NCBI GenBank assembly: GCA_947478405.1
Contig: CANJVX010000001.1
Location: 1-64,000, forward strand
Direction: 5' to 3'
DNA from: Beijerinckiaceae bacterium
GTDB lineage: Bacteria; Pseudomonadota; Alphaproteobacteria; Rhizobiales; Beijerinckiaceae
Length of the DNA: 64,000 nt
A program made the translations under genes and the position numbers. Under the pieces are notes generated by a model. It was not told the DNA's origin. It saw nothing but the letters and a program-made list of their open reading frames with translations, and searched no databases. This document shows, piece by piece, positions 1 through 64,000 of this stretch. The stretch's first letter is position 1, and every line of letters begins with the position of its first letter.

Positions 1-513
1 AAGGAAATCATTGTTGAACTTCTGCGCGATATCCCGCGCCAATTCGAGATGCTGCTTTTGGTCTTCGCCAACAGGCACATGCGTGGCGCGATAGACGAGG
101 ATGTCGGCAGCCATCAACGTCGGGTAGGCATAAAGCCCAACCGAGGCATTCTCGCGATCCTTGCCCGCCTTCTCTTTGAACTGGGTCATACGGTTGAGCC
201 AGCCTATGCGAGCCACACAATTGAAAATCCACGCAAGCTCCGCATGCTCGGCTACCTGGCTCTGATTAAAAACAATGTGACGCTCTGGATCGACACCGGC
301 GGCGATGAACGCCGCGGTTACCTCCCGAATGTTCGATGTCAGCTCTGAGGGCTTCTGCGCAACGGTAATCGCATGCAGGTCAACGACGCAATAAATGCAA
401 TCATGTGTATCCTGTAGAGCTACGAACTTCGTGATCGCGCCCAGGTAATTGCCCAAGTGCAAGTTACCGGTCGGCTGAACACCAGAAAAAACGAGCTGAG
501 GAAAGGCTTGCAT
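1..513 (-). CDS. trpS: Tryptophanyl-tRNA synthetase, N-terminal part (runs off the window's left edge)
   Basis: Reverse-strand translation starts [27 protein letters not shown] and contains [38 protein letters not shown], typical TrpS. Not in the ORF track because it is open at the window edge. Confidence 0.93.
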
Positions 514-936
514 TGGGACACGGCTCCGATCGGCAAGGCCCGCCTTATCGCAAATGCCTAGACCTTCTGGCAAGCCTTTCACCGGTTTAAAGAATGAAGC
601 CGCGCAATGGCGGGGGGTGAAATGGTGTCGACCTAGGTATCGGCATTAATTTTATGGCCGAGCCGACCCTTATCTCGTCACTCTGCCCGATTAGAAGCAA
701 AGCGCAGTCTTGAAGCAATTGGCTCTATATTGGTCTAATCTGGCCTTCATAGCCTCAAAAAGCGCGAAAGCATCTACATCGGCCCCGGGAAAGCCCCTAA
801 TAGTAAAACCGGTAACATACTGAGAAGGGCCTTTAAGGTAACACAAGGTCAAGAAAGCAATTCGGAGCATGCTACGAGGTAGCCATACGACGCCGAGCTT
901 GCTAGAAGCCGCAACATCAGTTCAAGGATCGCCTCC

Positions 937-1524
937 ATGCGTAGCGCCACCCTTTCGCGCCAGACGCGCGAAACCGAGATCAAAGTGACAGTCCAGCTCG
1001 ACGGAACGGGCAAGGCTGCGATCAAGACCGGAATCGGCTTTTTCGATCACATGCTCGACCAGATCGCCCGTCACAGCCTGATCGATATTGAAATCGAGGC
1101 CAAAGGGGATCTACACATTGACCAGCATCACACGGTCGAGGATACAGGCATTGTGTTGGGACAAGCCTTCCGTCAGGCTTTGGGCGATATGCGCGGGATC
1201 ACGCGCTATGCCGATTGCCTCTTGCCGATGGACGAGACACTGACCCGCGTAGCGCTGGATATTTCCGGCCGACCCTTCCTCGTGTTCCGCACCACATTCC
1301 ACCACAGCAAGGTCGGCGAGTTCGACACAGACCTCGTGCGCGAATTTTTCCAAGCCTTCGCCATGAATGCTGGCATCACGCTCCATGTCGAAACACTTTA
1401 TGGGGTTAACGATCACCATATCTCAGAATCCTGCTTTAAGGGTCTTGCACGCGCGCTCGCCTCGGCTATCTCGATCGAACCACGCCAAAAAGACCGCGTG
1501 CCGTCCACCAAGGGTAGCCTGTAA
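937..1524 (+). CDS. hisB: Imidazoleglycerol-phosphate dehydratase
   Basis: [32 protein letters not shown] and [17 protein letters not shown] motifs; his cluster context. Confidence 0.97.
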
Positions 1525-1542
1525 AGGCGGGGGCAGCGCAGG

Positions 1543-1998
1543 ATGGGCATCTATACGGTGCATATGAAAGGAAATCTCGAAGAGCCGTCCGTCGCCGAAC
1601 GGGCGGTTTTCGTGCATGAAAGATTCGGTTGGGCCGCTTTTTTCTTTGGCCCCATCTGGCTCATTTGGCATCGTGCTTGGTTTGCATTGACTATTTGGCT
1701 CTTTGTTCAAATTGCACTGGCTTTCACGATCCACCTCACACTCTTACATCCCGCGGCCCAAAGCGGGCTCGAATTTCTTCTTGCGCTCGCTCTAGGCCTA
1801 GAGGCAACGTCAATCCGCACTTATGTTTTGCGTCGTCGTGGTTTCAAGCTGATCGATGTTGTGCACGAACGGCACATTCGGGATGCTGAAAAGAGTTTTT
1901 TTTCGCGTTGGATGCCTCCGGCGAGAGAAACAATATCTCCTTCTATTCAAGCCGTCAGGCCTGATCTTGTTGGCCTGTTCCCTTCGGCGGGGGCCTAG
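1543..1998 (+). CDS. DUF2628-like small membrane protein
   Basis: Hydrophobic ORF between hisB and hisH, a position often held by a DUF2628 protein in Rhizobiales. Confidence 0.65.
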   Translation: MGIYTVHMKGNLEEPSVAERAVFVHERFGWAAFFFGPIWLIWHRAWFALTIWLFVQIALAFTIHLTLLHPAAQSGLEFLLALALGLEATSIRTYVLRRRGFKLIDVVHERHIRDAEKSFFSRWMPPARETISPSIQAVRPDLVGLFPSAGA

Positions 1999-2001
1999 TC
2001 C

Positions 2002-2646
2002 ATGAGCCTTGCCATCGTCGACTATGGTTCGGGGAACCTGCATTCTGCCCACAAAGCGGTTGAACGCGCAGCTGCACAAGCAGGCATCACCGTTACAGTT
2101 ACTTCGGACCCGGATGTAGTGCGCCGCGCAGATCGCATTGTGCTGCCCGGCGTCGGTGCTTTCGCTGACTGCCGTCGTGGGCTCGACAATGTAGTGGGCA
2201 TGGTCGAGGCGCTGCAGGAAAGTGTGATTTCACGCGGAACGCCATTTCTTGGTATTTGTGTGGGCATGCAATTGCTTGCCTCACGCGGTCTCGAACATGG
2301 TGTCGCCGAAGGTCTTGGCTGGATTCCTGGCGAAGTTGTGGCCATCGAACCAAAGTCGATCGGCCTCAAAGTTCCTCACATGGGCTGGAACACATTGCAG
2401 CCCCTTCGGCCGCATTCTCTGCTTAAAGACATCCCGACAGGCGAAAATGGGCTGCACGCCTATTTCGTGCATTCATATCACTTTTGCGCAACTCATCCGG
2501 ACATGGTGATTGCAACGACTGAATATGGCGAGGCCCTCACCGCAATGGTCGGCCACGACAATATCGTTGGAACACAATTTCATCCCGAGAAGAGCCAGAG
2601 ACTTGGTCTAGCTCTGATTGGCAATTTTCTCAGGTGGACGCCTTGA
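2002..2646 (+). CDS. hisH: Imidazole glycerol phosphate synthase, glutaminase subunit
   Basis: [38 protein letters not shown]. Confidence 0.97.
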
Positions 2647-3389
2647 TCCTTTATCCCGCAATCGACCTCAAGCAGGGTGAATGTGTGCGACTGATCCATG
2701 GAGACATGGACAAAGCGACCGTATTCAATACAAACCCGGCGGCACAGGCTCGCGCCTTCGAAGAGCAAGGATTCGAATATCTACATGTCGTCGATCTTGA
2801 TGGGGCTTTCGCTGGCGAACCTCGCAATGCGCAAGCTGTAGAGACAATTCTCAAGTCGATCAAAATGCCGGTCCAACTTGGTGGCGGTATTCGCGACATG
2901 CGCACCATCGATCGCTGGCTCTCGAAAGGCGTATCTCGTGCAATCATCGGGACAGCAGCGGTCCGGGACCCTGACCTGGTACGCGAAGCAGCGCGCCTCA
3001 ATCCTGGTAAAATTGCTGTGGGCATTGATGCGCGCGATGGGCTCGTTGCAGTCGATGGTTGGGCGAAAGTTTCGCAAATTACGGCGCCAGAACTCGGAAA
3101 GCGTTTCGAAGATGCGGGTGTTGCTGCCATCATCTACACCGATATTTCCCGCGATGGCGTTTTGAAGGGCTTGAACATCGAAGCGACACTGGCGCTGGCA
3201 GATGCTATTTCTATCCCGGTCATTGCGTCGGGCGGCCTTGCTTCGCTCGAAGATGTTGAGCGTCTGCTAATGCCCGACTGCAATAAACTTGCAGGCGCCA
3301 TCACTGGCCGCGCACTCTATGATGGACGACTCGATCCCGCCGAGGCTTTGCGCTTGATCCGCGCTGCGCGGGAGGCTCGGCGTGCTTAA
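2634..3389 (+). CDS. hisA: ProFAR isomerase (HisA)
   Basis: [28 protein letters not shown] start, or TTG at 2643, overlapping the hisH stop. Confidence 0.96.
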
Positions 3390-4143
3390 ATGCCGCGTTA
3401 TCCCCTGCCTTGATGTCAAAGACGGCCGTGTCGTCAAAGGCGTGAATTTCATTGATCTGAAAGATGCTGGGGACCCTGTCGAAAGCGCTATTGCCTATGA
3501 TGCGGCAGGCGCGGACGAGCTCTGCTTTCTCGATATCACGGCCAGCCATGAGAACCGCGGCACCATCCTCGACGTTGTCCAGAGAACAGCGGAAGCCTGT
3601 TTCATGCCGCTGACGGTGGGTGGTGGTGTCCGCACCCCCGACGACATCCGGAACCTCTTGTTGGCTGGTGCCGACAAGGTTTCAATCATGACCGCCGCTG
3701 TCCATAATCGAGATTTTGTGCGAGAAGCAGCTGAAAAATTCGGCAGCCAGTGCATCGTTGTTGCCATTGATGTGAAGCAGGTGGCTCCGGGTCGTTGGGA
3801 AGTTTTTACACACGGCGGTCGCAAGCCGACCGGCATTGATGCTATCAATTATGCAAAAGAAGTCGTCGCGCTTGGGGCAGGCGAAATTCTTTTGACGTCG
3901 ATGGATCGCGATGGGACCAAATCCGGCTTCGATATCATCCTGACACGCGCGATCGCCGATGCGGTTGGTGTTCCCTTGATTGCCTCTGGCGGTGTAGGGA
4001 ATCTGGATCATCTGGTTGAAGGCATTCGCGATGGTCATGCAACGGCCGTTCTCGCCGCCTCGATTTTCCACTATGGCGAATTCACGATCCGCGAAGCCAA
4101 GCAACACATGAAAACCGCCGGTCTGCCCGTGCGGATGGATTGA
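3382..4143 (+). CDS. hisF: Imidazole glycerol phosphate synthase, cyclase subunit
   Basis: [25 protein letters not shown] start overlapping hisA by 8 nt. Confidence 0.97.
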
Positions 4144-4158
4144 GGGGGAGATCGAAAC

Positions 4159-4473
4159 ATGGCTTTCCAGCTTGAAGATCTGGCGACGACCATTGCCGCG
4201 CGCACAGCTGAGAGTGCGGAAAAATCTTACACCAAGACATTGCTCGACAAGGGTGTGACCCATTGCGGGAAGAAGTTTGGTGAAGAAGCTGTCGAATTCG
4301 CCATCGCCGCGGCGCAGGGCGACAAGTGCGCCATGACTGCAGAGGCGGCCGATGTCCTCTATCATCTTTTGGTAGCGCTTCAGGCCGGAGGCATTCCGTT
4401 GCAAGATGTTCTGGAAGAGCTCAGTCGCCGGACGAGCAAATCAGGGCACGAGGAAAAAGCTGCACGGGGCTGA
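4159..4473 (+). CDS. hisE: Phosphoribosyl-ATP pyrophosphatase
   Basis: KSYTKTLLDKGVTHCGKKFGEEAVEFAIAA; directly follows hisF. Confidence 0.95.
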   Translation: MAFQLEDLATTIAARTAESAEKSYTKTLLDKGVTHCGKKFGEEAVEFAIAAAQGDKCAMTAEAADVLYHLLVALQAGGIPLQDVLEELSRRTSKSGHEEKAARG

Positions 4474-4502
4474 CCCACGGTTCGACCTGGCGGGGATAAA
4501 AA

Positions 4503-5462
4503 ATGAAAAATAAGACCGCTACGCCTTCGTCATCTGAAGAACTTTCGCCCTATCGCCATTTTTCGCGAAGCGAATGGGCTGCTTTGCGTGCGGACACACC
4601 ACTCACACTGACAATTGACGATCTGGAAAAACTGCAGTCGATGAACGATCCGATCTCTGTTGAAGAGGTGATCGCGATCTATCTACCGCTGTCTCGTCTT
4701 CTGGCTCTTTATGTCGCGGCAACACAGGGGCTGTTCAAAGCCACGCAGCGCTTTTTGGGCGCTGAAGACGGAAAGATGCCCTATATTATCGGCATTGCAG
4801 GATCGGTAGCAGTCGGCAAATCAACAACTGCGCGGGTCTTGAAGGCACTTCTCTCTCGCTGGCCCAACACGCCCAAAGTTGAACTGGTCACTACCGATGG
4901 GTTTCTGCATCCAAATTCCGTTCTGGATCGTGAAGGTCTGATGGACCGAAAAGGTTTTCCAGACAGCTATGACGGCACCAGCCTCTTGCGCTTTCTATCA
5001 GACCTGAAAGCTGGAAAGCGGAACGTGCAAGCACCGGTTTATTCGCATCTTCTCTACGATGTCTTGCCGGGAGAAACCATTGCAGTTGACCGGCCAGACA
5101 TTCTCATCGTTGAAGGCTTGAATGTCTTGTTGCCAAATAAGCCCGGCAAAGATATTCCCTTCGTCTCAGATTTTTTTGATTTCTCTGTCTATCTTGATGC
5201 GCCCGAAGACGATCTTGAACGATGGTATGTCTCACGCTTCATGAAGTTGCGCGAAACCGCTTTCCGTGACCCACGCTCCTATTTCCGCAAATATGCTGAT
5301 CTCAACGATCAGGAAGCTGAGAGAACCGCGTGCGACATCTGGCGGCGGATTAATTTGCGTAATCTGCACGAAAATATTCTACCCACACGGGCGCGTGCCA
5401 GCCTGGTTCTCACCAAAGGTCAGAACCATAAGATCGAGAAAGTGGCCTTGCGAAAGCTTTGA
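4503..5462 (+). CDS. coaA: Type I pantothenate kinase
   Basis: [17 protein letters not shown] Walker [18 protein letters not shown]. Confidence 0.96.
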
Positions 5463-5465
5463 GGC

Positions 5466-6530
5466 TCACGCAGGAATGGCAAGACCATTTTCGGCGGCGT
5501 GATCGGCCAAATTGACGTTGGGACGGGCACCATAGTGCTGAATAATTTCCGCCGCAGCGAGCCCTCCGAGACGGCCCGCGTCCCGCAGATCGCATCCACG
5601 CACGAGACCTGCAAGAAAACCTGCAGCAAAGAGATCGCCCGCACCCGTCGTGTCAACGAGCTTCTCAATTGGTGATGCTGGAAGTGCCAAAGTTTCATCA
5701 CGAGTGACGATCAAACAACCTTCTTCAGAGCGGGTGATGGCACCCAAAACCCCTTCAGTTCTGAACGCTTTTACGGCCGTGTCAAAATCAGCCGTTTGGT
5801 AAAGCGCTTTCAACTCATGCTGGTTTGCAAATACAATATCGACAGTCTTTTGTCGGATCAGTTCCAGAAATTCTTCACGGTAGCGATCAACGCAAAAAGA
5901 ATCAGACAATGTAAGTGCGACCTTATTGCCTGCTGCGTGAGAAATCGCAGCCGCTTTCTTAAAGGCTATTTTGGCGGCCGGCGGATCCCAGAGATAACCT
6001 TCAAAATAGAGGATTGCGGAATTGCGGACGAGGTCCTCGTTAATGTCGTCGGGGCCAAGATTCTGGCAGGCGCCGAGATAAGTGTTCATCGTGCGCTCGC
6101 CATCCGGCGTCACAAGAATAAGACAACGGGCCGTCGAAGGACCTTCTTTTGCAAAAGGCGTATCGAAATGAACACCGCTCTTGCGAATGTCATGGGCAAA
6201 GGACTGGCCCGCTTCATCATCACGTAATTTACCGACAAACGAAGTGCGGATTCCTAAAGAAGCGAGCCCCACAATCGTATTGGCAGCAGAGCCACCGGAA
6301 ATGATAGTCGCTGCCCCCATCGCATCATAAAGCCGATGAGCTGATGGCTCATCAATCAGCATCATGGCGCCTTTAGCCAGACCGTGGCTGACCAGAAAAT
6401 CTTCCTCTGTCCGAGCAATCACATCAACGATCGCATTGCCGAGGCCAAGAACTTCAAATTTTTCTACGGGCATGGTCTGCTCCTGAACTGATTTGAGAGG
6501 CGGTGTCGCACCCACTTCGGGGATGGTCAA
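5466..6530 (-). CDS. PfkB-family sugar/adenosine kinase
   Basis: GLGNAIVDVIARTE, GGSAANTIVGLASLG, DTTGAGDLFAAGFLAGL. Confidence 0.92.
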   Translation of the reverse strand: MTIPEVGATPPLKSVQEQTMPVEKFEVLGLGNAIVDVIARTEEDFLVSHGLAKGAMMLIDEPSAHRLYDAMGAATIISGGSAANTIVGLASLGIRTSFVGKLRDDEAGQSFAHDIRKSGVHFDTPFAKEGPSTARCLILVTPDGERTMNTYLGACQNLGPDDINEDLVRNSAILYFEGYLWDPPAAKIAFKKAAAISHAAGNKVALTLSDSFCVDRYREEFLELIRQKTVDIVFANQHELKALYQTADFDTAVKAFRTEGVLGAITRSEEGCLIVTRDETLALPASPIEKLVDTTGAGDLFAAGFLAGLVRGCDLRDAGRLGGLAAAEIIQHYGARPNVNLADHAAENGLAIPA

Positions 6531-6910
6531 GACCGCGGGCGCTTGGCAGCTAATGCCAGTCTTTCATTAAGAAGGCTGAGTAAGGCACGAACATCGCCTT
6601 CGCTCAGGGAGCCAATCTGCCGGGCAAATTTATTGGCAAATTCTGTTGCTTCAGGCCCAAGACCCGCCGTGTCGACCACGATGCGTGGGTGAGAAATCTG
6701 GGCCACCCGCTCGATCTCTTCAGCTTCGTCCCAGATGACATTGAAGAATGTGATGATCCTCTGAACAAGATACCATGCTGGCGCACCACGATGGCCATGT
6801 TCAAGCGCCGATAGATAGGCGGGTGAAACGCCAATCGCCAGCGCCATATCTTTCAAAGTAATACCGCGCTCTGCGCGCATGGCGCGTAATTTCTGTCCAA
6901 ACGGTGTCAC
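6527..6910 (-). CDS. XRE-family helix-turn-helix regulator
   Basis: LRAMRAERGITLKDMALAIGVSPAYLSALEHGHRG HTH; 4-nt overlaps with both neighbours. Confidence 0.9.
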   Translation of the reverse strand: MTPFGQKLRAMRAERGITLKDMALAIGVSPAYLSALEHGHRGAPAWYLVQRIITFFNVIWDEAEEIERVAQISHPRIVVDTAGLGPEATEFANKFARQIGSLSEGDVRALLSLLNERLALAAKRPRS

Positions 6911-7515
6911 GGCTCCTTGGCTCCTGAACGACGCCCCGAGCGAAGGCGCACATAGAGAGCGCCACTACCACCATGCGTGGGTGAAGCTTCTTCAAAACCA
7001 AGTACAATGTGACGCATGCTGGGTTCGGTCAGCCATTGGGGGACCACCCGGCGTAAAATACCTGGTTGGGAAGCAAAGCCGGCATCATCACGATTGGTGG
7101 CCTTGCCCTTGCCCGTAACAATGAGTACGATCCGAGCATCATTGTGTATCGCGCGCGCTAGAAAATCGTGGAGCACTAAATGGGCTTCTTCCTGACGCAA
7201 CCCATGCAGATCAAGCTTCATAGAGACATCCAATTGTCCACGCGATAAACGCTGGCGCAACCGGCGCTCAATCGGAGCCAGGGGCAAAGATTTTGGCTTT
7301 TCCGGAGTTGCGGTCCGGATTTTTGAAGTTGTTGCTTTAGGGGGGCTTGGAGCAGGGATTAGAGGGGGGGATACCGCATCCAGCTGACCATCATCCGTTT
7401 CAGGGAGAGAAGAGCCCGGTTGGGGGGTCACAGTTTTCGCGACCTCAACCCACAGGCGAACGTCTTCGCGCGAGAGCTTTCCACCTTTCAATTTGGATGG
7501 AGCTCCTGATTTCAT
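6907..7515 (-). CDS. Smr/MutS2 C-terminal domain protein
   Basis: MKLDLHGLRQEEAHLVLHDFL and IVTGKGKATN...GILRRVVPQWL. Confidence 0.9.
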   Translation of the reverse strand: MKSGAPSKLKGGKLSREDVRLWVEVAKTVTPQPGSSLPETDDGQLDAVSPPLIPAPSPPKATTSKIRTATPEKPKSLPLAPIERRLRQRLSRGQLDVSMKLDLHGLRQEEAHLVLHDFLARAIHNDARIVLIVTGKGKATNRDDAGFASQPGILRRVVPQWLTEPSMRHIVLGFEEASPTHGGSGALYVRLRSGRRSGAKEP

Positions 7516-8648
7516 GGAGCGTCACCCTTTGGAAGAAAGACAATCATGCGGCCTCGCTGGCGCACATTTCCAGCCAGCTGACCAGCCTCGTCACCCGTTC
7601 CAAAATACAGATCCGCACGGGCCGGTCCAAGAATGGCCGATCCTGTATCCTGAGCAATCATCAAGCGTTGAAACTGATTCATATTCCCATCATGCCACGG
7701 CAAGTCCGCTTCAATCCAGAAGGGAAGACCGTAGGGCCATAGATTGCGGTCGACCGCAATAGAACGCCATGCCGTCAACCGAACATTGGCGGCTGCGATG
7801 GGTTCAAAAGAATCATCTGCAACGTCTGTCAAAGAAAAGAAAACATAGGATTCATTACGATGAAGAAGCTCGCGACCTTTCTCGTGAGGCTTTTGCCCAT
7901 TTGCCCGAACCCAGTTTTTCAAATGCGCAAGCGACATATCTGCAAGTGAAATCGCGCCTTCTGAAATTAAGATTTTTCCAATGGATGTGTAAGGGCGACC
8001 ATTACGTCCTGCATAAGTGAGGTCTGCTTTCCGGCCGTCTGGGAAGCGTAGGCGTGCTGATCCCTGGACATGAATCATAAAGGCTTCAATTCCATCAGCA
8101 ACAAAAGCGATCGGATGAGTCACTTCACCAAGCACACCGGATTCAATGTGTGCCCGGGTGGGATAGGGGATGAGTTTCCCATCATCAAGACGTCTAGCTC
8201 CTGCGAGGCCGGAAAGACCATGCACATCCTCGCCTGGTTCTAATGTGACGAGGTCAGAGGGGCGAGCGAGAAGCGGCTCTGAATATTCATTCGTTTGAAC
8301 AGCAGATGCTGCAACTTCTGGACGATAATAAGCTGTAAAAAAAGCTTCTTGGCCGCTGATCTCGGTATCGTTGGATAAGATTAAATGAGGGACGAAATTG
8401 TCTGCATAAAATTGCCGAATGTGCTCTGGCGATAGGTTTGGACCCAATGACAAGGCTGACTTGCTAATTGCTATTTGTGCAGCAGAGTAGGCTTTTCCTC
8501 GACGCTGATGAGGTGTTTCGGCCACCATCGCTTCACTGGATAGCCAAAAGGGTTTCCAGCTCTCGCGCGGATCATCGTTATTAAATCCGATTAAATCACC
8601 GAAAGTCAGGCGCTTTAAATGTGCGCCTGGAAAAAAGCTTTCGGCCAT
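7512..8648 (-). CDS. mltA: Membrane-bound lytic murein transglycosylase A
   Basis: FFTAYYRPEV, IHVQGSARLRFPDG, IAQDTGSAILGPARADLYFGTGDEAG. Confidence 0.95.
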   Translation of the reverse strand: MAESFFPGAHLKRLTFGDLIGFNNDDPRESWKPFWLSSEAMVAETPHQRRGKAYSAAQIAISKSALSLGPNLSPEHIRQFYADNFVPHLILSNDTEISGQEAFFTAYYRPEVAASAVQTNEYSEPLLARPSDLVTLEPGEDVHGLSGLAGARRLDDGKLIPYPTRAHIESGVLGEVTHPIAFVADGIEAFMIHVQGSARLRFPDGRKADLTYAGRNGRPYTSIGKILISEGAISLADMSLAHLKNWVRANGQKPHEKGRELLHRNESYVFFSLTDVADDSFEPIAAANVRLTAWRSIAVDRNLWPYGLPFWIEADLPWHDGNMNQFQRLMIAQDTGSAILGPARADLYFGTGDEAGQLAGNVRQRGRMIVFLPKGDAP

Positions 8649-8653
8649 CGGTA

Positions 8654-9355
8654 TCAGGCGCCAGATTCAGTGGCGACAAGACGCCAATTTGGATCGCGCG
8701 ACGATGTTTCACGCGCGAATGTCCAGACGTCGCTCATGTCGACAACTTTGTCAGAACTGCCGTCAATAATTTTTCCATCGCTGCTGCGTGTGGCGGTGAT
8801 CAGCTTGGATTGAAACCGCATGGTGACCTGTGCGGTCGATCCTCGCAATTGCGCGTCATCAATCATGGCACGATCAATCGAGACAAAAGTCGTGTCCACC
8901 GTATCGCCGCGCGCCTCCCGATCGCTAATAGCGCCAGCAAAACTCTCGTAAACATCTTTGGAGAGCAAATCACGCAGAGCTACTCTATTGCCCGCAGCAA
9001 AAGACATGATGATCATCTCATATGCTGCCTTGGCACCCTCAATGAAAGTCTTTGGATCGAAGTCCTTGTCGGCACCCGCAATTGCCTCAAGGCTAGGAAC
9101 AACATGTTGTTCAACACCGGATAGGCGTAACCATTGGGTGCGGCGATCATCAGCATTTGCTTCACTGGTCGCAGTTTCAGAGAGCGGATTGAGCGGGATT
9201 GTCGCCGGACCTTCTTCACTGGCCTCATCCGCTGCGCGGCGGCGATACATGTCCACAGGCGGTTGCTCGTGGCCCGTACGGGTTCCCAGAACCGAACGAA
9301 GCTTCCAGACCACGAAAACGGCCAGAAGGGCAAAAACGAGTGTGGTCGCATCCAT
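8654..9355 (-). CDS. Tim44/TimA-like domain protein
   Basis: N-terminal TM segment plus FIEGAKAAYEMIIMSFAAGNRVALRDLLSKDVYESF; adjacent to mltA. Confidence 0.88.
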   Translation of the reverse strand: MDATTLVFALLAVFVVWKLRSVLGTRTGHEQPPVDMYRRRAADEASEEGPATIPLNPLSETATSEANADDRRTQWLRLSGVEQHVVPSLEAIAGADKDFDPKTFIEGAKAAYEMIIMSFAAGNRVALRDLLSKDVYESFAGAISDREARGDTVDTTFVSIDRAMIDDAQLRGSTAQVTMRFQSKLITATRSSDGKIIDGSSDKVVDMSDVWTFARETSSRDPNWRLVATESGA

Positions 9356-9470
9356 AAATGATATCCAGTTACTAAATCTAAGCCTGTAACCAGGCGGTCA
9401 TGACCTTATATATCAAATAGTCGCAGGTTTGCATTTTGCCACCTCCTGAAAAGGTCAAGCTGACGGGGAC

Positions 9471-9920
9471 GTGATCTTGAAGCCATTTTCCATACTCAAG
9501 ACCATCCTTCTGACCTGGCTGATATTGGAATTGGCCACTTTTATCCTTTTATTGGCAACACTTGGCCTGGGGCTGACCTTGCTCATTGGCTTTGCTACGA
9601 CCGCGGCCGGATTCATCTTGCTTGGAAAGTCCAGCAAATCGACACTCGAGGCCCTACAATCCAGCCAGGGGAGGGGGCTGACATTTGCGTTGCATGCCCC
9701 CTCACGAATCCTCGCTGCCATCCTTCTGATTCTTCCGGGTTTTCTGTCTGATATCGTCGGGCTGGCTCTGTTTATCCCGCAAGTTGGCCGTTTGGCTTCG
9801 GGAAAAATCGGGACCCATTTCTCAAAGACAGAGCCTGAATTTGTCGATCTAGATGCAAGCGAATGGCGTCGAGCGGAAGATTCATCCAGAACCCCCACAA
9901 AACTGATCGACCGGCGGTGA
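9471..9920 (+). CDS. fxsA: FxsA family membrane protein
   Basis: Hydrophobic ORF with LLILPGFLSDIVGLALFIPQV; next to secB. Confidence 0.85.
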   Translation: MILKPFSILKTILLTWLILELATFILLLATLGLGLTLLIGFATTAAGFILLGKSSKSTLEALQSSQGRGLTFALHAPSRILAAILLILPGFLSDIVGLALFIPQVGRLASGKIGTHFSKTEPEFVDLDASEWRRAEDSSRTPTKLIDRR

Positions 9921-10004
9921 TTTTAGCCAAATTGGCTGCCTGACTTGTGAAGAAAGAGGGAGCATGTTACCGGCGCTTCGAAAAGTTTTTTGGAGATAGG
10001 TCAC

Positions 10005-10478
10005 ATGAGCGAAGCAAACGGGAACGGTGCCACCACTGAGAACGCGCCCCAGCTGAACGTCATCGCCCAATACACAAAGGACCTCTCTTTCGAAAATCCG
10101 AACGCCCCGCGCTCCTTAGGTCAGCAGCAGGGTGCTCCGGAGATTTCGATTCAGGTCAATATCAATCTGCGTCAGCTTGCTGAATCAGACTTTGAGGTGG
10201 AGTTGTTACTTGAGGGCTCAGCCGTCGAGGGAACTAACACACTCTTCAAATTCGACCTGAACTATGCCGGTGTGTTTCGGATCGTGAATGTTCCTGAGCA
10301 AGAAATGCACCCGATCCTGATGATCGAGTGCCCGCGCCTGCTCTTTCCCTTCGCGCGAGAAATCATCGCCAATGCAATTCGTGGAGGTGGCTTCCCGCCA
10401 TTGCTGATCGATCCGATTGATTTCGTCGGTCTTTACCGCCAACGCGCGAGCGAAGCTCAGCCGACGATGGCCTCTTAA
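10005..10478 (+). CDS. secB: Protein-export chaperone SecB
   Basis: [52 protein letters not shown]. Confidence 0.97.
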
Positions 10479-11173
10479 GAGGCCTTCGCTAGATTATATT
10501 TTTGCCACAGTGCTTTCTCGCCCATCTTTCCAATAAAGGAACGGTGGGCGTTTTCTTCTTCACTGCTTATTGAAAGCGATAATGGCTGCGGACGCGGACG
10601 AACTACTTTCGCCTCAACATGATGAACAACCTTAATTTCCGACGCGAGAACGAGCGCGGACTGCCGCCCGCCACTTAATTCTGAATAAACTTCTGCTAAC
10701 AATTCCGCGTCAAGCAGAGCGCCGTGTTTCACGCGACGAGAATTGTCGATTCGATATCGAGTACACAAAGCATCAAGTGAGTTCGGCGAACCAGGATGCT
10801 TGCGCCGCGCCATCGCCAATGTGTCGATGACACGATCCATGGGAATGGGGGCGCGCCCGCAACGTTTCAATTCTGAATTAATAAAGCGCATATCAAATTC
10901 AGCGTTATGGATGACAAGCGTCGCGTCACCGATAAAGGCCAGAAATTCTTCAGCAACATTCTCGAAAAGAGGCTTTCCCCTTAAGAAGTCTGCAGAAAGA
11001 CCGTGAACACGAAACGCCTCTTCAGGAACATCACGTTGCGGGTCGATGTAGACATGGAAATTTTCGCCGCTGGGAACTGTATTGATTGTTTCAATGCAGG
11101 CTATTTCGACCAGACGATCGCCAGTGGTCGGATCTAAACCGGTAGTTTCGGTGTCGAGAATAATCTGGCGCAT
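10475..11173 (-). CDS. dnaQ: DNA polymerase III epsilon subunit
   Basis: [39 protein letters not shown]. Confidence 0.97.
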
Positions 11174-11201
11174 GGTCTTATGTCCGATTCAAATTAGCCC
11201 T

Positions 11202-11780
11202 TTATGGCAGCGCGCGTAAAAAACTAATGATCTGACGTCGAGCTTCGTCAAAGCCCCGCGACGTATCGATCACCAAATGTGCGTGCTTGCTTTTCTCTTC
11301 ATCAGGCCATTGTTTTTTTACAATGGCATTGAACCGCTCTTCAGTCATGCCGGGACGAGCCATGACGCGGGCTTTTTGCACTTGAAAAGGAGCGGATGCG
11401 ACTACGACAGCATCCATGTCCTTTTCAAGACCTGTTTCAAACAGGAGTGGAACATCGCATACTGCAATGCGGCCACCGTTAGCCTGCACTCTTGCAAGAA
11501 ATGACTGACGATGGGCGGATACGAGTGGGTGGATTAGCTCTTCCAATTTTTTTAGTTCTGCGGGATGGCCCAAAACAAGATCCCCCAATTTACGGCGATC
11601 TATTCCAGTGGGGCCAACAGCTGTCGGAAAGGCTAAAATGACTGGTGCGGCCTCAGGACCTGCATAAATCTCATGTACAGCACGATCTGAGTCATGAACT
11701 GGCACCCCAAGCGCGCGAAACATTGCAGCACTCGCTGATTTACCTGTGCCGATAGAACCTGTCAGACCAATTATCCGCAC
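11202..11780 (-). CDS. coaE: Dephospho-CoA kinase
   Basis: IIGLTGSIGTGKSASAAMFRALGVPVHDSDRAVHEIY; likely GTG start at 11780. Confidence 0.95.
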   Translation of the reverse strand: MRIIGLTGSIGTGKSASAAMFRALGVPVHDSDRAVHEIYAGPEAAPVILAFPTAVGPTGIDRRKLGDLVLGHPAELKKLEELIHPLVSAHRQSFLARVQANGGRIAVCDVPLLFETGLEKDMDAVVVASAPFQVQKARVMARPGMTEERFNAIVKKQWPDEEKSKHAHLVIDTSRGFDEARRQIISFLRALP

Positions 11781-11784
11781 GCGA

Positions 11785-12411
11785 TCAAGCCTCCACGAGT
11801 CCGGCCTTCCGGAAAAATGCGAGCAGAGGGAGTAAGGGCAGACCGAGAATCGTACTGTGATCCCCTTCAACTTTATCGAACAAATGAACCCCTAGCGTTT
11901 CGATCTGATAGGCACCTACGCTCTGTTTAACGCGATCGCCACTGGCTTGCAGATAGCTTTCAAGAAATGCGTCACCAAAATTCCGCATAGTAAGTTGGGC
12001 CGTCTCAACATGAGCAAATCGCATTTCGCCGCCAAAATAACAAACGACCGCTGAATGCAGCTGATGCGTTTTACCTCTTAGGCATTGTAATTGATCCCGT
12101 GCCTTTTCTATGGTTTCCGGCTTATGAAATTGGTGTTCGATTAGAGCAAGTGTCTGGTCAGCCGCGATAATCCAGCGACCCGGATTTCTTTGTGCAACGT
12201 CCTCACCCTTGGCTTTGGCTAAAGCAACGGCGACCTGGCTTGGGCTGGCGCCCGTTTGCTGTAATTCTGCTTCAATGGCGCGTTCATTGACCGCTGCGCC
12301 TATTGCCTCGACCGGGATGAAAATATCTTGAAGTAATTTCAAGCGCGTTTGGCTCGTTGATGCCAAGATCAGCGGCGCCTCATTGAGCCAAAGATTCTTT
12401 CTCATTCCCAT
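11785..12411 (-). CDS. maf: Maf-like nucleotide pyrophosphatase
   Basis: PLILASTSQTRLKLLQDI; RWIIAADQTLAL. Confidence 0.93.
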   Translation of the reverse strand: MGMRKNLWLNEAPLILASTSQTRLKLLQDIFIPVEAIGAAVNERAIEAELQQTGASPSQVAVALAKAKGEDVAQRNPGRWIIAADQTLALIEHQFHKPETIEKARDQLQCLRGKTHQLHSAVVCYFGGEMRFAHVETAQLTMRNFGDAFLESYLQASGDRVKQSVGAYQIETLGVHLFDKVEGDHSTILGLPLLPLLAFFRKAGLVEA

Positions 12412-13244
12412 CAGCCTTCCGCGATAAACTTAAGGCGATGTTCTTTATAGAGATCAATGATTGCTGCTGCGGTTTCTTCAATAGAGCGACGCGTTACGTC
12501 AATCATTGACCAGCCACGTTCTGCAAAAAGCCTCTTGGAATGGGCTATTTCAGCAGCAACTGCCATGCGGTCGACGTAAGGGCTTTCCTGATCAGCGTTC
12601 AAAGCTAACAATCGATTCTGTCGAATTTGAACAATGCGCTCCGGTGAGGCGATTAAGCCCACGATTAAGGGTCGCTTCAATTTCTCTACAAATTGTGGAA
12701 GCGAAACGCCCGGCACGAGTGGAATATTGGCCGTCTTGATGCCGCGATTAGCGAGATAAATACTCGTCGGCGTTTTTGAAGTGCGGCTTACTCCCAATAA
12801 AAGAACATCAGCCTCTTCAAGGTTCTCAGCCTGTTGTCCATCATCATGCATCATCGTGAAGTTGAGCGCGTCAATGCGACGGAAATATTCTGAGTTCAGC
12901 ATGTGCTGGGCGCCGGGGCGCGATGTCTGAGCGGTACCTAAATAAGACTGGAACATTCCAAAAATTGGCTCAAGAACAGATAAGCAGGGACTGCCATATT
13001 CGCGGCATGCGTTCACCAGTGTTGAAGAAAGTTCCGGGTCCACGAGAGTAAAGAGAACTATGCCCGGTGCGGATTCTATTTCGGCAATCGCCCGATCTAA
13101 TTGGCCTCGTGTCCGAATAAGCGGATAGACATGTTCAATCGATGATACCCCCTGAAACTGAGCGGTAACTGCGCGACTCACAGCAATCAGCGTTTCACCG
13201 GTGGCGTCCGATACGAGGTGAAGATGAAAATAATTGCGACCCAC
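12411..13244 (-). CDS. ppsR: Pyruvate,phosphate dikinase regulatory protein (kinase/pyrophosphorylase, DUF299)
   Basis: FHLHLVSDATGETLIAVSRAV, LLGVSRTSKTPTSIYLANRGIKTANIPLVPG. Confidence 0.95.
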   Translation of the reverse strand: MGRNYFHLHLVSDATGETLIAVSRAVTAQFQGVSSIEHVYPLIRTRGQLDRAIAEIESAPGIVLFTLVDPELSSTLVNACREYGSPCLSVLEPIFGMFQSYLGTAQTSRPGAQHMLNSEYFRRIDALNFTMMHDDGQQAENLEEADVLLLGVSRTSKTPTSIYLANRGIKTANIPLVPGVSLPQFVEKLKRPLIVGLIASPERIVQIRQNRLLALNADQESPYVDRMAVAAEIAHSKRLFAERGWSMIDVTRRSIEETAAAIIDLYKEHRLKFIAEG

Positions 13245-13623
13245 GGATTACCTTCGATTTTTTAGCTGTCCACACATCTATGTATGACTGGGTATGAACG
13301 AAGGGTAGACGTCTATTTTGACCCAGACGCCATAGCAAACCCCGCGCTGTCATGGATATTGTTCAACATTAAAGCGGCAGGGGAGGATATGACCAACCTC
13401 GAAATGAATATTGTGGATGATGGTAAGACTTATATTTCGCGGGCGAATGTATACGCTTAGGACGGTTTGAAATCGTTAATGCTTTGTTATTTAATCCACA
13501 AGTTCAGTCAGGCTTGTTGATTATTGTGGAGAGGTGGACAAGTCACGGTTGGCCTGTGCATTCTAAGGCAGGACGGTTATCCAGGGGGCAATAAGAAGAA
13601 AAAGAAGATCAAAAGATCTTTAA
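13245..13623. other. Candidate chromosomal replication origin (Cori-like, ppsR-hemE intergenic)
   Basis: Non-coding gap between divergent genes next to hemE (the Caulobacter/Rickettsia origin position). One-mismatch DnaA boxes at 13412-13420 (TGTGGATGA, reverse of TCATCCACA) and 13492-13500 (TAATCCACA). CtrA-like TTAA-N7-TTAT at 13476-13490. Two parS sites 4-7 kb away. Confidence 0.6.
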
Positions 13624-14691
13624 GTGATTCTTTTAGGAAAAAGAGAGATCGTGGTGACACCTGCGGAAAATAAGCTTTTTATTCAAGCGTTAGATGGTCG
13701 GACTCATAAAATCCCGCCGCTCTGGATGATGAGGCAGGCTGGCCGTTATTTACCGGAATATCGGGAGATCCGAGCGAGCGTACCGACTTTTTTGGAGTTC
13801 TGTTATTCGCCTAAATTAGCGACTGAGGCAACTTTACAGCCTATCCGGCGCTTTGGGTTTGATGCGGCAATTCTGTTTAGCGATATCTTGGTCGTGCCTG
13901 ACGCCCTTGGGCAAAAAGTGTCGTTTGAACAGGGGGAGGGCCCAAGACTGCCCCCGATTGTTGATGCAGCAGGTTTATTGGCGTTGCGTAGTCGGATTGA
14001 TTTGGAAAAACTTAATCCGGTTTTTGAGACGATTGAATTAATTAAGGCTTCTCTTTCCAAGGAGACTGCGCTGATTGGTTTTTGCGGTGCGCCTTGGACA
14101 GTTGCTAGCTATATGATTGCGGGACGCGGTACCCCGGATCAGAAGCCAGCACGGCTTTTTGCTTATGAGAATCCTGATTTATTTCAAATACTTATAGATT
14201 TATTGGTTGAAGCTTCGATTGATTATCTGGAGCGCCAATTTATTGCCGGTGTTGAGACTGTTCAGATTTTCGACTCTTGGGCAGGCGTGCTTCCTCTTAC
14301 GGAGTTTGAGAGATGGTGTTTGAAACCGATCCTGCGTATCGTGGAGGGCCTTAAGGTTCGTGTCCCACATGCTAGGATCATTGCTTTTCCGAGGGGGGTA
14401 GGAAGCCATCTGGAGGCGTTTGCAGGTCATCCCGGCATCAATGCACTGGGGCTTGATACGTCAGCGGATCCAATTTGGGTTTCTCGGAATATTCAATCGA
14501 GGAAGCCGGTCCAAGGGAATCTTGACCCATTTGCACTGATTGCTGGTGGAAGGGCGCTGGATGAATCTATTGATCGGATCAAACAAGCATTTGCGGGAAA
14601 ACCTTATATATTCAATCTAGGTCATGGTATTTTACCCGAAACCCCGATCGCTCATGTGGAGCAATTGGTTGCTAGGGTGAAGAGCGCCTGA
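13624..14691 (+). CDS. hemE: Uroporphyrinogen decarboxylase
   Basis: PPLWMMRQAGRYLPEYREIRA, GFCGAPWTVASYMIAG, GNLDP; exact start uncertain (GTG 13624 or a downstream GTG). Confidence 0.96.
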   Translation: MILLGKREIVVTPAENKLFIQALDGRTHKIPPLWMMRQAGRYLPEYREIRASVPTFLEFCYSPKLATEATLQPIRRFGFDAAILFSDILVVPDALGQKVSFEQGEGPRLPPIVDAAGLLALRSRIDLEKLNPVFETIELIKASLSKETALIGFCGAPWTVASYMIAGRGTPDQKPARLFAYENPDLFQILIDLLVEASIDYLERQFIAGVETVQIFDSWAGVLPLTEFERWCLKPILRIVEGLKVRVPHARIIAFPRGVGSHLEAFAGHPGINALGLDTSADPIWVSRNIQSRKPVQGNLDPFALIAGGRALDESIDRIKQAFAGKPYIFNLGHGILPETPIAHVEQLVARVKSA

Positions 14692-15119
14692 TGATTTATC
14701 TCTGGGTTAAGTCGCTGCATGTCCTCGCGGTCATTTCATGGATGGCCGGGCTTCTTTATTTACCGCGGCTTTTTGTTTATCACGCGGATGTAAAAGCGGG
14801 TTCGGATACAGCCGGGCTTTTCGAGATTATGGAAATGAGGCTGTACCGATTCATCATGACCCCGGCCATGATCGTGAGCTGGGTTACGGGTCTTTACATA
14901 GCGACAAGCCAAGCCTTTTGGGTAGACGGTTGGTTTCTACTTAAGTTTGGATTGGTGCTGGCAATGTCTGGTGTGCACGGTGTTTTAGGACGCCATCGTC
15001 GCGAGTTCGCTTCTGGGCTTAATTGCAAGACGTCTCGCTACTTTCGCATCATGAATGAAGCACCCACTTTATTGATGATTTTTATCGTTGGTCTTGTCAT
15101 CTTGAAGCCGCTTTTCTGA
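14691..15119 (+). CDS. hemJ: HemJ-type protoporphyrinogen oxidase
   Basis: LWVKSLHVLAVISWMAGLLYLPRLFVYHAD; overlaps the hemE stop. Confidence 0.93.
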   Translation: MIYLWVKSLHVLAVISWMAGLLYLPRLFVYHADVKAGSDTAGLFEIMEMRLYRFIMTPAMIVSWVTGLYIATSQAFWVDGWFLLKFGLVLAMSGVHGVLGRHRREFASGLNCKTSRYFRIMNEAPTLLMIFIVGLVILKPLF

Positions 15120-15310
15120 GGCGGACTGGCTTTCTGTAGCTCCGGTTTTCAGGTGCGCTTGATCCTTTTTGCGATTTAAGCTAGGTGTCTCTTCCCTCCT
15201 TTTGGCGTGGATGTTTCAGGCCCTCGACTTTTTTGGCCCGTCCGTCGCCTCCTCAATGCTCCGGTCTTCGCTCGCTTATTAACCGCGAGCTTTTTGTAAG
15301 GACTATTCCC

Positions 15311-16579
15311 ATGCGGGAAATTAAGCTCCAGGATTTGAAGCGTAAGTCGCCAACTGAATTGCTTGCCTTCGCAGAGGAGCATGAAGTTGAGAATGCGTCG
15401 ATCATGCGCAAGCAGGAATTGATGTTCGCGATCCTGAAGCAGGTGGCCAGCCGTGACATTGAGATTATCGGTGAAGGCGTTGTCGAAGTTCTTCTGGATG
15501 GTTTTGCTTTTTTGCGTTCACCCGACGCAAATTATCTTGCAGGCCCTGATGATATTTATGTCTCCCCTTCACAGATTAGACGCTTTGGTCTGCGAACGGG
15601 TGATACGGTCGAGGGTGTTATCCGCAGCCCAAAGGAAGGAGAGCGGTATTTCGCACTTCTGAAAGTGAACGCGGTTAATTTTGAAGATCCAGAAAATGTT
15701 CGTCACAAAGTTCACTTCGATAATCTAACGCCTTTGTATCCGGATGAGCGGCTGAAGCTTGAGATCGAGGACCCGAGCCGGAAGGATCTGTCCTCTCGGA
15801 TTATCGATATTGTTTCGCCCATCGGTAAGGGTCAGCGCGCATTGATTGTTGCGCCGCCCCGGACCGGCAAAACAGTTCTTTTGCAGAACATCGCGCAGTC
15901 AGTTACAGCCAACCACCCGGAATGTTATTTAATCGTCCTATTGATTGACGAACGGCCGGAAGAAGTGACTGACATGCAGCGTTCTGTCAAAGGCGAAGTT
16001 GTGTCTTCGACGTTTGACGAGCCGGCGGTTCGGCACGTGCAAGTCGCAGAAATGGTGATCGAGAAGGCCAAACGTTTGGTTGAACACGGCCGGGATGTTG
16101 TGATCCTTCTCGATTCGATTACTCGCCTCGGGCGCGCTTATAATACTGTTGTACCATCGTCGGGTAAGGTGCTTACGGGCGGCGTTGATGCGAACGCGCT
16201 CCAGCGTCCAAAGCGTTTTTTTGGCGCCGCGCGTAATATCGAAGAGGGCGGCTCGCTTACTATTATCGCGACCGCGTTGATCGATACTGGTTCGCGCATG
16301 GACGAAGTGATCTTCGAAGAATTTAAGGGTACCGGTAATTCGGAAATCATTCTTGATCGTAAAGTGGCTGACAAGCGCACTTTTCCCGCGCTGGACATCA
16401 CGCGTTCGGGTACCCGCAAAGAAGATCTTTTGGTCCCGGCCGATATTCTCAAGAAGATGTATGTCCTGCGGCGCATTCTCAACCCGATGGGTACAGTCGA
16501 CGCCATCGAGTTCTTATTGGGTAAGTTACGTGAAACGCCGAAGGGTAATGCCAGCTTCTTCGAGTCGATGAATACCTGA
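15311..16579 (+). CDS. rho: Transcription termination factor Rho
   Basis: [53 protein letters not shown]. Confidence 0.97.
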
Positions 16580-16646
16580 TTTTAAATGGGGATAGCGGGG
16601 ATAAATCTGTTGTCTTTTTTTGGGGCCGCCTTCTGGAGAGTTCGCG

Positions 16647-17954
16647 TTGCGGGACACGATCTTCGCCCTCGCTAGTGGCTCGCTAGGCTGTGGAGTAGCC
16701 GTCGTTCGCGTTTCAGGGCCGCGCGCTAAGGATGTGTGCGTCGATTTTAGCGGGAAGGTTATCCCGGCTGGTTCTGTGGCCTATCGGCCCATTCGCGATC
16801 CGCGTGATGGCGAGTTGATTGACAATGCACTGGTGCTTTTTTTTCAGGCTCCCCGTAGTTTTACTGGCGAGGATTGTTTGGAGTTTCAATTGCATGGTAG
16901 CCGTGCGGTTGTCTCACGGTTGTTTGTAGCGTTAGCCGCGGATAGTGGCTGTCGGCTTGCTGAGCCGGGAGAGTTTATTCGGCGTGCTTTTGAAAATGAT
17001 AAGCTACCTTTGACGTCGGTCGAGGGCATTGCGGACCTTATCGATGCACGAACAGAGGTCCAAAGGCGGCAGGCTCTCTCTCAAGCGGGCGGGCACCTGG
17101 CTGACCAATCAGCTGTTTGGCGTGGCTGCCTTATGGAGGCGCTTTCGCTTTTAGAGGCAGAGATCGATTTCGCTGACGAGGGCGATGCGCCTTCCGGGGT
17201 TATGCCTCAAGTTCTCTTTCTGCTTGGTGGATTACTCGGTCAGCTCGATCTCGCACTTCAGCAATCGTCACGCGGGGAGCGTATTCGCTCGGGGTTTCGT
17301 ATTGTTTTGGCTGGCCACCCGAATGCTGGCAAGTCATCTCTTATGAATGCACTTGTACGCCGGGATGTTGCCATCGTTTCGGAGCATGAGGGGACAACGC
17401 GCGATGTTATAGAGGTGGAATTCGACCTTGGCGGGTTCTCGGTTATCATCGCGGACACAGCCGGGTTGAGAGACGCGCAAGACCCCGTTGAGGCTTTGGG
17501 GGTTGAGAGGAGCCGGCGGGAGATTGAGCGGGCTGATCTCATTCTTTGGCTCGAGGAAGCGGTAAGTGGGGATTGCGTTCCGTCTGCCAAATTCGCGGAT
17601 GTGCTTCTTATAGGGACGAAGATGGACCTCGCTTTTGATAAGCCGATGTGGGCCGACGCTTGCATCTCGGCGAAGACGGGGTTTGGGATTGATGCGCTTT
17701 TTTCTTTGATTGAGGCGCGTGCGCGGCAGAGATTGTCCGGGGAGCCCCCCCTAATCACAAACTTGCGCCAGAAAGCGTGTGTCGAGGGCGCCGCTCGACA
17801 TCTGCGTGACGCCATGGCACATGAGAATGATGCATTGGAGTTGGTGGCTGAGGATCTGCGTTGCGCGTCTGGTCAGCTAGAGTCGCTTATGGGTCGAATT
17901 GAGGTAGAGGATATTCTCGGCTCGATTTTCTCACGGTTTTGCATTGGCAAGTAA
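16647..17954 (+). CDS. mnmE: tRNA-5-carboxymethylaminomethyl-2-thiouridine GTPase
   Basis: [38 protein letters not shown], terminal CIGK; TTG start likely. Confidence 0.96.
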
Positions 17955-17963
17955 CCCCACTAT

Positions 17964-17979
17964 TGTTTCACGTGAAACA
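17964..17979. promoter_or_regulatory. parS: parS centromere site 1
   Basis: Perfect 16-bp palindrome TGTTTCACGTGAAACA identical to the canonical parS; between mnmE and mnmG, upstream of parAB. Confidence 0.95.
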
Positions 17980-18016
17980 GCCTCCGATTCAGTGTCGGTT
18001 CGAGATAGAGCGCAGA

Positions 18017-19891
18017 ATGGATCGTTCCTTTGATGTAATTGTGGTCGGCGGTGGGCACGCGGGATGCGAAGCCGCGGCGGCTTCGGCTAGGATGGGCGCG
18101 CGGACAGCTCTTGTTACTCAGAATTTCGAGACGATCGGGGTGATGTCCTGCAACCCCGCTATTGGGGGACTGGGCAAGGGACATCTGGTTCGTGAGATAG
18201 ATGCACTTGATGGTCTCATGGGCCGGATCGCAGATGAGGCAGGGATTCAGTTTCGTATCCTGAACCGATCAAAGGGCGCGGCTGTTCGGGGGCCGCGCGC
18301 CCAGGCTGACCGTAGTCTCTATAGACGGGCCATGCAGGCCGAGCTCAGGGATTATCCTAATCTTACTATTATTGAAGCAGAAGCTTTAGAGGTTCTCTCC
18401 GATCAAGGGGTGATTATCGGCCTGGACACATCAGCAGGTCGATTCGGGTCCGTATCAGTTGTGATCACAACGGGAACCTTCCTCCGAGGCATGATTCACA
18501 TCGGCGAAAAACGGATTCCAGCCGGTCGTATTGGGGATAAGCCGGCCGATCGATTGTCGCATTCATTGCTAAAGCATGGCTTTAAATTGGGTCGTTTGAA
18601 GACCGGAACCCCCGCACGGCTCGATGGACGTACGATCAATTGGTCGGTTCTTGACGAGCAGCAGCCCGATTCGGATCCGGAACCCTTTTCCTATCTTTCG
18701 ACAGGGATCAAACAGCGGCAAGTTTCTTGTTTTATTACTCGGACAACTTCGGTGGGCCACCGGATTATTCAGGATAATTTACATCGCGCCGCGATTCATT
18801 TGGGAGCGATTACCGGTCGCGGTCCTCGCTACTGCCCATCTATTGAAGACAAGATCGCGCGCTTCGCTGACCGGGAAAGCCATCAGGTGTTTCTGGAGCC
18901 TGAAGGTTTAGATGACCCTACTATCTACCCGAACGGCATATCGTCTTCGCTTCCCGCCGAGGTCCAAGAGGCGTTTATCCGCACGATGCCAGGACTCGAA
19001 AATGTACACATTATTCAAACTGGTTATGCGATCGAATATGATTTTTTAGATCCTCGCGGACTGAAGGTTTCGCTTGAGACAAAATTGTTAGCGGGACTTT
19101 TTCTAGCCGGGCAGATTAATGGGAGCACGGGATATGAAGAGGCCGGAGCCCAGGGGTTGGTCGCCGGTCTGAATGCCGCTAGGCGCGCAGGTGGCGAGGC
19201 CCCCTTGAGCCTCGGCCGCGATACATCTTACATAGGCGTTATGATTGATGATCTCGTGACGCGCGGTGTCAGTGAGCCTTATCGGATGTTCACCTCCCGT
19301 GCGGAATACAGGTTGTCTTTACGCGCGGATAATGCGGATCAACGTTTGACCCCTATTGGTGTCAGCGCAGGCTGCGTTAGCTTCATTCGCCAGAGCTTTC
19401 ACGAGCGTAAGATGGATAAGCTGGCAAAGGCCAGGGCGAGTCTATCGGAAATTTTCTTTACGCCTCAAAAGGCGTCGGAAATTGGATTATCCGTCAATAA
19501 GGATGGGGTTCGCCGAAGCGCATTTGATCTTTTGGCCTATCCCAACGCAACGCTTTCGCTCTTAGCTGAGGTCGCCCCTTTGCTGAAAGAGATCGACCGC
19601 AAAACAGCAGAACAGATCGAAATCGAAGCGAAATATGCCGTCTATCTTGATCGGCAGACCGCTGATATAGCCGCGTCTCGCCGCGATGAGGGAATGTTGA
19701 TCCCAGCTGATTTTGATTTTGAATCTATCGAAGGGCTTTCCAACGAAATTAAAATTCGCCTGTCGGCGATTCGCCCAGAAACCTTAGGTCAAGCGTCGCG
19801 CATCGAGGGGGTAACACCTGTGGCCGTCACGCTTTTAGCCGTTGCCCTTCGTCGTCGCCAAAAGGCAAAAAGCAAGGCCGCCCAAGCATGA
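18017..19891 (+). CDS. mnmG: tRNA uridine 5-carboxymethylaminomethyl modification enzyme
   Basis: [45 protein letters not shown]. Confidence 0.97.
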
Positions 19892-20532
19892 GCTCTGGAG
19901 AGCGCGAACGCTTGATTGTCTCGCTTAAGCTTGAGCCAATTCATCTCGAGCGCATGGCCACTTACGAGGCCCTTGTGAGAAGATGGTCCAACGTGAAAAA
20001 TCTGGTTTCGGCCTCAGCCCTGAAAGAGCTTTGGGTTCGCCATCTCCTAGATTCGGCGCAAGTGCAAAGATCGTCACCATCGGCCAAGATTTGGGCGGAC
20101 CTGGGCTCAGGTGGCGGGTTTCCAGGAATTGTGACAGCCATTCTGCTGGCGGACGATTCCACCGCCCATGTTCATTTAGTGGAATCGGATGGACGTAAAT
20201 CCGCATTCCTCCGGGCTGTTTCACGTGAAACAGGTCTTCGCACCACGGTGCATCACGCCCGTATTGAAGATGTTGCCCGTAACTTAATCGGAGTTGAGGC
20301 GGTGAGCGCCCGCGCCCTTGCAGAAATGGACAAGCTCGTCGAATGGTCATTTCCCCTGTTGGAAAAGGGGGCTCATGGTGTCTTTCCGAAGGGCAAAGGT
20401 TATCGGGAAGAATTGACCAACCTCACAAGGGATAGTAGGTTCATCCTAGATATACGCCCCAGTATTAGTCAGTCTGATGGGGCGATCGTGCTCGTTAAAA
20501 AACGAGAACCTTCGGATGGAGATGTGTCGTGA
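19888..20532 (+). CDS. rsmG: 16S rRNA m7G527 methyltransferase
   Basis: [18 protein letters not shown]; 4-nt overlaps with mnmG and parA. Confidence 0.95.
20217..20232. promoter_or_regulatory. parS: parS centromere site 2 (inside rsmG)
   Basis: Perfect TGTTTCACGTGAAACA, extended to an 18-bp palindrome cTGTTTCACGTGAAACAg. Confidence 0.95.
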
Positions 20533-21338
20533 GTGCTCCGGAAATGCGGGTTTTGGTTCTCGCCAATCAAAAGGGTGGAGTTGGCAAAACCACCACGACG
20601 ATCAATCTAGGCACGGCTTTGGCTGCTATCGGTGAGAAGGTCCTGATTGTAGATCTTGATCCCCAAGGCAACGCTTCCACTGGTCTGGGCATTGATAGAA
20701 AGAGCCGCAATCATTCCACCTATGATGTGATGACTGGCGAATGTCGTTTCGCCGAAGTTATCCAGGCGACCGCGGTACCGCGTCTTTGGGTGGCGCCTTC
20801 TACCCTCGACCTTTTGGGCGTGGAGCTCGAAATAGCGGGAGATAAGGACCGCGCCTTCAAGATGCGCGCTGCAATCCGTGAGCTTGCCGAGACGATTAGT
20901 GGCGAAGATCGCTTTACCTACGTTTTGCTTGATTGCCCGCCATCTCTAAATCTCCTGACCATCAATGCCTTAGCGGCAGCTGACGCGGTTCTTGTTCCGC
21001 TCCAGTGTGAGTTTTTCGCGCTTGAGGGACTTTCGCAGCTTCTCTCCACAGTGGATCAGGTCCGGAAGACCTTGAACCCTAAGCTTAGCATTCACGGCGT
21101 GGTACTGACTATGTTCGATCCGCGCAATAATCTCGCGATGCAGGTGGTCCAGGACGTTCGCCAATTTATGGGCGAAAAAGTTTATGAGACAATTATACCC
21201 CGCAACGTTCGCGTGTCGGAGGCGCCGTCTCATGGCAAACCCGTATTGCTTTACGATTTGAAATGCACCGGCAGCCAGGCCTATCTCAAGCTGGCATCCG
21301 AAGTGATCCAGCGCGAACGTCGCTTGCGCGCCGCCTGA
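20529..21338 (+). CDS. parA: Chromosome partitioning ATPase ParA
   Basis: LANQKGGVGKTTTTINLGTALA, DLDPQGNASTGLGI. Confidence 0.98.
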   Translation: MSAPEMRVLVLANQKGGVGKTTTTINLGTALAAIGEKVLIVDLDPQGNASTGLGIDRKSRNHSTYDVMTGECRFAEVIQATAVPRLWVAPSTLDLLGVELEIAGDKDRAFKMRAAIRELAETISGEDRFTYVLLDCPPSLNLLTINALAAADAVLVPLQCEFFALEGLSQLLSTVDQVRKTLNPKLSIHGVVLTMFDPRNNLAMQVVQDVRQFMGEKVYETIIPRNVRVSEAPSHGKPVLLYDLKCTGSQAYLKLASEVIQRERRLRAA

Positions 21339-21355
21339 CCTAGAAAGGGCCTGAA

Positions 21356-22237
21356 ATGGCAGAGGAATCTCGTCCGCGTCTTGGCCGCGGTTTAGCGGCG
21401 CTCATCGGAGATTCGGCTCCGGAACCATCCGTTCGCGCGCCGACGACCGGGCAAAAACGTATCCCGGTCGAATTCATTCGCCCAAGCCCGCGCAATCCGC
21501 GCAGTAATTTTGACGACGAAAACCTGTCAGAACTTGCTGATTCAATAAGAGAAAAGGGGGTTATCCAACCCCTCGTTGTACGCGCCAACCCCCGCTTGCC
21601 TGACACTTACGAGATCATCGCTGGCGAGCGCCGCTGGCGAGCCGCTCAAAAGGCGGGGATCCACGAAGTCCCGGTGGTGATCATTGAGGCCGACGACAAG
21701 CAGGCACTCGAGATTGCGATTATAGAAAACGTTCAGCGCAGCGACCTCAACGCAATCGAAGAAGCTTTGGGCTACGAACAGCTCGCGAATGAATACACAT
21801 ATTCGCAGTCGGATCTCGCCAAGATCATCGGGAAGAGCCGTAGCCATATTGCAAATACGCTGCGCCTTTTGAAGCTGCCGGAAACCGTCCGCCAAATGCT
21901 GAGAGACGGAGTTCTTTCGGCCGGGCACGCTCGCGCACTTCTTGGCATTGATAATCCCGAATCGGTCGCGAAACGAATTGTGTCTGAGAGCCTGACAGTC
22001 CGCGACGTCGAAAAATTAGCGGCGGAAACCGGGAAAATAATTTCAACAGTCAAAAAGATTGCAGGGGCACAGCCTAAGCCGACAAAAGATGCTGATACCC
22101 GCGCGTTAGAGAAAGCGCTTAATGATGTACTCGGCATGAATGTCGAAATTACTCATCAGGGCGAATCAGGCTCTTTGACGATTCATTATGCATCGCTTGA
22201 ACAGCTTGACGCGCTCTGCCAGCGCTTAAAAACTTAA
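21356..22237 (+). CDS. parB: Chromosome partitioning protein ParB
   Basis: LGRGLAALIGD, YEIIAGERRWRAAQKAG, ENVQRSDLNAIEEA. Confidence 0.98.
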   Translation: MAEESRPRLGRGLAALIGDSAPEPSVRAPTTGQKRIPVEFIRPSPRNPRSNFDDENLSELADSIREKGVIQPLVVRANPRLPDTYEIIAGERRWRAAQKAGIHEVPVVIIEADDKQALEIAIIENVQRSDLNAIEEALGYEQLANEYTYSQSDLAKIIGKSRSHIANTLRLLKLPETVRQMLRDGVLSAGHARALLGIDNPESVAKRIVSESLTVRDVEKLAAETGKIISTVKKIAGAQPKPTKDADTRALEKALNDVLGMNVEITHQGESGSLTIHYASLEQLDALCQRLKT

Positions 22238-23268
22238 GCGCGCCGGCGCCGCGCGGCGCTGGCAATCGACCAGAAAGCTCGAATTGAAATTGGTTCCGCC
22301 AAGCGTGCCTCTTTGCGGCAATCGCTGAGCGCGGTCGCAAGGATTTCAATTGCTCGCGTCAAACCTTGCGTCGACCAGCTATCGAATTGAGCCGCCATCG
22401 CGTCTTTTTGAGCGAAGACGAATGCCTTGCGGCTTGCTTTTTCCAAAGCACTGTCGCGTGGTACACCTCTTTCGAAATCGAGACGGGCCCGATGCAGCAT
22501 GACAGCGTAGCGCGACGCCATGCCGATCAGCATACCGGCATCATTATTTGCGGCAAGCGCCTGAACAACGGTTTGATCCACTTGCTCAAGTCGGCCTGAG
22601 AAAGCTGCATTGATTGCAGCATCAAGATTAAGCGCGGATGCATCTGCAACGACAGCTTCCACATCTTCCATCGAAATTTCTTTTTCGCCATGCTTGTAGA
22701 GTAGCAATTTCTCAAGTTCGAGGCGGGTTGTCAGCCGGTCGGCGCCCAGAGAATGAGAGAGTAACTCGGCTGTATCCCGGTCAATAGAAAGGCCAGATTT
22801 ACGGGCCTCTTCTGTAATCAGCGCGCGTAATTGTTGAGGGTCATCATGTGAACATTCAATCGCGGCTGCGTGACGCTCTCTCTCAAAGACCTTACGTAAA
22901 GCCGCATCGCGCTTGAGTGCGCCAGCTTCGACGAGAACAACCGTATCTTTAAGCGGAGCTTCCATCACGGCTTCTATTGCTGGTAAAATATTTCTAGACC
23001 CCGCCTTCACCCAGATCGCGCGGCGTCCGCCAAAAAGTCCGATCGTGTTGCACTCATCCGCCAAACGCCCTGTTTCGCTTGCCAGCTCGTCACCTTCTAG
23101 ACGAACGAGCTGAAACGCGTCATTTGCATCATCTATTGATTGCCGAAGGACAAGGCGCAAACGCTCATTGACCAGACCGGCGTCGGAGCCAAAAAATAAA
23201 TAAAAGGATAGATGCGTCGGCAGCTTCGCGAGAAGCTTGTCTGCTTCCCAGTGCCGAACAAGAACCAC
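22234..23268 (-). CDS. holA: DNA polymerase III delta subunit
   Basis: FYLFFGSDAGLVNERLRLV, LLYKHGEKEISMEDVEAVVAD; likely GTG start at 23268. Confidence 0.92.
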   Translation of the reverse strand: MVLVRHWEADKLLAKLPTHLSFYLFFGSDAGLVNERLRLVLRQSIDDANDAFQLVRLEGDELASETGRLADECNTIGLFGGRRAIWVKAGSRNILPAIEAVMEAPLKDTVVLVEAGALKRDAALRKVFERERHAAAIECSHDDPQQLRALITEEARKSGLSIDRDTAELLSHSLGADRLTTRLELEKLLLYKHGEKEISMEDVEAVVADASALNLDAAINAAFSGRLEQVDQTVVQALAANNDAGMLIGMASRYAVMLHRARLDFERGVPRDSALEKASRKAFVFAQKDAMAAQFDSWSTQGLTRAIEILATALSDCRKEARLAEPISIRAFWSIASAARRRRA

Positions 23269-23269
23269 T

Positions 23270-23776
23270 TTAGCGTGCCAGATCGGCTGCGAGACGTGTC
23301 TTGATTTGCTCGGCGAGCGTGCGCGCATCACGAATCTCGGCGTCCCGCGCCGCACGAATATTCGCAAAGCGCTGACTGCTCCGATCATAAGACGCGAATG
23401 TGAACGCCACCCCCTTGGCAATCGGCGTACCACCCTGAAGCGGGACCAGCTTATAATCTGCATCGATGATGATGGAACCAGCCGAAGCGCGCTGACTTGA
23501 GGAATCAACCAGTGAGGCCTGTACACGTTCGCGTAGAGTGATTTGCAGACGGTATTTAGGCTTTACCTCTGATCCGGTCCCATTCAGGAGAAACCGCAGT
23601 TCGTTTCCTAGGTAATGACCGGTTCTTTCCGGGATCGGATCGATTGCGATGGCTGCAAGCTCGTTCTGCAGCGCAACGCCCTCGACGCCGCTATACATGG
23701 GTTTGAGGCAGCCCAAAGCTGGCAGGACAAGGGCAAAAACAAGGCCGAAGCGGCTCAGTCGATCAGACCACGACAT
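23270..23776 (-). CDS. lptE: LPS-assembly lipoprotein LptE-like
   Basis: Signal/lipobox-like [17 protein letters not shown]; located between holA and leuS. Confidence 0.85.
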
Positions 23777-26387
23777 TGACGATCCTTTTCGGAACGATGA
23801 TGACTTTTTTGGCGGGGCGCCCGTTCAGCTCTCTTGCAACGGCTTCCAGCTTAAGGGCCTCCGCCTCAACGCGCGTTGAATCGGCATCATATTCTATCTC
23901 AAGCTCAGCACGTTTTTTACCGTTCACTTGAACAGGTATAACAATCCTGTCTTCGGCCGCCAAGGTGCGATCTAATATCGGCCAAGGTGTCTCTGACACG
24001 AGGTTATCATGCCCCGCAGCGGCCCAGCACTCTTCGGCTAGATGCGGCATCATAGGCGCAAACATCTGGATCATGAAGTCGAGGGCTTCACGATAGGCAT
24101 TACGCATATCATCGCTGATCTGCTCAGGTGATGTGATCCCAGCAATCGAAGCCGACAGCGCATTGGTCATCTTCCGGATTTCTGCGATGGCCGTGTTGAA
24201 ACGCAATCGCTCGATATGCTCTTCGACCTTCATCAAATGCCCATGCACAATTTTGCGAATTCGAGTCGCGATCTCGTCGAGATTGCCTTCAGGTGCAGAG
24301 GCTTGGCACGAGAGCTCGCGCATTTCATGCACCAGCCGCCAAATCTGTTGGACGTAGCGCGCGGCACCTTGAACGCCTTCTTCACTCCAGATCACATCAC
24401 GATCTGGCGGGGAATCAGAGAGCATGAACCATCGTGCAGTATCGGCGCCATAGCTCCCAATGATCTCATCAGGGTCGACCGTATTGCGTTTCGATTTTGA
24501 CATTTTCTCGATGGCGCCGATTTCGACAGGCGAGCTATCTGAAAGGGAAAATGCTTTTCGACCATCAGGCGTGGCCTCAATGCGAATTTCGCTAGGTGTA
24601 CGCCACCCGCCGTCGCCACTACGATAAGTCTCATGCACGACCATGCCTTGAGTAAAGAGCCCATCAAATGGCTCTTTCACCCCGAGGTGGCCCGTGGCCT
24701 TCATCGCGCGAGCAAAGAAACGCGAATAGAGTAGGTGAAGAATCGCATGTTCAATCCCACCAATATACTGATCGACGGGCAACCAATGATCCGCAGCCTC
24801 GGTAGTAGGGCTTTCTAAAGAGGTTGGATCTGTGAAGCGAGCATAATACCAAGACGAATCGACAAATGTGTCCATTGTATCCGTCTCGCGCCGCGCAGCC
24901 TTTCTGCATTCAGGACATCCCACATTTTTCCATGAAGGATGATGGTCTAGCGGATTCCCCGGCTTGTCGAATGTGACGTCGTCCGGCAATATGACCGGGA
25001 GTTCCTTGAGTGGGACCGGCAGAGTTCCGCAATCGTCGCAGTGAATGACTGGGATCGGACAACCCCAGTAGCGCTGGCGTGAAATACCCCAGTCGCGAAG
25101 CTTGAAATTTACCTGACGCTCGCCTTGAGGCTGACCATCGACCAAAGTTTTTTCAAGACGATGCGAGACTTCTTCTCTCGCGTCAGGAATATCCATTCCA
25201 TCAAGAAAGCGCGAATTGATGAGCTTTCCTTCGCCATCGTATGCAATTTTACCTATTTCAAAGTCGGCAGTACTTTGATCAGGTGGGCAGACAACAGGCG
25301 TTGCCCCGAGACCATAGGCGCGTGCGAAATCAAGATCGCGTTGGTCATGTGCAGGACACCCGAAAATAGCGCCTGTGCCATAATCCATGAGAACAAAATT
25401 GGCGATCCAAACCGGTATCTGCCATTCTGGATCAAATGGGTGCTGAACACGCACGCCGGTGTCGATGCCTTTCTTTTTGGCCGTCTCTAGCGTTGCGACC
25501 GACGTCCCCATCCGACGACATTCTTCGATGAAGTCCTGAATCTTTGCATCGCGCTTGCCTGCTGCAATAGCAAGTGGATGATCTGCTGAGAGCGCGAGAA
25601 ATTTTGCACCGAATAAAGTTTCGGGTCGCGTTGTATAGACCTCGACAGATTTATCTGAGGTGAGACTATTGCTCTCAATTGCAAAGCGGACACGCAACCC
25701 TTCCGAGCGGCCGATCCAGTTTTTTTGCATGAGGCGAACTTTTTCCGGCCACCGCGGAAGATCATCGAGAGAATCGCTGAGATCTTGCGCGAAGTCAGTA
25801 ATTTTCAGGAACCATTGCGTCAGTTCCCTTTGCTCTACAAGAGCACCTGAACGCCAACCTCTTCCATCAATGACCTGCTCATTGGCAAGTACCGTTTGAT
25901 CAACAGGATCCCAATTCACCTTGGACTTTTTACGCGTCACCAAACCCGCCTTCAGGAAGTCGAGAAAGAGCCGCTGCTGGTGCTTGTAATAGGTCGGGTC
26001 GCAGGTCGCGATTTCGCGTGACCAATCGAGCGATAGGCCCATCGATTTAAGCTGGCCACGCATCGTCGCGATATTTTCGTAAGTCCATTTCGCTGGGTGG
26101 CTCTTGTTCTGCATTGCCGCGTTTTCCGCCGGCATACCGAAAGCGTCCCACCCCATCGGATGAAGGACATTAAATCCACGTGCTCGCTTATAGCGCGCCA
26201 CGACGTCACCCATCGTATAATTGCGGACGTGGCCCATGTGGATCCGACCAGATGGGTAGGGAAACATCTCCAGTACATAATATTTTGGGCGTTTGTCGGT
26301 ATTGTCGGTCCGGAACGTGTCCCGGTCGGCCCAATTCTTTTGCCATTTTCCTTCCGCTTCCCGCGGATTATAGCGTTCCGACGTCAT
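23763..26387 (-). CDS. leuS: Leucyl-tRNA synthetase
   Basis: [43 protein letters not shown]. Confidence 0.98.
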
Positions 26388-26545
26388 GGATTGATCAATG
26401 CTCTTGGGGTAGCAAGCCCGGCGGGCTCTCTGCTTTATGGATGATCGGCAAAGAGCATGAATTCGGATCGGGGGTCAATCTTTGCCGCGCTTTGTAGGCA
26501 TTTGTGCGTGAGACTGTTACATCCTGACAGACAAGGAGTTTCCGG

Positions 26546-27232
26546 ATGAACCAACCGTACTTCGATGTAGGTGCCGCGCTGCAGGAAGTGAGGGCCCGGA
26601 TCGACCGGTCCGCACGCGATTCCGGCCGTACGCCTGCCGATGTTCAGCTGGTCTGTGTCAGTAAGGGTAAGGAGGCCGAAGAAATTGTGCCAGCGCTTGA
26701 GGCTGGAGAGCGGGCCTTTGGAGAAAATCGTGTTCAAGAAGCCCAAAGGAAGTGGCCAGGATTGCGTGATTGCTATTCAGGGGTTGAGCTACATCTTATT
26801 GGATCCCTCCAGACTAATAAGGTTCGCGATGCGGTCGCTCTGTTTGATGTGATCGAGACCCTTGATCGGCCTAAGCTCGCTGAGGCTTTGGCGAAGGAAT
26901 ATCAAGCGACCAGCCGTCGGCCAGAGTTGTATGTAGAGATTAATACCGGCCGGGAGCCGCAAAAAGCTGGAATCCTGCCGGAAAAGGCAGATGAGTTCAT
27001 TGCTTTTTGCCGGGACCAATGTGCTCTGCCAGTGACGGGTTTGATGTGTATACCGCCCGCGTATGAACAGGCGTCCCCCCACTTTGCGCTACTGGCGTTG
27101 ATCGCCAGGCGGAATGGAATCACTAAGCTGTCTATGGGCATGAGTGCTGATTACGAACTTGGCATTCAGCTAGGCGCTACTCACGTGCGGGTTGGATCGG
27201 CTATTTTTGGGGCCCGCCACTATCCCGCCTAA
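26546..27232 (+). CDS. YggS-family PLP homeostasis protein
   Basis: QLVCVSKGKEAEEIVPALEAGERAFGENRVQEAQRKW, LSMGMSADYELGIQLGATHVRVGSAIFG. Confidence 0.93.
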   Translation: MNQPYFDVGAALQEVRARIDRSARDSGRTPADVQLVCVSKGKEAEEIVPALEAGERAFGENRVQEAQRKWPGLRDCYSGVELHLIGSLQTNKVRDAVALFDVIETLDRPKLAEALAKEYQATSRRPELYVEINTGREPQKAGILPEKADEFIAFCRDQCALPVTGLMCIPPAYEQASPHFALLALIARRNGITKLSMGMSADYELGIQLGATHVRVGSAIFGARHYPA

Positions 27233-27771
27233 GCGCTGATGATCAGTCGCGTCTGTTTACTAAGCCGTGGAAGCAAGCGGCGCATATCAGCGGCCGAAAT
27301 AGCGACACAGCCTTCCGTTCCTGCATAATCGGAGCGCGCCATATGAAAAAAAATGGCACTCCCTTTACCCTGAACTCTCGGGTTTTCATTGTGACTTGTG
27401 GGGAAAATCAAGTCATAGGCCTGATCTTCCCGCCAAAGAAGCTCATGGCCTGATCGCTCGTCTACGGGTACTGGACGATTGTAAACGCGTGTCCATGGCT
27501 CGTCGCCCCACCCCATTTTGCTGCGCAGCAAATTAAGACCAGGCCTGCAGCATAAGCGCAGCAAACGATCACCCCGATAAAAGCCAGGCTTGAGCTTGAA
27601 ACCACCGATGGGTGTCTTACCGTCCCCTTCACGCTTGGACCGGCTCACGCCGTTTTTTCCGATTGTAGCCCGTATCACGAGAGACCCGAAGTGAAGCCGA
27701 GCTTCAGATGGCGAAAGCCCCGGCCTGACCTGTCGGACCATGAGGCGGGTCGTTTTCTGGGTCGAACACAT
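27229..27771 (-). CDS. L,D-transpeptidase (YkuD family)
   Basis: GDGKTPIGGFKL and IFFHMARSDYAGTEGCVAIS catalytic motif. Confidence 0.9.
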   Translation of the reverse strand: MCSTQKTTRLMVRQVRPGLSPSEARLHFGSLVIRATIGKNGVSRSKREGDGKTPIGGFKLKPGFYRGDRLLRLCCRPGLNLLRSKMGWGDEPWTRVYNRPVPVDERSGHELLWREDQAYDLIFPTSHNENPRVQGKGSAIFFHMARSDYAGTEGCVAISAADMRRLLPRLSKQTRLIISA

Positions 27772-27857
27772 AGTGTTGAGCTTACCTAGCCCGTCTTGAT
27801 CTGGAAGCTACGTGGAACTCGTAATACATAAACGGTCGTGTATGGGGTGGGAATAGC

Positions 27858-28544
27858 ATGAGCCAGATTCGCAAGATTTTGATTGCTGACGATGATAATG
27901 ATCTGCGGTCGGCGCTTGCCGAGCAGCTGGCTTTTCACCCAGAATTTTCAGTGATCCAAGCCGATTGTGCTGAAGCAGCTATGGCTGCCACAAAGGAGCA
28001 CGCGCCTGATCTTGTTTTGATGGACGTTGGCCTCCCGGATCTCGATGGCCGCGAAGCAGTTAAGCAAATGCGCCATGCCGGTTTCAAGAATCCGGTCATC
28101 ATGCTCACAGGACACGACACTGATGAGGATACGGTCATCGGCCTCGAGTCGGGTGCAAATGACTATGTGACCAAGCCCTTCCGTTTTGCGGTCTTGCTCG
28201 CCCGCATTCGCGCTCATCTGCGCCAGCATGAAGCGAGTGACGATGCGGTTTTCCGGATAGGTCATTATACGTTTAAGCCTGGCTCTAAGCTTCTTATGAC
28301 GGAAAAGGGCGGCAAACTGCGATTAACTGAAAAAGAAACGGCAATCTTACGCTTTCTGTATCGGGCCGGTCAGCAGATTGTCACGCGCGATGTCCTCTTA
28401 CGGGAGGTCTGGGGATATAATGCTGCCGTGACAACCCATACGTTGGAGACACACATTTATCGCCTGCGTCAGAAAATTGAGGTGAATCCTTCTAACGCGC
28501 AGCTCTTGGTAACTGATGCCGGAGGATATAAACTGGTTCCCTGA
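27858..28544 (+). CDS. OmpR-family response regulator (orphan, no adjacent kinase)
   Basis: ILIADDDNDLRSAL, LVLMDVGLPDLDG receiver; HTLETHIYRLRQKIE winged helix. Confidence 0.93.
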   Translation: MSQIRKILIADDDNDLRSALAEQLAFHPEFSVIQADCAEAAMAATKEHAPDLVLMDVGLPDLDGREAVKQMRHAGFKNPVIMLTGHDTDEDTVIGLESGANDYVTKPFRFAVLLARIRAHLRQHEASDDAVFRIGHYTFKPGSKLLMTEKGGKLRLTEKETAILRFLYRAGQQIVTRDVLLREVWGYNAAVTTHTLETHIYRLRQKIEVNPSNAQLLVTDAGGYKLVP

Positions 28545-28561
28545 CACATTAGCGGGAACAG

Positions 28562-28999
28562 ATGGCACTCGACGACGATGTCCGCGATTTAGCGCGGCTA
28601 CCCCTCTTTCAGGAAATAGAACCAGAAGCTCTGAGGCTTCTGGCTTTTTCTGCTGAAACAAAAATACTGCGCCTTGGAGATGTTCTCTTCCGAAAGGGTG
28701 AGCCGTCGGATGCAGGATATTTTATTTTATCCGGATCGCTTCAACTTGAAGACCCCGCTCGACCCGGTATGCAGAAAATTATTCCATCCTTCACGCTGAT
28801 CGGTGAAATGGCACTCTTCACCAATACTGATCGCCCCGCCACTGTCATTGCACGTGAGCCATCGACTGTCATGAAGGTTGGCCGCCACGTTTTTCATCGT
28901 GTGTTGAAGGAATATCCGAAAAGTGCAATTCGCATTCGTGCGGCACTCGAAGCACGTCTCGTTGGCTTTTCTGAGAATCTGTCCAAGCGTGCGATTTGA
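28562..28999 (+). CDS. Stand-alone cyclic nucleotide-binding domain protein
   Basis: GDVLFRKGEPSDAGYFILSGSLQL...RPATVIAREPSTVMKVGR; no C-terminal HTH. Confidence 0.85.
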   Translation: MALDDDVRDLARLPLFQEIEPEALRLLAFSAETKILRLGDVLFRKGEPSDAGYFILSGSLQLEDPARPGMQKIIPSFTLIGEMALFTNTDRPATVIAREPSTVMKVGRHVFHRVLKEYPKSAIRIRAALEARLVGFSENLSKRAI

Positions 29000-29002
29000 T
29001 GT

Positions 29003-29839
29003 TCAGAGTTTTAGCGAAATCATAACTGGCACGTGATCAGAGGGACGCTCCCATCCGCGCGCCTCTTTCAGAATTTCAAGATCCTGCAGTGCGTGCTCGA
29101 GGTCTGCGCTGATCCAAACGTGGTCCAGTCGGCGGCCCTTATTGGCTGTTTCCCAGTTTGGCGAACGGTAGCTCCACCATGTGTAGAGTTTTTGATCAGC
29201 CGGTATTTTCGTCCGTAAAGCATCTACCCATGGACCGGAAGTGAATACATTTTGCAAATGTTCGATTTCGATTGGAGTGTGACTCACCACCTTTAGTAGT
29301 GCCTTGTGGCTCCAAACATCGTGCTCGAGTGGTGCGATATTAAGGTCACCCATTAGCACAGACGGGCTCCCGGCTAGCTTTTCTTTTGCAATCCAGTCGG
29401 CCATTTCAACTAAGAAGTCGAGCTTGTGCCCAAACTTTGAATTGAGTTCACGATCCGGGATATCCCCGCCAGCAGGAACATAGAAATTATGAACAGTGAT
29501 ATCGCTCTCGCCATATGAAAAAGTTGCCGAGATATGGCGCGCATCACCCATTTTGCAGAATTCACGTTTTTCTATTTTTTTAATTGGAAGGCGCGATGCG
29601 ATTGCCACGCCATGGTAACCCTTCTGACCATTGATCGCGAGATGTTCGTATCCAGCTGCACGTAAATCGCTAGATGGGAACTCGCTATCACGGCATTTCG
29701 TTTCCTGAAGGCAAAGAATATCCGGTCCATGCGCCTTCAGGTAGCGCAAGACAATGGGCATCCTAAGACGGACGGAATTGATATTCCAAGTGGCGATCTT
29801 CAAAGACACTGAGCACCTCGCTTTGAAGGGAGGTGCCAT
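29003..29839 (-). CDS. xth: Exodeoxyribonuclease III
   Basis: LKIATWNINSVRLR, LCLQETKC, LDHVWISADL, SDHVPVMI. Confidence 0.94.
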   Translation of the reverse strand: MAPPFKARCSVSLKIATWNINSVRLRMPIVLRYLKAHGPDILCLQETKCRDSEFPSSDLRAAGYEHLAINGQKGYHGVAIASRLPIKKIEKREFCKMGDARHISATFSYGESDITVHNFYVPAGGDIPDRELNSKFGHKLDFLVEMADWIAKEKLAGSPSVLMGDLNIAPLEHDVWSHKALLKVVSHTPIEIEHLQNVFTSGPWVDALRTKIPADQKLYTWWSYRSPNWETANKGRRLDHVWISADLEHALQDLEILKEARGWERPSDHVPVMISLKL

Positions 29840-29888
29840 AAAGTAGGCGCCTCTTCAACCCTGTCGATCGATTTCCCCCTAAACAGAT

Positions 29889-30647
29889 TCAGTTGAACCT
29901 CTCATAATTGATTTTGAAAAGCGACATATCCGGTTTCTGGGTTAGATTGATGTTCGACAGTGAAACAAGGGTTTCATAGCCCTGAGGGTCGGTTACCGTC
30001 CATTGACGCAGGCTAAAATTAGCTGTGTCGAAAACCAGTCTGATCCGTGATGTTCCCCCAAACGTCGCCTTGTCTTCGACGAAGATAGCGACTGATTTAT
30101 CATCTGCCTTCATGTCGAGGATTTGCGTGTCCTTGGCGAGGTCGATCTTTTCCTTTAGCAAGAATTTCAGCGGCGTTTGGCCGATGAAATAGACATCTTG
30201 CGTGGCAAGCTTCCTGTCGCGGACCGCGACCGAGGTTCCGTCGGCAATAATCTCGAGTGTGGCCGGACGGGCATATTCAAAACGCAATCGACCGGGGCGC
30301 TGAACATAGAGCTTTCCGTCAGTGCGCCGCCCATCGGCGCTCAGCTGGACGAAGTCGGCGATCATAGTGAGATTTGAATTGAAATAGGCATTGGCCTTGG
30401 CAATCGCAGTACCCTGATCAATGGACGCCTTCTCGCTGGCGGGGGCCTGACGAGCAATGGCCTGACTTGCAGGCCCTACCGGAGGGACAAGGTTGAGCGG
30501 CCCATTTCCCTGAGCTAAAATAGGCGCGGCCCCGAGGAGCAGTATGGCAATCGCAGACAGGGACAAGCAGCTTCGCATCATCGTTGGGATCCGCAGGCAG
30601 TGGGAGAATAACGCTCTTAGGCCTGCCACATGGCAAATCTGAGACAA
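29889..30647 (-). CDS. LolA-like outer membrane lipoprotein carrier protein
   Basis: GKLYVQRPGRLRFEYARPATLEIIADGTSVAVRDRKL. Confidence 0.9.
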   Translation of the reverse strand: MSQICHVAGLRALFSHCLRIPTMMRSCLSLSAIAILLLGAAPILAQGNGPLNLVPPVGPASQAIARQAPASEKASIDQGTAIAKANAYFNSNLTMIADFVQLSADGRRTDGKLYVQRPGRLRFEYARPATLEIIADGTSVAVRDRKLATQDVYFIGQTPLKFLLKEKIDLAKDTQILDMKADDKSVAIFVEDKATFGGTSRIRLVFDTANFSLRQWTVTDPQGYETLVSLSNINLTQKPDMSLFKINYERFN

Positions 30648-30650
30648 GTT

Positions 30651-33167
30651 TTAGTTCCCAGGGTCATAAGCACCACGATCAGTGCCGCCGCCGACGAGAA
30701 TCTCTCTCTTACCTGCGTGGTTCGCGGGCCCAACAACTCCTTCTTGCTCCATCCGTTCGACGATAGAAGCAGCCTTGTTGTAGCCGACGGAAAGGCGTCT
30801 CTGAATGTAGCTCGTCGAGCATTTCCGGTCGCGCAGAACAATATTTACGGCGCGGTCGTAGAGGTCTCCGGATTCTTCCGCGGCCATACTGCCAGGCTCT
30901 GCACCATCTTCGCCGACCAAGTCGTCATCGGCTATGATGGCATCGAGATATTCTGGTACGCCCTGCAATTTCAGATGTGAGACAATTTTTTCAACTTCAC
31001 CATCCGAGACAAACGGACCGTGAACGCGTGAAATCCGACCACCGCCTGCCATATATAGCATATCGCCCTGCCCTAGGAGCTGTTCAGCACCCTGCTCACC
31101 AAGAATGGTGCGGCTATCAATTTTCGATGTTACCTGGAACGAAATGCGGGTCGGAAAATTTGCCTTGATAGTGCCGGTGATGACATCAACAGACGGACGT
31201 TGTGTTGCCATGATGAGATGAATACCTGCAGCGCGGGCCATTTGTGCGAGACGCTGGATGGCTCCCTCGATATCTTTGCCGGCGACCATCATCAGATCAG
31301 CCATTTCGTCGACGATCACGACGATAAAGGGAAGCGGTGAAAGGTCCATCTCCTCTTTTTCGTAGATGGCCTCGCCTGTTTCCCGGTCATATCCAGTTTG
31401 CACGGTCCGCGTGATCGTTTGGCCGCTTGCAGTAGCTTCCGCCACACGCGCATTGAAGCCGTCGATGTTGCGAACACCGACCTTCGACATTTTCTTGTAG
31501 CGGTCTTCCATTTCGCGGACCGCCCATTTCAGAGCGACGACAGCTTTTTTAGGATCCGTGACAACAGGTGTCAGAAGATGGGGGATGCCATCATAAATCG
31601 ACAACTCCAGCATCTTTGGATCAATCATGATCAATCGGCATTCTTCCGGCCGTAGCCGATAGAGAAGCGATAGAATCATTGTGTTGATCGCGACAGATTT
31701 GCCAGAGCCAGTAGTTCCTGCCACTAGCAGATGTGGCATGCGTGCAAGGTCGACGATAACTGGCTCGCCCCCGATAGTCTTGCCAAGCGCGATAGCAAGC
31801 CGGTGCTTATTTTTTTCGAAGTCTTCTGAAGAAAGAAGTTCACGCAGATAGACAGTTTCGCGACGTTGATTTGGTAATTCGATGCCGATCACGTTGCGTC
31901 CCTGTACAACAGCAACGCGGGCTGATATTGCCGACATTGACCGCGCAATATCATCAGCAAGGCCGATCACGCGAGATGATTTGATTCCAGGCGCAGGCTC
32001 AAGTTCATAAAGTGTGACAACCGGTCCCGGACGAACATTGATGATTTCGCCCTTTACCCCGAAATCATCGAGAACACCTTCCAGAAGTCGAGCATTTTGT
32101 TCAAGCGCATCCTCGGAAATTTTCGTGACGATCTGCTTCCTAGCCTCTGCAAGAAGCAGAAGAGGCGGCAGTTCATAGCCGCTGTTGCCAAGTAGAGAGG
32201 GCTGCGCCTCACGTAACGCGCGCTTGCCGGATCTGATCGCAGGAGCAGGGGCAGTGACCCGTGTATTTGTAGGCCGCGCATCGAATTCGATCTCATCGAG
32301 ATCTACAGGTTCACGGCGCATTTGGCGTGATTGCGCGATTGCATCGAGTGTTGGTTCCATACGCTGTCCACCACCCCGATACACCTCGGGTTTCTCATCA
32401 TATAAGTTCCGGATGCGTGGAGCAGCGCCTTTGCGTCTAAAGCGTCGTGCAAAAGCCGCCTTAAGGCTGATCAAACCGTGAATGGCTGCGCCGATGGATA
32501 TCAAGCCAAACCCCGGCTCGTCGGTCGTGTCGTCGTCTTCATCGATCACGCGACGATCTATATTTGTAGTTTCCGCATCCGTTTCTGTTGTATCGGAATA
32601 AGACGAGGAAAGCCCGAGGCCCGACGAGACTGCTAGGGCTAGAATTGCGATGCTGCCTGACATGGCAGCGACTATTGCGTGAGCTAGTCCTGTATCCGTG
32701 CCGAACTTTCGCGGGAGGGCGAGCAATCCGTCTCCGATGACCCCACCCAAGCCGGTCGGTAGCGGCCATCGTTCAGTGACAGGTATAAGTGATACCAAGG
32801 CCGTCGCAGCAATGCTACCAAGCACCCAAAAAAAGATACGCAAACCAGATCGCTCGAATCTTCTTACGGCTATAAGGCGCCAGCCCCAACAAGTTAGCGG
32901 AATAAGAGGTGCCACAGAAGCAAGGCCGAAGAGTTGCATAATGATGTCAGCAACAATTGCCCCAAGTGGGCCGAGGAGATTGCGCGTTGGTGCTAATGTT
33001 GCGTAATTGAGGCTTGGATCCTGAACGGACCAGGTTATCAGCGCAACAGCTAGAACAGCGCTAAATCCAATTAGCAGAACGCCAAAAAATTCTGCCACGC
33101 GACGCGCGAAGAATTCGCGTGCCGATTCTGGCAAGAGAGGATTGGTTGAATAGGTTGTCGTTCGCAT
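30651..33167 (-). CDS. ftsK: DNA translocase FtsK
   Basis: Four N-terminal TM segments; LLVAGTTGSGKSVAINTMI; C-terminal gamma domain STSYIQRRLSVGYNKAASIVERME. Confidence 0.97.
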   Translation of the reverse strand: MRTTTYSTNPLLPESAREFFARRVAEFFGVLLIGFSAVLAVALITWSVQDPSLNYATLAPTRNLLGPLGAIVADIIMQLFGLASVAPLIPLTCWGWRLIAVRRFERSGLRIFFWVLGSIAATALVSLIPVTERWPLPTGLGGVIGDGLLALPRKFGTDTGLAHAIVAAMSGSIAILALAVSSGLGLSSSYSDTTETDAETTNIDRRVIDEDDDTTDEPGFGLISIGAAIHGLISLKAAFARRFRRKGAAPRIRNLYDEKPEVYRGGGQRMEPTLDAIAQSRQMRREPVDLDEIEFDARPTNTRVTAPAPAIRSGKRALREAQPSLLGNSGYELPPLLLLAEARKQIVTKISEDALEQNARLLEGVLDDFGVKGEIINVRPGPVVTLYELEPAPGIKSSRVIGLADDIARSMSAISARVAVVQGRNVIGIELPNQRRETVYLRELLSSEDFEKNKHRLAIALGKTIGGEPVIVDLARMPHLLVAGTTGSGKSVAINTMILSLLYRLRPEECRLIMIDPKMLELSIYDGIPHLLTPVVTDPKKAVVALKWAVREMEDRYKKMSKVGVRNIDGFNARVAEATASGQTITRTVQTGYDRETGEAIYEKEEMDLSPLPFIVVIVDEMADLMMVAGKDIEGAIQRLAQMARAAGIHLIMATQRPSVDVITGTIKANFPTRISFQVTSKIDSRTILGEQGAEQLLGQGDMLYMAGGGRISRVHGPFVSDGEVEKIVSHLKLQGVPEYLDAIIADDDLVGEDGAEPGSMAAEESGDLYDRAVNIVLRDRKCSTSYIQRRLSVGYNKAASIVERMEQEGVVGPANHAGKREILVGGGTDRGAYDPGN

Positions 33168-33284
33168 GAACCGCGTATCGAGCCTGAGTTTTTCGTCACC
33201 AAATATTGACGCACAAAGATCAACTCAGAGGTTAGGCTGACCAGGTTAACGCCTGTTTAACCTTGGCGGCTTGCCCATACTTTC

Positions 33285-33318
33285 CAAAAAGAAAACGGCG
33301 GCGCTTTGGGCGCCGCCG
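33285..33318 (-). terminator. Rho-independent terminator of glnK-amtB
   Basis: Minus strand reads CGGCGGCGC-CCAAA-GCGCCGCCG-TTTTCTTTTT, right after amtB. Confidence 0.85.
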
Positions 33319-33342
33319 CTGGTTTCTTCCGATCTGGAGGCA

Positions 33343-34830
33343 TCAGAGATTGTAGGCGCGTTCTCCGTGCTCCGCGAGGTCAAGCCCTTCGCGCTCGGCA
33401 TCAACCGGGACGCGCAGGCCGATGACGAGATCGACTATCTTGTAGAGGATCGCCGAACCAACGCCCGACCAGACGAGGGTCAGACCAACCGCCTTAAGTT
33501 GGGCCATTACGGCCGGAGCCAGTTCATAGGCAGCAATGGCCAACTCACCAGGCTTTGCCTCGTAGTCAGGAATGCCTGTACCGCCGAGGCTCTGATCAAC
33601 CAAGATGCCTGTAGCAATAGCGCCGATGATGCCGCCGATGCAGTGGATGCCGAAAACGTCGAGCGAGTCGTCGTAGCCGAACTTGTTCTTCACCACGGCG
33701 ACGAAGAAGAAGCAGAGAACCGCAGCGAAAGCTCCCAGGACGATGGAGCCCATTGGGCCGGCGAAGCCAGAGGCCGGGGTCACTGCCACAAGGCCAGCAA
33801 CCGCGCCTGAAACCATGCCGAGCAGAGATGGCTTGCCCTTTGTGCTCCATTCAACGAACAACCAAGCCAACGAGGCGGCCGCCGTTGCGACGAATGTGTT
33901 TACGAAGGCCAGAGCCGTCGTACCGTTGGCTTCCAGGTTTGAACCGGCGTTGAAGCCGAACCAGCCCACCCACAGGAGTGAGGCGCCGATCATGGTCATG
34001 GTCAGCGAGTGCGGGGTCATTGCTTCACGCGGGTAACCAACACGCTTCCCGAGCATCAGTGCGCCAACAAGGCCAGCAATACCGGCATTGATGTGAACGA
34101 CCGTACCACCGGCGAAGTCGAGAGCGCCCCATTTGAAGGCGAGACCAGCATCAGCTTTAACTTCTTCAAGCTTGGCCATTGCCGCCGTCTTGGCAGCTTC
34201 GTCAGCAGCTTCCGCCACAGCTTTGGCAGCGTCGCCGATGGCATCCGGGCCTCCCCAATACCAAACCATATGAGCGATCGGGAAGTAAATTACTGTGACC
34301 CAGAGGACGATGAAAACCAGCAGCGCCGAGAACTTGATGCGTTCGGCGAAGGCGCCGACGATCAGGGCCGGCGTGATGCAGGCGAAGGTCATCTGAAAGG
34401 CCATGTAGATATATTCAGGAATGACAACGCCATTCGAGAATGTGGCCGCAGTGGAATCGGGTGTGATCCCGATCAGGAAAGCCTTGGAAAGCCCACCGAC
34501 ATAGTCGTTGAGGCTGCCGCCGCTGGTGAAGGAGAGCGAATAGCCATAAGTGACCCAGAGTATCGAGACCAGAGACACGATCATGAAGACCTGGCTCAGG
34601 ACCGAAAGCATGTTCTTTGAACGGACAAGGCCGCCATAAAACAGTGCCAGGCCTGGAATGGACATCATCAGGACCAACAGGGTTGCGACGATCATCCAAG
34701 CAGTATCGCCCTTGTTAGGAACAGGGGCGGCGGGGGTCTGGGCAAGTGCGACACTGGCCGAAACCGCCATCGAAGTCAGACCTGCGCCAAGCGCAAGACC
34801 CGCAGACTTTATCATTGAGAGGGATTTCAT
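33343..34830 (-). CDS. amtB: Ammonium transporter
   Basis: DTAWMIVATLLVLMMSIPGLALFYGGLVRSKN, DFAGGTVVHINAGIAGL. Confidence 0.97.
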   Translation of the reverse strand: MKSLSMIKSAGLALGAGLTSMAVSASVALAQTPAAPVPNKGDTAWMIVATLLVLMMSIPGLALFYGGLVRSKNMLSVLSQVFMIVSLVSILWVTYGYSLSFTSGGSLNDYVGGLSKAFLIGITPDSTAATFSNGVVIPEYIYMAFQMTFACITPALIVGAFAERIKFSALLVFIVLWVTVIYFPIAHMVWYWGGPDAIGDAAKAVAEAADEAAKTAAMAKLEEVKADAGLAFKWGALDFAGGTVVHINAGIAGLVGALMLGKRVGYPREAMTPHSLTMTMIGASLLWVGWFGFNAGSNLEANGTTALAFVNTFVATAAASLAWLFVEWSTKGKPSLLGMVSGAVAGLVAVTPASGFAGPMGSIVLGAFAAVLCFFFVAVVKNKFGYDDSLDVFGIHCIGGIIGAIATGILVDQSLGGTGIPDYEAKPGELAIAAYELAPAVMAQLKAVGLTLVWSGVGSAILYKIVDLVIGLRVPVDAEREGLDLAEHGERAYNL

Positions 34831-34859
34831 TTCATTCTCCTAAGCAATCGAGGGGGACA

Positions 34860-35234
<375 letters not shown>

Positions 35235-35307
35235 TTACGCGACGCCACCTGCCGGCTCGATCCTGGCCTAGACGGGTCGGTTAACACGTCTATGCTAGGG
35301 ACAGGGA

Positions 35308-35323
35308 TTCAAGCCGCATGCCA
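35308..35323 (-). promoter_or_regulatory. Sigma-54 (-24/-12)-like promoter of glnK-amtB
   Basis: Minus strand TGGCATG-CGGC-TTGAA compared with TGGCACG-N4-TTGCA (two mismatches, one in the -12 GC). Confidence 0.4.
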
Positions 35324-35460
35324 AGTCGGCCTCCCCGTTTCTGATCACGAATCCGGGAGATATTGAGATTTACCTCAGGAAGAGTGGCTCAATCAGCGAT
35401 CATTTGCTGATTATTTGTGCACAACGCCTCAGCAACGTGCATGCGCAAGTAGCGCATGAA

Positions 35461-36330
35461 TCAGGGTGCCTTTTGCCTGATCAATCCTTCTTGGAGGACG
35501 GTTGCGACGAGGTGTCCGTCATATGAAAACAGGCTCCCTCGACATAAACCGCGCGCTCCTTGAGTGCTCAGCGCTTCCTCGTCGTACAAGAGCCATTCAT
35601 CCGCTCGGAAATGACGGTGGAACCAAATGGCATGATCAAGGCTGGCCACTTGCAAGGAACCATCGAAAACGGAGCGATGGTGCGGAACGGCGGCCGTATC
35701 AAGCAACGCCATGTCCGACATGTAGGCGAGAATGGCTCGATGCAGCGCAGGATCGTCTGGCAGCTGCCCCTTTGCCCTTAGCCAAATCCTTTGGCCCGTG
35801 CGTTGTGGAGCGTCCGGGCGAGGCGGGGAGAACCGTAACGAATCAACTGGCCTGAGCTCGATTGGGCGATCGCGCTCCAGATAGCGTCGTACACCATCAG
35901 GAAGGGCGGCTCCCAGCGATTGGCGGATTGTATCCAACCCGGGGAGATCTTCGGGCATGGCAACGCGAGGCATTTGCGGCGCGAAATCGAGCCCGACTTC
36001 TTGTATCTGGAAGGAAGCCGAAAGGATGAAGATAGTGCGCCCGTTCTGCTTGGCCACGCAACGCCGGGTACCAAAACTGGTACCATCACGCAGCCGCTCA
36101 ACCTCATAGCGGATCGGCAATTTCGGGTCGCCCGGTAACAAAAAATAGCAATGGAGCGAATGCGGGGACTTGCCCGTTACGGTTCGGCTGGATGCAACCA
36201 AAGCCTGAGAAACGACAAGCCCGCCGAAGACACGCACTAGCCCAACTTGCGGGCTTGTTCCCTGGAAAACATCCGGCTCGACCTCTTTTAGATCAAGAAG
36301 TCTTAGAAGATCGAAAAACGCCTGCGTCAT
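35461..36330 (-). CDS. tesB: Acyl-CoA thioesterase II
   Basis: VFQGTSPQVGLVRVFGGLVVSQALVAS, SLDHAIWFHRHFRADEWLLYD. Confidence 0.93.
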   Translation of the reverse strand: MTQAFFDLLRLLDLKEVEPDVFQGTSPQVGLVRVFGGLVVSQALVASSRTVTGKSPHSLHCYFLLPGDPKLPIRYEVERLRDGTSFGTRRCVAKQNGRTIFILSASFQIQEVGLDFAPQMPRVAMPEDLPGLDTIRQSLGAALPDGVRRYLERDRPIELRPVDSLRFSPPRPDAPQRTGQRIWLRAKGQLPDDPALHRAILAYMSDMALLDTAAVPHHRSVFDGSLQVASLDHAIWFHRHFRADEWLLYDEEALSTQGARGLCRGSLFSYDGHLVATVLQEGLIRQKAP

Positions 36331-36436
36331 GAGGAACAAGTGACGAGAACTCTTGTCTGGCGTCAAGGGTATCCCCTTGAGAATGACCTCATTCCCGCAA
36401 AGTGCTATAATGCGGGGGATATCTCGGGGGTGCAGC

Positions 36437-37645
36437 GTGCGTGACGTTTTAATTTCGGGCGGCGGAATTGCAGGTCTGTCAACAGCCTTGGCCTTGCGCG
36501 CGACTTTTGGTGAGAACTTTCGGATTGTTGTGATTGACCCCGCATTTGGCACACGTGAGCCAAATGTGCGCACGTCTGCGCTCGCTGCTGGATCTTGTCA
36601 CCTTCTCGATGCGATTGGTGTCTGGCGGCAGATTGTCAATTCAGCTGGCCCAATACTATCTATGAATATCACGGATTCCCGTGGAAACGATAGTTTACGC
36701 CCGCTTTTTCTCAGCTTTGATAAGCCGCTTGAGAACGGTGCACCTTTTGCCTTTATGGTCCGAAATGCAGACGTCGTTGCAGCTCTGGAGCAAAAAGCGA
36801 GGGATGAAAATATAGAGATTCGGTCAACGTCTGTAATGCGGATCATCGCAGATAGCCGTTCAATCGAGGTGCGTCTTTCCGATGGAACCGCTGAGCAGTC
36901 CCACCTTGTGATTGGTGCAGACGGTGTACAATCCCGAATTCGCAAGTCCGCTGGCATCGAAACCGTTTCACATGATTACGCGCGATCAGCGATTGTTGCC
37001 ACACTGACGCATGATGAAGACCATGGCGGTCAAGCAACGCAGCATTTTCTTCCCTCAGGTCCCTTTGCTATGTTGCCGATGCAGGGTCGCCGTTCGGCGA
37101 TGGTCTGGAGCGAATATGGCGCTGATGCCCCTTCTTATATCACTCTACCGCACGTTGAATTTCTCGAGGAGATCGAACGCCGTTTCGGCTACTCGCTGGG
37201 TCGTTTTGAAATCGAGGAAGGACCATCGTTTTTTCCGCTCCGCGTTCATCTGGCGCGCAGCTTTATTGCGCCGCGTGTCGCCTTGATTGGCGATGCGGCG
37301 CATCTCGTTCATCCCCTCGCTGGGCAAGGCCTCAACTTGGGTTTCCGCGATATTGCAGCACTTGTTGAATCGCTGGCGTCCAGTGTGCGCCTTGGCCTTG
37401 ATCCCGGCGAAGCTTCAGCTCTAGAAAATTACCAGCGCGCTAGGTTTTTCGATACAGCAAGCATGGTTGCCGCAACGCATGGTCTTCATACCTTATTTTC
37501 AAATGACATCGGCCCACTTCGACTTCTGCGAGACTTAGGTATGGGCATTGTTGATCGTATGCCGCGCCTCAAGAACAAGTTGATGAAGGATGCAGCGGGA
37601 CTTCAGGGCCGCGTACCATCATTATTGCTGGGAAGATTACCCTGA
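36437..37645 (+). CDS. UbiH/UbiF-family FAD-dependent hydroxylase
   Basis: DVLISGGGIAGLSTALAL, VALIGDAAHLVHPLAGQGLNLGFRDIAAL; GTG start at 36437. Confidence 0.92.
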   Translation: MRDVLISGGGIAGLSTALALRATFGENFRIVVIDPAFGTREPNVRTSALAAGSCHLLDAIGVWRQIVNSAGPILSMNITDSRGNDSLRPLFLSFDKPLENGAPFAFMVRNADVVAALEQKARDENIEIRSTSVMRIIADSRSIEVRLSDGTAEQSHLVIGADGVQSRIRKSAGIETVSHDYARSAIVATLTHDEDHGGQATQHFLPSGPFAMLPMQGRRSAMVWSEYGADAPSYITLPHVEFLEEIERRFGYSLGRFEIEEGPSFFPLRVHLARSFIAPRVALIGDAAHLVHPLAGQGLNLGFRDIAALVESLASSVRLGLDPGEASALENYQRARFFDTASMVAATHGLHTLFSNDIGPLRLLRDLGMGIVDRMPRLKNKLMKDAAGLQGRVPSLLLGRLP

Positions 37646-37648
37646 TAA

Positions 37649-37861
37649 TCAATCCTCCAGCGAACGCGCTTCATCTGCTACCATGATCGGAATCCCATCC
37701 CGAATTGGATAGGCAAGGTGCGCTGCGCGGGAGACAAGCTCCTGCTTTTCGCGATCATATTCGAGCACAGTCTTGCTGATAGGGCACACGAGCATTTCAA
37801 GTAATCGCGGATCGATGGTCGAGCGACCCTGCATCGCGGTCTTGTGTCCTTCCATCGGCAC
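37649..37861 (-). CDS. Trm112 family protein
   Basis: [51 protein letters not shown]. Confidence 0.9.
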
Positions 37862-37868
37862 AATCCTC

Positions 37869-38531
37869 TTATTGCAAATTGGTGCTCGGTCCGTTCCCGC
37901 GCGCTAATTCTATTTCTGTGATGGCAACAAGAACGTCTGCTCGAGCGGACAGACTTTTTGCTTCGAGAAGCGCTTGCTTTTCTTCCGGACCAAAGGGGCT
38001 CATCATCGCTAAGGCATTGACGAGCGCTTCATTTGGCGTTTGCTCAATACTCTTCCAATCAATTTTAAGCCTATTGGCATCGGCAAAATTACGCAAGGCC
38101 GTCAAGACAGCCGCACGATCGACATCAGATTCGCCATCGTCTTCCACCAAGTCGCGCGCATATTCCTCATAAGAAACGATGCATTGGCGATATGCCGTGA
38201 GGGTTGTGAGTTCTTCCACGACGCGAAATCGTGAAAGCCCCGTCAGCGTGACCATGATTCGCCCGTCGCCGGTTTCAGCAAATTGTGTAATCTTGCCGAT
38301 ACAGCCGACTCGATGGACAGGTGGACTTGACCCCGCATGACTGTCGAGGGGTTGAAGCATGCCGATAATTCTGTCAGCACGAAGCGCATCTTCGATCATC
38401 GCCAAATAGCGAGGTTCGAAAATATTTAATGGTAATTCTCCACGTGGTAGGAGAAGGGCCGATGTCAATGGAAAAAGCGGAACGACCGTTGGCAGCAAAT
38501 CGAGACGATCCGGAGGATTATTGATCCCCAT
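37869..38531 (-). CDS. Lon N-terminal (substrate-binding) domain protein
   Basis: [34 protein letters not shown]. Confidence 0.9.
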
Positions 38532-38546
38532 TTTGTTTGCTCGCGT

Positions 38547-39452
38547 TTAGGAGAAGAGAAGCGTGGAGAGTTTCCGACGCGCATCAATAGTGACTTGGTC
38601 CATCGGGCCCCAAGCTTCGAAGAACTGCAGTAATTGTTGACGCGCCTTTTCGTCTTCCCAGCCGCGTTTCTTCTTCAAGATGTAAAGAAGCGCATCTGCC
38701 GCAGCCGCTCTCTCACCACGTGCACTTAACGCAATGGCAAGGTCGAAGCGTGCCTGATGATCCTCGGAATTGGTAGAAAGCCTCCGCTCGAATTCAACAA
38801 CATCGCCAAGCTCCGCTGCCTGCATCGCAAGTTCAATGGCCGCCTGCACGGCCTGCACTTTCGCATTCTGAGCGGCTTCAGGCGGGAGCGATTCCAGAAC
38901 TTGTTTTGCATCTGTGGCGCGTCCCAGATGGATCAATGCCCGCGCAAGGCCAACCCCAGCTGTAAGGTGTGTTGGATCCTCCTGCAAAATAGCCGTGAAG
39001 ATTTCTGCTGCTTCCTCATGCTTGCCTTCTCCGGCGGCTTCTTCAGCTGAGGCGATAACATTGTCGAGCTCGCTTTCCACGGGGCCAACGAGGCGTTCAA
39101 TAAAATTGCGGATCTCGCGTTCAGGAAGCGCACCGACAAAACCGTCGACTGGTCGCCCATTCTGAAAAGCGATGACCGCCGGAATCGACTTGATGCCGAG
39201 CTGGCCTGCAATCTGTGGATGCTCGTCAATATTCATTTTGGCAAGTTTAACCTTGCCGCCGGCGGCCTTGATTGATTTTTCAATCAAGGGCGTCATCTGT
39301 TTGCAGGGGCCGCACCACGGTGCCCAAAAATCAACAAGGACGGGCTGCTGCATGGATTCCGCAAGAACGTCGTCTCGGAAACCGGAAGTCGTCGTGTCCT
39401 TGATCAGGTCGCCATCACTGGCCGGTGCTGCCTCATTGGTCTGGCCGAACAT
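38547..39452 (-). CDS. Thioredoxin with TPR region (YbbN/CnoX-like)
   Basis: VLVDFWAPWCGPCKQMTPLIEK plus tetratricopeptide-like C-terminus. Confidence 0.92.
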   Translation of the reverse strand: MFGQTNEAAPASDGDLIKDTTTSGFRDDVLAESMQQPVLVDFWAPWCGPCKQMTPLIEKSIKAAGGKVKLAKMNIDEHPQIAGQLGIKSIPAVIAFQNGRPVDGFVGALPEREIRNFIERLVGPVESELDNVIASAEEAAGEGKHEEAAEIFTAILQEDPTHLTAGVGLARALIHLGRATDAKQVLESLPPEAAQNAKVQAVQAAIELAMQAAELGDVVEFERRLSTNSEDHQARFDLAIALSARGERAAAADALLYILKKKRGWEDEKARQQLLQFFEAWGPMDQVTIDARRKLSTLLFS

Positions 39453-39642
39453 TCCAATCCTCTTTTGCTATTTAATGGGACATAGCCCATATACTTGATC
39501 TCAAATGGGGCAAAGATCGCGTATCTGCAATGCCTCCATTCAAAGCTGTGTGGCTTTGGCTGTTTTTGCTTTTTGGCGCGTATGCGGTTGCAATCGGAAT
39601 GGGAATGCGGCATATACCCGCCACCGGCGTTGCCGGACGGAT

Positions 39643-39717
39643 GCGGGTGTAGCTCAGGGGTAGAGCACAACCTTGCCAAGGTTGGGGTCGAGGGTTCGAA
39701 TCCCTTCGCCCGCTCCA
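39643..39717 (+). tRNA. tRNA-Gly (anticodon GCC, 39675-39677), encoded CCA
   Basis: GCGGGTG/CGCCCGC acceptor stem, CAACC-TTGCCAA-GGTTG anticodon arm, GGTTCGAATCC T-arm. Confidence 0.97.
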
Positions 39718-40043
39718 AAATTGAAGCGCCAAACCCCAGGCGCCTTTCCTTGAAAAAACAGGATTTTCGCTGCTGAATTGGCGGGACTATCGTCTCCCGC
39801 ATCACTGCAGCCCCAATCGCGCCCCGCCTGTGCCCCGCGGGGCCAGTTCATCGTGGCCGCCCGATCACATCTTGTAGGCCGCGGCTATGAAGCTGCCCGG
39901 ACCTCAGAAATGCCGGAAAACTTTGTCGGAGAACACCTGAAACGCCTCGCCGTCAGCTTCCCCCGTCCTGTATAAAGTCTGGGTTGCACCGGAACTCCTC
40001 AATCGCATATCAGAGGCGCCTAGATCGGAATGTGGAGTTTTTC

Positions 40044-40583
40044 ATGCGTCTCGAAGCAGTGTCCATTGGCAACAATCCTCCTGCAGAGGTGAATGTCGTC
40101 ATCGAGGTTCCGATCGGTGGCGAGCCGATCAAATACGAGATGGACAAAGAAGCCGGCGCCCTTGTGGTTGATCGATTTCTTTATACAGCTATGCGCTATC
40201 CAGGAAACTATGGTTTCATCCCCCACACGCTTTCTGATGACGGTGATCCCTGCGATGTGATTGTTGCCAACACGCGCGCAATCATCCCCGGCGCTATCAT
40301 GAGCTGCCGTATTGTTGGTGTTCTGCTCATGGAAGATGAGGCCGGGGGTGATGAGAAACTGATCGCTGTGCCATCAGCCAAGCTGACCCGACGGTATGAA
40401 AATGTGATGAATTATACTGATCTGCCTGCCATTACACTTGAGCAGATTGAACATTTCTTCACCCACTATAAGGACCTTGAAAAAGGCAAGTGGGTCAAAG
40501 TAACACGCTGGGGTGATGCCGCAGAAGCTCATGCTCTTATTACAAAGGGCATTGAACGCGCGAAAACAGAAAAGAAGCGCTGA
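40044..40583 (+). CDS. ppa: Inorganic pyrophosphatase
   Basis: [43 protein letters not shown]. Confidence 0.96.
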
Positions 40584-41222
40584 TCAGTTTCGTCGCTTGA
40601 GCAGGAAGACTGCTTGTTCACCAAACAAATTCCAGACCCACCAAGGGGCGTTCACACGCATGGGCGCCCCCGAACTGTTCAGTGCAACCGCTCGGTCAAT
40701 TTTAGCATCCACTTCATCAACGAGCGCGACAAAGTCACGGATCGTACAAAAGTGAATATTGGGCGTCTCGTACCATGCCAACGGCAGATTTTCAGTGATC
40801 GGCATGCGTCCACCAAACGTGATCTGCAACCGAATGTGCCAGTGCCCAAAATTCGGAAATGACACAATTGCGCGCTTACCAATACGCAGCATCTGTTCCA
40901 GAACACGCCGCGGATTTCGGGTTGCCTGAAGTGTTTGCGACAGAATGACATAATCGAAACTGTCATCGGGATAAGCGGCAAGATCCGTGTCGGCATCGCC
41001 TTGTATGACTGATAGGCCTTTTGCCACGCAATCGTTCACGCCGCGCTGCGATAATTCCATGCCACGGGCATCGACACCGCGTTCTTCTGAAAGCATACGC
41101 AAAAGTGTGCCGTCACCACATCCGATATCGAGTACACGGGTATTGGGCGCGACCATATCCTTAACGAGCAAGAGATCGATACGCGAGGTATCCGCTGCAA
41201 AGTATTGGGTTGTATTCGTCAT
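40584..41222 (-). CDS. metW: Methionine biosynthesis protein MetW
   Basis: [56 protein letters not shown]. Confidence 0.95.
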
Positions 41223-42412
41223 GCGCGCTTGGCCTCTTTCAGTCCGAACGCACGCGCTGAGCTTTCAAGAAAACCTGACGTTGTGGTGAACAATTCCGGA
41301 AGATCGAGCAAGAAGGCGTCATGTCCCTTATCTGTATCTATTTCGACAAAAGAGACTGATGCACCCCCCGCGTTCAACGCGTGAACAATGGCGCGTGAAG
41401 CCGCCGTTGGGAACAACCAGTCTGAAGTAAATGAGACAATGCAAAAGCGCGTCTTGATATCTTTGAAGGCCAGGGCCAGCGTCCCGCCGTAATCTTCTGC
41501 GAGATCGAAATAATCCATGGCCCGCGTCAGATAGAGGTAAGTATTTGCGTCAAAACGCTCGACGAAAGTCGAACCTTGGTGGCGCAAATAGCTTTCGATC
41601 TGGAAGTCGGCATCGAAAGAAAATGTTGGTGCCGTTTTATTCTGCAACTTACGGCCAAATTTGCGGTGGAGCGCTTCGTCGGACAGATAGGTGATGTGAG
41701 CTGCCATGCGCGCGACGGCGAGGCCCTTGGTCGGGAGACGCCCACTTTCAAAGTACTGTCCATGTATCCAATCGGGATCAGCCATAACGGCCTGACGACC
41801 GACTTCATTAAAAGCGATGTTTTGCGACGAATGGCGCGGCGCCGTTGCAATCGGGATGGCGCAGAAGACGCGTTCGGGATAGCTGGCCGCCCATTGCAGA
41901 ACCTGCATGCCGCCCATCGACCCGCCGATGACGCAAAAGAGTTTTTCGATTCCCAGATGGTCGATGAGCAAGGCCTGCGCGCGCACCATGTCACGGATGG
42001 TGACCATAGGCATGTCGAGCCCATAGGGTTTTCCGGTTGCAGGATTGGTAGAGGCTGGTCCCGTTGTGCCCAGGCACCCGCCCAAGACATTCGAACAGAT
42101 GACGAAATAGCGGTCGGTGTCTACTGGCTTGCCCGGCCCTACCATTGTCTCCCACCAACCAGGCTTTCCAGTCAGTGGGTGAATATTGGCGACATGCTGG
42201 TCGCCGGTCAGCGCATGGCAAACCAAAATTGCGTTGGTTTTTTCGGAATTGAGTGTGCCGTAGGTCTGGTAGGCGATGGTCAGCGGCGAGAGAGCGATCC
42301 CTGCGTCCATCATGAGTGGCTGGGTGGCAGGCAGGCGGAGGACGAGGCTATGCGGGGCGTCAGCCTCGCGCCACGTGGCGTGACCAGCCTTGAGAGGTTT
42401 AATCTCCGTCAC
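41219..42412 (-). CDS. metX: Homoserine O-acetyltransferase
   Basis: [26 protein letters not shown] start; 4-nt overlap with metW. Confidence 0.95.
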
Positions 42413-42458
42413 CGACCCTAACTCCGAACCCTTTGTCCGCTATTTCGAACGATGTCCG

Positions 42459-42487
42459 GTGTTAGGAGCGGCTCCGGAGCAAGTCAA
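42459..42487 (-). promoter_or_regulatory. Possible sigma-70-type promoter for metXW
   Basis: Minus strand TTGACT-17 nt-TAACAC, 47-75 nt upstream of metX. Confidence 0.3.
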
Positions 42488-42586
42488 GCTATCAGCCCGG
42501 TGAGGCTTTCAAGGTGGTTTCCTTTGCATTGCAGGGCACTCAACAGTAAGACAGGCGCTCAATTCAATTCCAGCGAGACCTCGTCC

Positions 42587-43450
42587 GTGGCCGCCCAATC
42601 CGACGCCGACAAGGATCCTCAGGCGATCCTCAGCGAACTCCGGGTCGACATCGACCGGATTGACGGGGACTTGCATCGCCTTCTCATGGAGCGTGGCGAA
42701 ATCATCGACCGGCTGATCGCTGTAAAGGCGCGGCAGGGTGGCGGTTCTGCTTTCCGGCCCGGCCGCGAAGCCGAGATGATGCGCCGTCTAGCAGAGCGCC
42801 ATCGCGGCTTGTTGCCGCTCGATACAGTCGAGAGCATCTGGCGTATCATCATCGCCACATTCACCTATGTTCAGTCGAATTACGCTGTTCACGCCGATAT
42901 TTCAGGCGGAGATGCATCGATGCGCGATACCGAGCGTTTTCACTTCGGCTTTACGGTGCCCTATATCACCCACAACGGCGCCGCTGGCGTGATCGATGCT
43001 GTTGCCAGATCCTCCGGCGATCTCGGCATGGTCCGTATCGATGGCGGCGTTACCGCCGGGCCTTGGTGGACTCGGCTTACTGCAGCTGAAGCTCCGAAAA
43101 TTATCGCGCGCCTCCCCTTTGTCGAGCGGCCGGACCATCCAGCTGGTATGCCAGTCTATGTGTTAGCTAAGCCGCTTGCGGAGGCCGCGGCACGTGACAT
43201 CTTGCTCTATTGCTTGCATGTGGAGCGTTGGCGCGATGGCTTGCCAGCGGCATTGTCTTTGCAAGGAGGGGAAATCATCGGCAATGCGGCTGATGATAAC
43301 GGGCTTTCCATTCTGGTAGCCGTTCCTTCGGCCGTCGGACTTTCGGGTATCGAATCTGCAATGACGGAAGCAGGCGCGACTGCTTCGCGCGTCAGCGAAG
43401 TCGGTAGCCATGCCGCGCGCTATTCGTTCAACGGCCAAAAAGCAGGCTGA
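42587..43450 (+). CDS. Chorismate mutase (AroQ) with C-terminal extension
   Basis: [37 protein letters not shown] start inferred. Confidence 0.9.
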
Positions 43451-43481
43451 TGCGTCTGCGCCTCATTATTTCGGATTGATC

Positions 43482-44603
43482 ATGTCTCCTGCTTCGACCA
43501 ATAACCGCCCCTTTCCTCGCCTCGGTGTTCTGGCAATCGATCCCTATGTGCCAGGCAAGAGTGGCGCGCCGGGTGCAGGCAAAATTTACAAGCTCTCGTC
43601 AAACGAGACACCGCTCGGTGCCTCGCCGCTGGCAATTGATGCCTTCAGCAAACTCGCCTCAAAGCTTGAGCTTTATCCAGATGGATCGGTCGCACGCTTG
43701 CGCGGCGCTATTGGCAAGCGTTTTGGTCTCGACCCAGATCGCATTGTCTGCGGCAATGGTTCTGATGATTTGTTGCATCTTTTGTCACTGGCCTATGTAG
43801 GGCCGGGTGATGAGGGCATTTTCACCACCCATGGCTTTCTTGTGTACAAGATTGCCATTCTCACAGCCGGCGGAACGCCCGTGGTTGCGCCGGAAAAAAA
43901 TCTGACCGCGGATGTGGATGCCATTCTGGCTTGTGTCACTCCCCGGACCAAGATTGTCTATCTTGCTAATCCGAACAATCCGACTGGCACATATATGCCC
44001 TTCGAAGAGGTGAAGCGTCTGCATGCATCTTTACCGAAGAATGTGATCTTGGTGCTTGATGCGGCTTATGCCGAATATGTCCGCCGCAATGACTATGCGG
44101 AAGGCATTGAGTTGGCGGCAACGAACGAGAATGTTGTTATGACACGCACATTCTCAAAGATTTTTGGCCTCGCCAATCTGCGTCTCGGCTGGATGTATGC
44201 CCCGCCTCATATTTGTGATGCGATCAATCGGGTGCGTGGACCGTTCAACGTGAACGGCGCTGCGCTTGAGGCCGGTATTGCAGCTGTTGAAGACATTGCT
44301 CATGTTGAGGCCGCAATTGATCACAATGAGAAATGGCTGCCCTGGCTCATGAATGAACTCGCCGCTTTGGGTTTGGAAGTCACGCCAAGTGTTGCCAACT
44401 TCGTGTTGGTTCATTTTTCGAAAGCTTCTGGTGTCAGTGCCGCGGATGCAGATTCATTTTTGACGGCGCGCGGCATTATCGTGCGCGCGGTTGGCGCTTA
44501 TGGTCTGCCTGAATGCTTGCGCATTACTGTGGGCACCGAAGAAGCGAACCGCATTGTCGTTGAAGGTCTGCGCGCCTATGTGCAGGAGGCGCGTCGTGGC
44601 TGA
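43482..44603 (+). CDS. hisC: Histidinol-phosphate/aromatic aminotransferase
   Basis: [42 protein letters not shown]. Confidence 0.95.
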
Positions 44604-45555
44604 CCTTTTCTCAAAGCCGCTCGACAAACCGCTTTTCGAGCGCATGGTTATTGTTGGTGTCGGGCTCATTGGATCATCGCTTTTGCGCGCTGCACGCCAG
44701 CGCAATCTGGTGAAGACTTTAGTGGCCGCAGATTGTTCGGCTGATGTGTGCGCCCGGGTCGCTGAAATTGGCATTGCAGACGAAATTTTCCAGGATGCAA
44801 ATCAGGCCGTCCGCGGCGCTGATCTTGTCATTCTCTGTACGCCTGTTGGCAATATAGGCACGGTCGCCGCCGAGATCGCACCGCATCTGCGCGCTGGGGC
44901 TATTCTGTCTGATGTGGGCTCAGTCAAAGCATCAGTCGTGGCGGCAGTTCAGCCGCATTTGTCGCAAGATGTTCATTTTGTGCCCGCACATCCTGTCGCA
45001 GGTACAGAATATTCCGGACCAGATGCTGGCTTCTCAACACTCTTTTCCGAGCGTTGGTGTATCTTGACGCCACCCGAAGGGTCGGATCCAGATGCCGTGA
45101 AAAAGCTTCAGGAATTCTGGACCGAGATTGGTTCGAATGTGGAAATCATGACACCCGCGCATCATGATCTCGTGCTGGCTATTACCAGCCATGTTCCACA
45201 TCTGATTGCTTATAATATTGTTGGCACAGCTGCAGATCTTGAAGAAGTTACGCAGTCTGAAGTTATCAAGTTCTCGGCTGGCGGCTTCCGTGATTTCACC
45301 CGCATCGCTGCTTCCGATCCGACAATGTGGCGCGATATTTTTCTCAATAACAAGGAAGCGGTTCTCGAAATGCTCGGTCGTTTCAACGAGGATCTAGCGG
45401 CCTTGCAACGGATGATTCGTTGGGGCGATGGACAAGGATTGTCTGATTTGTTTACCCGAACCCGCGCTATCAGGCGCAGCATTATTGCGCAGGGACAGGA
45501 CGCAGCTGCCGCTGATTTTGGTCGCCGCGGTGCGTCCGGCGAAAAGCCTCAGTAA
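44596..45555 (+). CDS. tyrC: Prephenate/arogenate dehydrogenase
   Basis: [45 protein letters not shown]. Confidence 0.93.
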
Positions 45556-46559
45556 AGCGGCGTGAGAACCGGACCGCTTCGCAAGGGTCCAAAGAAAAAA
45601 CGGCTATCTTGAAAACGAAGCGGCATTTGGACGGCCGACCCATCTTTCCGCTCAAGCAAAGCTCCCGCGAGTTGCGCAGTATTTCTGGGAACAAAATGAG
45701 CGAGTAGGGGGCTGGCGCCGCGTATACCAACAGCTAGCTCGCCCTGTATCCGATGTGACGGATCAAGACCTAGGACGCCCTTTCCCTCGAAGGCAAAATT
45801 CCCTTTTGAGATACGGCTAGCCTCAAGCAACAATTGACCATTCTGTGAGCGCCAATTTTCAAGCAAGGATTGCCATGCATTTGCCCGCAAACCAAGTGTT
45901 TGGGTTAATGTTCCGTTGAGCTCAACTAATCCAGCCTCTTGATTTCCAATTAACGCATCAAGATTTGATGAACGGATGCCATCAAGGCGTAGTGCGAAAT
46001 CGACAGCGCGGTCTTCGGTGGACCGCGCTGTATCGGTGCGCAGATGAAGCTCAGCCGTCTTCATCATCAACACAGGTCTATCCGTGGGATCGCTTGGCTT
46101 GAATTCTGCGACGGTGATCGATAGGCGCTCAAGGTCACGACCAAACCGCGCTGAAATGCGCATGCTGCTCCATGTCCAAAGAGAGAGAGAGCCGGCGCTA
46201 TCGATTTGGAACGGGCCACTCACATCAGCTAGTGCGAGTTTTGGACTGTAGATTTGTGCCACTGCATGAAAAGACCCCAGTTCGGCGCGCAAGTTCGCGG
46301 TTGTGACCTTTATGGAAGAACAATTCAGCTCAATGCGAAACGGATAACCACCGATCACCTTGTCTGCACAATTCCAATTCCGACCTGCAGTTTTTTCGGC
46401 TGCCATCCAGCTCGCAAGAGCCTCTTCGGCCTTCTGCGATCCGTAAAGCCAGAAACAAGACCAACAAAAAGAGATAAGAAAGAGAAGCCCGGGCGCAAGA
46501 TAAAGGCCGAGGCGGCTCACCGCTTGCGGGGCTTTCTCTGGGGTTTCATATTGCGTCAT
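45549..46559 (-). CDS. DUF2125 domain protein
   Basis: N-terminal TM, WMAAEKTAGRNWNCADKVIGGYPFRIELNC pattern; next to tyrC. Confidence 0.8.
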   Translation of the reverse strand: MTQYETPEKAPQAVSRLGLYLAPGLLFLISFCWSCFWLYGSQKAEEALASWMAAEKTAGRNWNCADKVIGGYPFRIELNCSSIKVTTANLRAELGSFHAVAQIYSPKLALADVSGPFQIDSAGSLSLWTWSSMRISARFGRDLERLSITVAEFKPSDPTDRPVLMMKTAELHLRTDTARSTEDRAVDFALRLDGIRSSNLDALIGNQEAGLVELNGTLTQTLGLRANAWQSLLENWRSQNGQLLLEASRISKGNFAFEGKGVLGLDPSHRIQGELAVGIRGASPLLAHFVPRNTAQLAGALLERKDGSAVQMPLRFQDSRFFFGPLRSGPVLTPLY

Positions 46560-46582
46560 AGTGATGATCCTGACTGCGGTTC

Positions 46583-47116
46583 ATGATGCAAGATAGCGAT
46601 TGCAAAGATCTCTGGGTTTTCGGATATGGATCCCTGATGTGGCGTCCGGGTTTCGAATTTGAAGAGCGTTACCCCGCCCTTGTCTATGGTTACCACAGGT
46701 CTCTATGCATTTTCTCTCACGTCCATCGCGGCACGCCGGAAAGGCCAGGTCTCGTCTTGGGCCTTGATCGCGGGGGTGCGTGCCGTGGCTTCGCGTTTCG
46801 TGTGGCGCCCTCGAACCGCCAGGCGACACTTGATTATCTTCGTGAGCGCGAGCAGGTCACTTCCGTCTATATAGAGACTTGGTTGAGCGCGCGTCTGCAA
46901 TCTAGTCGATCTGTCACTGCCGTGGCCTACGTGGTTGATCCTGCGCATTCTCAATATGCGGGGCGGTTGCCATATTACGAGCTCGTTCGTTTGGTGCGAC
47001 AAGGGCAAGGTATTTCGGGAGCAAATATTGATTACATCCGGTCGACCTATGAGCATTTGTACGCTGCTGGTGTTCGAGATCCCGATCTAGCAGCACTTAT
47101 TGCCGAACTGAGCTGA
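46583..47116 (+). CDS. chaC: ChaC-like gamma-glutamylcyclotransferase
   Basis: LWVFGYGSLMWRPGFEFEERYPALVYGYHRSLCIFS. Confidence 0.93.
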   Translation: MMQDSDCKDLWVFGYGSLMWRPGFEFEERYPALVYGYHRSLCIFSHVHRGTPERPGLVLGLDRGGACRGFAFRVAPSNRQATLDYLREREQVTSVYIETWLSARLQSSRSVTAVAYVVDPAHSQYAGRLPYYELVRLVRQGQGISGANIDYIRSTYEHLYAAGVRDPDLAALIAELS

Positions 47117-47120
47117 CCCT

Positions 47121-47885
47121 TTAGGGCAGGTTTCGATTTTTCTCGATAATGGGACGAAGTGAAAAATCTTGCGCTAAGGCTTCTTCTATCAGCCGCTCGG
47201 ATGCCATTTCCATCGTTTCTTGGAGGTGAAGGAAAAATGCCTGCTTCTCCATGCCTGGCGCAATCGGTGGGAGAATATCGACAATAATTATTCCCGGCCG
47301 CTTGAGGAGGCTTCGGCGCGCCCAGTAGAGGCCAGAGTTCAAAGCAATGGGCAGGCAGGGCACATGGCCGGAATCGTAAAGGTGGGCGACACCGAATTTG
47401 TATTTCGGCGGCGCGCCGGCTGGCCGACGCGTCCCTTCAGGAAAAATAAAGAGCTGCCGCCCTTCGGCAAAGATTTGCTTGGCTTTGATTTCGGCCTGAG
47501 CCATGGCGCTACTGCCCGAGGTTCGGTCAACGGCGATCTGGTCAGCCTTCCAAAGGTACCAGCCAAACAAGGGTATGTAGGTGAGTTCACGCTTCAGAAT
47601 ATAGCAGAAATCATCAAACAGCATGATGAGTGCAAACGTTTCCCATGCGGATTGGTGTTTGGCTGCAACGATAAAGGGCGCGTTCGGGATATTTTCCAGT
47701 CCACGAAACTCGACATGTATGTGGCATACGACCTTCAGCAACCATAAAGAGCTTTTTGCCCAAACTTTTCCGATCCGGAAAACGGCTGAACGGTTCATTA
47801 CCAACGTCGGAAGGGCAATGATCAGCAGGACCGTGAGATTGGCATAGAAGAGGACATTGAAGATGATTGATCGAATGAAAACCAT
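47121..47885 (-). CDS. plsC: 1-acylglycerol-3-phosphate acyltransferase
   Basis: AAKHQSAWETFAL, FIFPEGTRRPAG; start taken at MVFIRSIIFN (47885). Confidence 0.92.
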   Translation of the reverse strand: MVFIRSIIFNVLFYANLTVLLIIALPTLVMNRSAVFRIGKVWAKSSLWLLKVVCHIHVEFRGLENIPNAPFIVAAKHQSAWETFALIMLFDDFCYILKRELTYIPLFGWYLWKADQIAVDRTSGSSAMAQAEIKAKQIFAEGRQLFIFPEGTRRPAGAPPKYKFGVAHLYDSGHVPCLPIALNSGLYWARRSLLKRPGIIIVDILPPIAPGMEKQAFFLHLQETMEMASERLIEEALAQDFSLRPIIEKNRNLP

Positions 47886-47899
47886 GATAAGAGGCGACC

Positions 47900-48517
47900 T
47901 CAATTCAGGATCGGTTTGATGAGAGCCCATAATTTCCGAGCAGCAATCCGCCCGGAAACCAGAACATATTTGACATATTCTGTACCGATCAGGCGTAGCG
48001 TCTGAGTTGATTGCCACCAACCAACCTCGCGCATTCTTATGCTGACAACTGGATAAGGGATCAGCGTAAATTGAGGTAGTGCATCATGCAGCTCCGCTAG
48101 CGCGCGCGGCATGTGATAATTCGACGTAACGACGATGATTGATTTTTCTATTTCATGCTGTTCGACCCAACGGCGGGCTTCGCGGGCATTGCCAAAGGTA
48201 TTCATGGCCTCGTAGCCAAGATCCATGCAGCAATTGATCAGATCACGAAATTTCGGGCTGAGATGACCAATTTCGACGCGCGTGATCCCCGGATGAACGC
48301 CCGTGATGAGAAGACGTCTTGCATGTCCTTTTGAGAAAAGTTCGATGGCGTCCGGGATGCGGTCTGCGCTGCCCGTTAGCACAATCATGCCATCGGCCTG
48401 CTGCCCGGGAATCGTCGATTGTCGCTCAACTTTCAGCGCAAAGGCAATAAATCCGGCCAGAGCCGCCAGTGAGATTAAAAAAAATACCCAAAATGCGCGC
48501 CCGAATGACCGCTTCAC
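47900..48517 (-). CDS. DUF218 (SanA/YdcF-like) family protein
   Basis: GMIVLTGSADRIPDAIELFSKGHARRLLITGVHPG, VVTSNYHMPRAL. Confidence 0.88.
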   Translation of the reverse strand: MKRSFGRAFWVFFLISLAALAGFIAFALKVERQSTIPGQQADGMIVLTGSADRIPDAIELFSKGHARRLLITGVHPGITRVEIGHLSPKFRDLINCCMDLGYEAMNTFGNAREARRWVEQHEIEKSIIVVTSNYHMPRALAELHDALPQFTLIPYPVVSIRMREVGWWQSTQTLRLIGTEYVKYVLVSGRIAARKLWALIKPILN

Positions 48518-49476
48518 ATCAGTCCTCGTAGGTGACGTAAGACGATGGATCGAGAGGTGACGCCTGTAAGAACCGACACCGATGCGCCAATGGCAGCGAT
48601 TGATATGTATCCAATCAAACCGAGCGAGAAGGTCCCGAACATGGCTTCAAGCTGGTCACCTCCGATGCCGCTAATCCATCGGCTCGAAAGAAGTCCTACG
48701 GTCAGAAAGGTAAGGATGGCAAGGCTTCCCCCGATGAGGCCGCCACGTAACCCGAGCCACAAGAAATGACGTTGAAATTGGCCTGCAATATAAGCGTCTT
48801 TTGCACCCACGAAGTGCAGAACATTGATGACTTCGCGACTACCAGCCATCGCTCCGCGTGTTGCAAATGCAACAGCAAGTGCCATGGCAATCAAAACAAG
48901 AGAGAAGATCACGACAGCAACCAGAACAGTCGTGCGCGACATGATCATAAGACGGTCGACCCATTGCCGGTGATCATCAAGATTCGAACCAGGTACATTT
49001 TGCGACAGTGTCGACCGTAATTTTGAAAGATCGAGACGAGACTGATCATCCAGTTTCAAAATGACCATGCGCGGAACTGGCAATTCTTTAAGATTAAGCC
49101 CAGAGCCAAGCCAGGGTTCTAGGAGTCGCTCCGAATCTGAAGCTGAGAGCGCAGAGACCTCCCTCACCCCATCCGTTGCCCTGGCGATTTCTTCAACCTT
49201 TCGGACGTCGAGTTCAATATTTCGTCCAGCAGCAGGCTTGATTTGAATACTCATCTCACGCGCAACATCTTGCCGCCAACCGTGTGAAACATCGCTGACA
49301 AGTATTGCTGTTCCCGCAGTGATTGAAGCCAGAAAGGTCATAATGGCGATCACGGTCACAAGGGCGCGTGTGGCAATTGCATTAGGCGGAACCAAAGCGA
49401 CATCGCGTCGGCCGAAGCCTTCACCATATCCATTTTCTTCAGCGGACATACGAAGCGTGGACATGGATCGCCTCAA
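48514..49476 (-). CDS. ftsX: Cell division protein FtsX
   Basis: Membrane protein, VINVLHFVGAKDAYIAGQFQRHFLWLGLRGGLIGG; adjacent to ftsE. Confidence 0.92.
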   Translation of the reverse strand: MRRSMSTLRMSAEENGYGEGFGRRDVALVPPNAIATRALVTVIAIMTFLASITAGTAILVSDVSHGWRQDVAREMSIQIKPAAGRNIELDVRKVEEIARATDGVREVSALSASDSERLLEPWLGSGLNLKELPVPRMVILKLDDQSRLDLSKLRSTLSQNVPGSNLDDHRQWVDRLMIMSRTTVLVAVVIFSLVLIAMALAVAFATRGAMAGSREVINVLHFVGAKDAYIAGQFQRHFLWLGLRGGLIGGSLAILTFLTVGLLSSRWISGIGGDQLEAMFGTFSLGLIGYISIAAIGASVSVLTGVTSRSIVLRHLRGLM

Positions 49477-50153
49477 TCGTAGATGTGAAGCCGGCCATCG
49501 CCGAGAACGAGTCGGCGAGCACCATCGAATTGGTCCATCAGTCCAAGGTCATGCGTGGCAATTACCACAGACGTGCCAGACCGATGCAACTCAAGAAAAA
49601 GACGCAGCAATCTGCGCGCAAGGCTCGGATCGACGTTACCAGTGGGCTCATCAGCGAGTAGGAGCTCTGGGCGCACAATCAGGGCTCGGGCAATGGCTGC
49701 GCGCTGCTTCTCGCCGCCCGATAAGACGGGAGGGAGCACATGCATGCGATCACCCAGTCCAACCCAGCCCAGAAGTTCGACGACTTCTGCGCGGTAATTC
49801 GCCTCATCGCGACCTTGGACGCGCAAAGGCAGGGCGACGTTTTCATAGGTGGTGAGATGATCGAGCAGGCGGAAATCCTGAAAGACCACGCCTATCTTTC
49901 GCCTCAGGGCGGTGATTCCATCCTTGCTCAACGCCGCCGCATCCTGACCGAAAAGTGATATGAAACCGCGCGTCGGCTGCAGTGACAAAAGGATCAGACG
50001 CAGGAGCGTGGTTTTTCCCGCCCCGGACGGACCCGTCAGGAACTGAAAAGATTGCGGCTCGATCGTAAATGTCAGGTCCCGAAGCACTTCGGGCCCCATT
50101 CCGTATCGCAGACCCACATTATTGAACCGGACTAGTCCCGCGTTTTCGAGCAT
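49473..50153 (-). CDS. ftsE: Cell division ATP-binding protein FtsE
   Basis: LTGPSGAGKTTLLRLILL, LSGGEKQRAAIARALIVRPELLLADEPTGNVD. Confidence 0.96.
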   Translation of the reverse strand: MLENAGLVRFNNVGLRYGMGPEVLRDLTFTIEPQSFQFLTGPSGAGKTTLLRLILLSLQPTRGFISLFGQDAAALSKDGITALRRKIGVVFQDFRLLDHLTTYENVALPLRVQGRDEANYRAEVVELLGWVGLGDRMHVLPPVLSGGEKQRAAIARALIVRPELLLADEPTGNVDPSLARRLLRLFLELHRSGTSVVIATHDLGLMDQFDGARRLVLGDGRLHIYD

Positions 50154-50312
50154 GCCCTTCCTTACGGCAGCCGTGCCTGAGGCTTTATGCGCCAGATGGA
50201 TCGATAATACGAAGCGAATCGAGACGCGAGCTTAGCAGGTCAGCGGCTTTTCCTCGACACTCGGTAAAGCTTCGGCTAGGTCAGCCCAACAAGTGGGCAT
50301 CAGACGGATTAA

Positions 50313-50846
50313 GTGATGAATGAGACGCGTCAGGTACGGGTTCTTTATAGCGAAGCGGAGATTTCCGCTCGGGTAGAGGCCATGGCGGAAGCCCTGAGCA
50401 AGGGCGAATTCCAGAATCTGCTTGTAGTGGCGGTTCTGAAGGGCTCCTTCATGTTTGCCGCAGACCTCCTTCGCGCGATGCATCGACGCGGGTTGAAGCC
50501 ACATGTCGAGTTTGTTCACCTGTCAAGCTATCTCGAGGGCACGGTATCGCAGGGGCACGTCACCATCTTGAAGGATATAGAATCCGACGTCTCCGGCCGT
50601 GACGTACTGCTGGTCGACGATATCCTTGAATCCGGTCGGACGCTGGCGTTTGCCAAGGACCTACTTTCCGCACGTGGTGCGCGCAAGGTTATGCTCGGCG
50701 TCATGCTGGAAAAGCCGCATAAGCGCGTGGTGCAGATCGATGCTGACTATGTAGGTTTTAAATGCCCTGACGAGTTTGTCGTCGGCTATGGCATGGACGT
50801 CGCGCATAATTATCGCGAATTGCCCTTTATAGGTGTAGTCAACTGA
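50313..50846 (+). CDS. hpt: Hypoxanthine phosphoribosyltransferase
   Basis: VLKGSFMFAADLLRAM, VLLVDDILESGRTLAFA. Confidence 0.94.
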   Translation: MMNETRQVRVLYSEAEISARVEAMAEALSKGEFQNLLVVAVLKGSFMFAADLLRAMHRRGLKPHVEFVHLSSYLEGTVSQGHVTILKDIESDVSGRDVLLVDDILESGRTLAFAKDLLSARGARKVMLGVMLEKPHKRVVQIDADYVGFKCPDEFVVGYGMDVAHNYRELPFIGVVN

Positions 50847-51124
50847 CTTTCAGAGTTTCAATATCTACAACGTCCAAAATCGGACGATCTCGATGCCGGG
50901 CTGAAGACAACCCGCCCCTCTTAGGAAGAAATCAGTTTTTAATATCGGGAGTGGAAATTTTTATAAGGTCTTTATGGATTTCGGCAGCAATTCCCCAGCC
51001 CTCTCATTGACAAGACGCAGGGTGTTTTTGCCGACACTGCTCAGAATCAAGTCACCATTTCCAACCCATAAATGTGCGGTCAAAGTCTACTTTTCAAGGT
51101 CTGGGAAACGGTCGCAGCGTCAGC

Positions 51125-52810
51125 TCAGTTCCCTTCATCCAGAAGACGGCGGGCGATGACTTGTGCCTGAATCTCGGCCGCACCTTCGAAAATATTCAGA
51201 ATTCGTGCGTCGCACAGAACACGAGAAATTGGATATTCGAGGGCGAAACCATTTCCACCATGAATCTGTAAAGCATTGTCTGCTGCGGCCCAGGCAACCC
51301 GCGCCCCTAGCAATTTTGCCATGCCAGCCTCAACGTCGCAGCGCTTGTCTGCGTCTTTTGCGCGGGCGGAAAAATAGGTGAGTTGGCGTGCGATATGGAT
51401 TTCAACCGCCATCATCGCAATCTTGTCGGCTACACGCGGGAACTTTAGGAGTGGCTTACCGAATTGGATTCTCTCATGCGCATAGCGCAGACCAAGCTCA
51501 AGTGCATTTTGGGCAACACCAACAGCTCGTGCGGCTGTCTGAATGCGCGCAGATTCGAATGTCTGCATGAGCTGCTTGAAGCCTTGACCTTCGACGTCCC
51601 CGAGAAGATTGCCTACAGGCACTTCAAACCCATCAAAAGCTATTTCATATTCTTTCATACCTCGATAGCCGAGCACTTCAATCTCGCCACCCGACATGCC
51701 GCTCGCTGGAAATGGATTTTCGTCCGTTCTACGCGGCTTGCGTGCCAAAAACATAGACAGACCTTTATATCCAGGCTCAGCAGGATTGGTGCGCGCGAGC
51801 ACCGTCATAAGGTCGGCACGTACAGGATGGGTAATCCATGTCTTGTTTCCACTGATTTTGTAGGTGCCTTCATCTTTCACGGCACGCGTGCGCAAGGATG
51901 CCAGATCAGATCCGGTATTAGGCTCAGTAAAAACAGCTGTAGGTAGAATCTCGCCTGAAGCAATCTTGGGCAGGAATTCCTGCTTCTGTTCTTCCGTTCC
52001 GCCGCAAAGAATAAGTTCGGCAGCAATTTCGGAACGTGTTCCAAGAGAGCCAACACCAATGTAGGCGCGCGACAATTCCTCAGTCACGACACACATAGCG
52101 ATTTTGCCAAGACCCATGCCGCCATATTCTTCGGGGATTGTCAGACCAAAAACACCAAGGTTTGAGAGTCCATCAACAATCTCAAACGGAATATAGGCAT
52201 TGGTCAGATGCCATTCATGCGCATGAGGTGCCACTTCGCCCTCACCGAATTTTCGGATCTCATCGCGAATCGATTCCATTGTGTCATCGAGACCAGAAAC
52301 ACCGATCATTGCAGCTGAATCGAGTGTGGCGATTAAAGCGACAAGTCGTGCGCGGTTCGTTGCTGTGTTTCCAATGCAAATCATGCGCGTCACGGCACCT
52401 GAACGGAGTGCAGCAACATGTTCTGGCGAAAGACCAAAATCTTCTGGGCGAATAAATTCGCCTTGGTTCATCGGAATGCCGCCAAAAATTTGCGCGAGAT
52501 ATTCACCAATGCCAATTTGCGTCAGTAATCTTTCCGTCTCGCCAAAACGTCCCTCGATATCGAGACGCTCCGCATAAGCGATCATTTCCCGTATTGCTTC
52601 GACATAGGTCGCAATCCAGGCGAGGCCATGGCCCTCATGTTGCGCTTGTTCGAAGAGCTCAGATGAAATCTTGCCATTCGTAGAAACATGGGTGCGAACG
52701 AGTCCGCGCACGTCTGCATAAAGAATTTCAACCGAGGCGAAGGCCTCTCGGGCGGTTTGCAGCATGTCCAGCTGCTCGGCGGTGTTCAGCTGCGCTAGTT
52801 GGGCAGTCAT
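51125..52810 (-). CDS. mcd: (2S)-methylsuccinyl-CoA dehydrogenase (EMC pathway)
   Basis: Acyl-CoA dehydrogenase (TEPNTGSDLASLRTRA, QIHGGNGFALEYPISRVLCDARILNIFEGAAEIQ) with the long N-terminal extension typical of Mcd; next to ccr/ecm; start taken at MTAQLAQ. Confidence 0.88.
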   Translation of the reverse strand: MTAQLAQLNTAEQLDMLQTAREAFASVEILYADVRGLVRTHVSTNGKISSELFEQAQHEGHGLAWIATYVEAIREMIAYAERLDIEGRFGETERLLTQIGIGEYLAQIFGGIPMNQGEFIRPEDFGLSPEHVAALRSGAVTRMICIGNTATNRARLVALIATLDSAAMIGVSGLDDTMESIRDEIRKFGEGEVAPHAHEWHLTNAYIPFEIVDGLSNLGVFGLTIPEEYGGMGLGKIAMCVVTEELSRAYIGVGSLGTRSEIAAELILCGGTEEQKQEFLPKIASGEILPTAVFTEPNTGSDLASLRTRAVKDEGTYKISGNKTWITHPVRADLMTVLARTNPAEPGYKGLSMFLARKPRRTDENPFPASGMSGGEIEVLGYRGMKEYEIAFDGFEVPVGNLLGDVEGQGFKQLMQTFESARIQTAARAVGVAQNALELGLRYAHERIQFGKPLLKFPRVADKIAMMAVEIHIARQLTYFSARAKDADKRCDVEAGMAKLLGARVAWAAADNALQIHGGNGFALEYPISRVLCDARILNIFEGAAEIQAQVIARRLLDEGN

Positions 52811-52836
52811 CGCGTCATCTCCCGGGATTTGCGCAA

Positions 52837-52853
52837 TTGTTGCATCGCAGCAT
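52837..52853. promoter_or_regulatory. Candidate EMC operator copy 1 (TTGTTGC-ATC-GCAGCAT), upstream of mcd
   Basis: Shares TGTTGC-N3-GCA-N-CAT with the two copies between ccr and ecm. Confidence 0.45.
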
Positions 52854-52897
52854 GCCGCGGGCATTTGGGCAATCCCTCTTTTGGACGCCCGTCTTCC

Positions 52898-53812
52898 TCA
52901 GCGCCGCACGGCTAATGCAACTCCGATTGATGTGATCAACATGCCCGCAATCTGGGGTGCAATGAGCGTCTCTTGGAAGAAAAAGTAGGCCTGAAGAGCC
53001 GCAACTGGTGGAACCAAATAGATGAGCTGGGCGGAGCGGGCCACTTCACCCCGGCGAAGGAGAAAGAGCAGAAGCGCAATTGAGACAATTGAAAGGGCAA
53101 TCACTGACCATGCGAGACTAAGTAGGGTGCTGGTTGAAGTACCTATCCGCATGTCTTCAAAAAGGATCGCGAGAGGCAGCGTAAAAAGGCCGGCGCCCAA
53201 AAATTGAAGGCAGGCAACGCTGCGTAGGTCTCCGCCATACAGGAACCGCTTTTGGTAAAAAGTTCCGAGGGTTAGCGAGATCATGCCGCCCGTATTGATC
53301 AACAGCAGCCAAACCATCCCCGAAAACGCTTCGGTATCTACTGAGATGAGTTTGGGTGCCAACACCATGACGATCCCTGTAAAGCCCAGCCCAATGCCCG
53401 CCCACTGAACAGGACTGACCCGTTCACCAGCCAGTTGGGGGGCAAGAATTGCTGTGAAGATAGGCTGCAATGCGGCCAAAAGGGCGGAGATTGAGGCCGG
53501 AATACCATGTCCGACGGCCCACCAAACCCCGGCGAGATACAGACCATGGATTAAGATGCCTGAGGCGAATGCATGACCTATCTCTTCGCGACTTTGCGGC
53601 CAGAGCGCACCAGAGGCAAAAGCGAATATGGCGAGCAAGGTACTGGCGCATGCATAGCGCAGAACGAGTATTGTCAGCGCGTCAGAATCTTCCGAAATGA
53701 ATCGTGCGACAATCCAGCCCGTCGACCAGAGAAGAACAAATGCGGCCGGCACGACAAAGGCCGCCCAGATATTTCCGCCTGCCTTACTCGCATTCATGTT
53801 CGGACCCTGCAC
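52898..53812 (-). CDS. EamA/DMT-superfamily transporter
   Basis: About ten hydrophobic segments; two EamA-like repeats (LVLRYACASTLLAIFAF; IYLVPPVAALQAYFFFQETLIAPQIAGMLITSIGVALA). Confidence 0.88.
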   Translation of the reverse strand: MQGPNMNASKAGGNIWAAFVVPAAFVLLWSTGWIVARFISEDSDALTILVLRYACASTLLAIFAFASGALWPQSREEIGHAFASGILIHGLYLAGVWWAVGHGIPASISALLAALQPIFTAILAPQLAGERVSPVQWAGIGLGFTGIVMVLAPKLISVDTEAFSGMVWLLLINTGGMISLTLGTFYQKRFLYGGDLRSVACLQFLGAGLFTLPLAILFEDMRIGTSTSTLLSLAWSVIALSIVSIALLLFLLRRGEVARSAQLIYLVPPVAALQAYFFFQETLIAPQIAGMLITSIGVALAVRR

Positions 53813-53917
53813 CGACCATACAAACCGTCTGGATGGTTCGATGCTTATATCAGGTTCATTGATGTAGGCGAGCTGATTACAACCATCTCCAGGTCGTGAA
53901 AACGAGACGCTCTGTTG

Positions 53918-55197
53918 TTACGTGGAACTATGGGCTTCGATCACATCGTCTAATGTTTTCAAACCTGGACGCGGTGAATTCACAAGCACAGCCATATTTC
54001 CTGGCGCATGCTGGTTTTTCCACATTTTCGTATGAGCGGCAGGGATTTTTCCCCATGGAAAAATTTCTCCCATGCACGGATCAATCCGACGATCGAGTAC
54101 GAATTGATTTGCCGCCGACGCCTGTTTCAAATGTGCAAAATGTGAACCTTGAATTCGTTTCTGGCGCATCCAGACGAAACGCGCATCAAAAGTTAGATTA
54201 AAGCCTGTGGTACCGGCACAAAATACAACCATGCCGCCACGCTTCACAACAAAGCATGAGGTTGGGAATGTTTGTTCACCAGGGTGTTCGAAACAATATC
54301 GACATCTTTACGGCCAGTAATATCCCAGATGGCTTTTCCGAACTTTCTGGCTTCCGCCATATAGGCAGAATATTCAGCTGAATTAACTTTCGGTAATTGG
54401 CCCCAACAATTGAAGTCCTTACGATTGAGAACACCGCGTGCACCAAGTGACATGACGAATTCGCGTTTGGATTCATCTGAAATGACGCCAATAGCATTTG
54501 CCCCGGCTGCAGCGCACAGCTGTACAGCAAAGACACCAAGGCCACCCGAGGCACCCCACACAAGCACATTATCGCCGGGCTTCAGGCGATGGGGCTCGTG
54601 GCCAAATAACATGCGATAGGCTGTTGCCAGAGTGAGTGTGTAAGAAGCGCTTTCTTCCCAGCTGAGATGCTTGGGACGCTTCATCAGCTGACGGTCTTGC
54701 ACGCGACAAAATTGTGCGAAGGAGCCATCCGGCGTCTCGTAACCCCAGATGCGCTGACTAGATGAAAACATCGGATCGCCACCGTTGCATTCTTCATCAT
54801 CGCCATCGTCCTGATTACAATGAACGACAACTTCGTCACCAACTTTCCAGCGAGTCACTTTTGAGCCAATAGCCCAGACGATGCCCGAAGCGTCAGATCC
54901 GGCTATATGAAAGGCGTGTTTATGTCCGTCGAGCGGCGAGATGGGCTCGCCGACTGCTGCCCAGACCCCGTTGTAATTAACGCCTGCCGCCATCACGAGA
55001 ACCAGAACGTCATGGCTGTCGAGCGACCATGTAGGAACCACCTCCAGCTGCATGGAGCTTTCCGGTGGGCCGTGGCGTTCTTTGCGGATCGTCCAGGCAT
55101 GCATCTTGGCCGGGACATGGCCGAGGGGAGGGATCTCCCCGATGTCGTAAAGATCCTTCAGCAGCAAAGTGCCGTCCGCTTGTTCTGAACCTGCCAT
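53918..55197 (-). pseudogene. ccr: Crotonyl-CoA carboxylase/reductase, split by a 1-nt frameshift near 54291-54293
   Basis: ORF 54244-55197 matches Ccr through FGKAIWDITGRKDVDIV, then goes out of frame. ORF 53918-54247 ([47 protein letters not shown]) carries the C-terminus. Adding one T restores [24 protein letters not shown]. Confidence 0.85.
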
Positions 55198-55239
55198 GTG
55201 CCGTCTCCTTCGAGCCAGGGCGGGCGAATGTTAGCGCGG

Positions 55240-55256
55240 ATGTTGCGCTGCACCAT
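55240..55256. promoter_or_regulatory. Candidate EMC operator copy 2 (ATGTTGC-GCT-GCACCAT)
   Basis: 17-bp imperfect dyad in the ccr/ecm divergent region; 15/17 identical to copy 3. Confidence 0.5.
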
Positions 55257-55327
55257 ACTACTAAGGTTTCGTAGACCCGTATGGTCCAGACGCATGACTT
55301 TCGTGTGAGAAAAGGGCTTAATCGGTA

Positions 55328-55344
55328 ATGTTGCTCTGCAGCAT
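55328..55344. promoter_or_regulatory. Candidate EMC operator copy 3 (ATGTTGC-TCT-GCAGCAT)
   Basis: 17-bp imperfect dyad, 88 bp centre-to-centre from copy 2. Confidence 0.5.
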
Positions 55345-55376
55345 GCCAAACTCTTGCAGGACCAGATGAGCCGCCG

Positions 55377-57352
55377 ATGACCACCGGAGCCCCAAAGCCT
55401 GACAAACCCTGGATTTTTCGAACCTATGCTGGTCATTCGACGGCGGCCGAGTCAAACCGGCTCTATCGGACCAATCTAGCTAAAGGCCAGACAGGCCTGT
55501 CGGTAGCTTTCGATCTACCCACCCAGACCGGCTATGATTCCGATCACATTCTAGCGCGTGGCGAAGTCGGCAAAGTCGGCGTGCCGATTTGTCACCTAGG
55601 CGATATGCGCACACTTTTCGATGGTATCCCCATTGCAGAGATGAACACGTCTATGACCATCAACGCCACAGCACCGTGGTTGATGGCTCTTTATATTGCC
55701 GCTGCTGATGAACAGGGTGCCCTACGCTCGGCTCTGCAGGGCACGACACAAAACGACATCATCAAGGAATATCTCTCGCGCGGCACTTATGTGTTTCCGC
55801 CCGTACCGTCCATGCGGCTCACGCGCGACATGATCCTGTTCACGACGAAGAATGTTCCCAAATGGAACCCGATGAATGTTTGCTCCTACCATCTGCAAGA
55901 AGCTGGAGCGACACCGGTGCAGGAATTGAGCTATGCGCTGGCAACAGCCATTGCGATTCTGGATTCTGTGAAAGCTTCAGGTGATCTTGATCCCAAGGAT
56001 ATGGGCGAGGTCGTCGGCCGGATCTCTTTTTTCGTGAATGCAGGGATGCGCTTTGTCACCGAGCTTTGCAAAATGCGGGCATTCACGGAATTATGGGACG
56101 AGATTACGAGAGACCGTTATAGCATTGCTGATGAGAAATACCGTCGCTTCCGGTATGGCGTTCAAGTGAACTCTCTGGGACTGACCGAGCAACAACCAGA
56201 AAATAATGTCTATCGTATTCTTATCGAAATGCTCGCGGTAGTGCTCTCAAAAAATACAAGAGAGCGCGTGCAGTGCAATTGCCTGCATGGAACGAGGCAC
56301 TAGGTCTTCCAAGGCCATTCGATCAACAATGGTCCCTGCGCATCCAGCAGATCATGGCCTATGAAACCGATCTTCTCGAATATGGCGATCTCTTCGACGG
56401 TAGCCATGAGGTCACACGTAAGGTTGAAGAGTTGAAAGCTCAGGCTCGCGCGGAACTGGCTGAGATTGAAAAGGTCGGGGGAGCGATTGCGGCAGTTGAA
56501 AATGGATATCTGAAATCCCGCCTTGTTGAATCCAATACGCGACGACTGGAATCTATTGAGCGGGGCGAGCAAGTTGTCGTGGGCGTCAACCGCTTTCTCG
56601 AAAGCGAAGCTTCACCACTCACAACAGGTAACAGCGCCATCATGGTTGTCCCTGATCATGTTGAGGCCGAACAGATTGAACGTTTGCAGGCATGGCGCCA
56701 ACAGCGAGATTCAAGAGCTGTTGAAAAAGCACTCGACGATTTGCGTCGTGCCGCCATGGATGGCCGCAACATCATGGAGCCTTCCATCGCAGCTGCAAAA
56801 GCGGGAGCCACCACAGGTGAATGGGGCGCTGTTCTACGTGGCGCGTTCGGTGAATATCGCGCTCCGACAGGCGTTGGCACATCAGCTCGACAGGTCGGTG
56901 GTGAGCTAGATGATGTGCGCAGCGAAGTTGAACGCGTTTCGCAAAAGCTCGGTCGCCGCCTAAAATTTCTTGTAGGAAAGCCTGGTCTTGATGGACATTC
57001 CAACGGCGCTGAACAGATAGCCGTTCGGGCGCGAGATGCGGGCATGGATGTAGTTTATGAAGGTATCCGTCTTACCCCTTCTGAAATAGTCGATGCTGCA
57101 CGCAGAAATGATGTCCATTGCATCGGGCTATCTATTCTTTCTGGCTCTCATGTCCAACTTGTGCGTGATGTCGCACAGCGGATGAAGCATGATGGGTTGA
57201 CACATATCCCCCTCGTTGTCGGCGGCATCATTCCACTAGAAGACGAAGTGAAACTGCTCGCCGAGGGCGTGGCGGCGGTCTATACGCCGAAGGATTATGA
57301 GCTCAATTCGATCATGCGCGATCTTGTGCGTATCGTTGATAAGCACAATTGA
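55377..57352 (+). pseudogene. ecm: Ethylmalonyl-CoA mutase, split by a frameshift near 56259-56264
   Basis: ORF 55377-56303 has the mutase N-domain (RTYAGHSTAAESNRLYRTNLAKGQTGLSVAFDLPTQTGYDSDH). ORF 56273-57352 continues VQLPAWNEALGLPRPFDQQWSLRIQQIMAYETDLLEYGD and the B12 domain GLDGHSNGAEQIAVRARDAGMDVVYEGI. Removing one AG from AGAGAG gives continuous VLSKNTRARAVQLPAWNEALG. Confidence 0.87.
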
Positions 57353-57354
57353 GA

Positions 57355-57383
57355 AAGGCGGGATTGGGGCCCCGCCTTCTTTT
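57355..57383 (+). terminator. Rho-independent terminator after ecm
   Basis: AAGGCGGG-ATTGGGGC-CCCGCCTT-CTTTT between the convergent ecm and clpB. Confidence 0.8.
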
Positions 57384-57386
57384 CAC

Positions 57387-60041
57387 TCAGTTCAATTTGC
57401 CTTTTTGAGTTGGCAAGTCGCTGCCATCGGCATTTCGACCGAGCGGCTGTGCCGTACTTTCGACGACTTCCCCATTTAACAGCAGACCTGAGGCGCTACC
57501 GGTGATGTGGACCAGATCACCATCCTTGATGGTGCCCCCAAGAATTCGTTCGGCGAGAGGGTCTTGCACCGACTTCTGGATCACGCGCTTTAGCGGGCGT
57601 GCGCCATAGGCCGGATCATAGCCGCGATCAGCTAACCATTGGCGCCCACTTCCATCGAGATCGACGGTGATCTTGCGATCATCGAGAAGTGTTGTAAGGC
57701 GCGCCATCTGGATATCAACAATTGCACCCATATCCACACGCTGCAAACGATGGAAGAGAACAATTTCGTCAACGCGGTTCAGAAATTCAGGACGGAAATG
57801 GCTCCGCACCACCGTCATAACATCATCCTGCACGGCAGATGAATCTTCACCTTCGGGCTGGTTCACCAGATATTCAGACCCAAGATTTGAGGTCATGATG
57901 ATGAGCACATTTCGGAAATCAACTGTGTGCCCTTGTCCATCTGTAAGGCGCCCGTCGTCGAGCACCTGCAGCAGGACATTGAAAACATCAGGATGTGCCT
58001 TTTCGATTTCGTCAAAGAGTACAACTTGATAGGGCCGCCGCCGCACGGCTTCCGTCAAAGCACCACCTTCTTCGTAACCAACATAGCCAGGTGGTGCGCC
58101 AATGAGGCGGGAGACAGAATGCTTTTCCATATATTCAGACATGTCGAGACGAACCATCGCGGCATCGTCATCAAACAGGAACGAGGCCAGCGCCTTCGTC
58201 AGCTCGGTTTTGCCAACGCCCGTCGGGCCGAGAAATATGAACGAACCAATTGGTCGATTGGGATCCTGAAGGCCCGCGCGTGCGCGACGAACTGCTGTAG
58301 AGACAGCGTGTACGGCTTCTCGTTGACCAATGACACGCCGCGCTAAGCTATCCTCCATTTTCAGAAGCTTTTCTCGCTCGCCTTCCAGCATTTTATCGAC
58401 AGGTACGCCAGTCCAGCGCGAGACGACCTGTGCAATGTGGTCAGCAGAAACTTCTTCTTCAACAAGCGCAGACGTCGCCTTTGCTTCGATCTGACCGAGT
58501 TTTTTTTCAAGTTCGGGGATGAGACCATAGGTCAATTCACCAGCACGCTGATATTCACCGCGCCTCTGCGCTTGAGCGAGTTCTGTGCGGCCTGCTTCCA
58601 GCTGCTCCTTGAGCTTTTGAGCTTCGCCGAGCTTGTCTTTCTCAGCTTTCCATCGTGTTGTCAGGGAGGCCGATTTTTCTTCAACATCCGCCAGCTCAAG
58701 TTCCAGCTTCACCAAGCGATCCCGCGAGGCTGGATCAGTTTCCTTGCGCAGGGCTTCCTGTTCAATTCGAAGCTGGATGATGCGGCGATCAAGTTCATCA
58801 AGCTCTTCGGGTTTCGAATCGACCTGCATGCGCAAACGCGATGAAGCCTCATCAATCAGATCGATGGCTTTGTCGGGCAGGAATCGGTCTGCAATGTAGC
58901 GGTTCGACAGAGTTGCAGCCGCCACAATTGCTGCATCCGTGATGCGTACACCGTGATGGAGTTCATATTTTTCCTTGAGACCACGCAGAATCGAGATCGT
59001 GTCCTCAACCGTGGGCTCAGAAACGAAGACGGGCTGGAACCGGCGGGCGAGCGCCGCATCTTTCTCAACATGTCTGCGGTATTCATCAAGCGTGGTCGCC
59101 CCAACGCAATGCAATTCGCCACGCGCAAGTGCTGGTTTCAGAAGGTTGGATGCATCCATCGCACCGTCTGCCTTGCCTGCGCCTACCAGCGTGTGCATTT
59201 CGTCAATGAATAAAATAATGCCGCCGGCAGCATCTGTGACTTCGTTGAGGACAGCCTTCAAGCGTTCCTCAAATTCACCGCGGAACTTTGCTCCCGCAAT
59301 CAGAGAGCCCAGGTCCAAGGAGAGCAGTTTTTTGTCTTTTAGGCCTTCAGGCACGTCACCATTGACGATACGAAGCGCGAGGCCTTCGACAATTGCAGTT
59401 TTCCCCACTCCCGGTTCGCCAATGAGAACAGGATTATTTTTTGTTCGGCGCGAGAGAACCTGAATGGTTCGACGAATCTCTTCATCTCGGCCAATCACGG
59501 GGTCGAGCTTGCCGTTTCTCGCAGCCTCAGTCAGATCGCGGGCATATTTTTTCAGTGCATCATAGGCATTTTCAGCCGTTGCATTGTCGGCTGTGCGCCC
59601 CTTGCGCAAATCTTCGATGGCATGATTGAGCGATTGCGGCGTGACGCCAGCATTGGTCAGAATTTTTCCAGCATCTGATGATTTTTCAGCAGCGATGGCC
59701 AATAGCAGACGCTCTACCGTGACATAGCTATCACCCGCTTTTTGCGCGAGTTTTTCTGCGGCATCGAAAATGCGCGCAGTGGTCGCCGAGAGATAGAGCT
59801 GCCCCGCGCCCGATCCTTCGACCTTAGGTAATTTGCCGAGGGCAAGCTCTGTCTTTTGGATTGCCTCGCGGGAGCGCCCACCTGCTTTGTCGATCAGACC
59901 TGCAGCGAGGCCTTCCTCATCGTCGAGCAAAACTTTCAAAAGATGCTCGGGTGTGAATTGCTGGTGGCCTTCTCGCAGAGCCAGCGACTGGGCTGATTGG
60001 ACGAAGCCGCGAGCGCGTTCGGTATATTTGTCGATATTCAT
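57387..60041 (-). CDS. clpB: ATP-dependent chaperone ClpB
   Basis: [22 protein letters not shown] start; [19 protein letters not shown] and [15 protein letters not shown] Walker A motifs. Confidence 0.97.
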
Positions 60042-60203
60042 GATCCACTCCTCAACCGTGGCATTCATCCCGAAGCGATGCTGCAACGTCGAACTCAAGG
60101 CCCCTGACGGCGACCCTCATTGATTCATGTAGGAAGACGCCGCGAACATAAAAGAGGAGCAGATAAACCTTTCTTTGCACTTGATCCTGGTCAGGGTGCA
60201 CAA

Positions 60204-60228
60204 AGAAAAAGGGGCCCGAGGGCCCCTT
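60204..60228 (-). terminator. Rho-independent terminator of the DUF4167 gene
   Basis: Minus strand AAGGGGCCC-TC-GGGCCCC-TTTTTCTTT. Confidence 0.85.
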
Positions 60229-60232
60229 GGTC

Positions 60233-61093
60233 TTATTCCGCCGTAGGCACGTCGCCTCGCGGGAAGTTTTCGCCTTCTTCGCCGGCAGGGCGCCGACGCC
60301 GACGCCGAGGGCGCAGGTGGAACCCGACACCTTCATTTTCGCCAACATCTGTGCCTATCTCTGGCTGATCGCCCGCGCCGATCACGACTTCATCGGATGC
60401 CGGAATGCGGACGGGAGCCGTGATAAAAGCAGGCAGCCCCGTGTCAGGCTGTTCTTCAGATTCGACGCGATTGTCGAAACGGGGCTGTTGGAAGTTCGCA
60501 CGGTCCGGCCGCGGGCCCCGGTTTGGATTGTTATTGCGACCTTGTTGATTGCGATCTTGGAACGGACGATCCGGACGCGGACCACGTTCCTGACGCTCGC
60601 CGTGCTGTCGTTCACCTTGGGGCTGCTGTGCCTGAGGCGCGTTGAAATTACTTTGCACATAGGGTTGCTGCCCGCCAGTGCCAAAAGGCTGCGGCTGGCC
60701 TTGGAAAGGCGCGGGCGGGCTCGGAGGCTGGCGCTCGAAAGGCGAAGCAAAGCGGTCGGGCATGCCGCCATCATCATCGTCATCTTCCTCAGCGTCAGCT
60801 TCGCCAGCCGGCCGAACATATCCGACCTGAGCCTGTTGCTGCGCCTGCTGGGCCGCTGCTATGATGCGGTAGTAATGCTCAGCGTGCTGGAGATAGCTTT
60901 CAGCCATAACCGGATCGCCGGAGGATTGCGCATCGCGGGCGAGCTGCAGATATTTTTCCGTAACGTGATGGGCCGTGCCGCGAATTTTCACGTCGGGTCC
61001 ATTGGATTCAAAGGTCCGGGTGAGCGGATTGGGGCCCTTGCGATTGCTGTTATTATTGCGGCCACGCATACGCTTGTTCTGACCAGGTCTCAT
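60233..61093 (-). CDS. DUF4167 domain protein (basic/Gln-rich, RNA-binding-like tails)
   Basis: MRPGQNKRMRGRNNNSNRKGPNPLTRTFESNGPDVKIRGTAHHVTEKYLQLARDAQSSGDPVMAESYLQHAEHYYRI; sits between prmC and clpB. Confidence 0.92.
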   Translation of the reverse strand: MRPGQNKRMRGRNNNSNRKGPNPLTRTFESNGPDVKIRGTAHHVTEKYLQLARDAQSSGDPVMAESYLQHAEHYYRIIAAAQQAQQQAQVGYVRPAGEADAEEDDDDDGGMPDRFASPFERQPPSPPAPFQGQPQPFGTGGQQPYVQSNFNAPQAQQPQGERQHGERQERGPRPDRPFQDRNQQGRNNNPNRGPRPDRANFQQPRFDNRVESEEQPDTGLPAFITAPVRIPASDEVVIGAGDQPEIGTDVGENEGVGFHLRPRRRRRRPAGEEGENFPRGDVPTAE

Positions 61094-61450
61094 CGATGAT
61101 CCTTGCACATTGCGCTAGCTCCTTGTCGGTACACGATGCCGCCGAAAGGTGGGATAGCGCTTCAAAAACTATATTGGTTAAGGCGAATAGGCTCTCCGGC
61201 CGGTCTGTAAACGCCCAAGTCTACGACCCGGGTCTCATGATCTGCGACAGTTTGCAGGATCACCGAATTTGGGGACTTTCGCCTCGTCCAACCCGGAACC
61301 GTGCCAGGCAAACGACCGGAGAGCAAAGTGAGCTCTCAACGGGCCTTCAGCCACTGCACATGCAGAACCGAGGCGATTTCTGACTTTCTGTTTAGTCTTT
61401 TTCTCAGCTCCCGCCAAGCGGAAATGCAGAAATTCTGGGGAGAGCTAGGC

Positions 61451-62332
61451 TCATACCGGCCATCCAAGCGCGAGCGCACGCTCGACCCCACCAAGATCAC
61501 GCCTGAGGCCCAGGCCCATCAAACCGGTCTCCTCGGCAAGTTTTTTGACTGCAGGTGCCTGGCCAATACCTAGTTCGAGCACGCAAATGCCGTCCGCAGC
61601 TAGGTTTGCTGGAAGCGCCCCGATGATTTTCCGATAGGCATCAAGCCCATCGGCCCCACCATCCAGCGCAAGCAGGGGATCATGTTCGCGGACTTCCCGG
61701 TCGAGCCCCGCAATGGCGGCACTCTCGATATAGGGCGGATTGGAGACCACAAGGTCGAAGCGTTCTTCGAGCCCTTGAGCCCAGTCGCCCAAGCGAATCA
61801 CCGCCCGATCCTCAAGGCCATTGCGGTGCGCGTTGTCCTCAGCCACCGCACAGGCCGCGGGCGAAATATCAATCCCAACACCTGTTGCCCGCGAGCATTC
61901 GGTGAGCAAAGCCAAAAGCAAAGCACCGGTGCCTGTTCCCAGATCAAGGATGCGCAGAGGATCAGCCATTCTCTGACCCAGAAGATCAATCGCAGCTTCC
62001 ACAATCGTTTCCGTATCAGCACGTGGGTCGAGAACATCGGGCGTCACACGAAGGTCGAGCGTCCAGAAATCGCGTCGTCCCGTGATGCGGGTGACTGGTT
62101 CCCCCATGAGACGACGCTCAAGCCACATCGATAATGTGTTGGCTTCAATCTCCGACAGCTGACGTTCTGGCTGTGTGATGAGATGCATATGCTCAAGACC
62201 TGCGGCACTTAAGAGAAGAACCCGCGCCTCCGCTTCGCTTTGCACCACACCAATGTCGGTAAGCGCCTCCGCTAAAAAACGCAAAGCCTCGGCAATGTCG
62301 AGTTTCGCTTGGATTCTTTTATTCGCATTCAT
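61451..62332 (-). CDS. prmC: Peptide chain release factor N5-glutamine methyltransferase
   Basis: ILDLGTGTGALLLALL, LVVSNPPYIES. Confidence 0.95.
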   Translation of the reverse strand: MNANKRIQAKLDIAEALRFLAEALTDIGVVQSEAEARVLLLSAAGLEHMHLITQPERQLSEIEANTLSMWLERRLMGEPVTRITGRRDFWTLDLRVTPDVLDPRADTETIVEAAIDLLGQRMADPLRILDLGTGTGALLLALLTECSRATGVGIDISPAACAVAEDNAHRNGLEDRAVIRLGDWAQGLEERFDLVVSNPPYIESAAIAGLDREVREHDPLLALDGGADGLDAYRKIIGALPANLAADGICVLELGIGQAPAVKKLAEETGLMGLGLRRDLGGVERALALGWPV

Positions 62333-64000
62333 TGCGACGGCGCTTGCGCCGCGCGCGTCATCACGCGCGTCAACCGCTCAATGAATTGCGTCGCATCGAC
62401 GGGCGGTTCGCCATCAGCAACTCGCGCTTCGTCGTGAATCAGCCAAGCTGTATCTTCAATAAGTGATAGGTCTTCACTTGTTGAAAATCGTCTGGCTAGG
62501 GCCGTGATGAGCGGATGTGATGGATTGATTTCAAGAACAGGCTTGGAGATGCATCCCAAACCGCCTTGTGCAAGAATGTGCTCAAGACGACGATCGCGCG
62601 CATGTGCCGGGGCAACAAGGCAAGCAGCACTTTCTGAAAGCCGCTCGGAGGCACAAACATCATCAACGCTCTCGCTGAGTGTTTGCTTCATATAGCCAAG
62701 AAGAGCCGCTACTTCTCTGCTGGTTTCATGTGAGGGATCTTTATGACCATCCAGAAGCGGGATATTATTAATTTCAGCGGAACCTTGCGTTACCGATTTG
62801 AAAAGTTTGCCATCAAAGCCGACTGCTGTTGAAACCCAAAATGCATCGACGGGATCAGACAGCAGGAGGACCTCAATCCCGCGAGATTTAAATCCTTCGA
62901 TTTGAGGGCTTTTTTCAAGGCGTTTATGATTGTCGCCCGTAATGAAATAGATGGCTGTCTGATTGGGGCGGAGATCGGCAATATAGTCTGTCAGAGTGCG
63001 GACCTGCTCACTGCTTTTCGAACTTGCAAAGCGTACAAGTTTAAACAGCTGGTCACGCCGCTCGGGATCTTCATAAAGAGCTTCCTTCAACACAGCGCCG
63101 AAGTTCGCCCAGATATTCTGGAAGGTCTCAAGATCGTTTTCGGCAAGCTTCGTGAGATCTTGCAGGACGTGATTGACGATCCCTTTTCGAATAGCGGCAA
63201 AGACAGGACTGTCTTGAATCATCTCGCGTGAAACATTCAGCGGCAAGTCGCTTGAGTCAACGATCAAACGCACGAAGCGTAACCAGCCTGGAAGGAGGTC
63301 CGCATCTTGCGTGATTAAAACACGTCGCACGTAAAGTTTTCCACGTCCTTTGCGGGCGGGCTCGAATAAATCGAGTGGTCGTGATCCGGGAATGAAAGCG
63401 AGAACGCTATATTCTTGTCGGCCTTCTGCACGCCAATGAAACGTCATCGCCGGTTCGTCAAGCTGACCTGCCAGAGAACGGTAGCAATCCGTATATTCTT
63501 CGGGCGTGATATCGCTCTTGGCACGCGTCCAGAGAGCCGATCCTTCGGCTACACGATACGGCTCCTCACCGTCTTTCTCGATGACATCAACAGGAATGGC
63601 GATGGCGCTGGAATGTTCCCGCACAATTTGCGCGAGGCGGCCGGGTGCCGCATAGGGGCGACCATCATCATTCAGATGCAGGATGACGCGTGTGCCGTTG
63701 GCTGGCGCGTCTTCGAGCGATAAGGCACGAATCGTATAGGTGCCTTTGCCGTCCGATTCCCACGCAAATCCTTCTTGCGTCCCAGCCTTACGTGTTTCAA
63801 CGGTGACCTTGCTGGCGACCATGAATGATGAATAAAAGCCAATTCCGAATTGGCCTATCAGCTCCGCGCCTTTCGCACCGTCGTCATTGCCCCCTTCGAC
63901 AAGCTTGTCGAGAAAAGCGCGCGTTCCGGAACTGGCAATCGTGCCCAAGGCCGAGACGAGTTCGGCTTCATTCATGCCGATGCCATTGTCGGCAACAATG
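62329..64000 (-). CDS. htpG: Chaperone HtpG (Hsp90), partial; N-terminus beyond the window
   Basis: TIVADNGIGMNEAELVSALGTIASSGTRAFLDKL, IGQFGIGFYSSFMVASKVTVETR; open to 64000. Confidence 0.95.
   Translation of the reverse strand, partial: IVADNGIGMNEAELVSALGTIASSGTRAFLDKLVEGGNDDGAKGAELIGQFGIGFYSSFMVASKVTVETRKAGTQEGFAWESDGKGTYTIRALSLEDAPANGTRVILHLNDDGRPYAAPGRLAQIVREHSSAIAIPVDVIEKDGEEPYRVAEGSALWTRAKSDITPEEYTDCYRSLAGQLDEPAMTFHWRAEGRQEYSVLAFIPGSRPLDLFEPARKGRGKLYVRRVLITQDADLLPGWLRFVRLIVDSSDLPLNVSREMIQDSPVFAAIRKGIVNHVLQDLTKLAENDLETFQNIWANFGAVLKEALYEDPERRDQLFKLVRFASSKSSEQVRTLTDYIADLRPNQTAIYFITGDNHKRLEKSPQIEGFKSRGIEVLLLSDPVDAFWVSTAVGFDGKLFKSVTQGSAEINNIPLLDGHKDPSHETSREVAALLGYMKQTLSESVDDVCASERLSESAACLVAPAHARDRRLEHILAQGGLGCISKPVLEINPSHPLITALARRFSTSEDLSLIEDTAWLIHDEARVADGEPPVDATQFIERLTRVMTRAAQAPSQ

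Follow-up and report, generated by a model that had tools for sequence, protein, structure and literature searches.

In the closest described systems, PhaR (AniA), the sensor of the stored carbon polymer PHB, is a PHB-binding repressor of phasin and depolymerase genes that PHB granules titrate away (PMC12542648), and PhaR can also act as an activator. Its binding site has been given as CTGCNNNGCAG in R. sphaeroides and as WNWDDNYGCRNYGCRNHHWNW, with the core YGCRNYGCR, in S. meliloti (PMC12542648). Outside the CcrR of Methylobacterium, the switching on of the ethylmalonyl-CoA (EMC) pathway of acetate assimilation is poorly resolved. In Paracoccus, ccr did not respond to the loss of two of the three candidate regulators and was raised by deletion of the third, ramB (PMC10370305).

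The window, which is the whole 64,000-nucleotide stretch of DNA analysed, carries the EMC genes ccr, ecm and mcd (Table 1). When compared with the closest relative, L018, ccr was found to be 94% and 91% identical and ecm 95% and 90% identical, each in two frames, and mcd was 90% identical over 562 aa to the L018 gene adjoining ccr/ecm. We take the latter gene to be mcd from synteny and from knowledge of the family. Start codons were inferred at 55197 (-) for ccr and at 55377 (+) for ecm, with 52813 as the likely start of mcd. Both ccr and ecm are frameshifted in this assembly, owing to either assembly error or recent decay; in L018 the two genes are unbroken, at 427 and 657 aa, respectively. 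Matches to the isocitrate lyase family in this genome were partial only; they came from ORFs of around 300 aa and spanned approximately 100 of the 526 positions (L283, L284; G000:C5, C23). A true isocitrate lyase may therefore be absent, and the EMC pathway may be the sole acetyl-CoA assimilation route in this genome, which is 95% complete.

The original prediction described a repeated 17-bp dyad as a candidate EMC operator. Both 17-mers were present where predicted, inside the divergent ccr-ecm promoter region, and are identical at 15 of 17 bases. Each was confirmed as an imperfect inverted repeat fitting ATGNTGC-N3-GCANCAT, and the predicted spacing of 88 bp was obtained when measured start to start. 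A third copy upstream of mcd had not been part of the prediction; each EMC gene of the window cluster has its own box. In an Rfam scan of the window, there was no structured-RNA match except one tRNA, and a structured RNA was set aside as the identity of the element for lack of such a match. A scan for sigma-70 promoters and terminators found nothing.

Table 1. Positions of the EMC genes and of the PhaR-type boxes in the window
Feature	Position	Strand	Basis
ccr, crotonyl-CoA carboxylase/reductase	53921..55197	-	TIGR01751, 426 bits vs cut-off 378.6; frame broken near 54292
ecm, ethylmalonyl-CoA mutase	55377..57352	+	PF01642; frame broken near 56246-56267
mcd, methylsuccinyl-CoA dehydrogenase	51125..52813	-	acyl-CoA dehydrogenase domains, long N-terminal extension
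PhaR-type box at ccr, ATGTTGCGCTGCACCAT	55240..55256	.	PWM 16.0, window rank 2; 42 bp upstream of ccr start
PhaR-type box at ecm, ATGTTGCTCTGCAGCAT	55328..55344	.	PWM 14.9, window rank 4; 32 bp upstream of ecm start
PhaR-type box at mcd, TTGTTGCATCGCAGCAT	52837..52853	.	PWM 17.4, window rank 1; 24 bp upstream of likely mcd start
Divergent ccr-ecm intergenic region, containing the ccr and ecm boxes	55198..55376	.	sequence, relatives compared

A symmetric position weight matrix (PWM), free of sequence from the window organism, was built from 19 S. meliloti sites whose promoters bound PhaR efficiently (EMSA-positive; PMC12542648 Table 3). When the window was scanned with this matrix (approximately 64,000 positions), the mcd, ccr and ecm boxes ranked first, second and fourth, with per-position p values of 1.8e-6, 4.0e-6 and 7.5e-6, respectively, against a first-order background. 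All three window sites have the TGC-N3-GCA / YGCRNYGCR palindrome flanked by AT-rich arms. Of five strong sites examined, four fit YGCRNYGCR fully, and the ecm site departs from the consensus at one base (T for R). The fifth match of the scan, TTTTGCTGCGCAGCAAA at window positions 27513-27536, is a near-perfect palindrome.

The S. meliloti PhaR boxes at SMc02856 (GAATGTTGCATTGCAGCATTG), rpoE8-acyP (AGATGCTGCACTGCAGCATTA), phaP1 and phaZ have the same YGCRNYGCR core and flanking arms as the boxes found here (PMC12542648), and the PHB targets, phasins and depolymerase, are common to both genomes. In contrast, ccr, ecm and mcd would be added targets in the window genome; the S. meliloti table has no EMC gene, and ethylmalonyl-CoA is not mentioned in that paper. 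The TGC-N3-GCA core is also present in the R. sphaeroides site and in the TGC-rich PhaR box of Paracoccus denitrificans, both as cited in PMC12542648 and PMC10888616. For these two species, phasin and pha genes are reported as targets, but EMC genes are not, within the limits of those citations. Taken together, the 17-base palindrome is very probably a PhaR binding site, judged by its match to these published sites.

The box was then followed in 80 loci of the genome collection named as ecm, together with further loci from relatives of the window genome, counting PhaR PWM scores of at least 11 within 250 bp upstream of non-redundant loci. Boxed upstream regions amounted to 63 of 88 for ecm, 56 of 76 for ccr and 8 of 23 for mcd among alphaproteobacterial loci, where locus redundancy was lowered by k-mer filtering, the counts are not independent events, and the 250-bp limit misses farther boxes such as the one at -284 in L109. 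In comparison, dinucleotide shuffling gave means of 1.3, 1.3 and 0.2, respectively, and only 3 of 254 other ORFs of the same loci had a box. A motif-free search of all 3-N(0-16)-3 dyads upstream of ecm returned TGC-N3-GCA on top, in 57 of 84 regions compared to 11.2 expected. In the 24 loci whose ccr and ecm starts were separated by over 600 bp, a box was found at each gene in 10 loci, at one in six and at neither in eight. Footprinting in relatives likewise bore out the dyads: the ccr box stands out as an island of conservation amid diverging DNA, with GCACCATA invariant in 8 relatives, the ecm box is kept in near relatives and the mcd box in several.

Chance similarity without function has a negligible probability. 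The loose pattern count in the window alone, 6 strand-hits compared to 2.9 expected, is weak evidence and not significant by itself, which leaves some room for chance, but the PWM ranks, the upstream counts, the motif-free dyad search, the conserved islands and the loci with separate promoters all speak against it, and chance is already refuted by conservation.

The spacing between the ccr and ecm boxes was 88 bp in L018, L099 and L100 and 96-98 bp in L019, L101 and L021. As only the closest relatives retain 88 bp, this spacing is not a fixed helical phase, and the variation makes the two boxes look like independent operators. A fixed 88-bp looping pair was ruled out on the same grounds. Spacing also bears on an ScfR-family regulator (RamB, PccR or MccR type) sensing EMC acyl-CoA intermediates, which we regard as a highly improbable occupant of the box. 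ScfR proteins control acetate and propionate assimilation, RamB and PccR tie acetyl-CoA assimilation routes to the metabolic state much as is proposed here for the PhaR box, and the ramB deletion in Paracoccus raised not only ccr but also ecm and mcd transcripts (PMC10370305). However, RamB uses two near-identical boxes 18 bp apart, whereas mostly single dyads were found here (53 of 70 boxed ecm regions), and the box pair has no fixed spacer, its spacing varying from 88 to 98 bp. RamB and PccR moreover differ from the present case in their paired boxes, their acyl-CoA ligands and the genes they control, which belong to the glyoxylate cycle or to the methylmalonyl-CoA branch, and the two Paracoccus deletions without effect on ccr were those of the putative PccR and MccR (PMC10370305).

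A genome-wide scan for the exact dyad pattern, as proposed with the original prediction, yielded three occurrences in the 3.03-Mb genome: the ccr box, the ecm box and one upstream of two phasin genes. When up to two mismatches were allowed, 143 sites were obtained compared to 45 for the reversed control. Good boxes were found upstream of tandem phasins (C39), of another phasin (C21 near 43.5 kb) and of the 3-hydroxybutyrate dehydrogenase gene bdhA (C8:16467). The box TTGCTGCAATGCAGCAT, with a score of 22.4, lies 17 bp before a PHB depolymerase-family gene (L001:2533-2549; G000:C1:173932) whose family annotation is of the extracellular type. The box thus stands at phasin and PHB-mobilisation genes of the window genome as well. 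Among phasin matches in 15 genomes, some of them tandem pairs, 26 of 30 had an upstream box scoring at least 14.

The bdhA box was kept in 9 of 24 relatives, and a box at pccA and mcmB in 3 of 49 loci, indicating that the box marks PHB genes and EMC-specific steps and not the shared propionyl-CoA branch. Inclusion of the whole propionyl-CoA branch in the regulon was rejected, the weak pccA and mcmB boxes of this genome not being conserved beyond near relatives. No box was found at phaC, and the phaR-phaA intergenic region has a weak box only (score 10.5).

Further boxes in this genome lie inside genes or before genes without an evident PHB link, and these may be chance or real. Without an evident PHB link are a box scoring 23.1 downstream of an RNase PH-like gene (L132:2472-2488; G000:C34:21071) and one scoring 19.3 approximately 210 bp upstream of an MFS transporter gene (L133:2890-2906; G000:C36:2890). 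Three PhaR-type boxes were also found within 180 bp (L128:2300-2481; G000:C1:115799-115980) in an intergenic region of approximately 520 bp between the gene for 3-oxoacid CoA-transferase subunit B and a TctA-like gene. This triple-box region gave no Rfam match, and it may represent a promoter or, as with mmgR of S. meliloti, a small-RNA locus.

The non-EMC intergenic matches, a large number of which the original prediction had named as evidence against an EMC operator, were thus found in part, and they include PHB-metabolism genes, which points to PhaR as the regulator. The operator-like character of the dyad and its conservation at ecm and ccr were upheld, with a third copy at mcd, but the link to TetR-type regulation by CcrR was not. 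In M. extorquens, CcrR is known to activate an EMC gene, according to works that cite it (PMC10370305, PMC4207312). The gene activated in strain AM1 is ccr, so that an EMC gene is acted on there as is proposed here for PhaR, although CcrR belongs to the TetR family and PhaR to another. A site for a CcrR-like activator of ccr is nonetheless very unlikely, given that the box also precedes phasin, depolymerase and 3-hydroxybutyrate dehydrogenase genes, that it matches an independently built PhaR matrix, and that it is missing from two of the four loci examined in Methylobacterium, the genus where CcrR is known. Overall, the box was missing at both genes in 16 of 82 loci carrying ccr and ecm, and the boxless loci include Methylosinus, Methylocystis, Methylobacterium sp. 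Leaf104 and Leaf117, Xanthobacter and Aquabacter. Several of these lineages grow on C1 and would presumably need the EMC pathway whatever the storage state.

PhaR itself is encoded in the window genome (C8:7881-8195), with PF05233, PF07879 and TIGR01848 (equivalog) above cut-off, and PhaC is present. PhaR was found in 49 of 51 genomes checked, the two exceptions being 58% and 88% complete; the latter, G040, has phasin boxes, yet PhaR was not detected. Because PhaR is present in nearly all genomes checked, its co-occurrence with the box does not discriminate. In the relatives, the flanks around the common 9-bp core were found to differ, EMC boxes favouring ATGTTGC...GCAACAT and phasin boxes TTGTGC...GCACAA. 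This difference could encode different PhaR affinity, and it leaves room for a PhaR paralogue. It is, however, very unlikely that a paralogue, or another regulator with a nearly identical site, runs the EMC genes while PhaR runs the phasins, as both kinds of flank occur among the S. meliloti PhaR sites positive by EMSA and nearly all genomes checked have one PhaR.

Judged by their PhaR boxes, ccr, ecm and mcd are probably direct members of the PhaR regulon, in this Beijerinckiaceae-like bacterium and in many other alphaproteobacteria, and would be derepressed by granule titration. When PHB is low, free PhaR would sit on the boxes near the ccr, ecm and mcd starts and occlude transcription. As PHB accumulates, granules would titrate PhaR off the DNA, and its release would jointly derepress phasins, PHB depolymerase, 3-hydroxybutyrate dehydrogenase and the EMC enzymes, allowing C4 units to enter assimilation. 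PHB synthesis and the EMC pathway have acetoacetyl-CoA and 3-hydroxybutyryl-CoA in common, which would make a PHB sensor a sensible switch for Ccr. By analogy with other species, we infer PhaR binding, the repression sign and PHB titration at the EMC genes. The repression sign is the weakest step of this mechanism: PhaR can also activate, the promoter scan of the window placed no promoter, and in other species the ecm and ccr boxes are mostly centred around position -100 relative to the start codon, which makes steric repression uncertain. In the main text of a paper on an M. extorquens phaR mutant, a change in ccr is not mentioned (PMC6520949).

Within the open-access literature searched, no paper was found to describe PhaR boxes at ccr, ecm or mcd, and PhaR and the EMC pathway co-occurred only as separate topics. 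The site type and the regulator are known, and the target set and its conservation provisionally appear to be new. The recurrence of the palindrome at the same genes in many alphaproteobacteria suggests that carbon storage and the EMC pathway are switched together. It is conceivable, though we would put it somewhat below an even chance, that PhaR titration is an old alphaproteobacteria-wide switch for ccr, ecm and often mcd, which would tie carbon storage to the branch point at crotonyl-CoA and leave the propionyl-CoA branch to other regulators, the box having been lost in lineages that use the EMC pathway for C1 growth (Methylocystis, Methylosinus, some Methylobacterium and perhaps Xanthobacter). 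With PhaR boxes conserved at these three EMC genes, a central carbon pathway that serves bioplastic and C2 engineering would gain a specific regulator and, in stored PHB, a specific signal. Mutations in phaR or phaC would then be expected to alter EMC expression where the box is present, and not where it is absent.
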